Assembly (NCBI GenBank): GCA_015146655.1
Contig: VKHL01000028.1
Coordinates: 62,001-126,000 of the forward strand
Reading direction: 5' to 3'
From: Ochromonas danica
Taxonomy: Eukaryota > Sar > Chrysophyceae > Chromulinales > Chromulinaceae
DNA length: 64,000 nt
Shown here piece by piece: positions 1 to 64,000 of the stretch. Numbering within the stretch: the first letter of the stretch is position 1; every line of letters begins with the position of its first letter. A model generated the notes under the pieces. That model had not been told where the DNA came from, did no database searches, and worked only from the letters and a program-made list of their open reading frames with translations. Position numbers and translations under genes: made by a program.

Positions 1-498
1 CTTGGCTTCCTTGAAGTGATCCAAAGGCTTCTTCGTGCGAAGAGCAAACTGCTGCACCGCGTTCACCTCAGGCACGATGTAGTGATAGTTGGTGTCGAAC
101 CACTTCGTCATCTCTTGGGCTGGAACATCTGCTGCACTGGAGCAGATCGAAGAGCCACAACATGCTCTCTCCACTGCACCCTTTGTCTGCCGACCACGAG
201 CCATGGCGAAGTACAGGTCCAGGGAGTCGCATGCACCCACTTCCTGGTAGAGCTCGGGAATGGCACCCACCATCACGGCGGTGTCCAGCATCTGGTCATA
301 GAAGGAGAAGTCATTGCTTGGGATCACCTCGATACCAGCATCTCGCTGCTTCTGCCATGAGACAGCACGCAGGGTTCTTCCAGTCTCCAGAAGATCGGAT
401 TGGCTGATCTTGCCAGACCAGTAAGCTTCGAGAGAGACCTTCAGCTCGCGGCGAAGACCGATACGAGGGAAACCAAGATTAGCAGCAGACACAGACAT
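1..498 (-). CDS. metE: Cobalamin-independent methionine synthase, 5' part (runs off the window)
   Basis: Transfers the methyl group of 5-methyltetrahydrofolate polyglutamate to homocysteine without vitamin B12, the last step of methionine synthesis. Translating the minus strand from the ATG at 498 gives 166 uninterrupted codons to the window edge. The N-terminus has the family pattern: NLGFPRIGLRRELK near residue 7, then an EAYWSGKIS stretch, a PSNDFSFYDQMLD motif near residue 58, and EMTKWFDTNYHYIVPE near residue 130. These are diagnostic of the MetE N-terminal barrel. The ATG is chosen because the family normally starts only a few residues before NLGFPRIG. Between the FAMARG and EMTKWF motifs there is a cysteine-containing insertion longer than in bacterial MetE. 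The catalytic zinc site lies in the missing C-terminal half. It is divergent from the dynein gene. The family call is very secure. Confidence 0.93.
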   Translation of the reverse strand, partial: MSVSAANLGFPRIGLRRELKVSLEAYWSGKISQSDLLETGRTLRAVSWQKQRDAGIEVIPSNDFSFYDQMLDTAVMVGAIPELYQEVGACDSLDLYFAMARGRQTKGAVERACCGSSICSSAADVPAQEMTKWFDTNYHYIVPEVNAVQQFALRTKKPLDHFKEAK

Positions 499-1253
499 TG
501 GAGGAAAGTGGCGAGGACGGAGACAGGAGGCAGCTGGTTGGGAGCAACAGCAATAGATTGTGTCTTGGATGGTGGAGGACGCTGGCAGTGGAGGGCCAAG
601 GGAGAAGACCCACCAGCTGAATGAGTGGCTCAGAAGACCTCTCCTAACCTTGCAAGTCACCTCATGGACCGAGAGAGAAGGCGTGGGAGACAGTCTGGGA
701 GGAAGTGCTCCACAGCTGCAACATGGCATCCACAGAAGGCCGAGGTCTGGGAACAGCGCGCACAACTTCGAAATTTCAAAATCGCCACTTCTCAGACAGA
801 TTCATCCTTGCAACGAATCCTTGCAGTTCAAGAGAAGGTTCTTCGCTAGCCATAGTCTTCATACGAATACCTTCTCTCCCTCATAACCTTCACTTCTCTG
901 CACGCCTTCCTTGCTCCAAGCAAACAGCACAACACCCACACTTGGACAAGACAAGCATTTAGCACTCATTTACTCCAGTGCTAGGAGAAGAAGCATCTGT
1001 CTCATCCTTAGATGAGATCACATCATTGTATGGCAGCCAGGAGCGTTGTTTAAGCCCGCTAATTCCATTCCACCAATCAATCCAATTGGATTGCTTTCCA
1101 TTCACCACAAACAACGGACACCCACCCTAGACTGCTAAACTGCTAGTCTAGACCAGTTGCTTCTGGATTTCTGGTCTCTGGGGTTGTCTGTCAGTTTCAT
1201 CGCTTTGCTGTGCTGTGGGGCGGAAATCCAACACTCCATATGGACAAGAGCCA
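499..1253. promoter_or_regulatory. Divergent intergenic region between metE and the dynein heavy chain
   Basis: About 755 bp separate the two divergent start codons and must hold both promoters. Short open frames on the plus strand (for example 560-886) have no recognisable domain and look like chance. A short upstream ORF (ATG at 1240, stop at 1303-1305) overlaps the proposed dynein start in another frame. It would matter only if transcription begins upstream of 1240. No TATA box or other named element could be assigned with confidence. Confidence 0.4.
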
Positions 1254-4200
1254 ATGCCTCAAACTGAGTCAAGCTCTTCCATTCCTGGAGGGTTATCCTC
1301 TTTAGTATGGTATAAGAATACAATAACAACGAAAGATAATAACGATGAACTTCATCGCCCACCCCCACGATCTTGTCACAGTCTCACCGTGGCGGGCACG
1401 AATGCTTTCCTCTTTGGTGGGACAACACATTACAGCACCAATGAAGAAGAAGATCTTTACGATGTTCGTCCTAGCAATGACGTCTACCGACTGAACTTGT
1501 CCAACAAGGCGGCGCTGGAGTGGAATCTTGTGGCTGTCAAGGGCAGCAAACCTTTGCCTCGCTGGCGACACAGTGCGACTTTGTTCGAAAACACGCAGAT
1601 CCTCATCTTTGGTGGATTCGCTACAACAGACCATCGATTGAATGACGTGTGGGTGTTTGATTCCGTGGGGTCAGTCTGGAGTCAGCCGAACGAGGCGCAC
1701 AACAAAGAGGCCGCCATTCCCTGCCAATTGGCCAATAACGAATGGGCTAACGTGCCGCCGCCACGAGCTGGACATTCTGCGACTTTGATAGAGTCAAACA
1801 TCTATATTTTCGGAGGGTATGGAGGTCTGGGCTATTCTCGTCGAGACCTGGACGATCTCTACGCGCTCAACATTTACAACTGGACGTGGACCAAGGTCAG
1901 TCCCAAAGGCACTGCGCCCGAGAAGCGCTCAGGCCATCAAGCATGTGCTGTTGAAAAGAAAATCTATATATTTGGTGGGTCAAATAGCTCTGCGCAGTTC
2001 CAGGATATCTTTATTTTGGATGTGGAGCCTGAAGTTCCGCTTTGGTCGAAGTTGGCATCTACTTTGCCTTCTCCGACTTGGAATCAGGGCGCCTGCTCTG
2101 TTATTGCTATTCCGACTTGGAAAATATTCACATTTGGTGGTTTGACCGGCACTTTAGGCGATAATGATCGCATGGGAAAGGCAATCAATCAGACGGCTAT
2201 CCTTGACACGGGCATTGGAAGATGGCAGCACCCCAAAGTGGAAGGAGACTTGCCCACTCCTCGCTCAGATATGGCACTGTCGTATGACTCAAAGGGGTCC
2301 AGGTTGATCATGTTCGGCGGCTGGGCGGATGAATGGCTGGGAGATCTCTATTCGCTGGACGTGGGCAACATCGTTGGTCCACCCTACGCTATCACTGACA
2401 TGTATCCCACTATGGGGCCTGTCACTGGTGGAACAGATGTTACTATAATTGGTATTGATTTCATTAATACAACAAACATTGTGGTGCGATTTGGTAATGT
2501 TCGCAGCTCAATAGATGTACCGGGAGTGTTCGTCTCCCAAAGCAAGATTACCTGTGTCAGTCCAGTCTCCAAGTTTCCCCCTGGAGAGGTTGATGTCCGT
2601 ATTTCCTTAGAAGGAGACTCTTTTACGACGACATTTCAGCGATTTTCGTATTTCCCGGTCACCAATTATGTCAATTGCGTTATGTTCGGGCCGGGTTTGC
2701 TGTCCGGATGTGCTGTCAACGAAGAAGTGTCCTTTATGATCCAAGCTAGAGACGATAACGGTCAGAATCGCACAACGGGCGGAGATGAGTTCTCTGTGAC
2801 AATCACCATGCAAGGCGAAGGAGCAGATCACGAGCGCCTGATGGGGATTATCATTGACGATCTGCAAAATGGTCGTTATCTTGTCACTTACAAAGTGAAG
2901 TACGTAGCTAAATATCAAATTCACGTCGATTTCTTGGGGACCTTCGGCGGCAAAGCTGGTGAATTGCGTGGATCTGGAATTGTAGTAGAATTCAACGCAC
3001 GTGCTCCTCGATCTAACAATCGCATCTCAGGAGATATCCTTGTCAACAACCTGAAAGATGATGTCTCGAAACTCAATAAGTTTGTTGATGAAATGGCAAG
3101 AATTGTTTTGACTCGCTTTAAGAATGATTCCTGGAGCAGTGACGAGCAGATTCAAGTCCTCATGAAGATTAAAGAGGCTTTGCTGGTTATCGAGGAAAAG
3201 ACTCCCGAGACAACCCTTCTCGTCGATCGCTCTGAGTGTGCTTTGAAATTCCTCAACGAGGAGAGTATTGTTATTAATGGCCTCGAAGAGACCTTGTTCA
3301 ATGCGAAGTATCTGTGGGAGAAGATTCTAAAAGAGGCGCCAGCCATTCAGAGCAAAATCACTCCCATGATGCGCTCACACAACAACAAGATCAAGTCCGA
3401 CATTGTCAGCTATGAGGCACACTTGCAAGCACTGAAAGAAGAACTGTCGAAGGGAGAGTTCTATCATTTCGCCACAGGATCCACGAGATCCATGGAGGTT
3501 ATTCGAGCTTCCAAGAAAGTGTACGAAGAAGAGAAGGCTGCTTGTGGTAGAATGACACATATTGCTAATATCTTTGATTGCATCCATGAGATGGACACTT
3601 CTAATCGTATTTTGCGAGATATCGACGAGGTTCTTGCGGACTTCACGTACCTCTGGGAGACAAATATTAAAGTGGTCAACACCGTGGAAGATGCGAAAAA
3701 GATCATTTGGCATGCACTGGATCCTGAAGCTCTTGAAGACTCTGCTAAAGCTCTTGTCACTTGCTTGCGTAAACTGCCCAAGACGGTGCGAGGATCTGAC
3801 GCTTTTATTGGATTGGATAAAGCAGTGAAGGAGTTCGTGATTACTTGTCCAATAATTGCCTCCTTGAGATCTCCTGCTATGCGCGAAAGGCATTGGCACG
3901 AGCTTATGGATGTGGTGAAAAGAGACTTTGTTTTGCCGTCCACTCAACCAGACATGCCATTGAAAATGCTGCTTGAGCTCAATCTTCATCTTCATGCCAA
4001 TGAAGTGGATGAAATTACTGAGAAGGCAAGCAAAGAAGCGAAACACGAAGATACGCTGCGCAACCTGGAGAATGTTTGGACACAAGTGAAGTTCACTATG
4101 ACCTTCTACAAGGATACCGATGTGCCGTTGATTAAGCTCGAAGATGATATCATAGAGCAGCTAGAATCTGATCAAATGGCGGTGCAGTCCATTATGAGCA

Positions 4201-7200
4201 GTCGTTATGCCTTCTTCAAAGGTCCAGCTGCAGAGTGGCAAAAGAATTTGGGGTTGGTTAGTGATGTCTATGCATTATTGACTGACATCCAACGCACATG
4301 GTCCTATTTAGAACCTCTATTTATTGGATCAGAAGAAGTCAAGAAAGAACTCCCTGAGGATGCTTTGCGATTCAAAGAGATAGATGCTCAGGTCAAGAGT
4401 ATCTTGCAGAAGTCCTGGAAGACTCGGAATGTGAAGAATGTATGCAGTCAGCAAGGACTTGTGGAGAAGCTAGAAGATCTTCAATCGAGACAAGAGCAAT
4501 GCAAGAAGAGTCTCTCGGAGTTTCTGGATGGCAAGAGGAGGCAATTTCCACGATTCTATTTCATGTCGGAAGCAGATTTGCTCACCCTACTATCCAATTC
4601 CTCCACTCCTTCCAAAGTGCTTGCTTTGGTCGACAAGATTCTCTTGGCAACAAGTGAAATCACGCTAACACAATCTACGAGTGGTGACCGACCCGTTGCG
4701 ACTCATTTTATTGCTGGCGTTGGAAAGGAAGCGTTAGCGTTCGCGCCACCTGTCAAACTGCTGGGTAAAGCCGAACAATATCTCTTGTCGCTATTACAAG
4801 CTCAGATATTTACTTTGTCCAAGTTTCTTGCTTCGAGTATGATGAGATATCCCCAAGAAGTGCGAGCACAATGGGTTAATAAGAAAGACGAAAGCGGCAA
4901 CACTCTTGATCCTGCCCAAATAGTTCTTTTGGTTGCTGCCATAGACTTTGTTGTGCAAGTAGAGAAATCAATGGCGCAATGCCATGCCGGCGATCCGAGA
5001 GCTTTGGTGAAATGCTTTGAATTAATCAAAGCTCAACTTGCCGAATTGATTAACCTGACGCAAACAAATCTATCGAAGGGTGATCGTCAAAGGGTGATGT
5101 GTATGATCACTCTGGATGCTCACAATCGCGACATTGTTGAGGTGTTGCTGAAGGAGAAGGCGCTGCTTCCCAGCGACTTCCAATGGCAAAGCAAACTTCG
5201 TCCACTTTTCGTGAGCGATGTTGGCAAAGGAGTTACGCATATTATATCCAACGCTCGCTTTCAGATCTGTGATGCCAACTTTGATTATGGGTTTGAATAT
5301 CTTGGCAATGGTCCGCGTCTTGTGGTCACGCCTCTGACTGATCGCATTTATGTTACTGCGACTCAAGCCTTGCATCTGAAGATGGGATGCGCCCCTGCAG
5401 GTTAGTTCAAGAAAAGCGACCAGATTTGTTTTTTGATTATTTGTTGATCCTTTGCGTTTGTACAATGTTAGGTCCTGCTGGAACTGGCAAAACCGAGACA
5501 ACGAAAGATTTAGCCTCGGCGCTGGGCAAGTGTTGTTATGTCTTCAACTGCTCGCCGGAAATGGATTACCAATCTATGGGCAATATTTTCAAGGGTCTTT
5601 CTGCTTCAGGATCATGGGGCTGCTTTGATGAGTTCAATCGTCTCATTCCTGAAGTGCTTTCGGTCTGTTCCGTTCAGTTTAAGGCAGTCTGTGATGGACT
5701 CAGACAGTTTGAGCCAAGCAATGCTTTGACACACAAAGTGACGATTGAGGGTGATACAGTCGGCTTGGACCCCACTTGCGGTGCATTCATCACTATGAAT
5801 CCTGGGTACTTGGGCAGATCCGAGTTGCCCGAGGGTCTCAAGGCTCTCTTCCGCCCTATCACTGTGATGGTGCCCGACCTTGTGCTCATTTGCGAGAACA
5901 TGATGATGGCTGAAGGTTTCCTCTCTGCCAGAGTACTTGCTTCCAAGTTTTATGGCCTTTACTCTTTGCTGTCCGAACTATTATCCAAACAAAGTCACTA
6001 TGATTGGGGTCTTCGTGCGGTCAAGTCTGTGCTGGTTGTAGCTGGCCAACTTAAACGAGCTGAGCCTTCTCTTGATGAAGAATCATTATTGATGCGTGCT
6101 TTGCGTGATTTCAATATTCCAAAGATTGTTCAAGCAGATGAAGTTGTTTTCTTTGGTTTGTTGAATGATCTCTTCCCGGGATTAAATCCTCCGCGTGTCT
6201 TCGATGAAGCCTTGTCGGAATGCATCGCTGTTGCTTGTGATCAACATGGTTTATGGCCCGATCCATTCTTTACGCTAAAAGTTATGCAATTGGATGAGTT
6301 GCTTGACATCCGCCATTGTGTTTTCATCATGGGACCTCCTGGAGCAGGAAAATCAACATGTTGGAAAATGTTGCAAGCAGCACGCAATCATCAAAATCCT
6401 GAAAAGAAAGTCAAAACGGTTGATGTCAACCCTAAGGTTATGCCCACCGAAGATCTCTATGGTCATATTTCAATGGCGACCAGAGAATGGAAAGACGGTT
6501 TGTTGTCTTCTGTCATGAGAGATCTTGGACGAATTCCTAACGATAACCCCAAGTGGATGATTCTGGATGGTGACCTTGATGCTAATTGGATTGAGAGTAT
6601 GAATTCAGTCATGGATGACAACAAAATGCTCACGTTGGCATCGAACGAACGCATTCCACTGAAGAGTTACATGCGGATGATATTCGAAATAAGAGATTTG
6701 AAGTATGCTACTCCTGCTACGGTATCCAGAGCTGGCATCCTCTACATCTCAACTGATGAAGGCAGTCAGTGGAGGAGTATTGTCGGCAGTTGGGTACGAA
6801 GTCGTGCTGATGAGTTGATGGAAGATAACGACCGTGAAGCCATACACAGTCTATTCGACAAGTACTTGCCTTCTTGCCTCAAGTACTTTGTGACCGATTT
6901 ACAAAGCGTTGTACCTTGCAATGATATCAGCCTCTCCGTGTCGGTCTTGAGACTGTTGGACACTATCTTAACCCGAAGTATTGTTGTGGACAGTAATGCT
7001 TTAGAAGTGGCATTTGTGTTCTGTCTTATTTGGGGATTCGGATCTGTGCTTACAATCGCTGATGACGGCACAGACTATCGCAAACATTTTTCCGATTGGT
7101 TTCGTGCTAAGTTCAAGACAGTCAAGATTCCGAGCAGAGACACTATCTTTGACTACTGGCTTGATCCGAAATCAGTCAAGTTCGAGCCGTGGAAGGCTTC

Positions 7201-10200
7201 TCCAGCATTTCGTACTGTGGAGTTTGATTCAAACACAATGAACATGGCTGAAATTACTGTACCAACTGCGGAAACTGCTTCTGTTTCTTTCTGGCTAGAC
7301 CTGCTCGTCAGGTCTGGACATCATGTTATGCTGGCTGGACCGGCTGGTACCGGCAAGACTCAACTGGTGAACGGCTTACTTTCTCAACTCCATCCTGACA
7401 ATCATATCCACACCACCGTGAATATGAATTTCTACACGACTGCTACTGTGTTGTTAACAAGTCTGGAACCTATGCTGCAGAAGCGCACTGGTACGACGTA
7501 CGGACCTCCAGGATCTGCCAAGCTTGTATACTTTATTGACGATCTCAATCTCCCCGAAGTCGATCTTTATGGAACTCAAAGTGCTATCGCTTTGCTGCGT
7601 CAGCATATTGATTATGGTCATTGGTATGATATTCAAAAGCTCACACTGAAGACAGTTGACGATTGTCAATATATTTCGGCATTGAATCCAACCGCAGGGT
7701 CTTTTACGGTAAACCCTCGTCTTCAGCGTCACTTCAGCTGCTTTTCAGTGGGTATGCCGAGCGCCAGTTCGTTGCTAACTATTTATCAGACCTTCTTGGA
7801 CGGACATCTCGTGAGCCAAGGCTTCAATGCCACCGTGCAAGCCATCTCTTCAACTTTAATCAAAGGTGCACTGGCGGTCCATAAAGAAGTGAGCGAAACA
7901 TTCCGCAAGACAGCTGCTAACTTCCATTATGAATTTAACATTCGCCACTTGGCTAACATATTCCAAGGATTGCTAGTGGCTTCCTCTCATACTTTCAAAG
8001 ACCCTGAGAAGTTTGTCTATCTTTGGATGCATGAAAGCGAACGTGTCTATGGTGATCGACTGGTAGATTATGATGACCTTGATAAGCTCAAGAAGATTAT
8101 GCAAAATCAAGCTCGTCGCGCCTTTCCCCAGTACAACATAGCGAGGTTCTATTTATCTGGGGGAGGTGTCAAGGCCGACCCGCTAGTCTTCTGTCATTTT
8201 GCCGATGGTTCTACCCAGGGTGGCGATGAGCTGCCCTATGATCAAGCTTTGAGTATCAATGATCTGCGAACGACGTTAGAGGCATCACTTGATGAATATA
8301 ATGAAGTGAACGCTGTTATGAATCTGGTTCTCTTTGATGATGCAGTTCTTCATGTCGCCCGTATTGTCCGCATTGTAAAGCAAACCGGAGGCCACGCGCT
8401 TCTTGTTGGTGTAGGTGGAAGTGGTAAGCAATCATTGGCTCGACTAGCAGCTCACGTATGCGGTCTGTCTGTTATGCAAATCATGGTCAGTCAGAATTAT
8501 TCCTTGCTGGACTTCCGCACGGACTTGCAGTCCATGTACAACAAAGCTGGCATCAAGCAGGAGGGTGTGCTTTTCTTGCTAACAGATACTCAGATCAGCC
8601 ATGAGAAGTTTCTGATCTATCTGAACGACCTCTTGAGCTCTGGAAATATCCCTGATTTGTACACGAAAGACGAAAAGGATGGTATTATTAATGGCTTGGT
8701 CAACAAGGCGAAGAATGCCGGCTATTCTCCTGAACCAGCTTCGGTGTGGAAGTATTTCATTTCGAAAATCCGCGAGAATCTTCATTGTTGTCTTTGCTTT
8801 TCGCCAGTGGGAGGGGGTCTGCGCGTACGCGCTCGAAGATTCCCTGCATTGGCCAGTTGTACTGTCATTGATTGGTTCCAACCGTGGCCAGAACAAGCTC
8901 TCTCATCAGTGGGGAAGAGGTTCTTGTCTCAAACAGAGTTGGGTGATGCAGAAGTCACTAAGGCCATTGAACATTTCATCCCCAGTGCATTCTTAGCTGT
9001 GAATAAAATGTGCAAGAGCTTTGCAGCGGCGGAGTCGAAATATGTCTATACCACACCCAAAAGCTACCTTGAAATGCTCAAACTTTATATCAACATGCTT
9101 GCCAAGAAGCGTGCCGCCACTGACAAGAGCATTGAACGCCTTCGCCATGGTATTGAGAAACTACAAAAAGCAGCAGAAGACGTTGTTGAATTGGAAGCAA
9201 ACCTCAAAATAATGCTCGAATCCGCTGAAGAAAAGCGTATAATGGCAGAAGGGATGGCGGAAAAGGTTAACGCAGAACGTATGATGGTTGAACAAGAAAA
9301 TGAGAATGCCAAGGTTGAAGCTCAAAAAGTCGCTCAGATTCAAGCAGAAGTCTCTGCCAAACAAGCAGATGCTTCCAAGGATCTTGAACAAGCAGAACCT
9401 GCTCTTATGCGCGCAATGGCTGCGCTGGATTCCTTGGATCGAAAGGACTTAGGTAATTGTAAGACAATGGCTAAACCTCCTCCTGGTGTGGAAGATATCT
9501 TTAGTGCAGTGATGGTATTGCTAGCTGGCATCAATCCCAATATTCTTGTGCAGAAGAATGGAAAAGTACGAGAAAAGGAGCGCACTTGGGACTATGCGAA
9601 GAAGGCTCTTTTGGGAAATGTCAACAGCTTCTTGGAAGAGCTCAAATCCTTCAAGCTGCATATCGATGAAGGTTCTGTTCCAGAGATGAACTGGAAGGAA
9701 GTGCGACCATTCCTACAGTTGGAGCATTTCTCGCCTGAGATTATTGAGAAACGAAACTCAGCAGCTGCAGGTTTATGTTCATGGGTTATTAACATTGTCA
9801 ATTACTATGACATTGTTCTGCAAGTGGAACCCAAACGTGTGGCTTTGCGTGAAGCGAACGAGTCCTTGCGTGTCGCGAATGAACAACTCACTGAGGTGAA
9901 GAATCGTGTCCAAGCCCTGCAAATCAAATTGGATGCCTTGACTCTAGAGTTTAATGTGGTCGAAGCACAGCGTTTGGAAGCACAAATCATTGCGGAGAAA
10001 GGAAAAATGAAGTTGGAATTAGCCAATAGGTTGACGAATGCTTTGGGCTCAGAGAAGATTCGCTGGGGAGAGGGTATCACACGACTTCGCACGGAACGCA
10101 CGCTTCTGGTTGGAGATTGCCTTTTGGCGGCTGCTTTCATCAGCTACATTGGACCATTTACAAAGTCGTATCGTGAGCATCTTATGGACGGAACATTAAT

Positions 10201-13200
10201 TCCTCTGGTTGCTAAGCCGCCTGTTGGTGCATCTATTCCCATGACTCCTGACATGGAAGCTATTGGATTGATGTGCACAGAATCTGAAATTGCAGAATAT
10301 CAGACTCAAGGTCTTCCTGCAGATCAGGTTTCCGCAGAGAATGGTGCTATTGTGCTCAATTCCGCTCGTTATCCCTTGCTTGTTGATCCGCAGCTGCAAG
10401 CTGTGTTTTGGATTAAGAAGAGAGAGGGGAGTCGACTTCAAACTGGTCGACTTGGTCAGAAAGATCTGATTCCACGCATTCTCAAAGCTGTTGAGCAGGG
10501 CATTCCGTTCCTCATCGAGAACATGGGTGAGCATATAGAGCCGTCTCTCATGCCGATTGTTGCGCGCATAACAGTGAAGCGAGCAGGGAAGAAGTTTATT
10601 CATGTTGGCGACCAGGAGGTGGAGGTTTCCCCAGATTTCCGTCTCTATCTCCACACGAAACTCTCGAATCCTCACTACCCGCCTGAAGTGCAAGCAGAGA
10701 CGACATTGGTGAACTTCTCTGTGACGCAAGCTGGTCTTGATGAGCAGTTGTTAGCCTTGGTGGTGAAGCATGAGCGCCCCGACCTCGCAGCACAACGAGC
10801 TGCGCTCATTCTGCAACAGAACCTCTTCACAATCAAAGTTAAGCAGTTAGAAGACCAAATTCTCCTACGACTAGCAGATGCTCAAGGTGATATTACAGAA
10901 AATCGTGCTTTGATCGAAGAGTTGGAGCTGTCCAAGAAGATTTCCGATGAGATCGCCATCAAACTCGAAGAAAGCAAAGTCACGAGTGAGAAAATCAACG
11001 CGACTTCAGAACAATATCGTCCTGTTTCGCGCCGCGGTGCTTTGCTTTTCTTCGTCATGAACAACCTCTACAAGATGAACTCTTATTACATGTTCTCATT
11101 GAACTCTTTCGTCTTTTTCTTCTTGCGAGGCATTGCCATGAACAATGAGACAGAAGAAGCGTCATTGGCTATTAATTCAGTTGATTCGCATGCAGGCAGT
11201 GATGGAACAAGTGTTGACCTTGAACAGTTGGGCGAACAGATTGCGCAACGAGTTGCTGAAATCGAAGAGCGCGACCGCTTAGCTGCAGATAGTGACATGG
11301 AAGCGCGCCTTTCTGCCTTAAAGCAAAGCGTGACCTTTGTGATCTACGATTTTGTTCGTGCTGGACTCTTTGAAAGAGATAAACTCACAGTGTTGACAAT
11401 GATGACTATGCAGATAATGGTGGATGAAGGCTTGTTGGAGAGAGAGTTCTTGCAGGTGCTAATGCGCGGCCGCATCGCAGATGAGGTTGCCCCACGAGGA
11501 CAAGAGCTTGCTGCCTGGTTGACTGAGTCTGCTTGGGCAAGATTGAAAGCCATTGAGGAGGATCTCGGTCCACAACATTCTCAATTTGCTGATCTAACTG
11601 AGAGGGTGGCAGCGGATGCGGAAGATTGGGAGGAATGGTACAATCGACCTGATGCAGAGAATCATCCAATGCCCACAGATTGTGCCTACTTGGAGGATGT
11701 GCCCAGATTGATACTTCTTCGAGTCTTCCGCGCTGATCGGGTCCCCTTTGCTCTCTTGGAATATGTCAAGAAGCACCTGGGAGAGGACTTTGTTCATCAA
11801 CCGCCTTTCCAAATGGCTCGCACTTATCGCTTCACCACTTGTTCCACACCGTGTCTCTTCGTACTCTATCCCGGTGTGGATCCGACTTCTTGGGTGGAGG
11901 ATTTTGCTCGTACTATGGACATCACTGCAGACAACGGTCGCTTCGCTAATATCTCCATGGGGCAGGGACAGGAGGCTCGAGCCGATGCTGTTATCGAGAA
12001 GATGGCGCAAATGGGCGGTTGGGTTTTCCTGCAGAATGTTCATCTCATGCAAACCTGGTTACCGACACTTGACGTGCGACTAGAAACGCTAACGCCACAT
12101 CCCAACTTCCGAGTCTTTATCTCGGCAGAGCCACCGCCTCTGCCGTACATGAAGAACATTCCCGAAGGACTGCTTCAGTCTTGTATTTGTATCTCCAATG
12201 AGCCTCCATCAGATCTCAAGGCCAATATGACACGAGCATGGGCTACGTTTTCGCAAGAACGAATCGATCGCAATGCCAAAACAGCGGTGTTTAAAGCTTG
12301 TCTGTTTGGCTTGGCCTTCTTCCACAGTGTCATGCTTGGTCGACGACGCTTCGGTTTCCAGGGATGGTCACGCGCTTATGGGTTTAACATGGGTGATTTG
12401 CGCATCTGTGGAGATATTCTTGAGACCTATCTCAATCGACCCAGTAAGATCGTGCCTTGGCAGGATTTGCGTTACATCTTCGGAGAGATTATGTATGGTG
12501 GCCATATCACAGACTACTTTGATCGCCGAACAAACAACACCTATCTTTCTGTTATCTTTAATGAGAAGCTGACACAAAAGATGGAGATCGCCCCCAAATT
12601 AGTTTGTCCTGATCCTTCGTCCATGGATTATGCCCTTTACTCGCAGCTCATTGCCAAGTCTTTGCCAGCAGAAGCTCCGCAGATTTATGGACTGCATCCC
12701 AATGCAGAGATTGGCTTCCTCACTTCCAGTGCCGAGACGCTCTTCAACACGATGCTGCGGCTCGATATGGGCTCAGATTCCTCCGAAGCAGGTGGCAATG
12801 CCGCCGGAGGAAGCAGCGGAGGACCAGGCGTTGGCTCGTCGACTATGCGTGATACCTTATCGGACCTTCTCAAGCGCTGTCCTCAGCCATTCCAACTTGT
12901 TGAGCTGTCCGAAAAATGCAAGCCTCGTTTGGGCGATTCGGATGGCCCTTTCCTTGTCGTCTTATTGCAAGAGTGTGGGCGAGTGAACACGCTGTTAGAA
13001 GAAATGGCGAACAGTTTGGACGAGCTGCAGAAAGGTCTAAATGGTCAATTGAACATGTCCCAAGCCATGGAAGACCTTGCCCTTTGCCTCGAACTCAATC
13101 TGGTGCCGGGACGAAATCCTTTCCATGTTTGCAATTGGGAGCGCTTGGCTTGGGCTTCAAGAAAGTCGCTTTCCTCCTGGTTTGCTGACCTCCTTTTGCG

Positions 13201-13780
13201 CCGCCAACAGCTCAAAGATTGGTCTTCTTCTCTCGCGATTCCCTATTCAATATGGCTGCCAGGCCTTCTCAATCCCACGGCCTTGCTCACTGCGATTAAG
13301 CAAGTGGTGGCGCGCAGACGAGGTCTTCCGCTCGACGGGATGGCTCTCGACACGCACATTACACGAATGTCTCGCTCTGCTGATGCTGTCATGCAAGCTG
13401 TCTATCCTGAAGATGGTCTCTTTGTGCACGGTCTTTTGATGGAAGGAGCACGATGGACAGAAGAGGATGAGTCAGCAGACTCTGTCTATTCCGTCGGTGG
13501 AACTGCTTGTGCTGGGCATGTTACCGAAGCTCGACTGAAGCAACTGCTCAGTCCCTTGCCAGTCATTTACGTGCGAGCTGTGCCTGTGGAGCCCCAATGG
13601 CTGCCCGAGTCTGTGGGCTATCTACGGAGAGACCCGACTCTGTACGACTGCCCCGTCTACTTGACACGCTCTCGAGGCCCCACTTTCGTATTCTTGGCCA
13701 TCCTGAAACTGGCTCCAAATGATTCCGTTAGTCGATGGGTTCTAGCGGGTGTCGCGCTGATAATGCAATCAGACGATTAG
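1254..13780 (+). CDS. Axonemal outer-arm dynein heavy chain, alpha (Kelch/IPT/filamin) type
   Basis: ATP-driven minus-end motor of the ciliary outer dynein arm. Exons 1254-5400 and 5472-13780 encode about 4151 residues; the 71 bp intron (GTTAGT...TTAG) falls inside the AAA1 P-loop. The N-terminus has Kelch repeats (about residues 25-370), an IPT/TIG domain (about 374-470) and a filamin-type Ig domain (about 475-595), the arrangement known for Chlamydomonas ODA11-type alpha chains. The linker precedes AAA1 (GPAGTGKTET, about 1383). Walker A motifs follow in AAA2 (GPPGAGKST, about 1669), AAA3 (GPAGTGKTQ, about 2005) and AAA4 (VGGSGKQS, about 2361). A coiled-coil stalk with microtubule-binding tip spans about 2590-2920, then AAA5-6 and the C-terminal domain. 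The start is the first in-frame ATG before the Kelch domain; GTG at 1215 is also in frame. The protein shows that the organism builds motile cilia or flagella at some stage. Confidence 0.95.
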
Positions 13781-14008
13781 TTCTGATAGGTCTTGCCACA
13801 AGGATTGATTGCTGGACAACATCTGCATTGCTTGTAGACAGAAGAGCTAGACGTTAACATCAAGTAATACCTTTATACACTGACTGCAGTTGATTTCGTC
13901 CTACACGATGCTGTCCCAGCCATTAGTTTGTTGTCACTAGCACCACTGCCCTGCCCTTCTTTAGACTACCATATCACCTCACCTTCATCCGCTATTCTCC
14001 ATGAAGAA

Positions 14009-14923
14009 TTAGGGCAGTCTTAAGAGAAAGCTCCCATCAGGGCGATCAACTTTCTTGAAGAGTCCTCTGCCCAGGAGATCGAGCAGATGAAAAGAAGGAT
14101 CGAAGGAAGAAGAAAGAGACAGTCCAGCAGCAGCCGAAGGAAGAGGCGATGAGGTGAAGAGGTCTGTCACATGAAGACCACTCTTCTTGCGCTTCTTGTT
14201 TGGTGGACCTGTGGATGTCAATGAGGAGGAGGAGGAGGGCGGGTAGTGAGGGAAGAGGTTGTAGAAGGCAGAGGCCGACAACTCCTTGTAACGACTTCTG
14301 GCCAACGCAGTCGACACGGCGCGCTCCACTCGACGCAGAGTGGACACGATCCCTCCCAAGGCAGGGTGGGAAAGCCAATAGACAGTCAATGGCGCGGCGG
14401 TGGCGGTGGCGGCAGCTGTTGCGGCTGTCTGGACGATCACGTCTTGCCGCCTGCGCAGGAAGGCCAAGGCTTCGAGCTCGTCCAGGTCGGACCCCTGCAG
14501 ACACCCCCGCACCTCCTCCGCGGAGAAGCTAATTTGGTCACTCTCTTGAACCCACCGCTTGAAGTGATCCAAGGCGCGTCTGTTCTGCTGTGGAGCCTTC
14601 GCAGCCGCTTCGTCGACGGCCTGCAGATAATTGCTCGTAAGCACCAGGGCGATGAGCGTACCGCGGCCCTTTACTCCCGCGGCATCTCCTGGAAGGTGTA
14701 AGACCTTCAGCTTCTTCTGGTGGCGAAGGAAGTCGACCTCCTGGTCCACGAGGGTCTTGTTGCTGCCCAGCTGACGGTAGATCATGTGCAGAAAGGCGAT
14801 GGGCGCCTCTCCCCCTCGCTGCGCCAGATCCTCTACCATGAGCTCAGTATCTGTCCGCGAGGCGAATGATCGCAGAGCTGAATCATCGCCGCCATCACAA
14901 TCTTCTGCCAACAAGGAAGCCAT
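14009..14923 (-). CDS. STK19-like winged-helix protein
   Basis: 304 residues, single exon, with ATG at 14923 (an in-frame TTG lies three codons upstream). The C-terminal half matches the vertebrate STK19 pattern: an LSHPALGGIVSTLRRV stretch, then ARSRYKELSASAF, then GLHVTDLF and finally LLGRGLFKKVDRPDGSFLLR at the extreme C-terminus. Human STK19 was first called a kinase; later work describes a tandem winged-helix DNA-binding protein acting in transcription-coupled nucleotide excision repair with CSA and TFIIH. No kinase motifs (glycine loop, HRD, DFG) are visible here, which agrees with the later view. A basic PNKKRKKSG patch could be a nuclear localisation signal or DNA contact. The homology is judged by eye from the spaced C-terminal motifs; role in repair is inferred from the family. 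Confidence 0.72.
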   Translation of the reverse strand: MASLLAEDCDGGDDSALRSFASRTDTELMVEDLAQRGGEAPIAFLHMIYRQLGSNKTLVDQEVDFLRHQKKLKVLHLPGDAAGVKGRGTLIALVLTSNYLQAVDEAAAKAPQQNRRALDHFKRWVQESDQISFSAEEVRGCLQGSDLDELEALAFLRRRQDVIVQTAATAAATATAAPLTVYWLSHPALGGIVSTLRRVERAVSTALARSRYKELSASAFYNLFPHYPPSSSSSLTSTGPPNKKRKKSGLHVTDLFTSSPLPSAAAGLSLSSSFDPSFHLLDLLGRGLFKKVDRPDGSFLLRLP

Positions 14924-15415
14924 CGCCGCCAATTTGAGACCTGCAGTTGTCTAAGGATTTCCCTAATTAAATTAACGAAATTCACTATCCCTAGACTAAG
15001 CCCCCACATTACAAGTACTCGTTGATTAGTTGTTGAGTCTAATGATATCGAGTATCTACTAGTTAGGTTAAATTATTATCACTGTCAAGTTATGAACTAG
15101 TGCGAATATCCAACACAGAATATGAAGCATTAGTCGAATCTGTCAAGAATGAACGATTCCTTACACGAAACATTCAAATGTGGCAACTACTTAAGCAAGA
15201 ATCAAATCAAGTCATTCATCTAATACACTACACCAATCGCGCGGACACACAGAGAGACTACACGCCATTGCATCCACTAAAGCCACCACCTGCCGCAGTG
15301 AAGCATCAGCCCAGCAAGTCCCAGCAATATGAAACAACAACAAGAACAACAACGCTCTGTATTCCACGCGACTAATCCTTCTAGTCGCAGGCCGGTGGCA
15401 GCGGCGCAGTTCAGC
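14924..15415. other. Intergenic region upstream of the STK19-like gene
   Basis: About 490 bp between the STK19-like start codon and the 3' end of the F-box gene; both are on the minus strand. It should hold the 3' UTR of the latter and the promoter of the former. The part at 14940-15100 is AT-rich. A 91-codon plus-strand frame at 15100-15375 shows no domain and compositionally biased ends, so I do not call it a gene. No RNA gene was seen. Confidence 0.4.
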
Positions 15416-16684
15416 TCAATCGGTCTCCAATACCTGCAGTTTGTGTGCGCGGCCACAACAAGACCACCAAATCGTCCACTCACCAATAAGAGGATCAAAT
15501 ACAGCTTTTGATTCGCCTAAGTGCTCTTCATTTTGACAGGAGCAGTAGCCCTCGAGACCTTCCACTGGAGCCTTCGTGGAGACAAAGATTGGCTTGGGCT
15601 TGTCTGAGTAGATTCCCAATTCTTGCAAAGTTAGCGCAGTCATTCTCGTCATCTTTTGAGTCAAAGAGGGTTGAAAAGCCTTCTTAGCAAGATCGACCAC
15701 GCTCTTTTGCAGGCACTTCCAATACGGTTTCAATCGACTGGGAGGAGGAATTCGTAGCCCTGGCACCACTCGCCCCTCCACGAAGTCGAGGGTGTAAATC
15801 TCCCCATTGCCTCCTTTATCCCCCTCGCTGCCATGCGGTTGAAGGCAATATTGGCCTTGAAGGTCCCAAATACAATACCGCCGTTTGAGGCCTTCAGCAA
15901 ACTCCGAATGGCAAATCTCTCGGAACATCTGACTTGCGTCACAGCCTATGCGCTCACTTAGCGTCTCGGGTGAGCCAGGATGCTCCGACAAAAATTCGGT
16001 GACATCGAAAATAGCATCGTCGATGGCAAGCAAGCTTCGCTCCTTCGTGTTATACCCAGCCAGCAGCCAATCATACCAACAGACTTCGAAGGCGAGGTAG
16101 AAGTGGTACCATCCCTTGAGGGGCGCGTCCGACTTTGACTTAGGATCCCAATAGATTCCACGATGTTCTCGGATAGTCTTGATTGCGGGATAGTGCCAGT
16201 GCTTGCCGAAGGTCTCTCGCCACAACTCCTGCCAGAGATAGTCCGCGGTGAACTCCTGCCTCATCTTGGAAGACGTCATCGAGATATTCACCACCTCGTG
16301 AGTCTCGAGATAAGAGAGAACCTGCACGAGGAGCTCGGGAGCAAGAGCCGTCAGAGCGCAGTGTGTGCTGGATTTCTTTGCCAGGAAGGACGGGCGGCGG
16401 GAAGAGAAGATGGAGACGATGCCCTTGTCCTGGTGACTGCCTCGGGTGTGCTCGAGCATCCCTCGAGAAGACAGGGTAGAGCCAGGGACAGCGTTGCTGC
16501 CGCTGTTGCTTCCGCCGCCTGCTGAGAGGCCCTGCCTTGAAGCTGATCTTCTCCTCCCGCCTTGACGATAGACGTGATTCGAACTCAACCTCTTGCGAAA
16601 TAGAGTGATCATAAACAGCCCCAAGGCAAACACTATTTTCCAGAAGTTCTCAGAGAGTAACAAGTCGACGATTTTGGAGATCAT
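15416..16684 (-). CDS. Membrane-anchored F-box protein with a cytochrome b5-like domain
   Basis: 422 residues, single exon, ATG at 16684. Residues about 12-30 form one hydrophobic segment (ENFWKIVFALGLFMITLF), so the protein is probably tail-in at the N-terminus with the rest in the cytosol. Residues about 108-160 form an F-box (APELLVQVLSYLETHEVV followed by SKMRQEF and LWQELWRETFGKHW). Residues about 210-275 resemble a cytochrome b5 heme/steroid-binding domain: AIDDAIFDVTEFLSEHPGSPE, then GCDASQMFREICHSEFA. The histidines in HPG and CHSEFA sit where b5 axial heme ligands are expected. F-boxes recruit substrates to SCF ubiquitin ligases through SKP1. The combination suggests a heme- or sterol-responsive ligase adaptor at a membrane, but that is inference. 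The C-terminal 100 residues are unassigned. Confidence 0.75.
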   Translation of the reverse strand: MISKIVDLLLSENFWKIVFALGLFMITLFRKRLSSNHVYRQGGRRRSASRQGLSAGGGSNSGSNAVPGSTLSSRGMLEHTRGSHQDKGIVSIFSSRRPSFLAKKSSTHCALTALAPELLVQVLSYLETHEVVNISMTSSKMRQEFTADYLWQELWRETFGKHWHYPAIKTIREHRGIYWDPKSKSDAPLKGWYHFYLAFEVCWYDWLLAGYNTKERSLLAIDDAIFDVTEFLSEHPGSPETLSERIGCDASQMFREICHSEFAEGLKRRYCIWDLQGQYCLQPHGSEGDKGGNGEIYTLDFVEGRVVPGLRIPPPSRLKPYWKCLQKSVVDLAKKAFQPSLTQKMTRMTALTLQELGIYSDKPKPIFVSTKAPVEGLEGYCSCQNEEHLGESKAVFDPLIGEWTIWWSCCGRAHKLQVLETD

Positions 16685-16914
16685 TTCTTCTCATTCATTT
16701 CGATTTCTGCTGTCCCTTCCTCCGCTGCAGGTGCAAATCAAAAGTCCCATGCCCTCATGCGAAACTCAATAAAATAGAGTTATAACTGTCGTTGAAATCC
16801 TGCCTCCTGGACCTTGCAGTCCTCCCAACACTATCAGAGTCTAAACTTCTCTTTTCAGATGTTTCCCAGTGAGAAGTGCTAGTTTTCCGCGGCCGATCCG
16901 ATCTTGAAGCAAAA

Positions 16915-18306
16915 ATGGCATTGTGGGGAAAGAACTTGTTGGAGAAGTATTTCTTGTTAAAGCCTGGGTTGCGGAATTTCAACCATGGATCCTTTGGTGC
17001 GGTGCCGCGACCTGTGATGGAGCACCTCGTCGCCCTTCTCCACGAGGAAGAGTCTTTCCCGGACGAATGGTTTCGTGAGCGCTATTTGGTGCACAAAGAA
17101 GAGAGCCGACGCCTGCTAGCCGCGCTCATCCGAAGCGATCTGGAGGAGATCGTGTTGGTAGAGAATGCTTCCTATGCGGTCAACTCCGTCTTGCGCTCCT
17201 TCGCCTTCCAAGTCAGTGAAGCTTTCACAATGACAAACTTTCCTCCCCATGACAAACACTGATGGCGATAGAGAGGAGACCAAGTGCTTGTCTTTAGCTC
17301 TGCCTATCGCATGGTCACAGAAACGTTACTGCATCTGGAGAGGACGCTGGGTGTGGAAGTGGTCGTGGTGGACTTGGCCTTCCCTCTCGCCTCCCCTGAA
17401 GACCTCCTCCACGCCGCGAAGAAGACCTTCGAAAGCCACAATGCAATCAAATTCTGCATATTCTCTCACATCAGTTCGATGGTAAGCCCTCGACCGTCTT
17501 GTTCGTCTAGTCTGTCTGTTGGCCTGACTAGCACGTCATCGTGTGCAGCCCACGTTGATCGAGCCGGTGCAGGAGCTCACGGCACTCGCAAAGAAATACC
17601 ACGCCACTGTCTTGATCGATGGAGCTCATGCACCTGGTGTGGTTAGCATCGATGTCTCGGAGATTGGTGCGGACTTCTACACTGGCAATTGCCACAAATG
17701 GCTCTTCGCGCCCAAGGGCTGCGCTTTCTTGTGGACCTCGAAGGCTTACCTGGAAGCTAATCCTCAAAGCCCACAGCCTGTGGTGATCTCGAGCACAGGT
17801 TGGCATGACTACTGTGGAAGGTTTGCTTATACTGGCACAAGAGATTACACGGCTTTTGCAGCACTTCCAGCAGCGTTTGACTTCATCAACAAAGAATTGG
17901 GAGGAATGCAGAAGATGCACAGCTATTGCCATCAACTCTTACGTGAAGGATGCAATTACCTTATCGAGCAATGGAAGACTTCATACCTGGTTAGTCATAG
18001 CATGCTTATTGTCATTCAGAATTTTGATTGTTTGTGGTCGTTCAGGTGCCTTTCTCCATGCAAGCTGTCATGGCCAATGTCGTCTTACCGTGCAAAACCC
18101 TGGACGAAGCAAACTGTCTACAAGTCAAGCTTCATCGCGAGCGAGACATCTACATCGTGGTGGGATCGGTGAAGGCTGCCACTGGTCCGGAGGGTGGAGA
18201 GTCCAGTGAGCTTGTCTTTGTGCGCATATCTGCACAAATCTACTTGGAAATGAGCGATTTTCATGTCCTCGCCACGTCCGTCAAGGAGCTTCTCACTCTG
18301 GAGTAA
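16915..18306 (+). CDS. PLP-dependent class V aminotransferase family protein (isopenicillin-N epimerase-like)
   Basis: Four exons (16915-17211, 17272-17481, 17549-17989, 18046-18306) give 402 residues; the three introns are 60, 67 and 56 bp with GT-AG ends. The start has a good context (aaaaATGGC). The N-terminus has a LRNFNHGSFGAVPRPV motif. The centre has VLIDGAHAPGVVSIDV followed by the pyridoxal-phosphate lysine in TGNCHKWLFAPKGCAFLW, the hallmark of the isopenicillin-N epimerase/NifS-like branch. Related fungal and protist enzymes include hercynylcysteine sulfoxide lyases and cysteine desulfurase-like proteins, so the substrate cannot be named. It is divergent from the F-box gene, only 230 bp away, and convergent with the TULIP-PqiA gene. 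Cytosolic: no targeting signal is visible. Confidence 0.88.
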
Positions 18307-18561
18307 TCCGATACGATACCAGCTGAGGAGGATTAGAGCAGAAAAGAGAATAGAGAAAAGTTAACATTATTTATGGTGGGACACTTCCACTTCTCCTTCG
18401 ACGACTAAATAGACGAAAGAGACAACTCTGTCCCACGATCGCTTCGATTGATTGTCCTATTGAATTCCATTGTAAAGAATCGAATTCACTATAATAGAAT
18501 ATAACTACTCTACACATGCAAAGGAAGTCAGGAAATTAGAATGCAGGGCAAGCTTCAAGCC

Positions 18562-21500
18562 TCAATGGCGCCAGAGGGAGGAAGCGGAGAAGAGACTAGG
18601 GAGAAGTGTAGGACTCGATGGGTCAAGCAAATCGCCTTCCTCCTCCTCCTCGTGAGCAATAGAAATGACTCGATAGCTCACATCGACAAGGTGCCAATAG
18701 GCAAAACTATAGATGAGGAACAATTTGATTCTGTACCATCGCAGCCATTCCCATCGAGACTGAGGAGCGCTTGCCTTTCCTTTGCTCGGTTGTGATGGTC
18801 GTGATGCACTCTGCCTCTTCGAAAGGCCAGGAAAAGAGGAAGAGCATCCAGTCTTGGACTCTTCATCTACCTCCTCGTCAAGATCGCTGGAGGCCCTCCT
18901 CTGATAATTCTCCAGATCACTCTTCTCTGTGCTTGTCAACAAAGGTTCTGTCATTGCAGTTTGGGAACAGATTTCATCATTCATCTTCTCCGCTAACGCA
19001 TCGGCAGCCGCCGTAGTAGAGCTTCGACGGCGCAATAGTTCGAGAGTGGCGATGTGGCTTTGCTTCAGACGCAAAGCAACGCTGGCATGCCCAATAATGA
19101 GAGATGGGACGCCCACGAGAAGAATAAGTCCAGCTCCCAAGAATATAATCCAGCATTTCTATCATGTGAAAGCATCATAGCAACCAAGTTAATGCATTGA
19201 TGCAGTAAAATGAGTAGAGGAGGCTCACATCAGTTGTGTAGGCAACGACGTCAAAGCAAAGATCGTCTCCTTCCAGCTTCTTATCCAAGTGCTTCTCAAG
19301 AAAGACATTGATCTTGTCGCAAGTATCGCCAATGATAAACGATGCAAATTGACGAATCTCCAATATACTAGCAGCTATTGCCACACAATAAACATCCAAT
19401 GCAGACCAGGCATTCAACACTTCAGACAGAACAAAGAGCTGGCGTTGGCGATCCAATGTCAAGGGGACAAACCAAAGAACCGACAGAACTGACAACAAGG
19501 CTAGAGGCATACCCATCCCAAAGAGGAAATAGCAAGCTTGCATCCATCGAATGGCGAACTGGTCCGGAATTCCTGAATGCTCAGGAATATCTTCACCAAT
19601 AGTTGCAAAGCTGTAATCAGTCTTGGCATCATCTCGCAACAATAAGCCTGTCAGTCCTTTGAACTCAAAGCCTACTGTTGTCAAGATTGTTCCAAGAATA
19701 ACAGTAGCCATTGTAATTATTATCATGATTGAAATCAACAGTTTCCCATATTTAGTCAAGTTGACCAGCATGACCTTTCTTGTACCACCATCAGCACTTG
19801 CTTGCTCAGATAGTTGTCCTTGAGAGGATACACCACGAGACAATGCATCTCCTTCAATAGGCGTGGTGATCGATTGTTGCCGAGAACCTACGGAAGTGGG
19901 TCGTTCTTCTTCTTTGATTGGCTCCTTTTCGTCTTCCAGCATCACCTCGTATGTGAGCGAGGAAAGCGACTCCTTTGGATCGATCTCAGCAGCGATATCA
20001 GGTACTTTTGGCTCCACCACCAGACGATGGCACGCCAGAATAGTGTGGCCCAATCCGAGAGATATCATTGTTGCAAGAAGGAAAGAATAGAATCCCCACT
20101 TTGGTTGAACAGTGACTTTCACTTCCAGTTGAGGAATAACAAACATGTCGAAGTAAAACGCCGCCAACATTAACACCATCACAAAGAAATCGACCAATGA
20201 CCACTTGCCTAAGGCATCCAAGACGATGAGAACAGTTTCTCTACTGCTGACCGACAAAACAGCTGGAGGCAATATCCATGCAATTAGCATTGCGGCCAAC
20301 TTGATGTAAGGCCATGCACCAGAAAAGAAGGCTATGAGGATTGCCAACGTGTACACTTTAGCACTCCACATATCTTTGACCGTTCCTCCTAAACCGAAAT
20401 CAAAGACCGATCCCATGGGATACGTTTTGTCTGGAGTAATTATGCTCAGCATGACCGAGACGGCGTCAGGCGCTAAATTCGAATCCAAGAAGATAGCAAT
20501 ATTTCCCATAATGGCAAGTGGAACGCCAACACGAACCCAAAGCGGAACGATACGATGGAAGACGAGAGAATCGGATAATGCATATCGTTCCCACAAGGGA
20601 CGCTCGTCAAGTTTTTGAAAGACAGCAACCCCATCTACGACTTCTTCTTTTTCAGCACCAAGGCAATTTGAAGAATGGATTTTGCCCCAATAATGATAAG
20701 CCATCAGTAAGCAGGACAACGAAATTACACAGCCAGCCGCCAAAATGAACAACTCCCATTTCCAATCCATTGTATCAGAAGAGGAAGAATCAGAGGGCTC
20801 TACTGAACTCGGTTTCACCCCATTATTAGCACAAGTTGGGCCAGCATTGGTCAACTCGTTGGCTATGTCCGCATTTTTGTTTTCCACAATTTCATCTCGC
20901 GTGATGAAGTCTAAAAGCTTCTGAATGCTACTGGTCACATTCTTGTCGATTGTTCCGTCCCTAAACATGACGTCTGCTCTTGTGACATTCATATCCACAG
21001 TCTCAAAGACATAACTCTGCAGTGTGGAAGCTTTGCAACCGCTCACAGCCAACTGTTTGAAATTCAACTCCCTTAGCGCATTCATATCCATCTTGATGAA
21101 ATTGTCCACTGACAACTCGAAATTGTTCACAGAGAGAACAACTTCCAAAGTATGATTTGGCATTGTGAATCCCAACGAATGAGAAGACGAGGACGAAGAC
21201 GGCGAAGACTGCGTTTGCATAAGAGTGGCTGGATTGAGCGACACTTTCACTGAAAAAGGTTTGCAAGTCCCATCTTCAGGAGTAGAGGGACAATATCCCG
21301 CAGCAAGACTAGTCTCCAAGTTATACACTTTCTGGCTATCATTGAAAATCGGTGCAAACAACTGAAAGCCATAGAAACTGTCCAATCCAGCCAGTTCGAT
21401 TTCCAAGAAACGAGTTGAGAAGGAGACAGATCCGGTACCTTCCGTCGCGCAAGACATGATTGTGTTCACGCCATCATAGCCGATGTCCTCATTAACAATT

Positions 21501-23062
21501 TTGTTGAAGACTTGCATGAACGGAGAAGATGGCCATTCGATCAGATCTTCGCTGTCATCATAAGGATAATGAGAAAGACAAGGATTCTGACTTTGATAAT
21601 TTGAAATGGCTGCTGCTAGGCGTTCATTGACAGCTTCTCGCAAAGGGCCTTGGGCTAATCCAGTAAGGAGCGCCTCTGTGCTGGCTTGGAAAGCCTCCGG
21701 GGAGAACAGGAAAAGCAGAGCATTATTAAGCAACGCCGTGATATCCTCTTCCAACTGCTTACTGTCTCCGTGCAATTGCGTCAAGGAAATCTCTCGTAAG
21801 CCCAGTTGGAAGTCCACATTGGGCAAGGTGATTTGATCCACGGTACCCAACCAACAACTGAAGCCTGAAAGTTGGTCCATGAAAAAGCTACGAAGTAAGT
21901 GATCGTCCACAGGTAATGCTAAATCTACAAGAAAGACATTGTTTTCAACTGCAAAGGTGAACATCACCTCTTCTTTGTAGACCCCGCATCCCATAAAGAG
22001 CTCAGACGCATTAAACACAACTTGAGCACGAAGTTCCACGGAAAGATTTCTAAATGCTATAGAGGAGCGAAGTATCACCTTCGAAGCATTCTTATAAGGC
22101 GCCAGAATCTCTAAATCATCAATCGTGTCCAGTCCCTTGAATCGGGTTGAGGTCAATTGGATTGAAAGGCCCGGTAACACTTCCACTGGTGTGTGAACAA
22201 AAGATTCAAGATCATCTCTCAGCTTCTCAGGAAACGATTTGTGCTGGGAATGGCTCAACAGCGGTCCTTTAGTGAAGGCCGAGGACAGCATCGAAGTCAA
22301 GCCTCGCGCAGGCTCTTCGGGCGTGAGCACACATTTCAAGAAGGATGGAATATCTGCCATTCCGCGGATATCCTCGATCAAATTTCGTAAGTCACCATAT
22401 GTGCTGTTACTCCAATCCACATAGTGCTTGCCATAGTCGGGATAAGGCGAGGGCAGGCTGGAGGAGATCTCCTGCATCTTTGGGTCAATCTCATTCACAA
22501 GCAACGCCGTCATGTTCGTGCTGTAGACACTATTTAGAGTGACACATATAGAGCTATAGACTTTCTTTTCAATAAAAGAAGCAATAAGAGGCGCGAAGGC
22601 GTTGAGAATGGAGCTGGAGAAGTCGATGGAGATATCGAACTTCGTCACGTTGCACGAGGAGAAGTTTGTGTACACTGGATACTCATTAGCTTTCTGCACA
22701 AAGACATCCAAGGCGATGTCGGTGTCGATGGTGATTTCCACCTGCTGTTTGAGAATGCCGTACTTGTAGTTGCCTTGGCAAGAGGTTTTCAACCCCTTGG
22801 CAGCGAGGGACAAAGTGGTGGGGGCTTGGAAGCTTGAAGGGAGGGAGGAGATATCAAATCCATAACAAGTGAGGTCAGATATGATCAACTCCTTCCCATC
22901 TAAGTCCACATCGATCTCAGGGAATGTGTAGCTCAACGAGTTGAGCACGCACTCGAGGGGATCGGAAGACTTCTTGCCTTGCGCTACTCCAGAGAAGAGC
23001 AGCAGACCGCAAACACTTGCGATGATAAATAAAATTAGATTACGGGATACGAGCCATCCCAT
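18562..23062 (-). CDS. TULIP/BPI-like plus double PqiA-type membrane protein, putative lipid transporter
   Basis: Two exons (19229-23062 and 18562-19158; 70 bp intron GTGAGC...ATAG) encode about 1476 residues. An N-terminal signal peptide (residues 1-29) leads into about 730 luminal or extracellular residues. Their hydrophobic/polar alternation, SLSYTFPEIDVDLDG-like strands and paired cysteines resemble LBP/BPI (TULIP) lipid-binding domains, probably two copies. After a first membrane segment (about residue 770) come two membrane modules of the bacterial PqiA/LetA type, each with a GKWSLVDFFV or NAWSALDVYC motif matching the conserved WSMLDVF region of PqiA. A cytosolic loop between modules is charged and serine-rich. 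The C-terminal tail ends with another aromatic segment. In bacteria PqiA works with MCE tunnel proteins in inter-membrane lipid transport; here a TULIP domain may take the tunnel's place. The function is inferred. The PqiA match is the firmer of the two. Confidence 0.75.
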
Positions 23063-23538
23063 TCTAACTCGGAAATCAAAAACTGTCCTTGAAGAGGGTA
23101 ACCCGCACTAGAGAGAAATCCGCCTCTGTCTGTACTGAGGATAGTTAACCTAACTTAAGATTATAGCGATAAGATTGATCAGTCAGACCACAGTTGACAA
23201 GGTCAAAGCTGAAAGAGAGAGCGACAGGCCAGCAATCAATCAAACAAATCAATCAATCCCAATGACAGAGAGCACAGAGGCAGCAGGACAGGAGCAAGAG
23301 AGAGAGAGACGATGACGGCGCTGGGACTTCCGACTTTCGGTCCACAGAACGGCATCCGAAACTCCCGAAAACCCATATTCTACTCTCCCACGCAAATGAA
23401 ATAAACAGCCAAACAACTCGTTGTTCAGAAGTCAGAAGTGGTTGAAGAACTCGGACGCTTGCCTTGCCACTCTGCAGAGGTCGAGGGAAGTCAGGAACCA
23501 AGAGATTCAATCAATCACTATTACCCTGTGGAGGATCA
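23063..23538. promoter_or_regulatory. Divergent promoter region, TULIP-PqiA gene / beta-galactosidase
   Basis: 476 bp between divergent start codons. It contains GTTAACCTAACTTAAG at 23144-23159, a variant of the motif seen in other promoters of this window, and short purine runs (agagagagag near 23300). No coding potential was recognised. Confidence 0.45.
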
Positions 23539-26500
23539 ATGTCGATCACGTTCCGCTTAGGCCGTTATCTCCATGAGTTCATTCTCAGTATCTTGGAATA
23601 TGTCATGCTGCGCCTGCTATTCCCAGGAAGCCCCATCTTTTCTGTCATAGAAAACCTCTACCTGTGGACCTTTGATTCCAAAATCCGTCAGCAGCGTAAG
23701 AGCGAAGGCAGTGATACCCAGCAAAATAAAGCCGAGGACGCCGAGCGGCTTGACTGGGAAAACCCGCAAGTGATTGGCCGCAACAGACTGCCCATGCATG
23801 TGCAGTCCAAGTCCTTCTTCAGACGAAGCGACGCGTTGCTCTTCTGGAAAGCTCGTGGTGATAGCATGCTCGTCGATGAGGCGCAAGTCCCCGACATCGC
23901 TAGATCAGTGTACATGCTCACAGGCCGTGCAGGTTGCCCTCAAGAGTCCCACGGGTGGGAGTTTATCCTTGTGGGCGATCCCGGCCACTGTCCGGAGGGT
24001 TGGCAGACCTATTCGGACAATACTACCTCTGATGAAGGCAAGAGTTGGAAGAAAATCGCTCTTCCGAATCACTGGCAGTTGCAAGGATATGATGTGCCGC
24101 TCTATACCAACACTGCTTATCCCTTTCGTTTTGATCCACCGTTCGCTCAACGCGATGGTACTTGGGTTGTTCCTGCTTGTGATCTGGGTCTGGGAGGTGA
24201 CCCAACAACTTCTGCCCCTTTACATCCTAACGAGCCTGGCCCTAACGCAACTGGTCTCTATCGCCGCAAGTTTCACATACCGTCTGAATGGAATAATGGT
24301 CTAGAGGACAGAGTATTTTTAGTATTTGAAGGCGCAGATGCGTGCCTTTCTGTCTGGATTGATGGCCAGTTCGTTGGATATAGTCAAGACTTTGCCTTGT
24401 CTTGTGAATTCGATATCACGGACGTGCTTTCGTCTCTTTCCAACTCAACAGAACACGTGCTTTCCGTGCGTGTGAGCAGATGGTGTGATGGTTCCTATCT
24501 TGAAGATCAGGACAAATGGTGGCTGTCTGGCTTGTACCGTGAGGTATATCTGCAACGTCGACCCAAAGTGTTCATCGCGGACTTTGATTTTAAGACTAAT
24601 ATCGATTTCTCCTCGTCCGACCTGGCGACAGAAGTTTCTGTGGACGTTCTGGTTGCAAATGCTGGAATCCTGTTGAATGCGTCTTCTGCCCCACCTGCTG
24701 CACGATTGGAGCTTTGGGACTCTCTAAGCGATGGTGAACCCGTTCTAACTTGCGTTGAGTCTCTGTCCCCTGGGGAACAGCTTCCCGACCGACAAAGAGC
24801 CGACCGTCTTGTCAATCCAGATACGGCCGATATCGATCTTAAGGCGTGGCCAAGTCCTGCCTGTGCGAATTTGAAGGGAATTCTCAGATCCCCTCGTCTT
24901 TGGTCGGCAGAGGATCCACACCTTTTCTACCTCGTTCTCACTGTCTACAGCAGCCTGGCTGAAGCGCTTGAAGGTGGTGAGGGCTTGCACACAGAGAGCC
25001 ATCGGGTTGGTGTACGCTGTGTCGAGATCGGTGGCCCGGACCATGTCTTAATGGTAAACAAGAAGCCAGTCTTGATTGCTGGAGTAAACCGTCTGGAGTT
25101 CGACTCTCACACTGGGCGTGCTGTTAGTAAGGAACGCATGTACAAGGACGCCCTCTTATTAAAACAGTTGAATATGAATGCTGTACGGTCAGCACATTAC
25201 CCTCAGCATCCCTTCTGGTTAGAATTGTTGGATGAGCTTGGTATCTTCTTCATCGATGAAGCCAACATCGAAACCCACGGCTTTCAGTCTTTGGGCCACC
25301 CCATTGGTTATCTTGCCCATCTTCAAGAGTGGCAAAGTGCATTACTGAGTCGTGTCACGAGAATGTTAGAAAGAGATAAGCATCACGCTTGCGTGATCGG
25401 GTGGTCCCTGGGAAATGAGAGTGGATTTGGTCCAACTCATGAAAAGATGAGTGCGTGGATTAAAGAAAGAGATGGAAGCCGTTTTGTCCAGGCAAGTGAT
25501 ATAACTTTCATGATTTCAGGCTTTTGCTAATCTTTTGTATGGCGGACAGTATGAATCGGGTGGAGCTCGCACAGTGGCTACAGATATCATCTGTCCAATG
25601 TATCAGAGGCCTCGGTGGTGTGTTGAGCAGGCGTTGACAGATCCTTCTTTGCGGCCAGTTATCCTTTGTGAATATGCTCATGCAATGGGCAACTCAGGAG
25701 GATGTCTTGTTGATTATTGGCAGCATTTCCGTTCCAAGGAAACACCCCGACTCCAAGGAGGATTTATCTGGGATTTGGTGGACCAAGGATTGTTGGTAGA
25801 GGGGAAGCAGGGTTATCATTACGGTGGAGATTTTGGAGAGCTCCCGAATACTCACCACTTTTGTTGCAACGGTCTTACTGCTCCCGATAGACAACCTTAT
25901 CCAAGCGTGGAGGAGGTAAAGCACTTGCAGTGCCCTGTACAAATTGTGCTGATGGCTGAGTCGTGCCAACTGTTTTACTTGGAGATTGCCAATCGCAACA
26001 ATTTCGTCTCGTTGAATGATATTACGATACAATGCTCCTTGCATGTATATCCCAATATCGCTCTTTCGCCATCTTTGAAGGACATTCTTTTAAAGTCCTC
26101 TTCTTTCTCCATTGCCTGCAGTGAGCATGTTACATTACCTGGGGAAGCGAAGTTAGTTGAAATTACAGATGATTTGATGATGGCAATAACTGAGATCTCC
26201 GGTCGATTAAACGAGTTGCGTCGTTCTACCAAACCTAATGAACAATATCTTTTGGATGGTATTCGCCCCGCAATTTGGCTCGATGTGAGAATAGTAAAGC
26301 AAGCAGGAAGCAGCAAATGGAATGAAGCATCTGATGTGGAGTTGGACCATATAAGCTTGCTTCATGTTAACCTCTTTGACTTGATCGAGCATGTTTTGAA
26401 GCAAATCGAGCTTCCTCCACTTATTAGCAACCCTGCCCCTGAGACACCAAAAGTGAGTGAAGATGGTGACTACGTCACAGTAACGTGGCTGAAAGGCAGC

Positions 26501-27415
26501 ACCCTCCAAATCAGTATGGCAACTGGATGTATCACAAGCTGGAAAGATGTTTTCGGAAAGGAGTGGCTCTTATGTCCTCTTGATGTTTGCCTTTATCGTG
26601 CACCCACTGACAATGATAAGGGTGGTGATGCTTTCTCATTTGCCAAGTGTTGGAGGGATTGTGGCTATAATGATTTGGTGCACGACTCTGCTTCTGTGCT
26701 CGTCGCTGTTTCTCCTGTGAGTGACAATGGTGTTGTGATTACTGCTGAGTGGGACCTGATCCCAAGCCCAGCGTTGGCCCTGCAGCAAGCTGGAATTCGT
26801 ATTCCCTGCAAGGCGGTTTATCATCTCCATGCTGATGGTGTTGTTGACGTGGACTTGTCTGTAACCCCAGATGCTTATTTGGCTGTATTGCCTCGTGTCG
26901 GCTTAAGAACCGCCATTCCGAACGATTGGGATCGAGTAACATGGCTTGGACGCGGTCCTCATGAAGCCTATGATGATCGTAAGAGCAGTGCTCATCTCGG
27001 TGTGTATACGACCACTGTGGCTGCTATGCACACCCCTTACATGTGCCCACAAGAGAATGGTCGCAGAGCGGATCCTCGTTGGATCCAATTCACCAATTCT
27101 GTGGGAGATAGCCTGGTAATCATTCCAAATCCCATGCACAAGAGGCATTCTTCTCGGTCTGAGTGCTTCGGGGAGAATTCTCTGGGCTATGGTTTTAATG
27201 CGAGCCACTATTCTCTTGAGGAGCTGGAGAGAGCACGCCATAACCATGAGCTAAAGGCAGACGAGGCGGCCGTCCATATTCATCTTGATAGTCGCACAAT
27301 GGGAGTGGGTGGTTATGATAGCTGGTCACCAAATGTACGGGAAGAGTATCTCATCCGACCTCATGGAAAATCTATTTTGACTCGGTTTCGCTTCTTGATG
27401 GAGCATCAAGCATGA
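23539..27415 (+). CDS. LacZ-type beta-galactosidase (glycoside hydrolase family 2)
   Basis: Hydrolyses terminal beta-D-galactosides. Two exons (23539-25491, 25550-27415) joined across a 58 bp GC-AG intron give 1272 residues, somewhat longer than E. coli LacZ (1023). The order is family-typical: DWENPQVIGRNRLPMH near residue 75, an NHWQLQGYDVPLYTN motif near 178, jelly-roll and Ig-like domains, then the catalytic barrel. The acid/base glutamate is E627 in GWSLGNESG and the nucleophile is E692 in ILCEYAHAMGNSGG. The C-terminal beta-sandwich has the YRAPTDNDKGG motif. The first 45 residues are unusual: hydrophobic stretches near residues 13-45 could be a membrane anchor or targeting element. TTG at 23464 is in frame upstream, but the ATG is preferred. 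LacZ-type enzymes are patchy in eukaryotes, so horizontal acquisition is possible; the intron shows adaptation to the nuclear genome. Confidence 0.94.
25492..25549 (+). other. GC-AG intron in the beta-galactosidase gene
   Basis: The reading frame breaks after the codons for RFVQ and resumes with [18 protein letters not shown], exactly continuing the LacZ pattern [22 protein letters not shown]. The intervening 58 bp starts GCAAGT and ends ACAG, with a good branch-like TGCTAAT at 25526-25532. No GT donor keeps both frame and homology. Confidence 0.8.
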
Positions 27416-27923
27416 CCGGGTGCTTTGCATCGAGAAAGTTGTTCCTTGTTGCGAAATGCATGCATGATGTTCAGTTATGCGAAGGTGCTTGCTTTTGTCA
27501 ACTAAGTTTCATTGAGTTACAGCAGGGGTTTGGTGAAGGAAAGAACACAAAGCGTGAAAGGTTTTGTTGCATGAATTGCTTTGAGCTATTACTGCTAAGA
27601 TGAATAATAAACAACAAATTAGCAATCATGCTTGACTGCGAAACTTTCTTTTTCTACGGTGACAAATAACTCCTGGACAAATTTGAGCTACACTGAACAC
27701 ATCATAAGGATCATGATCGAATGCCTGGTAGGTCTCCGCGCAATTTAAAATAAACGCAATACCATTTCAAAATGAAGATCCACAATGAAAAAAGAAAAAT
27801 CACTCCACACGTAGCTAATTTGCAAAATCTGCGCAAGAAAACTGCGAAAATGTGGCACGGAGATTTTTGTCCGACACAGAGTGTACATGCACAGCAGAAT
27901 CCCATGAGCCAAGCCTTCACCGC
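27416..27923. other. Convergent 3' region, beta-galactosidase / RBR-ankyrin gene
   Basis: 508 bp between two converging stop codons, AT-rich around 27600-27830. Short open frames on both strands (for example 27711-27927 minus) lack any domain. I see only 3' UTR-type sequence here. Confidence 0.4.
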
Positions 27924-30431
27924 TCAACGCATGCTCGCAAGCAGGGCTGTCTCAGCTTCGTTGGCTTGGTAATAACGCGCGAGTTGGAGAGCTGTCTGGC
28001 CCTCTGCTGTCTGTAGATGAATATCTGCCCCCATGCTGAGCAGAATCGAAACCATGTGAGGATGATTATGCATGGCAGCAACATGTAAGCATCGGGTTCC
28101 ATTGCCCGAGTTCGTAATTTCAGCATTGACATCGAATCCTGCTTCGCCAACATGATGCTTGAACAGGTGAAGTGCATCCAAGAGCCCCTTTTCCATGATA
28201 AAGTAGAGCGCACTTTTGCCGTCATGGTTATAGAAATAAAGGTCAGCAGAATATCGCAAGAACAGCTGCATGGCTGCCATATCTCCGTCAAGAATGCTCA
28301 GATGCAAGGGAGTTAGCTTCAAGACGGGATTGGTCACATTGACATCTGCGCCAAGCTCCAACAGCAGATGGCTAATAGTCAGCCGATGGAAGAGTGTACT
28401 CACAGCCAGGGGTGGAAGGCATTGATCGAACGAACATGGTTTATTGATATCTTCGGGATAGCGCGTCAACCACGCCCGCACCATATGGAAGAATCCTTTC
28501 TCAATGGCAATGAAAAGAGCGTTACGATTCTCGTAAATGGGCTGATGGACGTCCGCTCCCGCCTCGATCAGCTGTAGAGCACTGTATTCGTCATCAAAGA
28601 GCACAGCTACCAACAAAGGGCTTTGCCCTTCGCGACAAAGATACGAGAGCTCGACTTTCCGCTGGATAAGTGAAGTCACGACATGGGGTCGTTTGAAGGC
28701 AATGGCGATGTCAAGCAGTCTGGATGAATTAGCTGGATCTACCAAAGCATCTCCCATCTCAGGACAGCGATCCAAACAAGCAGCCAAGATATGTAGATGC
28801 CCTCGTTCCGCTGCGACCGCGGCAGCACATTTACCACGCGGAGACATGCGCATCGGATCGGCTCCACACCGTATTAGCTCGACAGCCGTCCAGTGATTAT
28901 CCAGCACCACAGCAGTCAAGAGGGGGTCGTATTGATACTCCCCTTCTTCGGCATGAAGTTCAGCTCCATGAGATACTAAACGAGCGATCCATTGGCCACG
29001 GTTATATCTTGCAGCAACATGAAGAGCCCGATATTGACATGTCTCAGTGGTGAGGATTGTGTCCCAGTCGAAGGAAGAAAAGTGCTCGAAAACAAAGTCT
29101 ACCAGTCGCTTTCCCCCTCGCTCAATTATGACAAACATCGCCGTTCGTCCCAAGCGATTGTCGCGGCCAAGAACATCAGCTCCTCTCTCCAGTAATGTGA
29201 TGGCCACATCGTCCATCGCCATAAGTACTGCCAGCGTGACCAATGGATATCCCACGGTTCCTTGATCACCCCCTCCCATTCCATTCATGGGCTCCACATC
29301 AGCTTCCACGGTGTGAACATAATTCACATCGATCTCATCTGGAGACAGCAAGGACAAAATCTGGCGAGCAGCTTCTCCATTCTCACTCACCAAAGCCAAA
29401 GCGAGGGAACGGGTTGCCTCAGCGAGCGGAGAAGAAGAAATCGGTGGAGGCGTAGGGAGAAGAGAGAAGGCGGATGCGTTATCTCCTAGCGATCGCAGCA
29501 CTTCCACCCAAATCGATTCGGGGGACAAAGTTAACAACAGCAAGTCGGCTGAGCAAAGGACAAGCACCATGGAGGCAAGCTGACGACCATTCGTGGGAGA
29601 TTCCAGATACTCCGACGAGGTTGCCAGTAAAGAAAGGAAACGCACAACTTTTCCTCTTTGATAAGCCCTCTGCCCCTCCGCAACCAGTTGAGGTGGCAAG
29701 AAAGGATCTCTTGCTTCGCCAGGAAGGACAGGCTTATGGAGCGAGACATGTTCATGAGCCTCCGCCCGCTCTGCCGCAGGATTGGTTGAGGAAGCAGAGG
29801 CAGCAAAACCCTGCAGACAGCAGTTGCAATAATGATGGCCGCAGTTCAGGCAGAGAATGGCACTGCAAGCATCGGGCGAAGGATCTATTATATCAATACG
29901 AATCAGATTTCACTCAACACTAATAGAGAGCTAGCACACTCACCCACGGCCACTTGGCAGTTGGGACAAGACAAGACGAGGAGCTCTCGGAGGGACTTGG
30001 CGAAGTCAGACAAGATTGGCAAGACCTCTGCCACCACTTCTTTGAGCAAGGTCTCATAGCGCAGCTTCTCTCGCTCAGGCAGCACCTCGTACAGCGTGAG
30101 AGGATCAAAGGAAGCAGAGCAGTCCTGGCAGGGGCAGGGCACCTTGCCTTGCTTTTCTCGGATGATGAAGATGGAGGGGAAGACGTTCTCCGTGCAATAC
30201 TGCACAGGAATGACACGGTCGGGACAGCCCAGAGAGTGTGTGTCAGACAGGCAGTGTGTGGCAGCTTAAATCGAGGCGCGGGTAGCTCACATTAGTAAGG
30301 TCGGCATGGCAAATGAAGTGCCTTGATTCGCAGAAGCTGCCACAGGGTGAGGAAAAGAAAGTTTCGTCGCTCCTTGCCTCCCAATTGAAGGAGTCCAGGC
30401 AGACCGAGCATCGCTCTTCTCTTGGCATCAT
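27924..30431 (-). CDS. RBR-like zinc-domain protein with C-terminal ankyrin repeats, putative ubiquitin ligase
   Basis: Three exons (30291-30431, 29944-30199, 27924-29884) encode 785 residues. Introns are 91 and 59 bp. The N-terminus has a RING1-like cluster (CSVCLDSF near residue 8, then SSPCGSFCESRHFICHADL and YCTENVFP) finishing with VPCPCQDC. A conserved spacer (FDPLTLYEVLPEREKLRYETLL) follows, then a second zinc module near residues 118-150: CPNCQVAVDPSPDAC...CLNCGHHYCNCCL. This order matches RING-between-RING ligases but shows one zinc module after RING1 rather than two. Residues about 270-780 contain around a dozen ankyrin repeats (RALHVAARYNRG, GADVHQPIYENRNALFIAIEKG, TALQLARYY). Ankyrins would select substrates and the zinc part would recruit E2. 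Ligase activity is inferred. Confidence 0.75.
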
Positions 30432-30801
30432 TCGCTATCTCCGCTATTTTGTTTTTGTCCTGGCAGACGATGATTCTGGTTATTGTTATGCGTGGGGAAA
30501 CGTTCTGGCCCAGATGCTGGTATAAATTGATATAAATGTACAGTACAACTATATAACTATAAATTAATGCATATACAATAGGGCTTGGAATGCAGAGTTT
30601 GTGCATGCCAGAAACGATGCTAAGCAGGTTCTGAGCCTGCTAATTTAGTGATAGGTGAGGAAAAAATAGAATGTTCTTCAATGATCTTCATCCTTTTTTG
30701 ACTCTCTGTTGGCGCAAACTGTGGGTTTTACCTTAAATGACCACATTTTACCCTCATGTTCCGAAGTGGTCTTCTCCACAACACTCACACCCTTGAAGAA
30801 G
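30432..30801. promoter_or_regulatory. Divergent promoter region, RBR-ankyrin / ABCG genes
   Basis: 370 bp between divergent starts, with an AT-rich core (30520-30580, including repeated TATAA/ATATA stretches). No gene is visible. An in-frame TTG at 30709 extends the ABCG frame upstream without adding recognisable protein. Confidence 0.4.
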
Positions 30802-32889
30802 ATGATTCGCCGTAGAATCTCCTTTTCGTTGCTCCTCATCCTTGCAACCTTAATCAGCTCATTGCTAGCGAGTGCACTTTCGCGGGAGGCAAGGGTTTCC
30901 ATCTCTTGGAATGTCACTGCCGAGACCCAAGAGGGTCGCACGTTGCTCAACAAGGTCTTCGGCTATGCCACTCATGGCCGAATGCACGCTATCCTGGGCC
31001 CCAGTGGCAGTGGAAAGACGACTCTATTGAACACTCTAGCGGCTGAGATCCCTAAGGGCAGTCTCAAGCTGTCTGGCGCAGTGGATGTCAGCGACGCCTT
31101 CGAGCCGCTCTACATCCAACAAGAAGACCTGCTCTTCGCCCAGTTGACCTCGAAGGAGACCTTGGAGATCTCCTATGATTTGCGCAGAGAGAGCAATCTC
31201 GCTGAGCGCGACGGAGCTGTGGCCAACACTCTCAACAGCCTTGGCCTCAAGAAAGTCACGCACACCAAAGTGGGCGACAAGAAGACGCGCGGCTTGTCTG
31301 GTGGAGAGAAGAAACGACTGGATATAGGCAACGAGATTATTGACCACGAGAGCGGAGGGAACTACATCTTTGCGGACGAGCCAACCTCTGGCTTGGATTG
31401 TTTCCAGGCAGAGCGAGTCGTGCAGATTCTGCAGAGCCTCGCGGCCATGGGCAGCACTGTCATCTTCTCCATTCATCAACCTCGTGCCTCCATCTATGAA
31501 CTCTTCGAAGACATCTCCTTGATCAGTGAGGGAAGAGTGATCTATTCAGGCACCAAGAAGAACTTCGTGCCACATTTCGAATCCTTGGGATACAGTCTCC
31601 CTCCTAATGTCAGTCCAGCTGAGTATTATGTTGACCTTGTTTCTGTAGACTACTCCTCTCCTGAAGAGGAAGTGGCAACAAAGAAGCGTATCCATTGGCT
31701 GGCTGACCAGTTTGCCCAATCAAGCCAATCGAATTACGAGGCGCACAGAGTGGTGGCTGCTTCGCCTGTTGATAGTAAGAAGAAGGATGCTATCATCCCT
31801 CATAAACGCAAAGGACCGCTGAGCTTGGTCCGATCTTCAGCGAGCGGGTTGTTCCGAGGAGTAAAGAGATCAGCCCAGAAGTTTGCCATCCTCTACGGCC
31901 GCGCTTGGAAGCAGGTCACACGCGACAAGGCTCTCAATATTGCTCGCTTCGCCTCGTCTATTTTCTCTTCTCTTCTCTTTGGTGCGATCTACTTTCGCAT
32001 GGGTAAAGGTGTTAGTACCATTCCTGACCGACTGGGCCTGTTGCAGGTTGCTGCTATCAATTGCGCGATGACTTCTCTCATCAAGGCCACCACGTCTTTT
32101 GTTACCGAGAAACTGATTGTGCAAAAGGAAAGAAAGCGAGGATCATATGGGGTCTTACCTTACTTCTTGGCAAAGATTGCGGCCGAGATTCCTCTCTCAT
32201 CCTTTTTCCCCGCTCTCTTTGGCTTCATCACTTACAAATTGTGTGGTCTCAATCCAGCGCCTGGAAAGTTGTGGACTTACTTAGGAGTGTTGATCATGGA
32301 AGCTGTGGCTTCCACGTCCTTGGGAATGTCTGTCGGAGCGCTGGTTCCTACCACAGAGGCGGGCATAGCTGTCTCACCGGCTGTCATGGTGATATTCATC
32401 GTGTTTGGAGGTCTTTACGTGGTGAACACACCTTCTTACCTTAAGTGGGTACCCAACGTAAGTGTTCCTCATGTCCAACGTTTAAAACTGCTGTGCATTT
32501 GACTTCACCACCTGCGATAGATCTCGCTCATTCGTTGGGCCTATGAAGGACTCTGTGTCAACGAGTTCAGCGGCTTGGAGCTCATCCCCGACAAGTTGGA
32601 GGGTTCGGGAGTGGGCGCAGCAATTCCTGGAGAAAAGACCCTGCAGCGCATGGGCATGACTCACTCAGTGAAGCACACACTGCTCGCACAGGCTGGGATC
32701 ACTCTGGCCAACTACCTCTTCACCTGTATCATGCTGTCTCTGCAGGACCCCAAGGGAAAGACAATCGACCTCACCAAGCAAAAGACCAGTAGTTCCAACG
32801 AAAACCTCTCAGTAGTGACCAAGACAACGTCTGGACAGAGTGAATCCACTTTCCAGACCCTCGGAGCCCCTTCTTTGAAGAGATTCTAA
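30802..32889 (+). CDS. ABCG-family half transporter (White/WBC type)
   Basis: ATP-driven membrane transporter of lipids or small hydrophobic compounds, working as a dimer. Exons 30802-32457 and 32521-32889 (63 bp intron GTAAGT...ATAG) give 674 residues. The nucleotide-binding domain comes first, as in ABCG: Walker A GPSGSGKTTLLN near residue 72, signature LSGGEKKRLDIG near 168, Walker B YIFADEPTSGLD near 189, and the switch histidine in SIHQPRASIYELF. The membrane domain follows, with six predicted helices from about residue 395 and the LYVVNTPSYLKWVPNIS region that is typical before the last extracellular loop. Oddly, residues 1-26 (three arginines, then a hydrophobic LLLILATLISSLLASAL stretch) look like a signal peptide or anchor placed directly before the cytosolic ATPase. 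Confidence 0.92.
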
Positions 32890-33027
32890 TCGAAGCTTTA
32901 TGCTAAGCAGTCAGTTAACCTCTCGATGCTATTCTAATCGTCTACTTGTTTTCTTTAAGATAAAGAGATTTTGAACATTTGCCATGGAGTTTGATGTTAT
33001 TCTATGTACAAGAACAGTTGTCACCAT

Positions 33028-36000
33028 CTAACTGCGAGACTTCCCGTTTTTGTGGTGATGGCGTTCCTTCTCCTTGCGCTTCGATTTGGAGCTTTTCTTT
33101 GACGACGAGCTATTCCCGCTGCCGAGAGAACGAAGCTGAACATAATCGTGAATAGCCTTCTCTCGATTCAAGCCCAGGATTGCGTTCTTTGATCGAAAGT
33201 AGTCTAACAAAGCCCGCCATTCGGGATCACGGCGAAGCGTTTGCTGGTGTCCTACAACCCACAAGGCAAATCTAGCTCTTGTAATCGCGACATTCAGCCG
33301 TTGCCACTCCTTGAGGAAGCCAATGCCACGCCCAATATTGTCACTTGCCGCACCTTCAGCATCGCCAGTGGCACGGGTAGCGCGCACACAAGAGAAGATA
33401 ATGATGTCCTTCTCTCGTCCTTGGAAACCATCTACAGTAGATACCTCAATATCCAGTTGATTGCACAGATGCTTGCCGAAGGTATTCTTGAGCGTGTGGA
33501 TGATCAACCTTCTTTGTGCGCGGTACGGTGCGATAATCCCCACGTTGACAGTCTCCTTCGGGTAATGCTTGAGTAATTGATCAAATAGCGCGACGACATA
33601 CCTAGCTTCACTGTGATTGCATACCGAACAATGCTCAAGGCTTTCTCGTCCATATTGCAAATCATGAAAGACGATTGGCCGAAAGAGACCCGATTTGTCT
33701 GCGTAATATGGTTTCAGACGGTGCATCGAGTCCGCAGCAAGAATCGAAGCATCAGTCAGCAAGCAGTTGTTATAATAGCGTTGAGAAGGAAACTCTGCGA
33801 TTAAAGGATGCATTCGATACTGTGTTTCTAACATAGCCACTGGGATTCCAGAGCGCTGTAGTCTCAAAAAGAGAGATTGGCTGTAGTTGGCCTGTTTGCA
33901 GGCACGAGAAAAGACAGTAGCAGGCAGCTGACAAGGATCGCCTACCATCACCACGATTTGAGGATTGAACTTGAAAGGGATGAGGGAAGATGGCTCCACA
34001 GCTTGAGCTGCTTCGTCAATAATGACAGCGTCGAACTTAAACCCTGTGATTCGCAGTACCACCTCTAATATTGGCTGCGATCCAGCACCTGATAGAGTGC
34101 AAGCCACGATATCCGCCTTCTCCAAGACTTGCTTACGAATATCAGAATACTTGAAATTACATCCCAATTGCCTCTGACCATCTGTTGCTTGTAATACTCG
34201 CCTGCGGTCTTCGACGATATTGTCCAATGATACGCGCTCGACAATCCGCAGAACGTTATTGTCTTGCTCCGAAAGATGGTGACGAGATTTGAAATCTTGA
34301 AAGACGTGTGATTTATTGCGCTTGAGATATTCGTCTTTCATAGCATGACCAATGCGTACCACATTCACGTCGTCCAGCCGCGCACCATCCGGACCAAGTA
34401 ATCCCTGCGTGATGACACGATAGACGAGTTCATCCACAGCAGTGTTGGAAGGTGCGCAAACTAGAATTCGTGGGCGGTCAGTAGTCCTCCCTGGAGACCA
34501 AACCTCATTGGAGAAACTATCCGCGCGCACTCTCTTGATCTCATCGGAGCGGAAAGAGGACCCAGCAACTACTTTGGTTGCTTTGCTGGATGGTTTCAAA
34601 GCTCCGGCAAGGAAAACCGACAGAATAGCTAAGATAGTCTTGGTCTTCCCAGTGCCTGGCGGTCCCTGCAAGAGGCAAATGGGAGAAGCGGGAACATCCT
34701 CTACAGTGTCACGACGACAAACCATTCGCAATGCGCGAAGCTGAGACTCGTTGTGGTCGAGCACTAAAGCCTTCCAAAGAGGACAGGGGACATTGCTCGG
34801 CCCTGGAGCAGTCGCAGGGATAGATTCAGTTACATAGGATACCTTCTGACGGTCTTCCATATTGAGCACGACATCTCTCAAGCGCGGATGGAGGAGCTTC
34901 AGTGACATCAGCGCCTGACACTCGCGTATATATGTCATAACATTGCCTAGCACTGCCATTTGAAACACTACCCCGGAATGAATTGCTCCAGGAGAAGCCC
35001 ATCCACCAAGACTTTCGGCACTTGCGCTTTCCCCGCTGTCCACGCAAATGAGAAGATTGGCCGTGGTCATGTCCTCCGCCCCCTCGGCCATCATTGAAGC
35101 ATGGATCTGACTAGGAATGCCAAAATTGATGCCGAACTTGAAATCATAATCAGGATCCCAAGGCTGCACAATGCCTAACAAATGCCTCGGCCACGCTTGA
35201 CTAGACAGAATCACCAGATCGCCTCCAGCCAAGGCTCCATCTCGCGCGAACAGTCTAGAAGAAGTATTCGATCTAGAGTCGTCAAGCGTAACGTTAGGAC
35301 TGCGGATAGCCACTTTAACTACCCAGACGCTGCCTAAACGAACATCATTGGCCGAGCGAACAGATCCGTATTCAGATTCGTTGACGATGTTGACCACCTC
35401 ACAATCCACCCACCCATTCGATGCGCCATTAACACTAGAGCGATCGATACTACCACCTTCATGATCCTCCTCACTAACTAGATCGTTCGAGTCCTCGTCC
35501 TTCATCACAGCCTCGCGACTTTCTTCCACTGTGAGCAGGAAGAATGTGGAGGAATGGCTGGTGATCGTAGGGAAATGAGTGCCGATCTTGGGTATTTCGG
35601 TTTCCTTCCAGTGAGGAACTAACTCAGTATGTCCTCGCTTCAAGCGAATCTTGTCGCGCGGGGTGATAGCCGGGGGCACACAGCGAGTGATCACTCGGCA
35701 GAAGGCGATTATCGCCTTGCCTGGCCACAGACGACCTCTCCATCGCTCAGGCGTTTCCTTCTCTTGCGAAGAGCGAGCGAGGCGCTGATTGACGGCGTCA
35801 GACCTATCTTGAAGATCGCTGTAAGAGCGCTTGCGCAGAGGAACAGGTTCGGCCACATCGATGGGGAGGGGCTGGTATGCTTTAGGCGGTGGGCGATGAT
35901 ATCCCAAGGTCTGGATGCCAGAAGGAGCCGAAGGAGAAGAGGGCACTTGAGATGACGATGACGACGAGGAAGAAGAGGAGGAGGAAGAGGAACTTCGCGA

Positions 36001-36309
36001 CGAGGCGGCTGGAGGAACATGCACTGCCAGCAGATTCTCTCTGTTGTCCTCCTCCACCACCTGCTGCTGCTGTTGCTGCTGGTCTGCCTCATTCGAGTCA
36101 GAGAGAATCTCAATCATTTCGTACTTCATATAAGAGGCATCTGCCAAGTCCGAGCAAGAAGTTCTCTCGGGGTCACAAGAGGTGGGCTTGTTAAGAAGGT
36201 TGGCAGCCCTTCGCCTGCTGGGCTGCTCCTCCTCATCAGAAGATGAGTCAGAAATAGACTCTTTCAGCAAAGATCTGTAGTCTATCTGGTGGACAGGTGT
36301 TAAGGACAT
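33028..36309 (-). CDS. Sen1/senataxin-type superfamily 1B helicase
   Basis: 1093 residues, intronless, ATG at 36309 (an in-frame TTG lies six codons upstream). The N-terminal 200 residues are low-complexity: acidic/serine stretches, a seven-glutamine run near residue 80 and a serine tract near 110. The helicase core has Walker A GPPGTGKTKT near residue 550, motif Ia APSNTAVDELV, Walker B IIDEAAQAVEPSSLIP near 760, motif III GDPCQLPATVFS, motif IV region ETQYRMHPLIAEFPS, motif V STVDGFQGREKDIIIFSCVR and motif VI RLNVAITRARFALWVVG. This set and order define the Sen1/senataxin/IGHMBP2 group. Sen1 unwinds RNA-DNA hybrids and assists transcription termination in the nucleus. The C-terminal 30 residues are rich in lysine, arginine and histidine, a probable nuclear signal. 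It is closest in style to Sen1, though other UPF1-like relatives cannot be excluded. Confidence 0.9.
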   Translation of the reverse strand: MSLTPVHQIDYRSLLKESISDSSSDEEEQPSRRRAANLLNKPTSCDPERTSCSDLADASYMKYEMIEILSDSNEADQQQQQQQVVEEDNRENLLAVHVPPAASSRSSSSSSSSSSSSSSSQVPSSPSAPSGIQTLGYHRPPPKAYQPLPIDVAEPVPLRKRSYSDLQDRSDAVNQRLARSSQEKETPERWRGRLWPGKAIIAFCRVITRCVPPAITPRDKIRLKRGHTELVPHWKETEIPKIGTHFPTITSHSSTFFLLTVEESREAVMKDEDSNDLVSEEDHEGGSIDRSSVNGASNGWVDCEVVNIVNESEYGSVRSANDVRLGSVWVVKVAIRSPNVTLDDSRSNTSSRLFARDGALAGGDLVILSSQAWPRHLLGIVQPWDPDYDFKFGINFGIPSQIHASMMAEGAEDMTTANLLICVDSGESASAESLGGWASPGAIHSGVVFQMAVLGNVMTYIRECQALMSLKLLHPRLRDVVLNMEDRQKVSYVTESIPATAPGPSNVPCPLWKALVLDHNESQLRALRMVCRRDTVEDVPASPICLLQGPPGTGKTKTILAILSVFLAGALKPSSKATKVVAGSSFRSDEIKRVRADSFSNEVWSPGRTTDRPRILVCAPSNTAVDELVYRVITQGLLGPDGARLDDVNVVRIGHAMKDEYLKRNKSHVFQDFKSRHHLSEQDNNVLRIVERVSLDNIVEDRRRVLQATDGQRQLGCNFKYSDIRKQVLEKADIVACTLSGAGSQPILEVVLRITGFKFDAVIIDEAAQAVEPSSLIPFKFNPQIVVMVGDPCQLPATVFSRACKQANYSQSLFLRLQRSGIPVAMLETQYRMHPLIAEFPSQRYYNNCLLTDASILAADSMHRLKPYYADKSGLFRPIVFHDLQYGRESLEHCSVCNHSEARYVVALFDQLLKHYPKETVNVGIIAPYRAQRRLIIHTLKNTFGKHLCNQLDIEVSTVDGFQGREKDIIIFSCVRATRATGDAEGAASDNIGRGIGFLKEWQRLNVAITRARFALWVVGHQQTLRRDPEWRALLDYFRSKNAILGLNREKAIHDYVQLRSLGSGNSSSSKKSSKSKRKEKERHHHKNGKSRS

Positions 36310-36763
36310 GGTGGAAATTTCTCTCAATCTAGTAAATAACCACAGTGCTGGTAATCATCGACCAGCAGAGACCAAACAACACATTCTCGCCAAAAGACAA
36401 CGAAGACGTGTTAAGTTAAGTAGCATGCATCCGGTTAAGTTTACATTTCGTTAAGTTAAGAGCACTTCGGAGTTGACAATTAATGAAGACCCAAAGTGTC
36501 ATTCATTGTAGAGTATACTCTTGTTCTCTTATTTATATTGAAAGGAAAGGTTTGCAATTGGTTTTAGGCTTCTTCATGGTTTACACAGCCTTCCACATTT
36601 AAGATCGCCTCACCACCTTCCAGATCGCGTTTATTAACCAAATTAGTGCGTTTATACGAGTTGTAGATGTGGTTGTTTGCAGTGGCAAGAGGTTGCTTGC
36701 TGTGAAGGAAGCGAGCGATCTTGTCATTCCAAGTTCAGGAATCCATCTCATCATCAAGAAAAA
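36310..36763. promoter_or_regulatory. Divergent promoter region with repeated TTAAGTTAAG
   Basis: 454 bp between the helicase and capping-protein starts. TTAAGTTAAG occurs at 36411-36420 and again at 36451-36460, with GGTTAAGTTT between them (36433-36442). The same core recurs upstream of other genes here. A CT-poor, AT-rich stretch at 36480-36560 follows. No coding potential was seen. Confidence 0.5.
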
Positions 36764-37905
36764 ATGGCAGACAAGGTAAAGTGTTCGACATGTTCTTTTC
36801 TAATCAAATCTATGAAATGGAGAGGTTCTAAGAGGTTCAACCTGACTGACTGTAGATTGCAGCATCCTTGTCTTTGATGCGAAGACTGCCCCCCAACAAG
36901 GTCGAGCAGAATCTCAACGGACTGCTCAACCTCATCCCTGAGGAGACTGACGAACTGCTTCAGAGAGTGGACCAGCCGCTCAAGGAGGCAACTGATACAG
37001 AAACGGTATGAAATAACCTTTAAATTGACTGACTCACTGTGACTCACTCTGACTGACCCTGTCTGACTCACTGTCTCCGCTCTGTTACCAGGGAAGAAAA
37101 TACCTTTTGTGTGATTACAACCGAGATGGTGACTCTCATCGGTAAGCATCATTACGCAGTGCTCTTTGTCTTGCTGTCCTCACGAGACTGACTGTCTGTG
37201 CTCAGCTCTCCCTGGTCCAATAAATACGACCCTCCCCTAGAGGACGGATTCTTACCTTCTGAGAAGTTACGCGAAATGGAAATCGAGTTCAATGAGCTCT
37301 TCGATGCGTATCGTGAGCTGTATTTCGAGGGAGGAACCTCGTCGGTCTATTTGTGGGATCTGGACCACGGCTTTGCTGGCTGCTTTCTCATCAAGAAGAG
37401 TGAGAATTCTGCCTGTGCATTCATTTACTTGAACCTTGCTTCACTGGTGAATGTTGTATGTATTGTGTTGTGGGTAGATGTCAGTGGGGATCGCTTTGTG
37501 CAGAGCGGGTGCTGGGATTCCATTCATGTGGTAGAAGTGGAGGAAGCAGCCAACAAGTCCTCTGCCAACTACAAGCTCACCACCACCATCATCCTCACCA
37601 TGAATGTTAACAAGAGCGATGTTGGAGAGAGTCTGTGGTCTGGCACCCTCACTCGTCAAAACACTCTCAACTCCCCCGTGACTGAGGTGAAGACTCATTT
37701 CCACAACATTGGTCGCCTCATTGAAGATATGGAGACGGATATGCGATCCAATCTCAATGAAATCTACATCATGAAGACCCGCGAGATTGTCAATAGTATT
37801 CGAACCTTGAGGACGGGTCCTGTCATGGACGCCGCACACGTCGCGACTCTCAACGCTGCCGTCATGGGCCATGGAAAGACTCGCAAGAATGACTCAGAAG
37901 TTTAA
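36764..37905 (+). CDS. CAPZB: F-actin-capping protein subunit beta
   Basis: Caps actin filament barbed ends as a heterodimer with the alpha subunit. Five exons (36764-36775, 36856-37005, 37092-37141, 37206-37399, 37478-37905) encode 277 residues, the same length as human CAPZB. The first exon codes for only four residues. Family motifs are continuous across the junctions: [34 protein letters not shown] spanning the exon 3-4 join, DPPLEDGFLPSEKLREME, YFEGGTSSVYLWDLDHGFAG and GCWDSIHVVEVEE. The C-terminal tentacle region (IVNSIRTLRTGPVMDAAHVA) is present. The fourth intron is a multiple of three and open, so a reader without homology would miss it. Introns are 80, 86, 64 and 78 bp. Cytosolic; one of the safest calls in the window. 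Confidence 0.96.
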
Positions 37906-38130
37906 AGAGTGCAAAGGAAGTTAGGAAGGATATATAGCATATAATGAAAAGGGGTTGTGGTAAGGCTAAGGCAGTGTGACAACACTATTCATTCCCCTGG
38001 CTGGAAGACAATAGAGTTAACTATATACAGTACATGCAGACCCCACTCTGCGCCTCTAGACTACAAGATCTGATCCCAGCAAAGCAGCGAATCAATCGCC
38101 AGGGAGACCCAATAGAGCAGTTTGATCTGG

Positions 38131-38560
38131 TCACGACATTTCTTCCTCTGCAGCCACAGCTCCACTGTCCTTCTCGCTGTCATTTAAAATCAATGCTCGT
38201 ATCCTCAAGTCATTGATAAGATCCAGCAAAACCTCTGCATGGTGCACCTGTCACACAATCACATCCCGCGACATTATCAATACCATGCATGTACTATGAT
38301 AGTATGTGGTCAGTCAGTCAGTCAGTGAGTCAACTCTAACTCACCATATTCTCTCCCGCAGCTTCTATCTGCAACTCTTCATGCCGTCCGAACCCGCTTG
38401 GAGAGGAGAGGGAGGAGTACTTCTTCAGCAGAGTGCGGTAGTTGACGAGCAACTTCTGAATGTTGGAATCCACCTGACTTTCGAATCGTTGTTGCTGCTG
38501 CTGGGCCAGTAGAATCTGGCGACTAGCTGTTGACGATTCTTGCACTTTTGATGAAATCAT
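38131..38560 (-). CDS. MED22: Mediator complex subunit 22-like protein
   Basis: Two exons (38345-38560 and 38131-38247; 97 bp intron GTGAGT...ACAG containing a short TCAG repeat) encode 110 residues. The pattern follows MED22/Surf5: a glutamine-rich helix, QVDSNIQKLLVNYRTLLKKY, then LQIEAAGENMVHHAEVLLDL, then LRIRALILNDSEK. In human MED22 the equivalent segments are a helical DNFTEIIK region, MHVRAANIVRAGESLMKLV and FLILND. MED22 is a small head-module subunit linking transcription activators to RNA polymerase II. ATG at 38560 is preferred because the family has only a short N-terminal extension; the frame stays open up to 38656. The match is by spaced motifs, so moderately sure. Confidence 0.7.
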
Positions 38561-38761
38561 CTCTGGCTGTCTGCCAAGCCACCAAAGAGTTTTCTGTTTG
38601 CCAATACAATAGATGGGAAAGACACAATGGATTCCATGTTTGAACATGGATTCCATTGGTTTGCTTTGACCAACGCCTGGGGGCAGGATGAGGAGTTGAT
38701 CTTAGCTGTGATATTACCTGTGATATTTTAATGCGTCTGTGTGGCTTATGACTAGGGTTTG

Positions 38762-39433
38762 ATGAGCAAGGTCGAGCTGATCCGCACCTACTTGAAGCAT
38801 CATGATAGGCTGGATGTCATTCTGCAGAGCGCGATACGACCGTATGGTCTGATCGCCCAACCTCCAGCTAGACTGTCTCTCTTCCTGGATCTGTCGATCT
38901 TGCTGGCTTGGTATAGCTCAGTTCTGATCCTGGAGATGCGAGCTCGCATGGACAGTGTGTTGGATGTGTGGTCAGATATGTAGGTGCGCAACACTTCCAC
39001 CAAGTCTTCCGGAATATTCGTGCAGAAGAACCCATCCTCACTATCTTGTCCCGCCTCTCTTCGGTGATTCGCAGGCTTTTCTGTATTTGTCAGAGGCCTA
39101 TCAGCGCGCTTTATCTGATCCTCGAAGCAATAGTCCCAGAAGTGCATCGGGTGTTGGAAGTGAGCGTGTAGTGGCTGCAGGTGCTAAAGAGTGGTTGGGA
39201 ATGGTTGAGGAGGAAGAGTTTTCGGAATATTTGACGTTTTTGGCCTCAGTGGCAAATGATGCTTACCGCGTCTACACGACCAATCTGATCAATTTTGATG
39301 ACATCGGAGCTCAAGATGATGTCCTGGCTACCCTTGATGTACACAATGCTCTGGATAGAAGCCGGTATTGCTTTTCGGTTATTTATTTTCTTCGTCAGCC
39401 TCTGTGCAGACTGCCGTCATTGCTGCGTCTTAG
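38762..39433 (+). CDS. Uncertain small gene, unknown function
   Basis: A tentative model of three exons (38762-38979, 39026-39338, 39410-39433) keeps one frame and gives 184 residues. The second exon is the most coding-like part (AFLYLSEAYQRALSDPR, EFSEYLTFLASVANDAYRVY, LINFDDIGAQDDVLATLD). The last intron (71 bp) is of normal size; the first (46 bp, GTAGGT...GCAG) is shorter than any other in the window. I recognise no family. The first exon has a hydrophobic stretch (LSLFLDLSILLAWYSSVLIL), but its antisense reads as glutamine-rich helix, so this half might instead belong to a minus-strand gene upstream of MED22. Both the strand of the first half and the exact ends are doubtful. Confidence 0.35.
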
Positions 39434-39572
39434 TTTGTTGTGGAGGAGATCAAAAGCTTTGCATTCAGCCAGCACGACAAGGTTTGTTGCCTTTAGTCAT
39501 TGGTGATTAAGGATCATTTCTGGTCGTTTTATGTGAATTTATCAAATACAATATGAAATGCAATCTATCTCA

Positions 39573-40228
39573 TTAACTCATTCGAGCAGCCAATAGCTCT
39601 ACTGCTAATCTCAGATCATTTGGAGGTGCAACATCTCGCACCCGCTGTAAAATAGACTCAAAATTCCTTTTACTGCTGTCTCCCAATCCCTTAATAGCTG
39701 AAAGCCTCTTCTTATTGTCCAAGAGGAACTCATATGATTCGTTTTGTATGGAAAGGGTGAAGGCGATGTTCCCTTTGCCTGTACAGCACAGCAATGAGGC
39801 AGACAGCCAGCGACGATGAAGGGGTGATAGTACTCAAACAAGAGAGGGCGTTAGTCTGGACTCACCATTTTGGCAGCTGACCTGGCAGACCTCCACCCCA
39901 GTGAGAGCTCTGAGTGCATCTTGCAGAGCTCCGATCCTGCAGACATCATCACCATGAGATATTGAACCAACCCATGCACCTAGACTAAGATAGTTATAGC
40001 TTACCTCTTCTTTTCTTCTAGCAGACGACTATACTCTTCAACATTTCTCTCTTGCTCTGCAAATCAAGTCACCCCAAAGCCAGTTTCAGACTCAGAGGGA
40101 TGGAATGAGAGAGATAAGACAAAGCCAACCATACCTTTCTTCCTCTCAGAAAGCAGCTGGTCGAGACTTTTCAAGGCCTCGCTGAGTGGGGAGGTGTCTA
40201 TGATAGAAGTAGCCATGGAACCATTCAT
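39573..40228 (-). CDS. Small coiled-coil protein with RWD-like C-terminus, possibly kinetochore-related
   Basis: Four exons (40135-40228, 40005-40056, 39866-39936, 39573-39778) join in frame to 140 residues; introns are 78, 68 and 87 bp with GT-AG ends. Residues 1-50 are a charged coiled coil (EALKSLDQLLSERKK, VEEYSRLLEEKKR). The rest (ALRALTGVEVCQVSCQNG, NIAFTLSIQNESYEFLLD, SILQRVRDVAPPNDLRLAVE) alternates strands and ends in helices, a layout like the small RWD folds of Spc24, Spc25 and Csm1. These proteins likewise have a coil followed by a short globular tail. Sequence identity is not strong enough to name it; other small coiled-coil proteins are possible. A second ATG four codons downstream could also start it. 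A perfect inverted repeat lies 52 bp upstream. Confidence 0.62.
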
Positions 40229-41383
40229 AGACGTTTCCTGCAATCGTCTTCTTGTAGTCTAACGACTATTCCAACCCTCTTAAGTTAACAATCTCTGTTA
40301 ACTTAATCACCTGTCAGCTATTCCATGTGGAATCCAATGGAAATGCCCATGTCAATCACAACAACCTAAGTTAGTTAAGATTCCTACAGATCTTTCAAGG
40401 TACTAACTACACAGCACACATGTACTAATACCTATTACCAAGTCAACAAACCGAGGTAGCTACGAGGTGTGTAAACAATCCTCTGGTACATAGGCATTGA
40501 TCAAGGCAATAGCTGGGCCAAGGTTCGGTAGGAGCGTTAGAGCCGGAGATGGGCCGAAGCACGCCAAGATCCCCGCAAAGGACTTGGATAGCAAAGGACT
40601 TCAAGGAGCGCTTTAGTTGGAGGCCTGCAGCTTCATCATTTAACGTGAAGTGAGCTTGTCTCCTAGCCACGAGCACTTCCGACAGTGGCGTTTCTTGTCT
40701 TGGTTACTGCTAGCCCAGTTTTGTGTTGACGACAAGGAGGAGGGCTGCCGACATCGCACTTCTCCACTTTTGAAGACGCGGTCACATTCTCAAAAACACT
40801 TGCGTAGACATGAAGAAGCAGATTTATATTGCCATTGCTTCAAAAATGTCTGGATATATCAATGCATATAGGAAATCCAGAAATGCTTGACAAGACTAGA
40901 GCGAGTGAGTGAGTAGGTAATGCGTTCGACCAAGCCGCAGCGGAGTTTATGTGAATGGACTCCCTCTTTTATTTCTTCACTATGCTCTCAATCGTTTCAC
41001 TCTCTGGTCAAATGTCCTTGTCGTCTGAAGCGATCTTGCACCTCTTTCTCTCGTCGGTGGCAGTCAAAGAGGTGAAGTCAACGCCCTCCTGCCACACCCC
41101 ACACCTCACAGAGCACCAGCTCTAAAAGTGATCTTTCTTCATTTATAAACCATCTCTTACAGCGTGAAAAGTCGCAGAGAAGTGGCGCACTACGGCATCC
41201 GTTGTGAAGCGGGAGTGTGTGCGGAAGTGCGAAGGAAAAAGAAGTCCAGCAGCGACTTCTTCACCTTCATTCTCTTGGCACTCCGTCATCTCGAGCGAAG
41301 AAGACTAGAGCTGACCACAGAGCGCTCTTTGCTCATCCAATACTCAGTGCTAATACAGCAGTCTTCCTTCTATCAAAAGAAAA
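40229..41383. other. Large divergent intergenic region
   Basis: 1155 bp between the small coiled-coil gene and the FUSC gene, the longest gene-free stretch in the window. The left end has GTTAACTTAA-type motifs (40280-40306 and 40374-40380). Short frames at 40443-40676 (minus), 40650-40871 (plus) and 41164-41415 (plus) show no domain, and the last overlaps the FUSC start in another frame. Nothing resembling tRNA box A/B pairs was found. Confidence 0.4.
40280..40306. promoter_or_regulatory. Perfect 10-bp inverted repeat of TTAAGTTAAC
   Basis: Arms TTAAGTTAAC (40280-40289) and GTTAACTTAA (40297-40306) flank a 7-base spacer, 52 bp before the start codon of the small coiled-coil gene. The same core stands in other promoters of the window, suggesting a palindromic transcription-factor site rather than a terminator. 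Confidence 0.5.
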
Positions 41384-44300
41384 ATGACATCAAATGTCGA
41401 CTGGGGTCGCGATAAAGACAATCTCTTAGATAAATTACTACAAGCCAGGAATCATTTCGGTACCATCATTCCTTTGAAAGTACGAAGAAAGGTGGCCTTG
41501 GGCCTGCGAACGGCATGGACTTTCTTCCTTTGTATTCTGTTGATTCAGTATTGGACCTGGTCGCCTGTGGGAATGTATATTTCCCCAGTCATCTCTGTCA
41601 TGTCCAGTTGCATGTATTTGGGGTTATGGCAAGAGAACATGTTTAAGGTATTTTATGGCACCGTTGTGAGTGCTGCTATAGGAGTAGTCGTAGGGCTCGC
41701 ATACGAGACCAAGCCGTTGCAAATATCCATGTTCTTTCTCGCTGTGATTTGGATTGGCCGCATGCCAGGCTGGGATCGATTGGCCATTGTCTTGGGCACT
41801 CTATCCTTCATGCTTGGAGCCGTGTGGCCTAATCTAACCCTGGGCAAAGTCACTGGCATCAAGTCATACTATACGGTTATGGCCATTCAGTTCATCCCTT
41901 ACCTGATCACAGGAATTAGCTTGTTGTTTCCTCGACCAGCTTTAGCTACTTACCATGCAAGATTTCAAGCGCTTCTCATTTGTCGAAAGCTGTCTCACAT
42001 GTTCACAGCTGTTGTTAAGTCGTTCCTCTCTTATGATGATATGGATGTGTGCTGTGCGGAGTTTGATCAATATCACACAGAGATTATGGCGGATCTGGCC
42101 ACTTTGAAGATCCTAACCAGACATGTTGACTACGAACGATTGATTTTCCCCAGCATTAGTGGAATGCCTCGATCACTGCAACTTTTAACCGAGATTGTTG
42201 ACATCATCGTGGAGGAACTTGTGGGCATGAAGGAAATGGTGAAGCGTATCTCCTTCAACAAAACCCACGAACGATTTGCCGAGAGGCAACGAGCCGATCT
42301 CATTACCATAGCCCAGGAAATGGAAATTGCTCTGGCTATCATTGGTGAGCATTTTGATTCATTTGATCCTTGGAAAGGATTCGTTCCCGATATTGTGAGG
42401 AGAGTGTGGGGCTATGTCTTCAAGTGTGAATGCTGGGAGGATCATAGTCATGCTCTACGCTTGCGCATGAGTAAGTTTATGAATATTCCCACCGCTCAAG
42501 AGTTGCTGGAGCATCATCTGCATCATCGCCATGCAAATTCCACAAGCCATCTTTCTCGTCCTCGTGGTAAATCCATGGAAGAAGTGGAAGAGATGCCTCA
42601 TTATTCCTTCATGAAAGTCGAAGTTGAAGATGATGCTTCTGCAATGGAGGCAGGCCTAAATCATAACCATCAAGCCCATAATCACGCACATCGCCATGAA
42701 CAGCGTGCTCATTCACTTCCTCCGACTAGCCAACAGCCGCCAGCAGCCCCTAATCATCCCCACAGCAACAGTATATCAGGTCCAATAGTCCTTGATCACC
42801 ATCACACGATCAGTCAGGCAAGTCATATTAGCGCTCTCAGTCACGCTAGTAACGCCAGTATGGTGGAGTCGGAAGGGGCCAATAGCATGCAGAGCATGTT
42901 TCATGAGACGATGTATCGACTATCCAAAGCTCGTTCTCGTCTGCTTTATCATTACAGTGAGGTGCGCAGGGAATATGTCTTCCATCCCGGCAGGAATGAA
43001 GAGGTTGATAACCCAGAAGTGCTCGTGTCAAGAGCCACTGAAGCTATGACTTCGTTAATTCGTGAAGAAAGGACGTTCACAGAAGAGAAAATTCGCACTC
43101 TTTCCTCTGTGGGGTGGGACACTCGCCACAGTTCTCCAATAAAACAATCTGACCCGAAGAGTGAAGTGGAGAATGAGCTCAAGCGACAGAATCTTGTGAA
43201 GCTCTCAGTCAAGGAAGAAACAAAGCGACTGAGCCTACGCAACTTCGGCTCCAGAGGAGCCTACATGCACCGTATCTCCATGGTTGTTGAATATGTTGCG
43301 TCCTTGCAACATACTCTTGTCTCGCATGACCAGCATTTTGACTTGCCTCGCTTTGTTTGGGGTTGTATATATCCTTTTCTCTCGTACTTCCCAGAAGTTT
43401 TCCTCTCCTTAGTAGGCGCTGCCAGATACTGTCGAGATCAGTTCTATGCTTCATCAAGTGTTTTCGAGTTTCTATATGATGTTATTTCTGTATTTTTGAG
43501 CACGTACTCGCCTGCAATGAAAGTCGCTGCCATTCTCTCTCTTTGTACTTCAGTCTTGATCTTTGAACTCATGCCGTTCCTCTATCATGGAGGGCTATGG
43601 ATGTCTCTTGTGGTTATTATCATTCGCCAAGATATCATCTCCTCATCTTTCTTAACTTCTGCTCAGCGTTTAGAAGGCACAGTAATTGGCTCGATGTATG
43701 CTTTTTTGGTCTATACAGTCTTCAGTTGCGATAGCAAGCGATGCGGATATTGGGTGAATATCCCTTCTATGGTGCTCTGGGTGTTTGTTTGTGGTTGTTT
43801 CCGAGATGGCGTTCAACATGGTTACTCCGCTACAGTCGCTTCATTTACTCCCATAGTCTTGATCTTAGGACAAAATGGAAACACAATGAGTGGAGCCTGG
43901 GGGCGTATTGAAGAAACTTTTATTGGTATAGCCATCTACTTGATCATCGACAACCTCTTCTTCCCTAAGCGCATCTATACTTCAGTGAAGAGTTCCGTCT
44001 TGCAATGCATTGAACATAGTCGAGCAGTGTTCAGCGAGTGTATTAAAGGAGTGCAATATGTTGTCAAATTGGAGAATTGTTGTGCTCCGCCAAAGCATGA
44101 AGATGTGCTCAAAGATTGGACCCTTAGCCAAGAGAGCAAACATCGCAATCCCGACAGATTTGAAGACGGTGAGGATGATTTGGGTATTTATGGTAAAGCG
44201 GCTGATGTTCGGTATCGCACTGGCAGTGTGGCCTCTGAGATCCTTCTCCACAGAGAAAGCACAAGCAATATAGGCAGTCGTCGGTCTGGACGTGAGGATT

Positions 44301-45186
44301 CGGTCGACGAAGAACCGCCCCCCATTGTTGATGTGGAAGAAGAATCAGGCAAGGAAGGAGTTGAACTGTCTGCATTGTCGATCATTGTTGACGACCCCAC
44401 TGCACCTAAATCCATGCAAGAGATCTTGGCGCATTGTTCCAAACACTTCCTCATTGCAGAAAAGCGGTTGAACACCATGCGCGGTGAGTTGGTGAAACAA
44501 TCAACTCTGTTGGGATTAGTTCCTTTTGAGCCCGAGTTATGGCATCGAACATTTCCTCTCTCAACTTATCAAAAGCTTCTTGAGGCATTCAAGAAAGTGT
44601 GGAGATCAGGCCTGGCTCTGAACATTGGATCAAAAGCATTCACAGTTGTCATGTGTCAGATCATTCATCGCGAACAGATTATCGGACAGCATCTGGTACA
44701 TTTCAACTTCATGATAAATCATTTGTTCCTCATTTCTGCCAAAGCTGACGAGGCAATGGTAAATGCTCATGAGGCTTTTTCCAAGTAAGTTAGTCTTTTG
44801 ACTTATCTTATCAACGTATTATAATATTTGTTACGTTACACTTGGATAGACTATATGCTCGCACCAACGAAGAAGTAGACCTCAGCTCTCTTTTGTCATT
44901 GAGAAGAGTGTGTGACAAGCTGTCCGAGGCAGTTGAAGAACATTTCCGGGTAGTATTCATGCACTTGCCTACGGAGGTACTGCTGGCGTTCAGTCCCTAT
45001 TTTTTGGTGGCTTGGCAGGTCGGTTCTCAAAGTTAACCTTCACCCATGCGACAACCTTTTTAATCAGTCTGTTTGCCTATCATATAGAATGTCTTCGAAA
45101 GTGCGCAGGATTTAATAAAAGATCTCTCAGAACTAGGTATGACACTTCTCATGGTACGCAACATTGAAGGCCTTCTCCAGTTGTAG
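41384..45186 (+). CDS. FUSC/ALMT-like family integral membrane protein
   Basis: Three exons (41384-44784, 44850-45018, 45088-45186; introns 65 and 69 bp) encode 1222 residues. There are two membrane blocks of about six helices each, near residues 38-190 (TAWTFFLCILLIQYWTW, VISVMSSCMYLGLW, IAIVLG-like segments) and 700-865 (VAAILSLCTSVLIFELMPFL, GLWMSLVVIIIRQD, RLEGTVIGSMYAFLVY, GRIEETFIGIAIYLIIDNLFFP). The second carries the RxxxTxxG motif typical of the FUSC family (fusaric acid resistance, fungal Bre4-like and plant malate-channel relatives). A cytosolic region between the blocks includes an unusual histidine-rich loop near residues 420-480 (NHNHQAHNHAHRHEQ). The long C-terminal region is helical. 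Likely an anion or organic-acid transporter; substrate unknown. The last two small exons were chosen because they continue the helical region without a break. Confidence 0.8.
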
Positions 45187-45538
45187 TCGACCCTCTTTGA
45201 ATAGCCCGGCATTCCCCCGCCGCCTTTCCTTCTCTCCATTCCAGTCAATTCCCCACGTTCCTACACAACCTCTGCACACGGGAAGTGCATTTTGTACGTA
45301 TTTAGACAGGTTACTTTAGACAATTATCTATCTTCCGTAGGTTTACTGCAGCACAAAGCGTTTTTGATAGCCAGCCTTTGTTGCAACTCTTTGTTTCCAT
45401 CTAGCCCTAACGATGCGCATATCATTTGTAAGAGTAATGCGCTCCTCGAGCAATGAATGACAGAAGCAATATTAAAAAGTGAAATCCAATTGCATTGAGC
45501 CGCCGCCATAGAATCTTGCATGATACTCAAACCTGCTT
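45187..45538. other. Convergent 3' region, FUSC / putative glycosyltransferase
   Basis: 352 bp between two converging stop codons. Short open frames on the minus strand (45060-45248, 45324-45545) are without recognisable features. I see no RNA gene or repeat. Confidence 0.4.
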
Positions 45539-46858
45539 CTAGCATGTCAGAGTGTGCTCATGATGCATCGTCGCAGTGTAAACACCAGGAATTCGACAAT
45601 TATGAATTGCGAGTGCTTGAACACGCGTTTGAGCTGCAAGATCTTGCGCGGTATAGGTATAATGTTCAACCGATCGATCCTCTGCTGAGATTAACCTCTG
45701 ATTTGTCTTGGGCTGATGAGCAACTCGATGCAGATGAGCTGAACGGAGCACATAATCCACGAGATTCACAGAACGATGATACTTGAGTGCATGTAGGTAT
45801 CCTGCAATAGCAACGGTGAGTCGAGGAGGTGTCCCTTTAGTTCCATGTGTTGCTTCAGTTGCATTAGACAAAGCCCAATTCAATTCTTCCCACAAATCCG
45901 CACGGCTACTGTGATTATATGTAAGATAATGAACCAAAGGGCGGAAAGGGAAGGGATAAGGAAGGAACACAGGGTCAGAGAAAACCAGCGCCCCTCCACC
46001 CATTGCCTCCCACAGCAGATCAGGTCCATGTGCAGGGCCTGGTGATGGCAGGAGGGTGACTTTGGAAAGCCGAGCAACTGTCACGGGAGGAAGAGGCTCG
46101 GATTGAGTCTCACCATATTGACGATTTTGGCCAACTTGCTGTGCCGTGACGCTATGCAAAGAAGCATGCCGAGCAATATAGTCTTTGACCCATTTGCCCA
46201 TCCGATGTTTCAGGGAAATGGCAGAGAAGATGTCGAGCGGTCGATCTTGTCCTTCTCTCATGTTGCCAATCCCTTGCTCACTGACCGCACTCGGTAACGG
46301 GTAGATAGATGGATTGCGCAAATAAGGGAAGGAGATATCTCCATCCTCATCCTCCACCACGTATCGACGATGGAAGGCCATGGAGTAGGAGGGCGGGCCA
46401 TCGTGACCACCACCATCGTCCAGGCCATGCAGCACGATGAGCTTCTGAGAAGGAACACTGTGACAATCGCTTTCCTGCCACTTCCCTGCCTCAGAGACAA
46501 AGAAAACATAGTCAGCCTCGGAGGCGGAAGCTGTTAGCGTGACTTTGCCGTGCAGCCGCAGTCCCTCAGAGACCAGCTTGTGGAGCTCTTGGGATGTATT
46601 GTTGCCTGGCTGACATACATGAACCTTGACCGCCTTGGAAAGCTGCAAGGCTGGCAGGACGCAACTCCCTGGCGTTGGGCAGGCTAAGAGAGACTTCCAC
46701 TGACTGCTGTCCTCAATGGCAGAGCCTGGCGAAGGACTAGAAAACGCCACCGGATTGGTGGAATCGGCCGCTTCAGCCCAGATTATCCCTTGTAAGACTA
46801 ATTGTGTGATCACTAGGAAGGAATAAAGAAAACGTCTGCTTATCATCTTAATCTTCAT
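45539..46858 (-). CDS. Secretory-pathway protein with a CgeB/exostosin-like glycosyltransferase motif
   Basis: 439 residues, single exon. ATG at 46858 gives a basic start and a hydrophobic segment (residues 10-28, FLYSFLVITQLVLQGIIWA), a signal peptide or type II anchor. The C-terminal half contains a motif set resembling the end of bacterial CgeB-like and exostosin-like glycosyltransferases: LLWEAMGGGALVFSDPVFLP (residues about 285-305), then DLWEELNWALSNATE, then LTVAIAGYLHALKYHRSVNLVDYVL. In those families this part binds the sugar-nucleotide. Several NxS/T sites fit a luminal domain. The middle (YSMAFHRRYVVEDEDGDISFPY, then NPSIYPLPSAV) is similar in style to such enzymes. Activity and substrate are unknown; the fold assignment is tentative. 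Confidence 0.5.
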   Translation of the reverse strand: MKIKMISRRFLYSFLVITQLVLQGIIWAEAADSTNPVAFSSPSPGSAIEDSSQWKSLLACPTPGSCVLPALQLSKAVKVHVCQPGNNTSQELHKLVSEGLRLHGKVTLTASASEADYVFFVSEAGKWQESDCHSVPSQKLIVLHGLDDGGGHDGPPSYSMAFHRRYVVEDEDGDISFPYLRNPSIYPLPSAVSEQGIGNMREGQDRPLDIFSAISLKHRMGKWVKDYIARHASLHSVTAQQVGQNRQYGETQSEPLPPVTVARLSKVTLLPSPGPAHGPDLLWEAMGGGALVFSDPVFLPYPFPFRPLVHYLTYNHSSRADLWEELNWALSNATEATHGTKGTPPRLTVAIAGYLHALKYHRSVNLVDYVLRSAHLHRVAHQPKTNQRLISAEDRSVEHYTYTAQDLAAQTRVQALAIHNCRIPGVYTATMHHEHTLTC

Positions 46859-46976
46859 ATCCAAGCCATCATATGCCGCATCTCTTGAACAGATCAGGGC
46901 TAATTAAGTATTTCCTTAAATCTATTTAGTGAATTGCGTAAGGTTGGTGCTGTGTTGGTGAGGATCACTTTCCAAG

Positions 46977-47983
46977 ATGACCTCGCCAGTTATATTAGTA
47001 ACTGGAGGATATGATCATAAGATACGCTATTGGGATGCTGCTAGCGGTGTTTGTACCCGCTCTGTCACGTTTGGCGAGTCACAAGTGAATTGCTTGCAGA
47101 TCTCTCTGGACAAGTCCCTCCTGGCCGCTGGTGGCAACCCCATGATCAACATCTATGACGTCAACTCCAACGATGACCGGCCTCTTGTGGCCTATGAAGG
47201 ACACACTGGCAATGTGATGGGACTTGGCTTCCACAAGGACCAGCGTTGGCTCTATTCTGGCTCGGAGGATGGCACGGTGCGTGTGTGGGATCCGCGATCG
47301 AATGCTACGTCACGCAAATTCGATTGCGGAGCAGCTGTTAACAGCGTGGTCTTGCACCCCAACGAGGCCGAGCTGCTGTCGGGAGACCAGGACGGAAACA
47401 TCAAAATCTGGGACCTTGTGGCAGACAAGCTGCGCGAAGAATTCAACCCTGCTCCAGACTTCCCTGTTCGCTCCATCTCAATAGTAAGCTGTTATTATGA
47501 CTCGCTTCTCTGAGCTGTTTCATTAAGCTGGTCTGTCTGAATGTATTGTTTGTTGTGTCCGACTAGTCGCTGGATGCGAGCATGCTGGCTGTTGGCTCAC
47601 ATCGTGGACGTCTTTTTATTTACAACCCCTCGAATGGCGAGAAAAAGTGGGATCTTATCAAAGACTTCGCTGCGCACGATGATCTTCTCTTGAAATGTCT
47701 TGTCTCTAACAACAACAAATATGTTGCCACCACCTCGTCAGATAAATCTATCAAACTGTGGAATACGACCACTTGGGAGGCAGAGAGAACATTATCAAAG
47801 CATCAACGATGGGTATGGGACTGTGCCTTCTCTGCAGACTCCATGTACCTCCTCTCAGCATCTTCAGACCAATCGGCTAAGTTGTGGGATTTACGAAATG
47901 GAGAGGTCGTTCGCTCCTATGTTGCGCAGAATAACAATTTAGCCTTTACCTCAGTTGCATTACATGACATTACTCTACAGTAG
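46977..47983 (+). CDS. LST8: LST8, WD-repeat subunit of TOR kinase complexes
   Basis: Two exons (46977-47483, 47567-47983; 83 bp intron GTAAGC...CTAG) encode 307 residues, close to human mLST8 (326). The N-terminus VILVTGGYDHKIRYWDAASG matches the LST8 signature ATAGYDHTVRFWQAHSG. It is followed by seven WD repeats: NMINIYDVNSND-type, RWLYSGSEDGTVRVWD, NEAELLSGDQDGNIKIWD, VATTSSDKSIKLWN and KHQRWVWDCAFSADSMYLLS. The KHxRWVWxCAFS motif is especially typical of LST8. It stabilises the TOR kinase domain in TORC1 and TORC2 in the cytosol. Its start is only 118 bp from the divergent putative glycosyltransferase gene, so they share a very short promoter. Confidence 0.94.
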
Positions 47984-48250
47984 TTGCAATATGCCATTGT
48001 ATGATAGAGAGAGGCAAAAAGGTGTAGACTCTCCATCTAAGTGTAAAGTGATGGAATAGAATGGAACTTCGGATTATTTTCCCAGCCCACAACTCCTCTT
48101 TTCTGGTTTATAACTCACACTTTGATCAGAACTTGGCAATTTCCGATTCTTTCATAACGATAGAAGGAATTTGACACGAGGCCTTCCCTTCGTCTCTCCA
48201 AATAAAGCAATTCAGAATTGGTTTGTCTGGCGCACAGCAGCGGTCGAAAC

Positions 48251-49245
48251 ATGTCTATTTCTGATGATTCTCTCGATCCTCTCCTCCAACTGGCAGAGCT
48301 GGAGGACGTGAGCGAGGAGGATTTGGCTTCCTCCATTCTGGACTTCAACAGCGATGGCATGGAAGAAGCGGAAGTCTTGCCTGTTATTAAGTGAGTCCAT
48401 GCTCTGTTGCTTTCGATTCTCTTTCACCATGTAACTGTTGTGTTTGCTGTTAAAGGAGGTCAAGAGTGTCCTCGTTTGCCACTCCAGCCGTCAGTTCTTC
48501 TGCGATCGACTTGTCTGTCCTGAACATGGTAGCAGCATTTTCACCAGATATTTCATTGTCAGACTACGGCAGGAAAGAGCTTGATCTCCGCCGGAGGAAG
48601 CTTCGTATTCGCAGGAAACAAAGGAATCCATTTCCCTTCATAGTGGCCAATGATATTCGACGTCTACTGCCTTGCATGATCGTCAATGCAACAAATAGTT
48701 GTGATGCTCGCCTCATTACCTCCTTTTTTGAAACGTACTGTGTGCCAAGTTGTCAGATGCATCGCAATCTAAAGGACCCTCGGAATACGCCGACATTGGA
48801 GAAATTGCGGAACAGCCCTTGGCCTCTGAAAGGTCTCTCTCGCATCACTGAAGCCATGCGATTCCTTTGTGGATGTCCTGATCTAGTGTTTAAACTCGAA
48901 GCCTCTTGTATTCAGCACACACCACGTGGGCCTGGAAGCAAGATAATAATGAAGACGGTGCTGACAAACACAATGATTGACGAGACCTTCGTGGAGTTCG
49001 TGGATGAGAATGGCCTTCATAGAGCTACTACCTTGCAAGGTTATGACTTCTTAGTCTGTTCTGGTAAAGCAGATCCTAGAAACTATATTGGGAAACAGGT
49101 AGAAATAGCAAAGGGCTTTGTTGAACGAACATGTGAAGCTGTGTTGATACTTTATCTCGATAACCGCCGTCGAATCTATTGTATTGAGCTTATTGGAAAA
49201 GTTGAGAGAACCCCCAAATATGGATATCCAATTTCAATACCATGA
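48251..49245 (+). CDS. Tandem paralogue A, unknown function, NTF2-like C-terminal region
   Basis: Exons 48251-48390 and 48456-49245 (65 bp intron GTGAGT...AAAG) encode 309 residues. The first exon gives an acidic N-terminus (LLQLAELEDVSEEDLASSIL). Then follow MVAAFSP near residue 80, a basic RRRKLRIRRKQR patch near 100, and a conserved core: FFETYCVPSCQMHRNLKDP, SPWPLKGLSRITEAMRFLCG, KLEASCIQHTPRGPGSKIIM, DETFVEFVDENGL, AVLILYLDNRRRIYCIEL. The helix-then-sheet order and the final strands resemble a SnoaL/NTF2-like fold. A basic segment before such a domain is common in some stramenopile transcription-factor-like proteins, but I cannot name the family. It lies directly next to a second copy with the same intron position, so it arose by tandem duplication. 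Function unknown. Confidence 0.72.
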
Positions 49246-49446
49246 AAAGATTAAATTGAACGAAATGTTTTGTTGAGGCTATCACAGAATCATAGCCATT
49301 TCGGACTATTGTATGTCCTTTCGATGTTCATGTAGATGGCACTTTGTATTCCTTAGCTAATGATTGTTGTGTAATATTTTCTACTTTATAGAATCAACTT
49401 TATAGCCCAGTTTACACTGTACCAGAGCAAATACGTTGCATCAACC

Positions 49447-49457
49447 GTTAACTTAAG
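49447..49457 (+). promoter_or_regulatory. GTTAACTTAAG motif before paralogue B
   Basis: GTTAACTTAAG ends directly against an ATG at 49458 that is in frame with paralogue B. Because the homologous start is probably the ATG at 49530, this places the motif about 75 bp upstream of the coding region, a position fitting a core-promoter or transcription-start element. Confidence 0.4.
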
Positions 49458-49529
49458 ATGGTCAATTCCAACACCACATTCCAAACATTCTCTACTATCA
49501 AAAGCCATCCCATTCCATTCTCTGTGGCC

Positions 49530-50548
49530 ATGTCCCAAGCAGACAGTTTTCTCCTCGCCCTTCTTGATGAGAACTTGGAGGCTCTTTCACCTCATTCAAG
49601 CTCTGAAGAGGACCAGTCTCTCAAGCCGCATGACGCACCGTCACCTTTGCTTCTTCGCATACAAGAGTAAGCTGGCCATGCTGACTTCGAAGAGTGACTG
49701 TTACTTTCACTGACATTTCGATCATGTGGCAATGGTGAAGCAGGAAAAGGAGAAGGTGTGACGGCAGCACTTCCTCAAGCCCTGTTGTCTCTTCCCTTCA
49801 AGCCGACGGGAGGGAGTTGACCATGGTGGCGGCTTTCTCCCCTGAGATATGCTTGGATGACTTTGGCCAGGAGGTGGATCTTTCAACCCGACCAAAGGCT
49901 CGTATTCGCAGAAAGGTCCGAAGTGTCTTTCCGCGTATTGTCAGCAATGATCTTCGCCGCCTGCTGCCCGCCATGATGATCAATGTGATGAACAGCGCAG
50001 ATGGCCACATGATTGATGCTTTCTTCAAGACCTATTGCGTGCCAAGTTGTCAGATGTTTCGCAATCTTAAGGATCCCTTGATGACCGCAACGCTGCAGAA
50101 CCTGAGGAATAGGCCGTGGCCTTTGAAAGGTCGCGATCGCATTGCTACTGCCATGCGGTTCATCTGCGGCTTGCCTGATATCATTGTCAAGCTGGAGGCT
50201 TCTTGCATTCAGCACACACCTCGCGGGCCTGGAAGCAAAGTTATCATCAAGATGACGATCAAGAATTCTATGTTTGATGAGACCTTTGTGGAGTTTGTGG
50301 ACAAGAGTGGGCTTCGAAGGGCTTCAACAAAGCAAGGCTTTGAATTTTTGGTTCGTTCCAAGGGAGCAGATCCATCAGGCTATACGCAAGAGTATTTGCT
50401 AGCTCCTGGTTATGTGGAGCGAACCTGGCAAGATGTCATGATATTGCATCTGGACAATCTCCGACAAGTTTATTGCATTGAGGTCGTCGGTCAGCTTGAG
50501 CGAACCCCAAAACTCGGAATGACACCGCAATCGTTTGATTATAATTAA
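49530..50548 (+). CDS. Tandem paralogue B, unknown function, NTF2-like C-terminal region
   Basis: Exons 49530-49666 and 49744-50548 (77 bp intron GTAAGC...GCAG) encode 313 residues. The intron sits at the same place and phase as in paralogue A. More than half of aligned residues in the core agree by eye: MVAAFSPEICLDDFG, KARIRRKVRSVFPRI, FFKTYCVPSCQMFRNLKDP, RPWPLKGRDRIATAMRFICG, LEASCIQHTPRGPGSKVII, DETFVEFVDKSGL. Conservation is concentrated in this core, while the N-terminal 70 residues diverge. ATG at 49530 aligns with paralogue A's start; an in-frame ATG at 49458 would add 24 residues. As with A, a basic patch precedes an NTF2-like region, so nucleic-acid binding is possible but unproven. 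Confidence 0.72.
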
Positions 50549-51128
50549 TATCTTGTGGAGAGATCCGTTGACTAGACTATAGTCTGTGTGTGATATGTGA
50601 AAAGCTGTTTCTTTATTACCAGTCAGTGCTTCAAGCGTCAATATGCACTATGTACAGCGCTTTCGAATTCTTGTCCCATTATTGTGACTGATTTGTTTGT
50701 TTTGGATTCAATTAGATTATCTAGCCACTTGGTGTAAACACAATTTAGTGATTTTCGACTTGTAGATGAGAATATTTGCCAAAACTCAATTTCCACGAAT
50801 TACTTGTAATCTTATTAGACGTCAGTCATGCTATCCTGCCAATAACATCATGCTCTTCTCTCTTCTGCTGTTACCGCTTATCATCTTCGTCAACTGGGGG
50901 AGTTCCATGGAATCGTATTGTGAGAGAGAGGGACAATTCGGTGGAATTCGGTGGAATTCAGGCAAAACCTGCGCAAACTCGGGATTTGGATTTTGTCCTT
51001 CGGCGGGTGATAACTGATATACAGTAACTGATGTAAATTATTGTGTCATCGTCGTGCTCTTTACCTGTGAAGAAGTCCACGCTTTAAGTACTAATTGAAC
51101 TCTAACAGGGCAAAGAAGAAGAAGCAGG
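50549..51128. other. Intergenic region between paralogue B and the TIR-ARM gene
   Basis: 580 bp holding the 3' UTR of paralogue B and the promoter of the TIR-ARM gene. A direct repeat GGTGGAATTCGGTGGAATTC occurs at 50940-50959. Overlapping 83-codon frames at 50766-51027 have one hydrophobic stretch but no start context or family, so they are not called genes. Confidence 0.4.
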
Positions 51129-54100
51129 ATGGGTGGTGCTGTAGGATCTGTGACGATGCATCAAGTGAACCAGCTGCCAAGCCTTATCGACCGCAACCTC
51201 TTCACCTTGCTCACAAAGAAAGCCTTTGCCAAAGAAGCCTACGACCAGTTCGCTGACCATGAAGGTATGATCACCATTGATCGTCTGAAAGAGATCATTG
51301 TCAAGCGAGACGTGGCCTTTTCCTTCGAATGGGGAATCGACTCTCAGGGCCGCAGCTCCGTGCGCCGTGTTCAACGACTCACTGACTTCCTCAACTCCAA
51401 GGGACTCTTTATATCTTCTGATGATGATCAAAATAACTTTATAGCGCAAGGTTCCTTTGGTGCGAACAAAATCACCACTCGTGATCGTATTCGCGAGAAG
51501 ATGGCCAGTGTGCAATGCCTGCTTCTGCTGCTCACTCAGCGCTATTATGAGAAGCTAGTCTCTCTTCCCGAACACGATAATGCCCTAAAGATGGAGCTTG
51601 ATGAGTTTCTGTCCAAGCATGGAGCTCGTCGTATCCTGCCCTGTCTGCTGGAAAGTGACGCGCAAATCAATCGCGAACGACCCGAGCCCATTTACACCCT
51701 CTTCCACCATCGACTTTGTCTAGACCTGTCCAACTTCGAGAAAGACTCTAGTCAACTGGATCAGCTCTATGATTATATTGTGAAGAGCATTCAGCCTCTG
51801 CGCCTTGGAGGAGATTATGGGAAGCAGAAGTTGGAGCAGGAGGGCACATCCCGGGCCTTTCGATATCAACAGTGGCTCGTTGAACATTTGCCTGCAGCTA
51901 CACTCACGCCTCAAGAAGCTCAGCACTATGCAAACATATTAGTGGATGAACGGTTCGACTCGATCTTGCGACTGATGCAAGTGATCGGACGAGACGATTC
52001 GTACCTCCTGCGCCTCGGCTTCACAGAGTCTCACGCTCGTTTGCTTCAAGTAGCTGTCAAGAAGGAGACTTTGGACAACTTCGACGGTATCAAAGCAGCA
52101 ACGATCGAAAAGGTTGTTTATCAACGAGAAGGGCAGCAACATGTTCAACAGCAAGAAGAGAGGAAAGCCATTGACGCCACATTGGATGCTTCTATTCGCA
52201 AAGAAGAAACGTTTTCGATGGCGGCAGAGGACGACCTGGCATATACTCATATCCAATCCTCCTATCTTCAATCCATGAAACAGTCTCACTTTGAAGACAA
52301 AAGACTGAAGCTGCAAGCCGAGCTCTCACAAGAACGAGAGAAGGTTTTGAATCAAATCCACCTCTTTGAATCAGCTCTTCAAGTGCGGAAAGATCACGAG
52401 GAACAGCAACAATGGCACCAAGATATTCTTCGTTTCTTGGAGGCAGAGTCCATGGATGATCTGGCAGATGCGTTCCGAATACTTTATCATCAACTGCAAG
52501 AGAACGGCGAGATGACAGCAGAGGAAGAAAACAGCGACTGGAAAATTGAGGTTAATGAGGTCACCGGTGCGTTGATTACTTCTTCGAAGAAGCATCGTGT
52601 CCAAGGCAGTAGCTCAAAGAGTGGCAAGATGGCGGGAGCAGGGCTTTCTTCTGGAAAGAGTTTTTCTCGGAGCAGTGTGGCGTCCATGAGTTCCCTTCTT
52701 TCTTCATCTTCCTCTCGCCCCATGACGCGTTATGGAAGTAATGGTCCATCTTTAGCTCTGACGAGTAAAACTCCTCCTTTGTCTCGGAATCCGCAAGAGT
52801 TGGTTGACATTCTTCAGCAGGCAGCGTGTGTGTTGAAACGAATTGAGCAACTCTGCGCTCAACAAGGGATTGCCATGGTTCAAAAGGCTGCAGAGCAAGG
52901 AGTTGCGCGACTCGTAGCTCTTTTCTTGGCGGAGACTTATATTTACCACAGCCACTTCTTGGATATCACCTTACCGCGACAGACGTTGTCCACTTTGTCC
53001 ACTCTGTGTCAGCCTGCGGTTGACGAGGACACGTTGCAAGAGCAACTCATTTTTCAATATCACCAGCTGGGTACACTCCCATTGGTAATGGCAGTGTTGA
53101 AGTATCATATTGACGATCGCCATGTGGTTAGTGAGGCTCTCCGATGTTTAGACAGTCTTCTGCTTGCTCGTGAGCCAGAGCAAGCAGTCACATACACACA
53201 GTCTTATTTGAAAGATCCCGGCGGAATTATTCTCTTGTTGGTCAGCATCGAGAAGTTCGAGATGGAGAACCTTGCTATTGTAATTTATTCCACTGCCATC
53301 TTGTGCAAGCTAATGCGTGCTACATATCTCAACCCCGCCGGCGAGGAAGTGTTGCGTCGTTCTCGCTATTCATATATCCTCAGAGGTATGAATGAAGTAT
53401 TGAATAAGATTGCACCAACAGGCGGGTGTAACTTGCCACCGTACGAGCTCATGGCCATCTTTCGCGCTATAGAGGATTTGTATTTCAATCCCAATCTCTC
53501 CTTCCTTCCATTGCCTTTGTACCATGCAGGATCAGTTGAGGGGCTTGATCGAAGCGAATTAAGACAAAGCATGATGATTCAAGTCGATGAACATGTTCTT
53601 ATACCACTTTTAATGCAACAAATTATGATTCATGCTGAGAACCCTCCAGTCGCTATTCCTGTCCTCCGCACGCTCGGTAACCTCTTTTACCTGCGGCATG
53701 ATCATAAAAAGCGTGCTTGGTCCCTACACTTTCCTCGTGAAATGATGCGCATTCTCAAAAATTGCCAGCGAGCGATCAAGTCGGGGCAAAGCTCTCCTGA
53801 AGAGCGAATGAGTTCTCTTCGGCTTTGTGCTGAAGCCCTTCTCACGCTTGCCAATTCCATCGACCTTCGGCCATTTGATGACTTCGCCAAGATCAACAAT
53901 GGTGGAGGGAATGGAAAGGACCTCACTGGCAGCAACCAGAGTAGTAGTAAAACCATTTCTTTGCCAAGTTCTCCTTCGAACCGTCGCGCGGTGCTAACTG
54001 CCTCGCAGTCTGGATCGAAGCTGATTACCAATGCAGGTGGAGGCGAATGGGAAAAGCATATTCAACACTATCTTTCTGAAGGTCTAGCAGAGGTAGTATG

Positions 54101-55028
54101 TGACATATTTGATGCGTTTCAATCGTGTGAGCGCTTTCTTTTCGGTCTTCTTGTGCTTATTCTGAAGATGATTCAGCAAGGAAACACTCTCGCGACTCAG
54201 CGGCTAGTTGCAGTGGGCCTTTGCGACAAAATGACGATGCTTTTAGAAGTCTACTCTACTTCTCAGATGAGTAGATCTCTCTATGAAATCACTCTCTTGA
54301 TTCTTATTTCGTTAGCTCTGAGCGATGACGTTATTATCAACGCGACGAGAAGGCTAGTGGATAGAGTTTCTTGTGAGCGATGGTTAGTGCGGCATATGCG
54401 AGCCCACTGTTTGGCCAGTCAGACGGGAGGGCATTGGAGTCACTTCTATTCACAAAGTATCGTTGCTTGTGGACAGCATGGAATAGCGCAGTGTACGACT
54501 TGTATCTTCTCGGCAGTTTTGGCTTGTCTTTGGTGTGAGCATCCAGAGAGAGGCGCTAGCATGCAGAAGAAATTCCTCGCGGCTGGCTTACCAAACAACC
54601 TCCACCGCGTGCCCATTGACAATACCCAAGCAGTGATTAGCAACTTGACTGCAGCTCTTGCAAGCTCGACGTGCAGTGGTCGAAGTGGCAGTGGAGGCAT
54701 CTCTCGAGCAACGAGCAACAGTCACTTGGCTCTCAACCCTGTGCAGGAAGACGACGAAGAAGTGGATGGAGGGGAAGAGAGAGCTGCCAAGAAACCTATA
54801 GTAGATGGTTCTGAAGGTCCCCAATCAACTTACCTCTTGTCTGTTTTCCCACTCAATCCTCAGACGAAGGCGTTGGTAGAAGATCGCAGCGTGGAGTACG
54901 TGGGTAACCTTACCACCACCTTCTTTGACAGAACTATCATCAAGCTCTTTGCTCTTTTCCATGTTCCCTATGGCCCTCGAACTGAGAGCGAGAGATCATT
55001 TGTCGCTCAGCTGCATGGCACAGCATGA
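51129..55028 (+). CDS. TIR-like domain protein with armadillo repeats
   Basis: 1299 residues, intronless. Residues about 61-215 match a protist-type TIR domain: VAFSFEWGIDSQGRSSVRRV, DFLNSKGLFIS, a helix RIREKMASVQCLLLLLTQRYYEKL, then ALKMELDEFLSKHGARRILPCLLE. Glutamate 156 in the MELDEF helix is where NAD-cleaving TIR enzymes carry their catalytic glutamate. Upstream, residues 35-60 resemble a degenerate EF-hand. A glutamine/glutamate-rich coiled coil spans about 310-480 and a serine-rich linker about 490-560. Armadillo-type helical repeats occupy about 570-1150 (LVMAVLKYHIDDRHVVSEALRCLDSLLL, AIPVLRTLGNLFYL). This is the reverse of SARM1, which has armadillo repeats first and TIR last. Role unknown; NADase, scaffold or immune signalling are possibilities. 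The N-terminal MGGAVGS could be a weak myristoylation signal. Confidence 0.7.
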   Translation: MGGAVGSVTMHQVNQLPSLIDRNLFTLLTKKAFAKEAYDQFADHEGMITIDRLKEIIVKRDVAFSFEWGIDSQGRSSVRRVQRLTDFLNSKGLFISSDDDQNNFIAQGSFGANKITTRDRIREKMASVQCLLLLLTQRYYEKLVSLPEHDNALKMELDEFLSKHGARRILPCLLESDAQINRERPEPIYTLFHHRLCLDLSNFEKDSSQLDQLYDYIVKSIQPLRLGGDYGKQKLEQEGTSRAFRYQQWLVEHLPAATLTPQEAQHYANILVDERFDSILRLMQVIGRDDSYLLRLGFTESHARLLQVAVKKETLDNFDGIKAATIEKVVYQREGQQHVQQQEERKAIDATLDASIRKEETFSMAAEDDLAYTHIQSSYLQSMKQSHFEDKRLKLQAELSQEREKVLNQIHLFESALQVRKDHEEQQQWHQDILRFLEAESMDDLADAFRILYHQLQENGEMTAEEENSDWKIEVNEVTGALITSSKKHRVQGSSSKSGKMAGAGLSSGKSFSRSSVASMSSLLSSSSSRPMTRYGSNGPSLALTSKTPPLSRNPQELVDILQQAACVLKRIEQLCAQQGIAMVQKAAEQGVARLVALFLAETYIYHSHFLDITLPRQTLSTLSTLCQPAVDEDTLQEQLIFQYHQLGTLPLVMAVLKYHIDDRHVVSEALRCLDSLLLAREPEQAVTYTQSYLKDPGGIILLLVSIEKFEMENLAIVIYSTAILCKLMRATYLNPAGEEVLRRSRYSYILRGMNEVLNKIAPTGGCNLPPYELMAIFRAIEDLYFNPNLSFLPLPLYHAGSVEGLDRSELRQSMMIQVDEHVLIPLLMQQIMIHAENPPVAIPVLRTLGNLFYLRHDHKKRAWSLHFPREMMRILKNCQRAIKSGQSSPEERMSSLRLCAEALLTLANSIDLRPFDDFAKINNGGGNGKDLTGSNQSSSKTISLPSSPSNRRAVLTASQSGSKLITNAGGGEWEKHIQHYLSEGLAEVVCDIFDAFQSCERFLFGLLVLILKMIQQGNTLATQRLVAVGLCDKMTMLLEVYSTSQMSRSLYEITLLILISLALSDDVIINATRRLVDRVSCERWLVRHMRAHCLASQTGGHWSHFYSQSIVACGQHGIAQCTTCIFSAVLACLWCEHPERGASMQKKFLAAGLPNNLHRVPIDNTQAVISNLTAALASSTCSGRSGSGGISRATSNSHLALNPVQEDDEEVDGGEERAAKKPIVDGSEGPQSTYLLSVFPLNPQTKALVEDRSVEYVGNLTTTFFDRTIIKLFALFHVPYGPRTESERSFVAQLHGTA

Positions 55029-55308
55029 GATGGAGACGTCGTCCTTCACTGTGAATAGTTTGGTTTGTACTTGTGTTATCTTGTTTAGCTAGTATGTGTT
55101 GACGATATTGTATCGCTCTGGAGAAGTGTTGCGTTTAATCAATCAAATACTTTATCCACAGCAAGTAATTAGTATGTCTTGTCCGGGATGGGATGTAGCC
55201 ATTATAAAACATTACTATCCAACGATGTTAGCGTAAAACATTATAAATTTATGAAATACATTATTTCGCCAATGCCAGAAATTGGAAGTTTCAGATTGAC
55301 GACAACTG

Positions 55309-57759
55309 ATGGCCACCTCCGTTGAATCACGACACAATATTCTCAACATCAACGTGGGCATCTTGGGCCATGTGGATAGCGGCAAGACCTCTCTAGTGAA
55401 GGCGCTCTCAACCTCGCTGTCAACCGCGGCGCTGGACAAACACCCACAATCGCAAGAGCGAGGCATCACTCTGGACTTGGGCTTTTCTTGCTTCACTCTG
55501 CCACTGCCTCAACACCTCCAAGAAAGGGCGGGTGAGGATTCTCTGGTTGACACCTTGCAGTTCACTTTGGTGGACTGCCCCGGGCACGCCTCTCTCCTGC
55601 GCACCATCATCGGAGGGGCGCAGATCATCGACATGATCGTGCTCGTTATCGACGCAAACAAAGGCATTCAAACACAGACTGCAGAGTGCATCGTCATCGG
55701 AGAGATCACCACGCACTCCCTTGTCATCGCGCTGAACAAAGTCGATCTCATTCCAGAGGCCGAGCGACAGGAAAAGATCGACAAAGTCTCTAGGCGCATT
55801 CGAAAAGCCTTGTTTGGCTCCAAGTTCGCGGATGTAAAAATCGTTCCAGTTTCAGCAGCAGTGGGGGGAGAGCGGGTAGCTGCTGTCGGTGCGGGAGGAG
55901 CCGCCGGGGGGTCCATCGATTCTCTAGGCATTGATAACCTCGTCAACCAGCTGAAAGAGATGGTTCGGCGTCCAAATCGCCAACTTCTTCTCCCTTTCCT
56001 CTTCGCCATCGACCATTGCTTTCCCATCAAAGGCCACGGAACTGTTCTCACTGGGACGGTGCTCAGCGGGAGAGTGGCGGTCAACCAAGTCATTGAAATT
56101 CCTCATTTGCAGCTCACACGAAAAGTGAAGAGCATGCAGATTTTTCATAGAGCCGTAGAGAGTGCAGGTCAAGGAGATCGAGTGGCCCTTTGCCTCACTA
56201 ACCTTGATGCTCGCCTATTGGAACGAAGTCTTGCAGCGGCTCCAAACACGCTGCCTTCCTTTTCCGCGGCGATAGCACTTGTCCGCAAGGTGAGATTCTT
56301 CCGAATGGTGTGTCGAAGTGATAGTCGATGTCACATCTCCATCGGTCACCATACTTCGCTGGCGAAGGTGACCTTCTTCGGAGGCAAACAACTTCAAAAT
56401 GGACCAAGTCGCCGTAAAGAGGGACTGCAGAATGACAAAGAGAGAAGGAAAGAGTCAGAATGTACTAGTGTTCAAGCATTGCATGGATATTATCATCGTC
56501 TCTTTCCTGCTATTGATTATCTGCCAAATGAAGACTTCGAATACCAAGATGCAATCCTTGACGCCGAGAACTCTGAGGGGATGAAGGGTGGTCATGACAA
56601 TGAGGAGATGACCAATAAACATGAGGGACGGGGGCCAGAAGGTGAGGAGGAGGAGGGAAATGGAGAGAATGGGCCAGTGCAATGGGTACTCTTGCAGTTC
56701 CAGCAATCTTTACACTGTCCTATAGGCTCTCTCGTGATTGGTTCTCGCTTGGACACGGACACCTCTGATGCGAGAGGGCCTGGTGCACATTTGTGTCGCT
56801 TGGCCTTCTATGGCCCCATCAAAGCTATCGTCGCTCTTCCACAAAATGGAAATAGCGGCAGTGTTGCACTTCCTTCTGGCGTAACCTCATTACCTCTGTC
56901 TTCTCTAGGAGTGTTTCAGTGGAAAGAGAAGCGCTGTGAGGTGCTCTCACTATCTGATCTTCGTGCAAATGGGATTTGCTACGAGGCAATAGCGTGGAAG
57001 CTCTGCAAAGACCGTGCTTCGCTGCAGCCATTCCTGGGGATGAGGGTCCGAACCGCAGAGGGTCGCAGAGGAGTCATTCTTGCCGCATACGGTGCGGAGG
57101 GACAGTTTCGAGTCAAGTTTCCTCGTGGGGCTCGAGTTGAAATCGGCCATTCGCTCATCTTTCGCTATAAGAAGTACGTATTCAATAAGACTCGATTCAT
57201 CGAGCAGCAGGAAGACTCCGAGAGTGAGGAGGAGAAAGTGGAAATAGTCGAGCCGCTGTGCGCTGTCGAGAAAAGAGAAGATGCTCTTCCCAACAAGTTT
57301 GGCGAAAAGCACAAGAGGAAATCTTCACAATCTGTTCCTCTTCCTCCTGCTGCTGCTGCTGCTTCCGCGATCTCTTTAGCACCAACCCCCTCACCCCCTC
57401 CTATTGTTCCAACAAGTGGAATCTCTACGGCAACGGCCCCCCAGAAAGAGGAGGAAAGGGAAGAAGAAGAACCTGCGGGTGAGAGGAGAGAAGGCACGAT
57501 TGAGAGTATCAAACCCGATCCTGATCTCCCCTCGAATGTCATCGCTGTGGTGCAAGGCGCCTTCCGAATGGAAGAAAATGTGAAAGGCTTCGTGGGCAGT
57601 GCAGTGCGAGGGCCTCGCGGCGCCAAGGGGACACTCGTTGCTTCCTTTGGAAAGCTTGGTAAGTGCAAAGTGCGATTGTCTGGTCTCGACAATCCTGAAG
57701 CCCAAGCACAAGTCATTGGAGCGACAATAACAATATTTGCTGCGCAAAAGAGCACGTAG
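55309..57759 (+). CDS. EEFSEC: Selenocysteine-specific translation elongation factor
   Basis: Delivers selenocysteinyl-tRNA to ribosomes reading UGA with a SECIS element. 816 residues, intronless. The GTPase domain is unmistakable: GHVDSGKTSL near residue 20, ERGITLDLGFSCFTLPLP near 50, DCPGHASLLRTIIGGAQIID near 93, and NKVDLIPE near 144. The P-loop is followed by the eEFSec-specific LGFSCF motif. Domains 2-3 (DHCFPIKGHGTVLTGTVLSG, KVKSMQIFHRAVESAGQGDR, GSRLDTDT, CRLAFYGP) match human EEFSEC. Domain 4 contains KRYVF-like KKYVFNKTRF near residue 625. A glutamate/glycine-rich insert near 425-460 is extra. After a low-complexity linker, a second domain-4-like segment ends the protein (about residues 755-800). 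Its neighbours are unrelated. A secure call. Confidence 0.96.
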   Translation: MATSVESRHNILNINVGILGHVDSGKTSLVKALSTSLSTAALDKHPQSQERGITLDLGFSCFTLPLPQHLQERAGEDSLVDTLQFTLVDCPGHASLLRTIIGGAQIIDMIVLVIDANKGIQTQTAECIVIGEITTHSLVIALNKVDLIPEAERQEKIDKVSRRIRKALFGSKFADVKIVPVSAAVGGERVAAVGAGGAAGGSIDSLGIDNLVNQLKEMVRRPNRQLLLPFLFAIDHCFPIKGHGTVLTGTVLSGRVAVNQVIEIPHLQLTRKVKSMQIFHRAVESAGQGDRVALCLTNLDARLLERSLAAAPNTLPSFSAAIALVRKVRFFRMVCRSDSRCHISIGHHTSLAKVTFFGGKQLQNGPSRRKEGLQNDKERRKESECTSVQALHGYYHRLFPAIDYLPNEDFEYQDAILDAENSEGMKGGHDNEEMTNKHEGRGPEGEEEEGNGENGPVQWVLLQFQQSLHCPIGSLVIGSRLDTDTSDARGPGAHLCRLAFYGPIKAIVALPQNGNSGSVALPSGVTSLPLSSLGVFQWKEKRCEVLSLSDLRANGICYEAIAWKLCKDRASLQPFLGMRVRTAEGRRGVILAAYGAEGQFRVKFPRGARVEIGHSLIFRYKKYVFNKTRFIEQQEDSESEEEKVEIVEPLCAVEKREDALPNKFGEKHKRKSSQSVPLPPAAAAASAISLAPTPSPPPIVPTSGISTATAPQKEEEREEEEPAGERREGTIESIKPDPDLPSNVIAVVQGAFRMEENVKGFVGSAVRGPRGAKGTLVASFGKLGKCKVRLSGLDNPEAQAQVIGATITIFAAQKST

Positions 57760-57911
57760 TAGTGACCAACAAACCCAATCCTTTATTAGCACATTATGTT
57801 TTAACTTTTTTTCATTCTACCTATCGATCTAACGCCTCAAAGGAATTATGGTTGTATGGGAATGATGATAATACCCGTTAATTACTACTAGAGCCAAGAG
57901 CGGGTAAGTTG

Positions 57912-60900
57912 CTACAAGAGTTGGATAGATTTTCCTCCTCCACTCACAATAAAATCTCGAGGGCACTTCCTTCGCAAGAGAGTGTTGTAAACTTCTCCCG
58001 CAGGACGCAGCAAATGCACCGTGCTTGTCATTTTGTGCTTCTTTGGACTGTAAATGACAGTGGGAGGTAATAGACGATGTGTCGAGATGTCTCGCTTATG
58101 GATAATGTACATCTGCCACTCCTCACTTGTTTCTCCTTGTGTTGCTTGCGCATCTTTGGCCTGTGCGGGTTGAGCTTTGAAATAGGCCCCCCAGGATGAA
58201 GAAGACAGGATGTAGATGATGCGTCGTCCCATCCAGACTTTGGGGAAGCTCTCGTCACCCATAAGAACTGTTTGCAACACATCGTGTTTGGTCTGCACTG
58301 TGATATCGATCGTCACATCTTCTTCGTCCTTCAGTGCAGCAGCGACATTATCAAGGTGAAGTCCATCCTGTGCTTCAATGAGGACAGTCGGAATATTAAT
58401 TGTCTGGCGCCAGAGCTCCTTGTCACTATTCAAAGACCCTTTGCCTGCCATGATGAACAAGCCATCCTATATATACTCCTCTTGTCAGTAACGATCAGTA
58501 TTCTAAAAGGAGGCAGAGGGCTCACATCATGGTTGCGGATGAGAAGAGCTCGAGCGCCAGCCTGTTGTGCGACGAGTGCTTTCTCTTCAAAGAGGCAGTC
58601 TCCTCGTCTCACCATCAGCATCTTTCCCGCCACTTCCTCTGCAGGGACAGGTTTTGAAGAAACTTGAGCGCTTGAAGACACTGTTGTGGGAGAGAGAAAG
58701 CGTTTGATCAGGCGTCTCCAGAGCTCGTTGCCACCCGATGCTACAACAGAAGAGGGGGAAGTTTGCAATCCAACCTCTGCCTTGGAAGAGCCTTTCCCAC
58801 TGCCACCAATGTTCTCTGAAGCTGTGTCCTGTTGCGAAGATGAGAGTAGCGGGCTACAAAGTGCACGAGGCTGAGCAGGAAAAACCTTAAGTGATCCGCT
58901 GACTGACAAACTGTCTTGGGGTCCAAAAGTGCCCAAAGAACACGCCCTGCGACACACCAGTTGTTCATGAGATGCAAGATGAATGTAGTGTAAACTCGCT
59001 TACCGCGACCAAGAGGAGGAAGCAATGGAAACAGTGCATGTGGTGAGATGGTTATGCAGTGTGCCCATCACAAGACTCTCTTGTGATGATGACAAATCTG
59101 CTTCCCGCACGAGGACAGCTTGCTTGTCTCCATTGTATATGTCAATGAGACGACGATCAAGCAAGGATTCAATACTGAATCCGTCTGCGAAGACTTGCAC
59201 GTGAAAGTCGCCCAAGACACCCTGTTACCACACCAAGTCCAGACAACAATATCAGCAACGAGACGAGGAGCAGAACAGACTATTCAAGTATTTGCGCAGC
59301 GCTACTCCAATTCTAATAAATGAGATGAAACTCACTTACCAGATTAACATCGACCTTCTTAATCGGTGCCATGCGATGGCGATGACGTTTCGTTGTCGCA
59401 GAAGGAGAGGCTGGCGTTGGGCTGTTGCTCGAGGAGGACGACGAGGTGGCGCTTGTCGCTTCTCGTGGACACTTCGCAGAAAGACCATCAGCTATAGCCA
59501 ACTTATCCGAACTACGATCATAACGAAGATAGAAGCTCCGAATCCACCTCATAGCTCGCGTTTTCACATTGGACGAGATAATGGGCGAGGAAGAGGAAGC
59601 GGCCTTGGTGTGTGATGTGGAGTCGTATGAAGGCGGCAAAGAGTGGAGGTAATGCGCTCTTGGACAAAGTAGCAAGAGTACTGGAGATTTTTCGGAATTC
59701 CTTTTCTTTTGCTTCTTTGCAAATTTCCTGCTAACTTCCGCACCTTGTCGCTCGCGCTGTTCCTCTCCCAGCGGTGTCATTTGTCGCTTTCCCAGTGCAC
59801 TTTGAGAATGTAGACGCTGAAGACTGACCACATCCAAAGGATGTGCCTCGGTCGTAAAGAGAAATGGTCTGCTATGCATTGCCAAAGCTCCTCCGCCCTC
59901 ATCGAAGAGCAGGAAAAGGTACTTCAGCGTCTCAGACAAAAAATAGGAGGGCATGCTATCGGTTAACAGCCCAGCATGTAAGTCTTCTACTGAGGCGAAG
60001 CCACAATCTGTACGTAACGAGGTCTCCATCTTTTCCACTGCTTGCTGCGCAGCGGAGAGCCAAGATCGATCTCGACTGCCTCGATAAAGAAAGTATGTCG
60101 CCTCGAGCAACTCAGGGCGGAGAGGATACTGAAGATTGCCATTGTTTTGACCATCCAACCAAGAGAGATAGTCCACTTCCTCTGGTAGGAAGCCTGACAG
60201 GTCTCGTGCAATGGCGTAGAAGGTGTTGACCTGCCGCGAGGCTGCAACCATTCGCCCTAATTGAACCTCCAGACCTGGCCAGAAGGCGTCCAATGACTCC
60301 ATGCGCTTCCTTTGCACCTTGCCGCTAAACATGTCCACGTCATGAAACCACTGGTCTTCAAGGATGACAAAGGTCTTGACAGCCTCATAGGCTTGAACAA
60401 ACATTTCCAGCAGCGGAGTGGTGGACTTTTCCGTCGCAGGCACAGACAGATCGGAATTAGATGCCAATGATGGATTGGAGGGAGAGAACTGTGCTTGAAG
60501 ACCAGGCAAAACAGATCCCTTGAGCAAGTATTCATAGAAGGAGTCGCTGTTACTTCCCTGGGACAAAGATTGTATTAGAAGAAGCAGCAGCAGCACTATC
60601 AAGGACAATCAGATAATTACCACGCCTGACACTGTTTCATGCCAGTGGCCAGTATCTGTGGCAATGTGCTTGCCAACAAGATGATGTACTGAGCGACGAT
60701 CAAAGAGTGCTTGAAGGGCCCGAGAAGCTGCAAGACTGTACTTCGCCTCTCCTGTAAGCAACGACAACGTGTGGAACTCCAACAGCAACGATCCCGCCCC
60801 AGCTGTGGAGGCCACTTTCGTCTCACCGCGAGGAACACCTAGAAGGTACCACAACAGAAGTCACCCTTAAAGGTGTTGGTGTTTAAGTAAGAAGAAAATA

Positions 60901-62221
60901 TGAAAATACCGTGGCGAAGGTTAACAGTGCCATAAGGAATGCCCTACAAGATTTTAAAGACAGTTAGGTTTCTCAACATAAAATAAACCTCATACTGTAC
61001 TCACTGTTTTAGTCTGGAATGCAGGAAGTAGACGATCGGCGAGGTCAACGGCCAGTTGCAACAGCTCTCCTTCATAGCTGTGGCCTCCCGCATTCTGGTG
61101 ATCCTCTCCCTGTGACACATAGAGAAGATGATGAGTCAAACGAGATTGCATCAGGCCAAGATAACCAAATATAGGCTCACGTAGATGGAGAGGAGGGGAT
61201 CCAAGGCAAGGAGGTGTGCAGACAAGAGTCCTCCCAGCACGCGAATGGTCGTCTCGAAGACGCTCACGTTAACATCCAAATCAAACCCCTTGCTCACTGG
61301 ATAAACTTCAACGATCAAACGATCCACAGCTCGACGAAACTCACTGTGGTTACCAATGACAACAAGTGCGTCCAGTGCATCAATAAGTGTCACGGCAGGC
61401 AGCTTGACAAGATCGAAGTTGCCGCCCTCACAGCTCAGAGGCCGGAGCTCGCCCTGTGGGAAGGCATGGGTCATATAGGAGTCATAGGCATGGTAAAACA
61501 TGCGCAACGTGCGATTTTTGAGACTTTCTTGCTCCAGCTCAGAGATGATTTCGATCTTTCTTCCTGTCTCCTTCCTGCCCCTCCTCTCTTGGTTTAACTG
61601 AGAGACGTTCATTGCCGATACTCCGATCGATCGATCGAGGCACACAGAGGACGAACAGACAACTATCTCTCTTAAACAAGGTTGCGGCTCGGAAACTCTC
61701 AACAGCCACAGCGACGGCGAAGAAGGCGAGGAGGAGGAGAGCAGATGTGTTAGCCTCTGTGCCGCCACTGCGGTCTTCGAAGACTCGGTAGGGCAACACT
61801 GGACCACGACTTCTGTCCGAAAGTGCCGTTCTTCTCCTTCCCTTTGTCCCTCCTCTGGTGGCGGGATAGCGCAAGTTGGCTCAGGCAGAGGTGAGAGATA
61901 GACTTCTCTGTCGGGCAGGGAGAGATCGGGTCGATACTCGCCCAGGCGGTCCACTCGACGGATTTGGTGACTCACTGGATGATAGGATACACGCTGAATA
62001 GATCGCCCAAAGCAGATAAGCCAGCTCCTTTCACCCAGTTCTTGGGTCTGACTCAGAGTCTGACTCTTGTCCTGCACATCCAGACAGCTCTCTCTCAGCT
62101 GCAGCACTGCCTCATTCAGAGCCTCCCAGTCTGCGACCTTCGGCAAATAGCCTGTATCGGAAAGCATAATACTGCCGAAGAGGAGGCAGAAGAGGCTGAC
62201 ATAGAAGATCCACAATATCAT
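57912..62221 (-). CDS. EDEM-type GH47 mannosidase with N-terminal MRH lectin-like domain and C-terminal PA domain
   Basis: Trims mannose from misfolded glycoproteins for ER-associated degradation. Eight exons (61181-62221, 61005-61109, 60910-60943, 60621-60838, 59340-60557, 59004-59221, 58526-58946, 57912-58466) join in frame to 1269 residues; introns are 57-118 bp. ATG at 62221 starts a signal peptide. Residues 46-195 resemble the OS-9/Yos9 MRH domain: six cysteines in the right order (46, 70, 117, 142/143, 182, 194), SWLICFGRSIQ, RLGEY, and SEPQPC. GH47 runs about 235-720: MFYHAYDSYM, catalytic acid E258 in GELRPLSC, TLIDALDALVVIG, NVSVFETTIRVLGGLLSAHLL, PYGTVNLRHGV, LQYPLRPELLEATYFLYR, and the calcium-binding TEAHP. 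A PA domain lies at about 1045-1135 (KMLMVRRGDCLFEEKALVAQ). GH47 plus PA is EDEM3 architecture; the MRH domain is not normally part of it. No KDEL-like tail is seen. Confidence 0.88.
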
Positions 62222-62526
62222 GACCCACCAGCAAGAATGACTCCGCGAGGTGGAAGGGGGGGAAGAGGAGGATGAGACTGGATTAGAAATCTTCGAAATC
62301 AATTCACTGGACTGCTCCAGCCCAATCTAGCACGATAGAAGCGATACGATCCAAGCAATGGGCACCAACCTTGACAAGCAGAAAGGGAAGGCAATCAATC
62401 AATCGTGAGAGTGGCGGAGGAAAAACGCGTTTCTCCCCTTCCCCCGCCCTTCCACTCATCCACTCGAGCCAAGCAAAGCTTCGATTCGCTTCTTCCGACT
62501 TCCTTCGCGGTCTCCCTCGACCAGAA
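62222..62526. promoter_or_regulatory. Divergent promoter, EDEM-type mannosidase / CCT5
   Basis: 305 bp between the two start codons; the genes presumably share control sequences. The mannosidase frame stays open upstream to an in-frame TTG at 62302, but the ATG gives a proper signal peptide. No named element was identified. Confidence 0.4.
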
Positions 62527-64000
62527 ATGTCGTTAGTTTTTGATGAATATGGCAGACCCTTTGTCATTCTTAGAGAGCAACAACAGCAAGCTCGCATTAA
62601 AGGACTGGAAGCGCAGAAGGCGAACATTCTTGCTGCGCGTTCCGTCTCCAACGCTCTGAGGAGCTCCCTGGGACCAAAAGGTCAGCAACTTCTCCCTCCC
62701 CCTTTCCTCTATCCTTCATGATCCTCTAGTATTTGGATTTTGGTTCCCGCTGTTGTTTTTATTTATTTATTGTTGTTGTTGCTGAAATATCTTCCTTTGC
62801 TTTTTGAATTTCGTCCTGTCTGATGGTGGCGATTTGAATGAGAATAGGCATGGACAAGATGCTCGTGAGCAGTGATGGAGATCTCACCATCACAAATGAT
62901 GGCGCGACGATCTTAGAGAAGATGCAAGTGGAGCATCAGATCGCCAAGCTTATGGTGGACCTGTCCAAGTCCCAGGACAATGAGATTGGTGATGGCACCA
63001 CCGGTGTGGTTGTGCTCGCAGGTGCTCTCTTGGAGCAAGCAGAGAAACTTCTTGACCGTGGGTTGCATCCTGTGCGAATATCGGAGGGTTTTGAGCAAGC
63101 TGCTGAAGTCGCTATGAAGCATTTGGCCAAGATCTCTGACCGCGTGGAGTTTACTAAAGACAACACCACGCCTCTTGTGGACACAGCTATGACCACTTTG
63201 AGCTCTAAGATCATTAACATTCATAAGCGCAAGATGGCTCAGATCGCTGTAGATGCTGTGCTTTCTGTAGCTGATTTGGACAACAACGACGTGAATTTCG
63301 ACTTGATCAAGATGGAGGGTAAGCCTGGAGGAAGATTGGAAGAGACTGAGCTTATTCATGGAATCGTCATCGACAAGGAGTTTTCTCATCCCCAAATGCC
63401 CAAGGAAATCAAGGACGTGAAGATGTGCATTGTCACTTGCCCCTTCGAGCCTCCCAAGCCCAAGACAAAGCACAAGTTGGACATCACTTCGAAGGAGGCG
63501 TATCAACGCCTATATCAATACGAGCAAGATTATTTCAACACTATGGTAAAGCAATGCAAGGACTCCGGCGCTAACCTGGTTATCTGTCAGTGGGGATTTG
63601 ATGACGAGGCAAATCATTTGTTATTGCAGAATGAATTGCCTGCCGTTCGTTGGGTAGGAGGCGTGGAGCTGGAGCTTATCGCTCTTGCTACTGGTGGACG
63701 TATCGTTCCTCGTTTCTCAGAGCTTGCTCCGGAGAAATTAGGACGCGCTGGACGTGTCCGAGAAGTGTCTTTTGGAACCACGAAGGAACGCATGCTGGTC
63801 ATCGAGGACTGCGCCTCTTCGCATGCTGTCACTGTTTTGATTCGAGGCGGAAATAAGATGATTGTTGAGGAAGCTAAACGATCTTTGCACGACGCAATGT
63901 GCGTCGTGCGCAATCTCATCCGTGATAATCGCATTGTATATGGAGGAGGATCGGCAGAGATTGCATGCGCCCTCGAAATATCTTCTTTCGCAGACACTGT
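62527..64000 (+). CDS. CCT5: T-complex protein 1 subunit epsilon, 5' part (runs off the window)
   Basis: Epsilon subunit of the cytosolic chaperonin CCT/TRiC, which folds actin, tubulin and other proteins in an ATP-driven double ring. Exon 1 is 62527-62680 and exon 2 runs from 62848 to the window end; the 167 bp intron (GTCAGC...ATAG) splits the glycine of LGPKGMDKM and is the longest intron here. The first residues [18 protein letters not shown] are typical of CCT5. ATP-binding motifs follow: VTNDGATIL-like [13 protein letters not shown], and [20 protein letters not shown]. Further CCT-epsilon features are [14 protein letters not shown], the [16 protein letters not shown] stretch, [14 protein letters not shown], and [21 protein letters not shown]. 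The C-terminal quarter lies beyond the window. Confidence 0.96.

Follow-up and report, generated by a model that had tools for sequence, protein, structure and literature searches.

Results

Structure of the EDEM-type gene

We analyzed bases 62001-126000 of contig C28, a stretch of 64,000 bases that is referred to below as the window; the genome comprises 31.19 Mb in 337 contigs. A gene of the window encodes an alpha-mannosidase of the GH47 family with a PA domain behind the catalytic domain and a cysteine-rich region (residues 46-195) ahead of it (Table 1). Seven GT-AG introns of 57-118 bases interrupt the coding sequence, and their removal gives a frame of 1269 amino acids without a stop. 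The splice points were set by hand, guided by keeping the GH47 and PA motifs in frame.

Table 1. Features of the EDEM-type gene (positions are those of the window)
Feature	Residues	Position	Strand	Remarks
Whole coding gene		57912..62221	minus	8 exons, 1269 aa plus stop; GT-AG joins, spliced frame open
Exons 1-4		62221-61181, 61109-61005, 60943-60910, 60838-60621	minus	
Exons 5-8		60557-59340, 59221-59004, 58946-58526, 58466-57912	minus	
Hydrophobic N-terminus	1-21	62159..62221	minus	Likely signal peptide or signal anchor (Kyte-Doolittle)
Putative degenerate MRH-like domain	46-195	61637..62086	minus	8 cysteines; reciprocal match with the first MRH domain of the OS-9-like protein of the same genome
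GH47 alpha-mannosidase domain, EDEM type	241-708	59832..61501	minus	Exons 1-5; Pfam PF01532, E 3.2e-96
PA domain	1045-1123	58353..58648	minus	Exons 7-8; Pfam PF02225, E 5e-14

The first-pass annotation had joined the N-terminal region and the GH47 enzyme in one open reading frame, and the gene model agrees with this. The frame of exon 1 stays open for 391 codons. With no in-frame stop, this exon covers the N-terminal hydrophobic stretch, then region 46-195, and finally the opening 107 residues of the GH47 domain. Because region 46-195 and the start of the GH47 domain share this exon without a stop between them, the fusion holds at the level of the predicted gene model. Of all 15-residue stretches that begin between residues 1 and 260, only those beginning at residues 1-8 had a Kyte-Doolittle mean above 1.6, which suggests that any EDEM entering the ER from this gene should include region 46-195.

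GH47 and PA domains

The EDEM type of the catalytic domain and a C-terminal PA domain as in EDEM3, both proposed from a reading of the sequence, were supported. In the Pfam search of the spliced protein, the GH47 domain scored 323.5 bits against a cut-off of 22.9, the PA domain followed it, and no other family was found in the 1269 residues at E 1. The best PDB matches were the alpha-1,2-mannosidase 29te/9tpa (E 9.5e-73) and EDEM1 (8zpw; E 3.9e-61), with ER mannosidase I (1fo2; E 1.1e-40) ranking below both. By this ranking of sequence matches, the GH47 domain appears closer to EDEM/Htm1 than to ERManI or Golgi ManI. E323, D471, E615, and T702 align with the motifs FEST, DSYYEYL, LRPE, and TEAHP of human ERManI; we take the first three to be the catalytic Glu/Asp/Glu and T702 to be the Ca-binding Thr of GH47. 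EDEM1 and 29te also have cysteines at the positions of C264 and C651.

A search of the genome for GH47 domains gave three places, two in the EDEM-type gene and one on contig C164. In the C164 gene (L013:3036-5579, minus strand), a Laminin_G_3 (concanavalin A-like) domain precedes GH47, and the gene in the window is, therefore, the sole EDEM-like gene found. Both GH47 genes found bear an N-terminal domain that belongs, or likely belongs, to a lectin-like family.

MRH likeness of region 46-195

Region 46-195 had been annotated as an MRH domain of the OS-9/Yos9 type, and the cysteines and the CFGRSIQ, LGEY, and EPQPC segments on which this assignment was based are present where they had been placed. 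The cysteines are residues 46, 70, 117, 142, 143, 182, 189, and 194. C46, C70, C117, C142, C182, and C194 occupy, in order, the six conserved cysteine columns of MRH domains (the 6f99 sequence in the alignment begins past its first cysteine). A search of the whole genome with region 46-195 reported only one non-self match, the first MRH domain (MRH1) of an OS-9/XTP3-B-like protein encoded on contig C208. Region 46-195 was the only non-self match of the reverse search from this MRH1, and the eight cysteines of the two sequences correspond in order.

A model built from 10 MRH domains gave region 46-195 a score of 11.9 bits, which was equalled by none of 5000 free shuffles and none of 5000 shuffles with fixed cysteines. 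The model built from the six PDB MRH domains alone gave 5.0 bits, which was reached by 19 of 5000 free shuffles and eight of 5000 with fixed cysteines. In an earlier run of the test, limited to 2000 shuffles, the numbers were 0 and 7. The MRH likeness of the region appears to exceed chance moderately. Residues 1-228 did not match the Pfam MRH family PF07915 at E 10, with filters that drop most matches above approximately E 0.1, and the window was not among the five places found by a genome-wide search with PF07915. The match obtained by hhalign between region 46-195 and MRH was short. Two runs of single-sequence AlphaFold on stretches of the window had a mean pLDDT of about 35, too poor to use; one of the models was all-beta, but with a mean pLDDT of 34.9, and the strands of neither were taken as evidence.

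Since the reciprocal searches returned each other as the only non-self match and the eight-cysteine layout is common to MRH1 of C208, MRH ancestry of region 46-195 is likely, but not proven. The annotation as MRH is consistent with the reciprocal match and the cysteine layout; it received no match from PF07915, and the confidence of the models was too low to show the fold.

Ligand-binding positions

The binding positions were read from an alignment of region 46-195 with 10 MRH domains. The ligand residues of OS-9 are numbered W117, W118, Q130, R188, E212, and Y218, which agrees with the numbering of the OS-9 chain. Only E178, at the Glu position, is retained among these six canonical positions, and the mannose-contact set of Gln, Arg, Glu, and Tyr is reduced to one of four. 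This residue had been proposed as the MRH glutamate, and it aligns with a Glu that is kept in all 10 other domains. The other proposed contacts did not align. CFGRSIQR lies ungapped over CYGRHIQQ of OS-9, and its eighth letter, at the position of the binding Gln (Gln in 10 of 10 other domains), is R77; Q76 is one place early and was ruled out as the ligand Gln. Similarly, the ungapped alignment of TEVVVQC with AEVRFLC (OS-9) and VEVHIQC (MRH1 of C208) gives F134 at the Arg position, which holds Arg in nine of the 10. R135 is one place late, and neither it nor R132, the two candidates for the MRH arginine, was accepted. The WW pair and the final Tyr had been described as not conserved; their positions are occupied by E64-R65 (WW in three of the 10) and by R184 (Tyr in all 10), respectively. 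According to an Arabidopsis OS9 paper (PMC3332353), the specificity of human OS-9 for alpha-1,6-mannose is set by the two Trp, and lectin binding by Yos9 depends critically on R200.

A separate OS-9/XTP3-B-like gene and other MRH genes

A check for a separate OS-9 gene had been recommended, and such a gene was found on C208. Because the second MRH domain (MRH2) of its product retains all six canonical ligand residues (W, W, Q, R, E, and Y), the genome apparently holds a separate, intact reader. The C208 gene is doubled (L010:2577-4357 and 7906-9494), with the ORFs in inverted orientation approximately 3.5 kb apart. The copies are nearly identical, the acidic tail being 64 residues shorter in one, and represent a real duplication or an assembly artefact.

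Contig C90 carries a second glucosidase II beta-like gene (L012:1832-3955) with long Ser/Thr runs and a weak MRH match of 22.6 bits, below the cut-off of 27; its standard counterpart is on C159. Contig C8 (L011:2794-3492) encodes a small protein that combines one MRH domain with a hydrophobic stretch at its N-terminus. Matches were also found for ALG3, Glyco_transf_22, and UGGT, which suggest the usual glycan precursor.

Discussion

Glycan-dependent ERAD is usually presented as a relay in which EDEM writes an alpha-1,6-mannose signal and OS-9/Yos9 reads it. We consider the protein examined here to be, with some likelihood in its favor, an EDEM3-type ER mannosidase (GH47 and PA) that gained an MRH domain related to those of OS-9/XTP3-B, most mannose-binding residues of which were lost. 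We infer enzymatic activity and an ER location; the GH47 part would most likely act on misfolded glycoproteins by trimming alpha-1,2-mannose. The N-terminal domain is probably a worn MRH copy, akin to MRH1 of the OS-9/XTP3-B-like protein of C208, and its disulfide-bonded beta fold has most likely been retained. Most likely, the domain plays a non-canonical role in cis, by docking ERAD partners or substrate or by positioning the catalytic domain. The exposed alpha-1,6-mannose would be read by the separate OS-9-like protein.

The first-pass annotation had proposed a product-reading mannosidase. In such an enzyme, the fused MRH domain would bind the alpha-1,6-mannose exposed by GH47 through shifted Q76 and R135 and through E178, and would hold the product or hand it on. 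Q76 and R135 are each one residue off the canonical places, E178 is in place, and R135 would be in register if C143 instead of C142 were the canonical cysteine. Furthermore, the MRH domain of glucosidase II serves a glycan-trimming enzyme, though on a separate subunit (PMC6272264). However, the WW pair and the Tyr are absent from region 46-195, the ungapped alignment puts an Arg where all of the other domains have the ligand Gln, and MRH1 of C208, which also has a CC pair, has Arg at the place of F134. Because five of the six ligand positions differ and the separate OS-9-like gene has all six residues, this mechanism was not supported. It would need a rebuilt binding site, which is possible but disfavored, and we regard it as improbable.

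Region 46-195 may instead be an unrelated, cysteine-containing and partly low-complexity N-terminal extension, the MRH likeness of which arose from chance and from selection by a reader seeking it. The lack of a Pfam match, the weak score of the PDB-only model, the short hhalign match, and the low confidence of the AlphaFold models are in line with this explanation, as is the codon score of residues 46-200, which is the top of the six frames and barely above zero (0.017 bits per codon; weakly coding, and not taken as strong evidence). However, although nothing in the genome search with the region itself favored MRH, an MRH gene was its sole reported non-self match; the reverse search led back to region 46-195, and the order of the eight cysteines is common to both. 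An unrelated extension appears unlikely to us, albeit less so than a product-reading enzyme. Least probable is a separate transcript for the N-terminal part, or its removal by splicing, which would leave a mature EDEM without region 46-195. The gene model is a prediction from the genomic sequence, and a Met at residue 204 sits between the MRH-like region and GH47. However, a start at Met204 would be without a strongly hydrophobic signal, and a single open frame spans both parts; the frame of the linker between them has no stop and is the top of the six frames (score -0.033). The upstream neighbor gene, judged by eye to encode a TCP-1-type chaperonin, lies on the opposite strand.

The proposed EDEM3-type enzyme resembles animal EDEM3 in the order of GH47 and PA, in the EDEM-type cysteines C264 and C651, and in the conserved catalytic positions. 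In contrast, EDEM3 as described in PMC7926307 has four modules (GH47, IMD, PA, and IDD) and no MRH, whereas the algal protein has an MRH-like domain ahead of GH47. According to the same paper, the PA and disordered domains of EDEM3 modulate client turnover and are dispensable for trimming; therefore, accessory domains on this type of enzyme act beyond catalysis. Htm1/Mnl1 and the alpha-1,2-mannosidase 29te/9tpa are also similar, 29te being the best PDB match. According to PMC12170172, yeast Mnl1 exposes the alpha-1,6-mannose and, unlike the algal protein, works with Pdi1 through a C-terminal domain; the MRH domain mentioned there is that of OS-9, used as an assay probe, and not a part of Mnl1.

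Region 46-195 has in common with the MRH domains of OS-9/Yos9/XTP3-B (ERLEC1) the six-cysteine layout, the C-[FY]-G-R-x-I-Q segment (OS-9), LG, and EPxxC. It differs from them at five of the six ligand positions, in its long inserts, and in two additional cysteines, which are common to MRH1 of C208 in its own genome. An MRH domain is also attached to a glycan-processing enzyme in glucosidase II (alpha GH31 and beta MRH) and in GlcNAc-1-phosphotransferase (gamma MRH). However, the MRH domain of these enzymes is on a separate subunit, whereas that of the algal protein is in the GH47 chain itself. The sugar binding of XTP3-B is disputed: its C-terminal MRH domain bound trimmed glycans by flow cytometry, but XTP3-B showed no more than marginal affinity for M9 by frontal affinity (PMC6272264).

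Viral contigs were scanned three times, with 7, 23, and 62 pattern matches and none confirmed, and the first scan of prokaryotic genome contigs gave 59 pattern matches, also with none confirmed; these scans are silent on eukaryotes. One of the 203 pattern matches of a second prokaryotic scan was confirmed, an acidobacterial GH47. No relative of the GH47-MRH fusion was found in these viral and prokaryotic collections, which say nothing about eukaryotes, and no description of it was found in the titles and abstract openings retrieved from the open-access literature. The terms EDEM, OS-9, OS9, and ERAD do not occur in PMC7864949. The architecture may well already be annotated elsewhere, for example, in eukaryotic protein databases. 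The acidobacterial ORF (L020:6861-8300, from an Acidobacteria MAG) encodes a GH47 of 479 amino acids with 41% identity to the C-terminal segment of the EDEM-type protein that was searched; no MRH domain was seen in it by eye, and it is relevant to the history of GH47.

A natural fusion of EDEM and MRH would be a sign that both domain types act close together, even if its reader is degenerate. It would also offer a single-chain system for testing the arrangement of the enzyme, the MRH fold, and the substrate. If the MRH-like domain is not a lectin, it would be a case of an MRH fold kept for something besides canonical mannose reading. If product reading were true, the writer and the reader of the ERAD signal would be one molecule in an algal lineage, beside a conventional OS-9.

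The window also contains, at 55309-57759 on the plus strand, a gene for the selenocysteine-specific elongation factor eEFSec (Pfam GTP_EFTU, euk_SelB_III, and eEFSec_4th). The alga is, therefore, likely to produce selenoproteins, and in-frame TGA codons could conceal some of them. The genome gave 47 matches to light-harvesting proteins, one of them on C28, and is that of a photosynthetic eukaryote. When one of these proteins was compared with the PDB, the top of the best 60 of 324 chains consisted of the multi-repeat LHCI chains of 9vfj, and the best single-domain chains after them were XLH, FCPI, and VCPI proteins. These matches hint at a red-lineage plastid.
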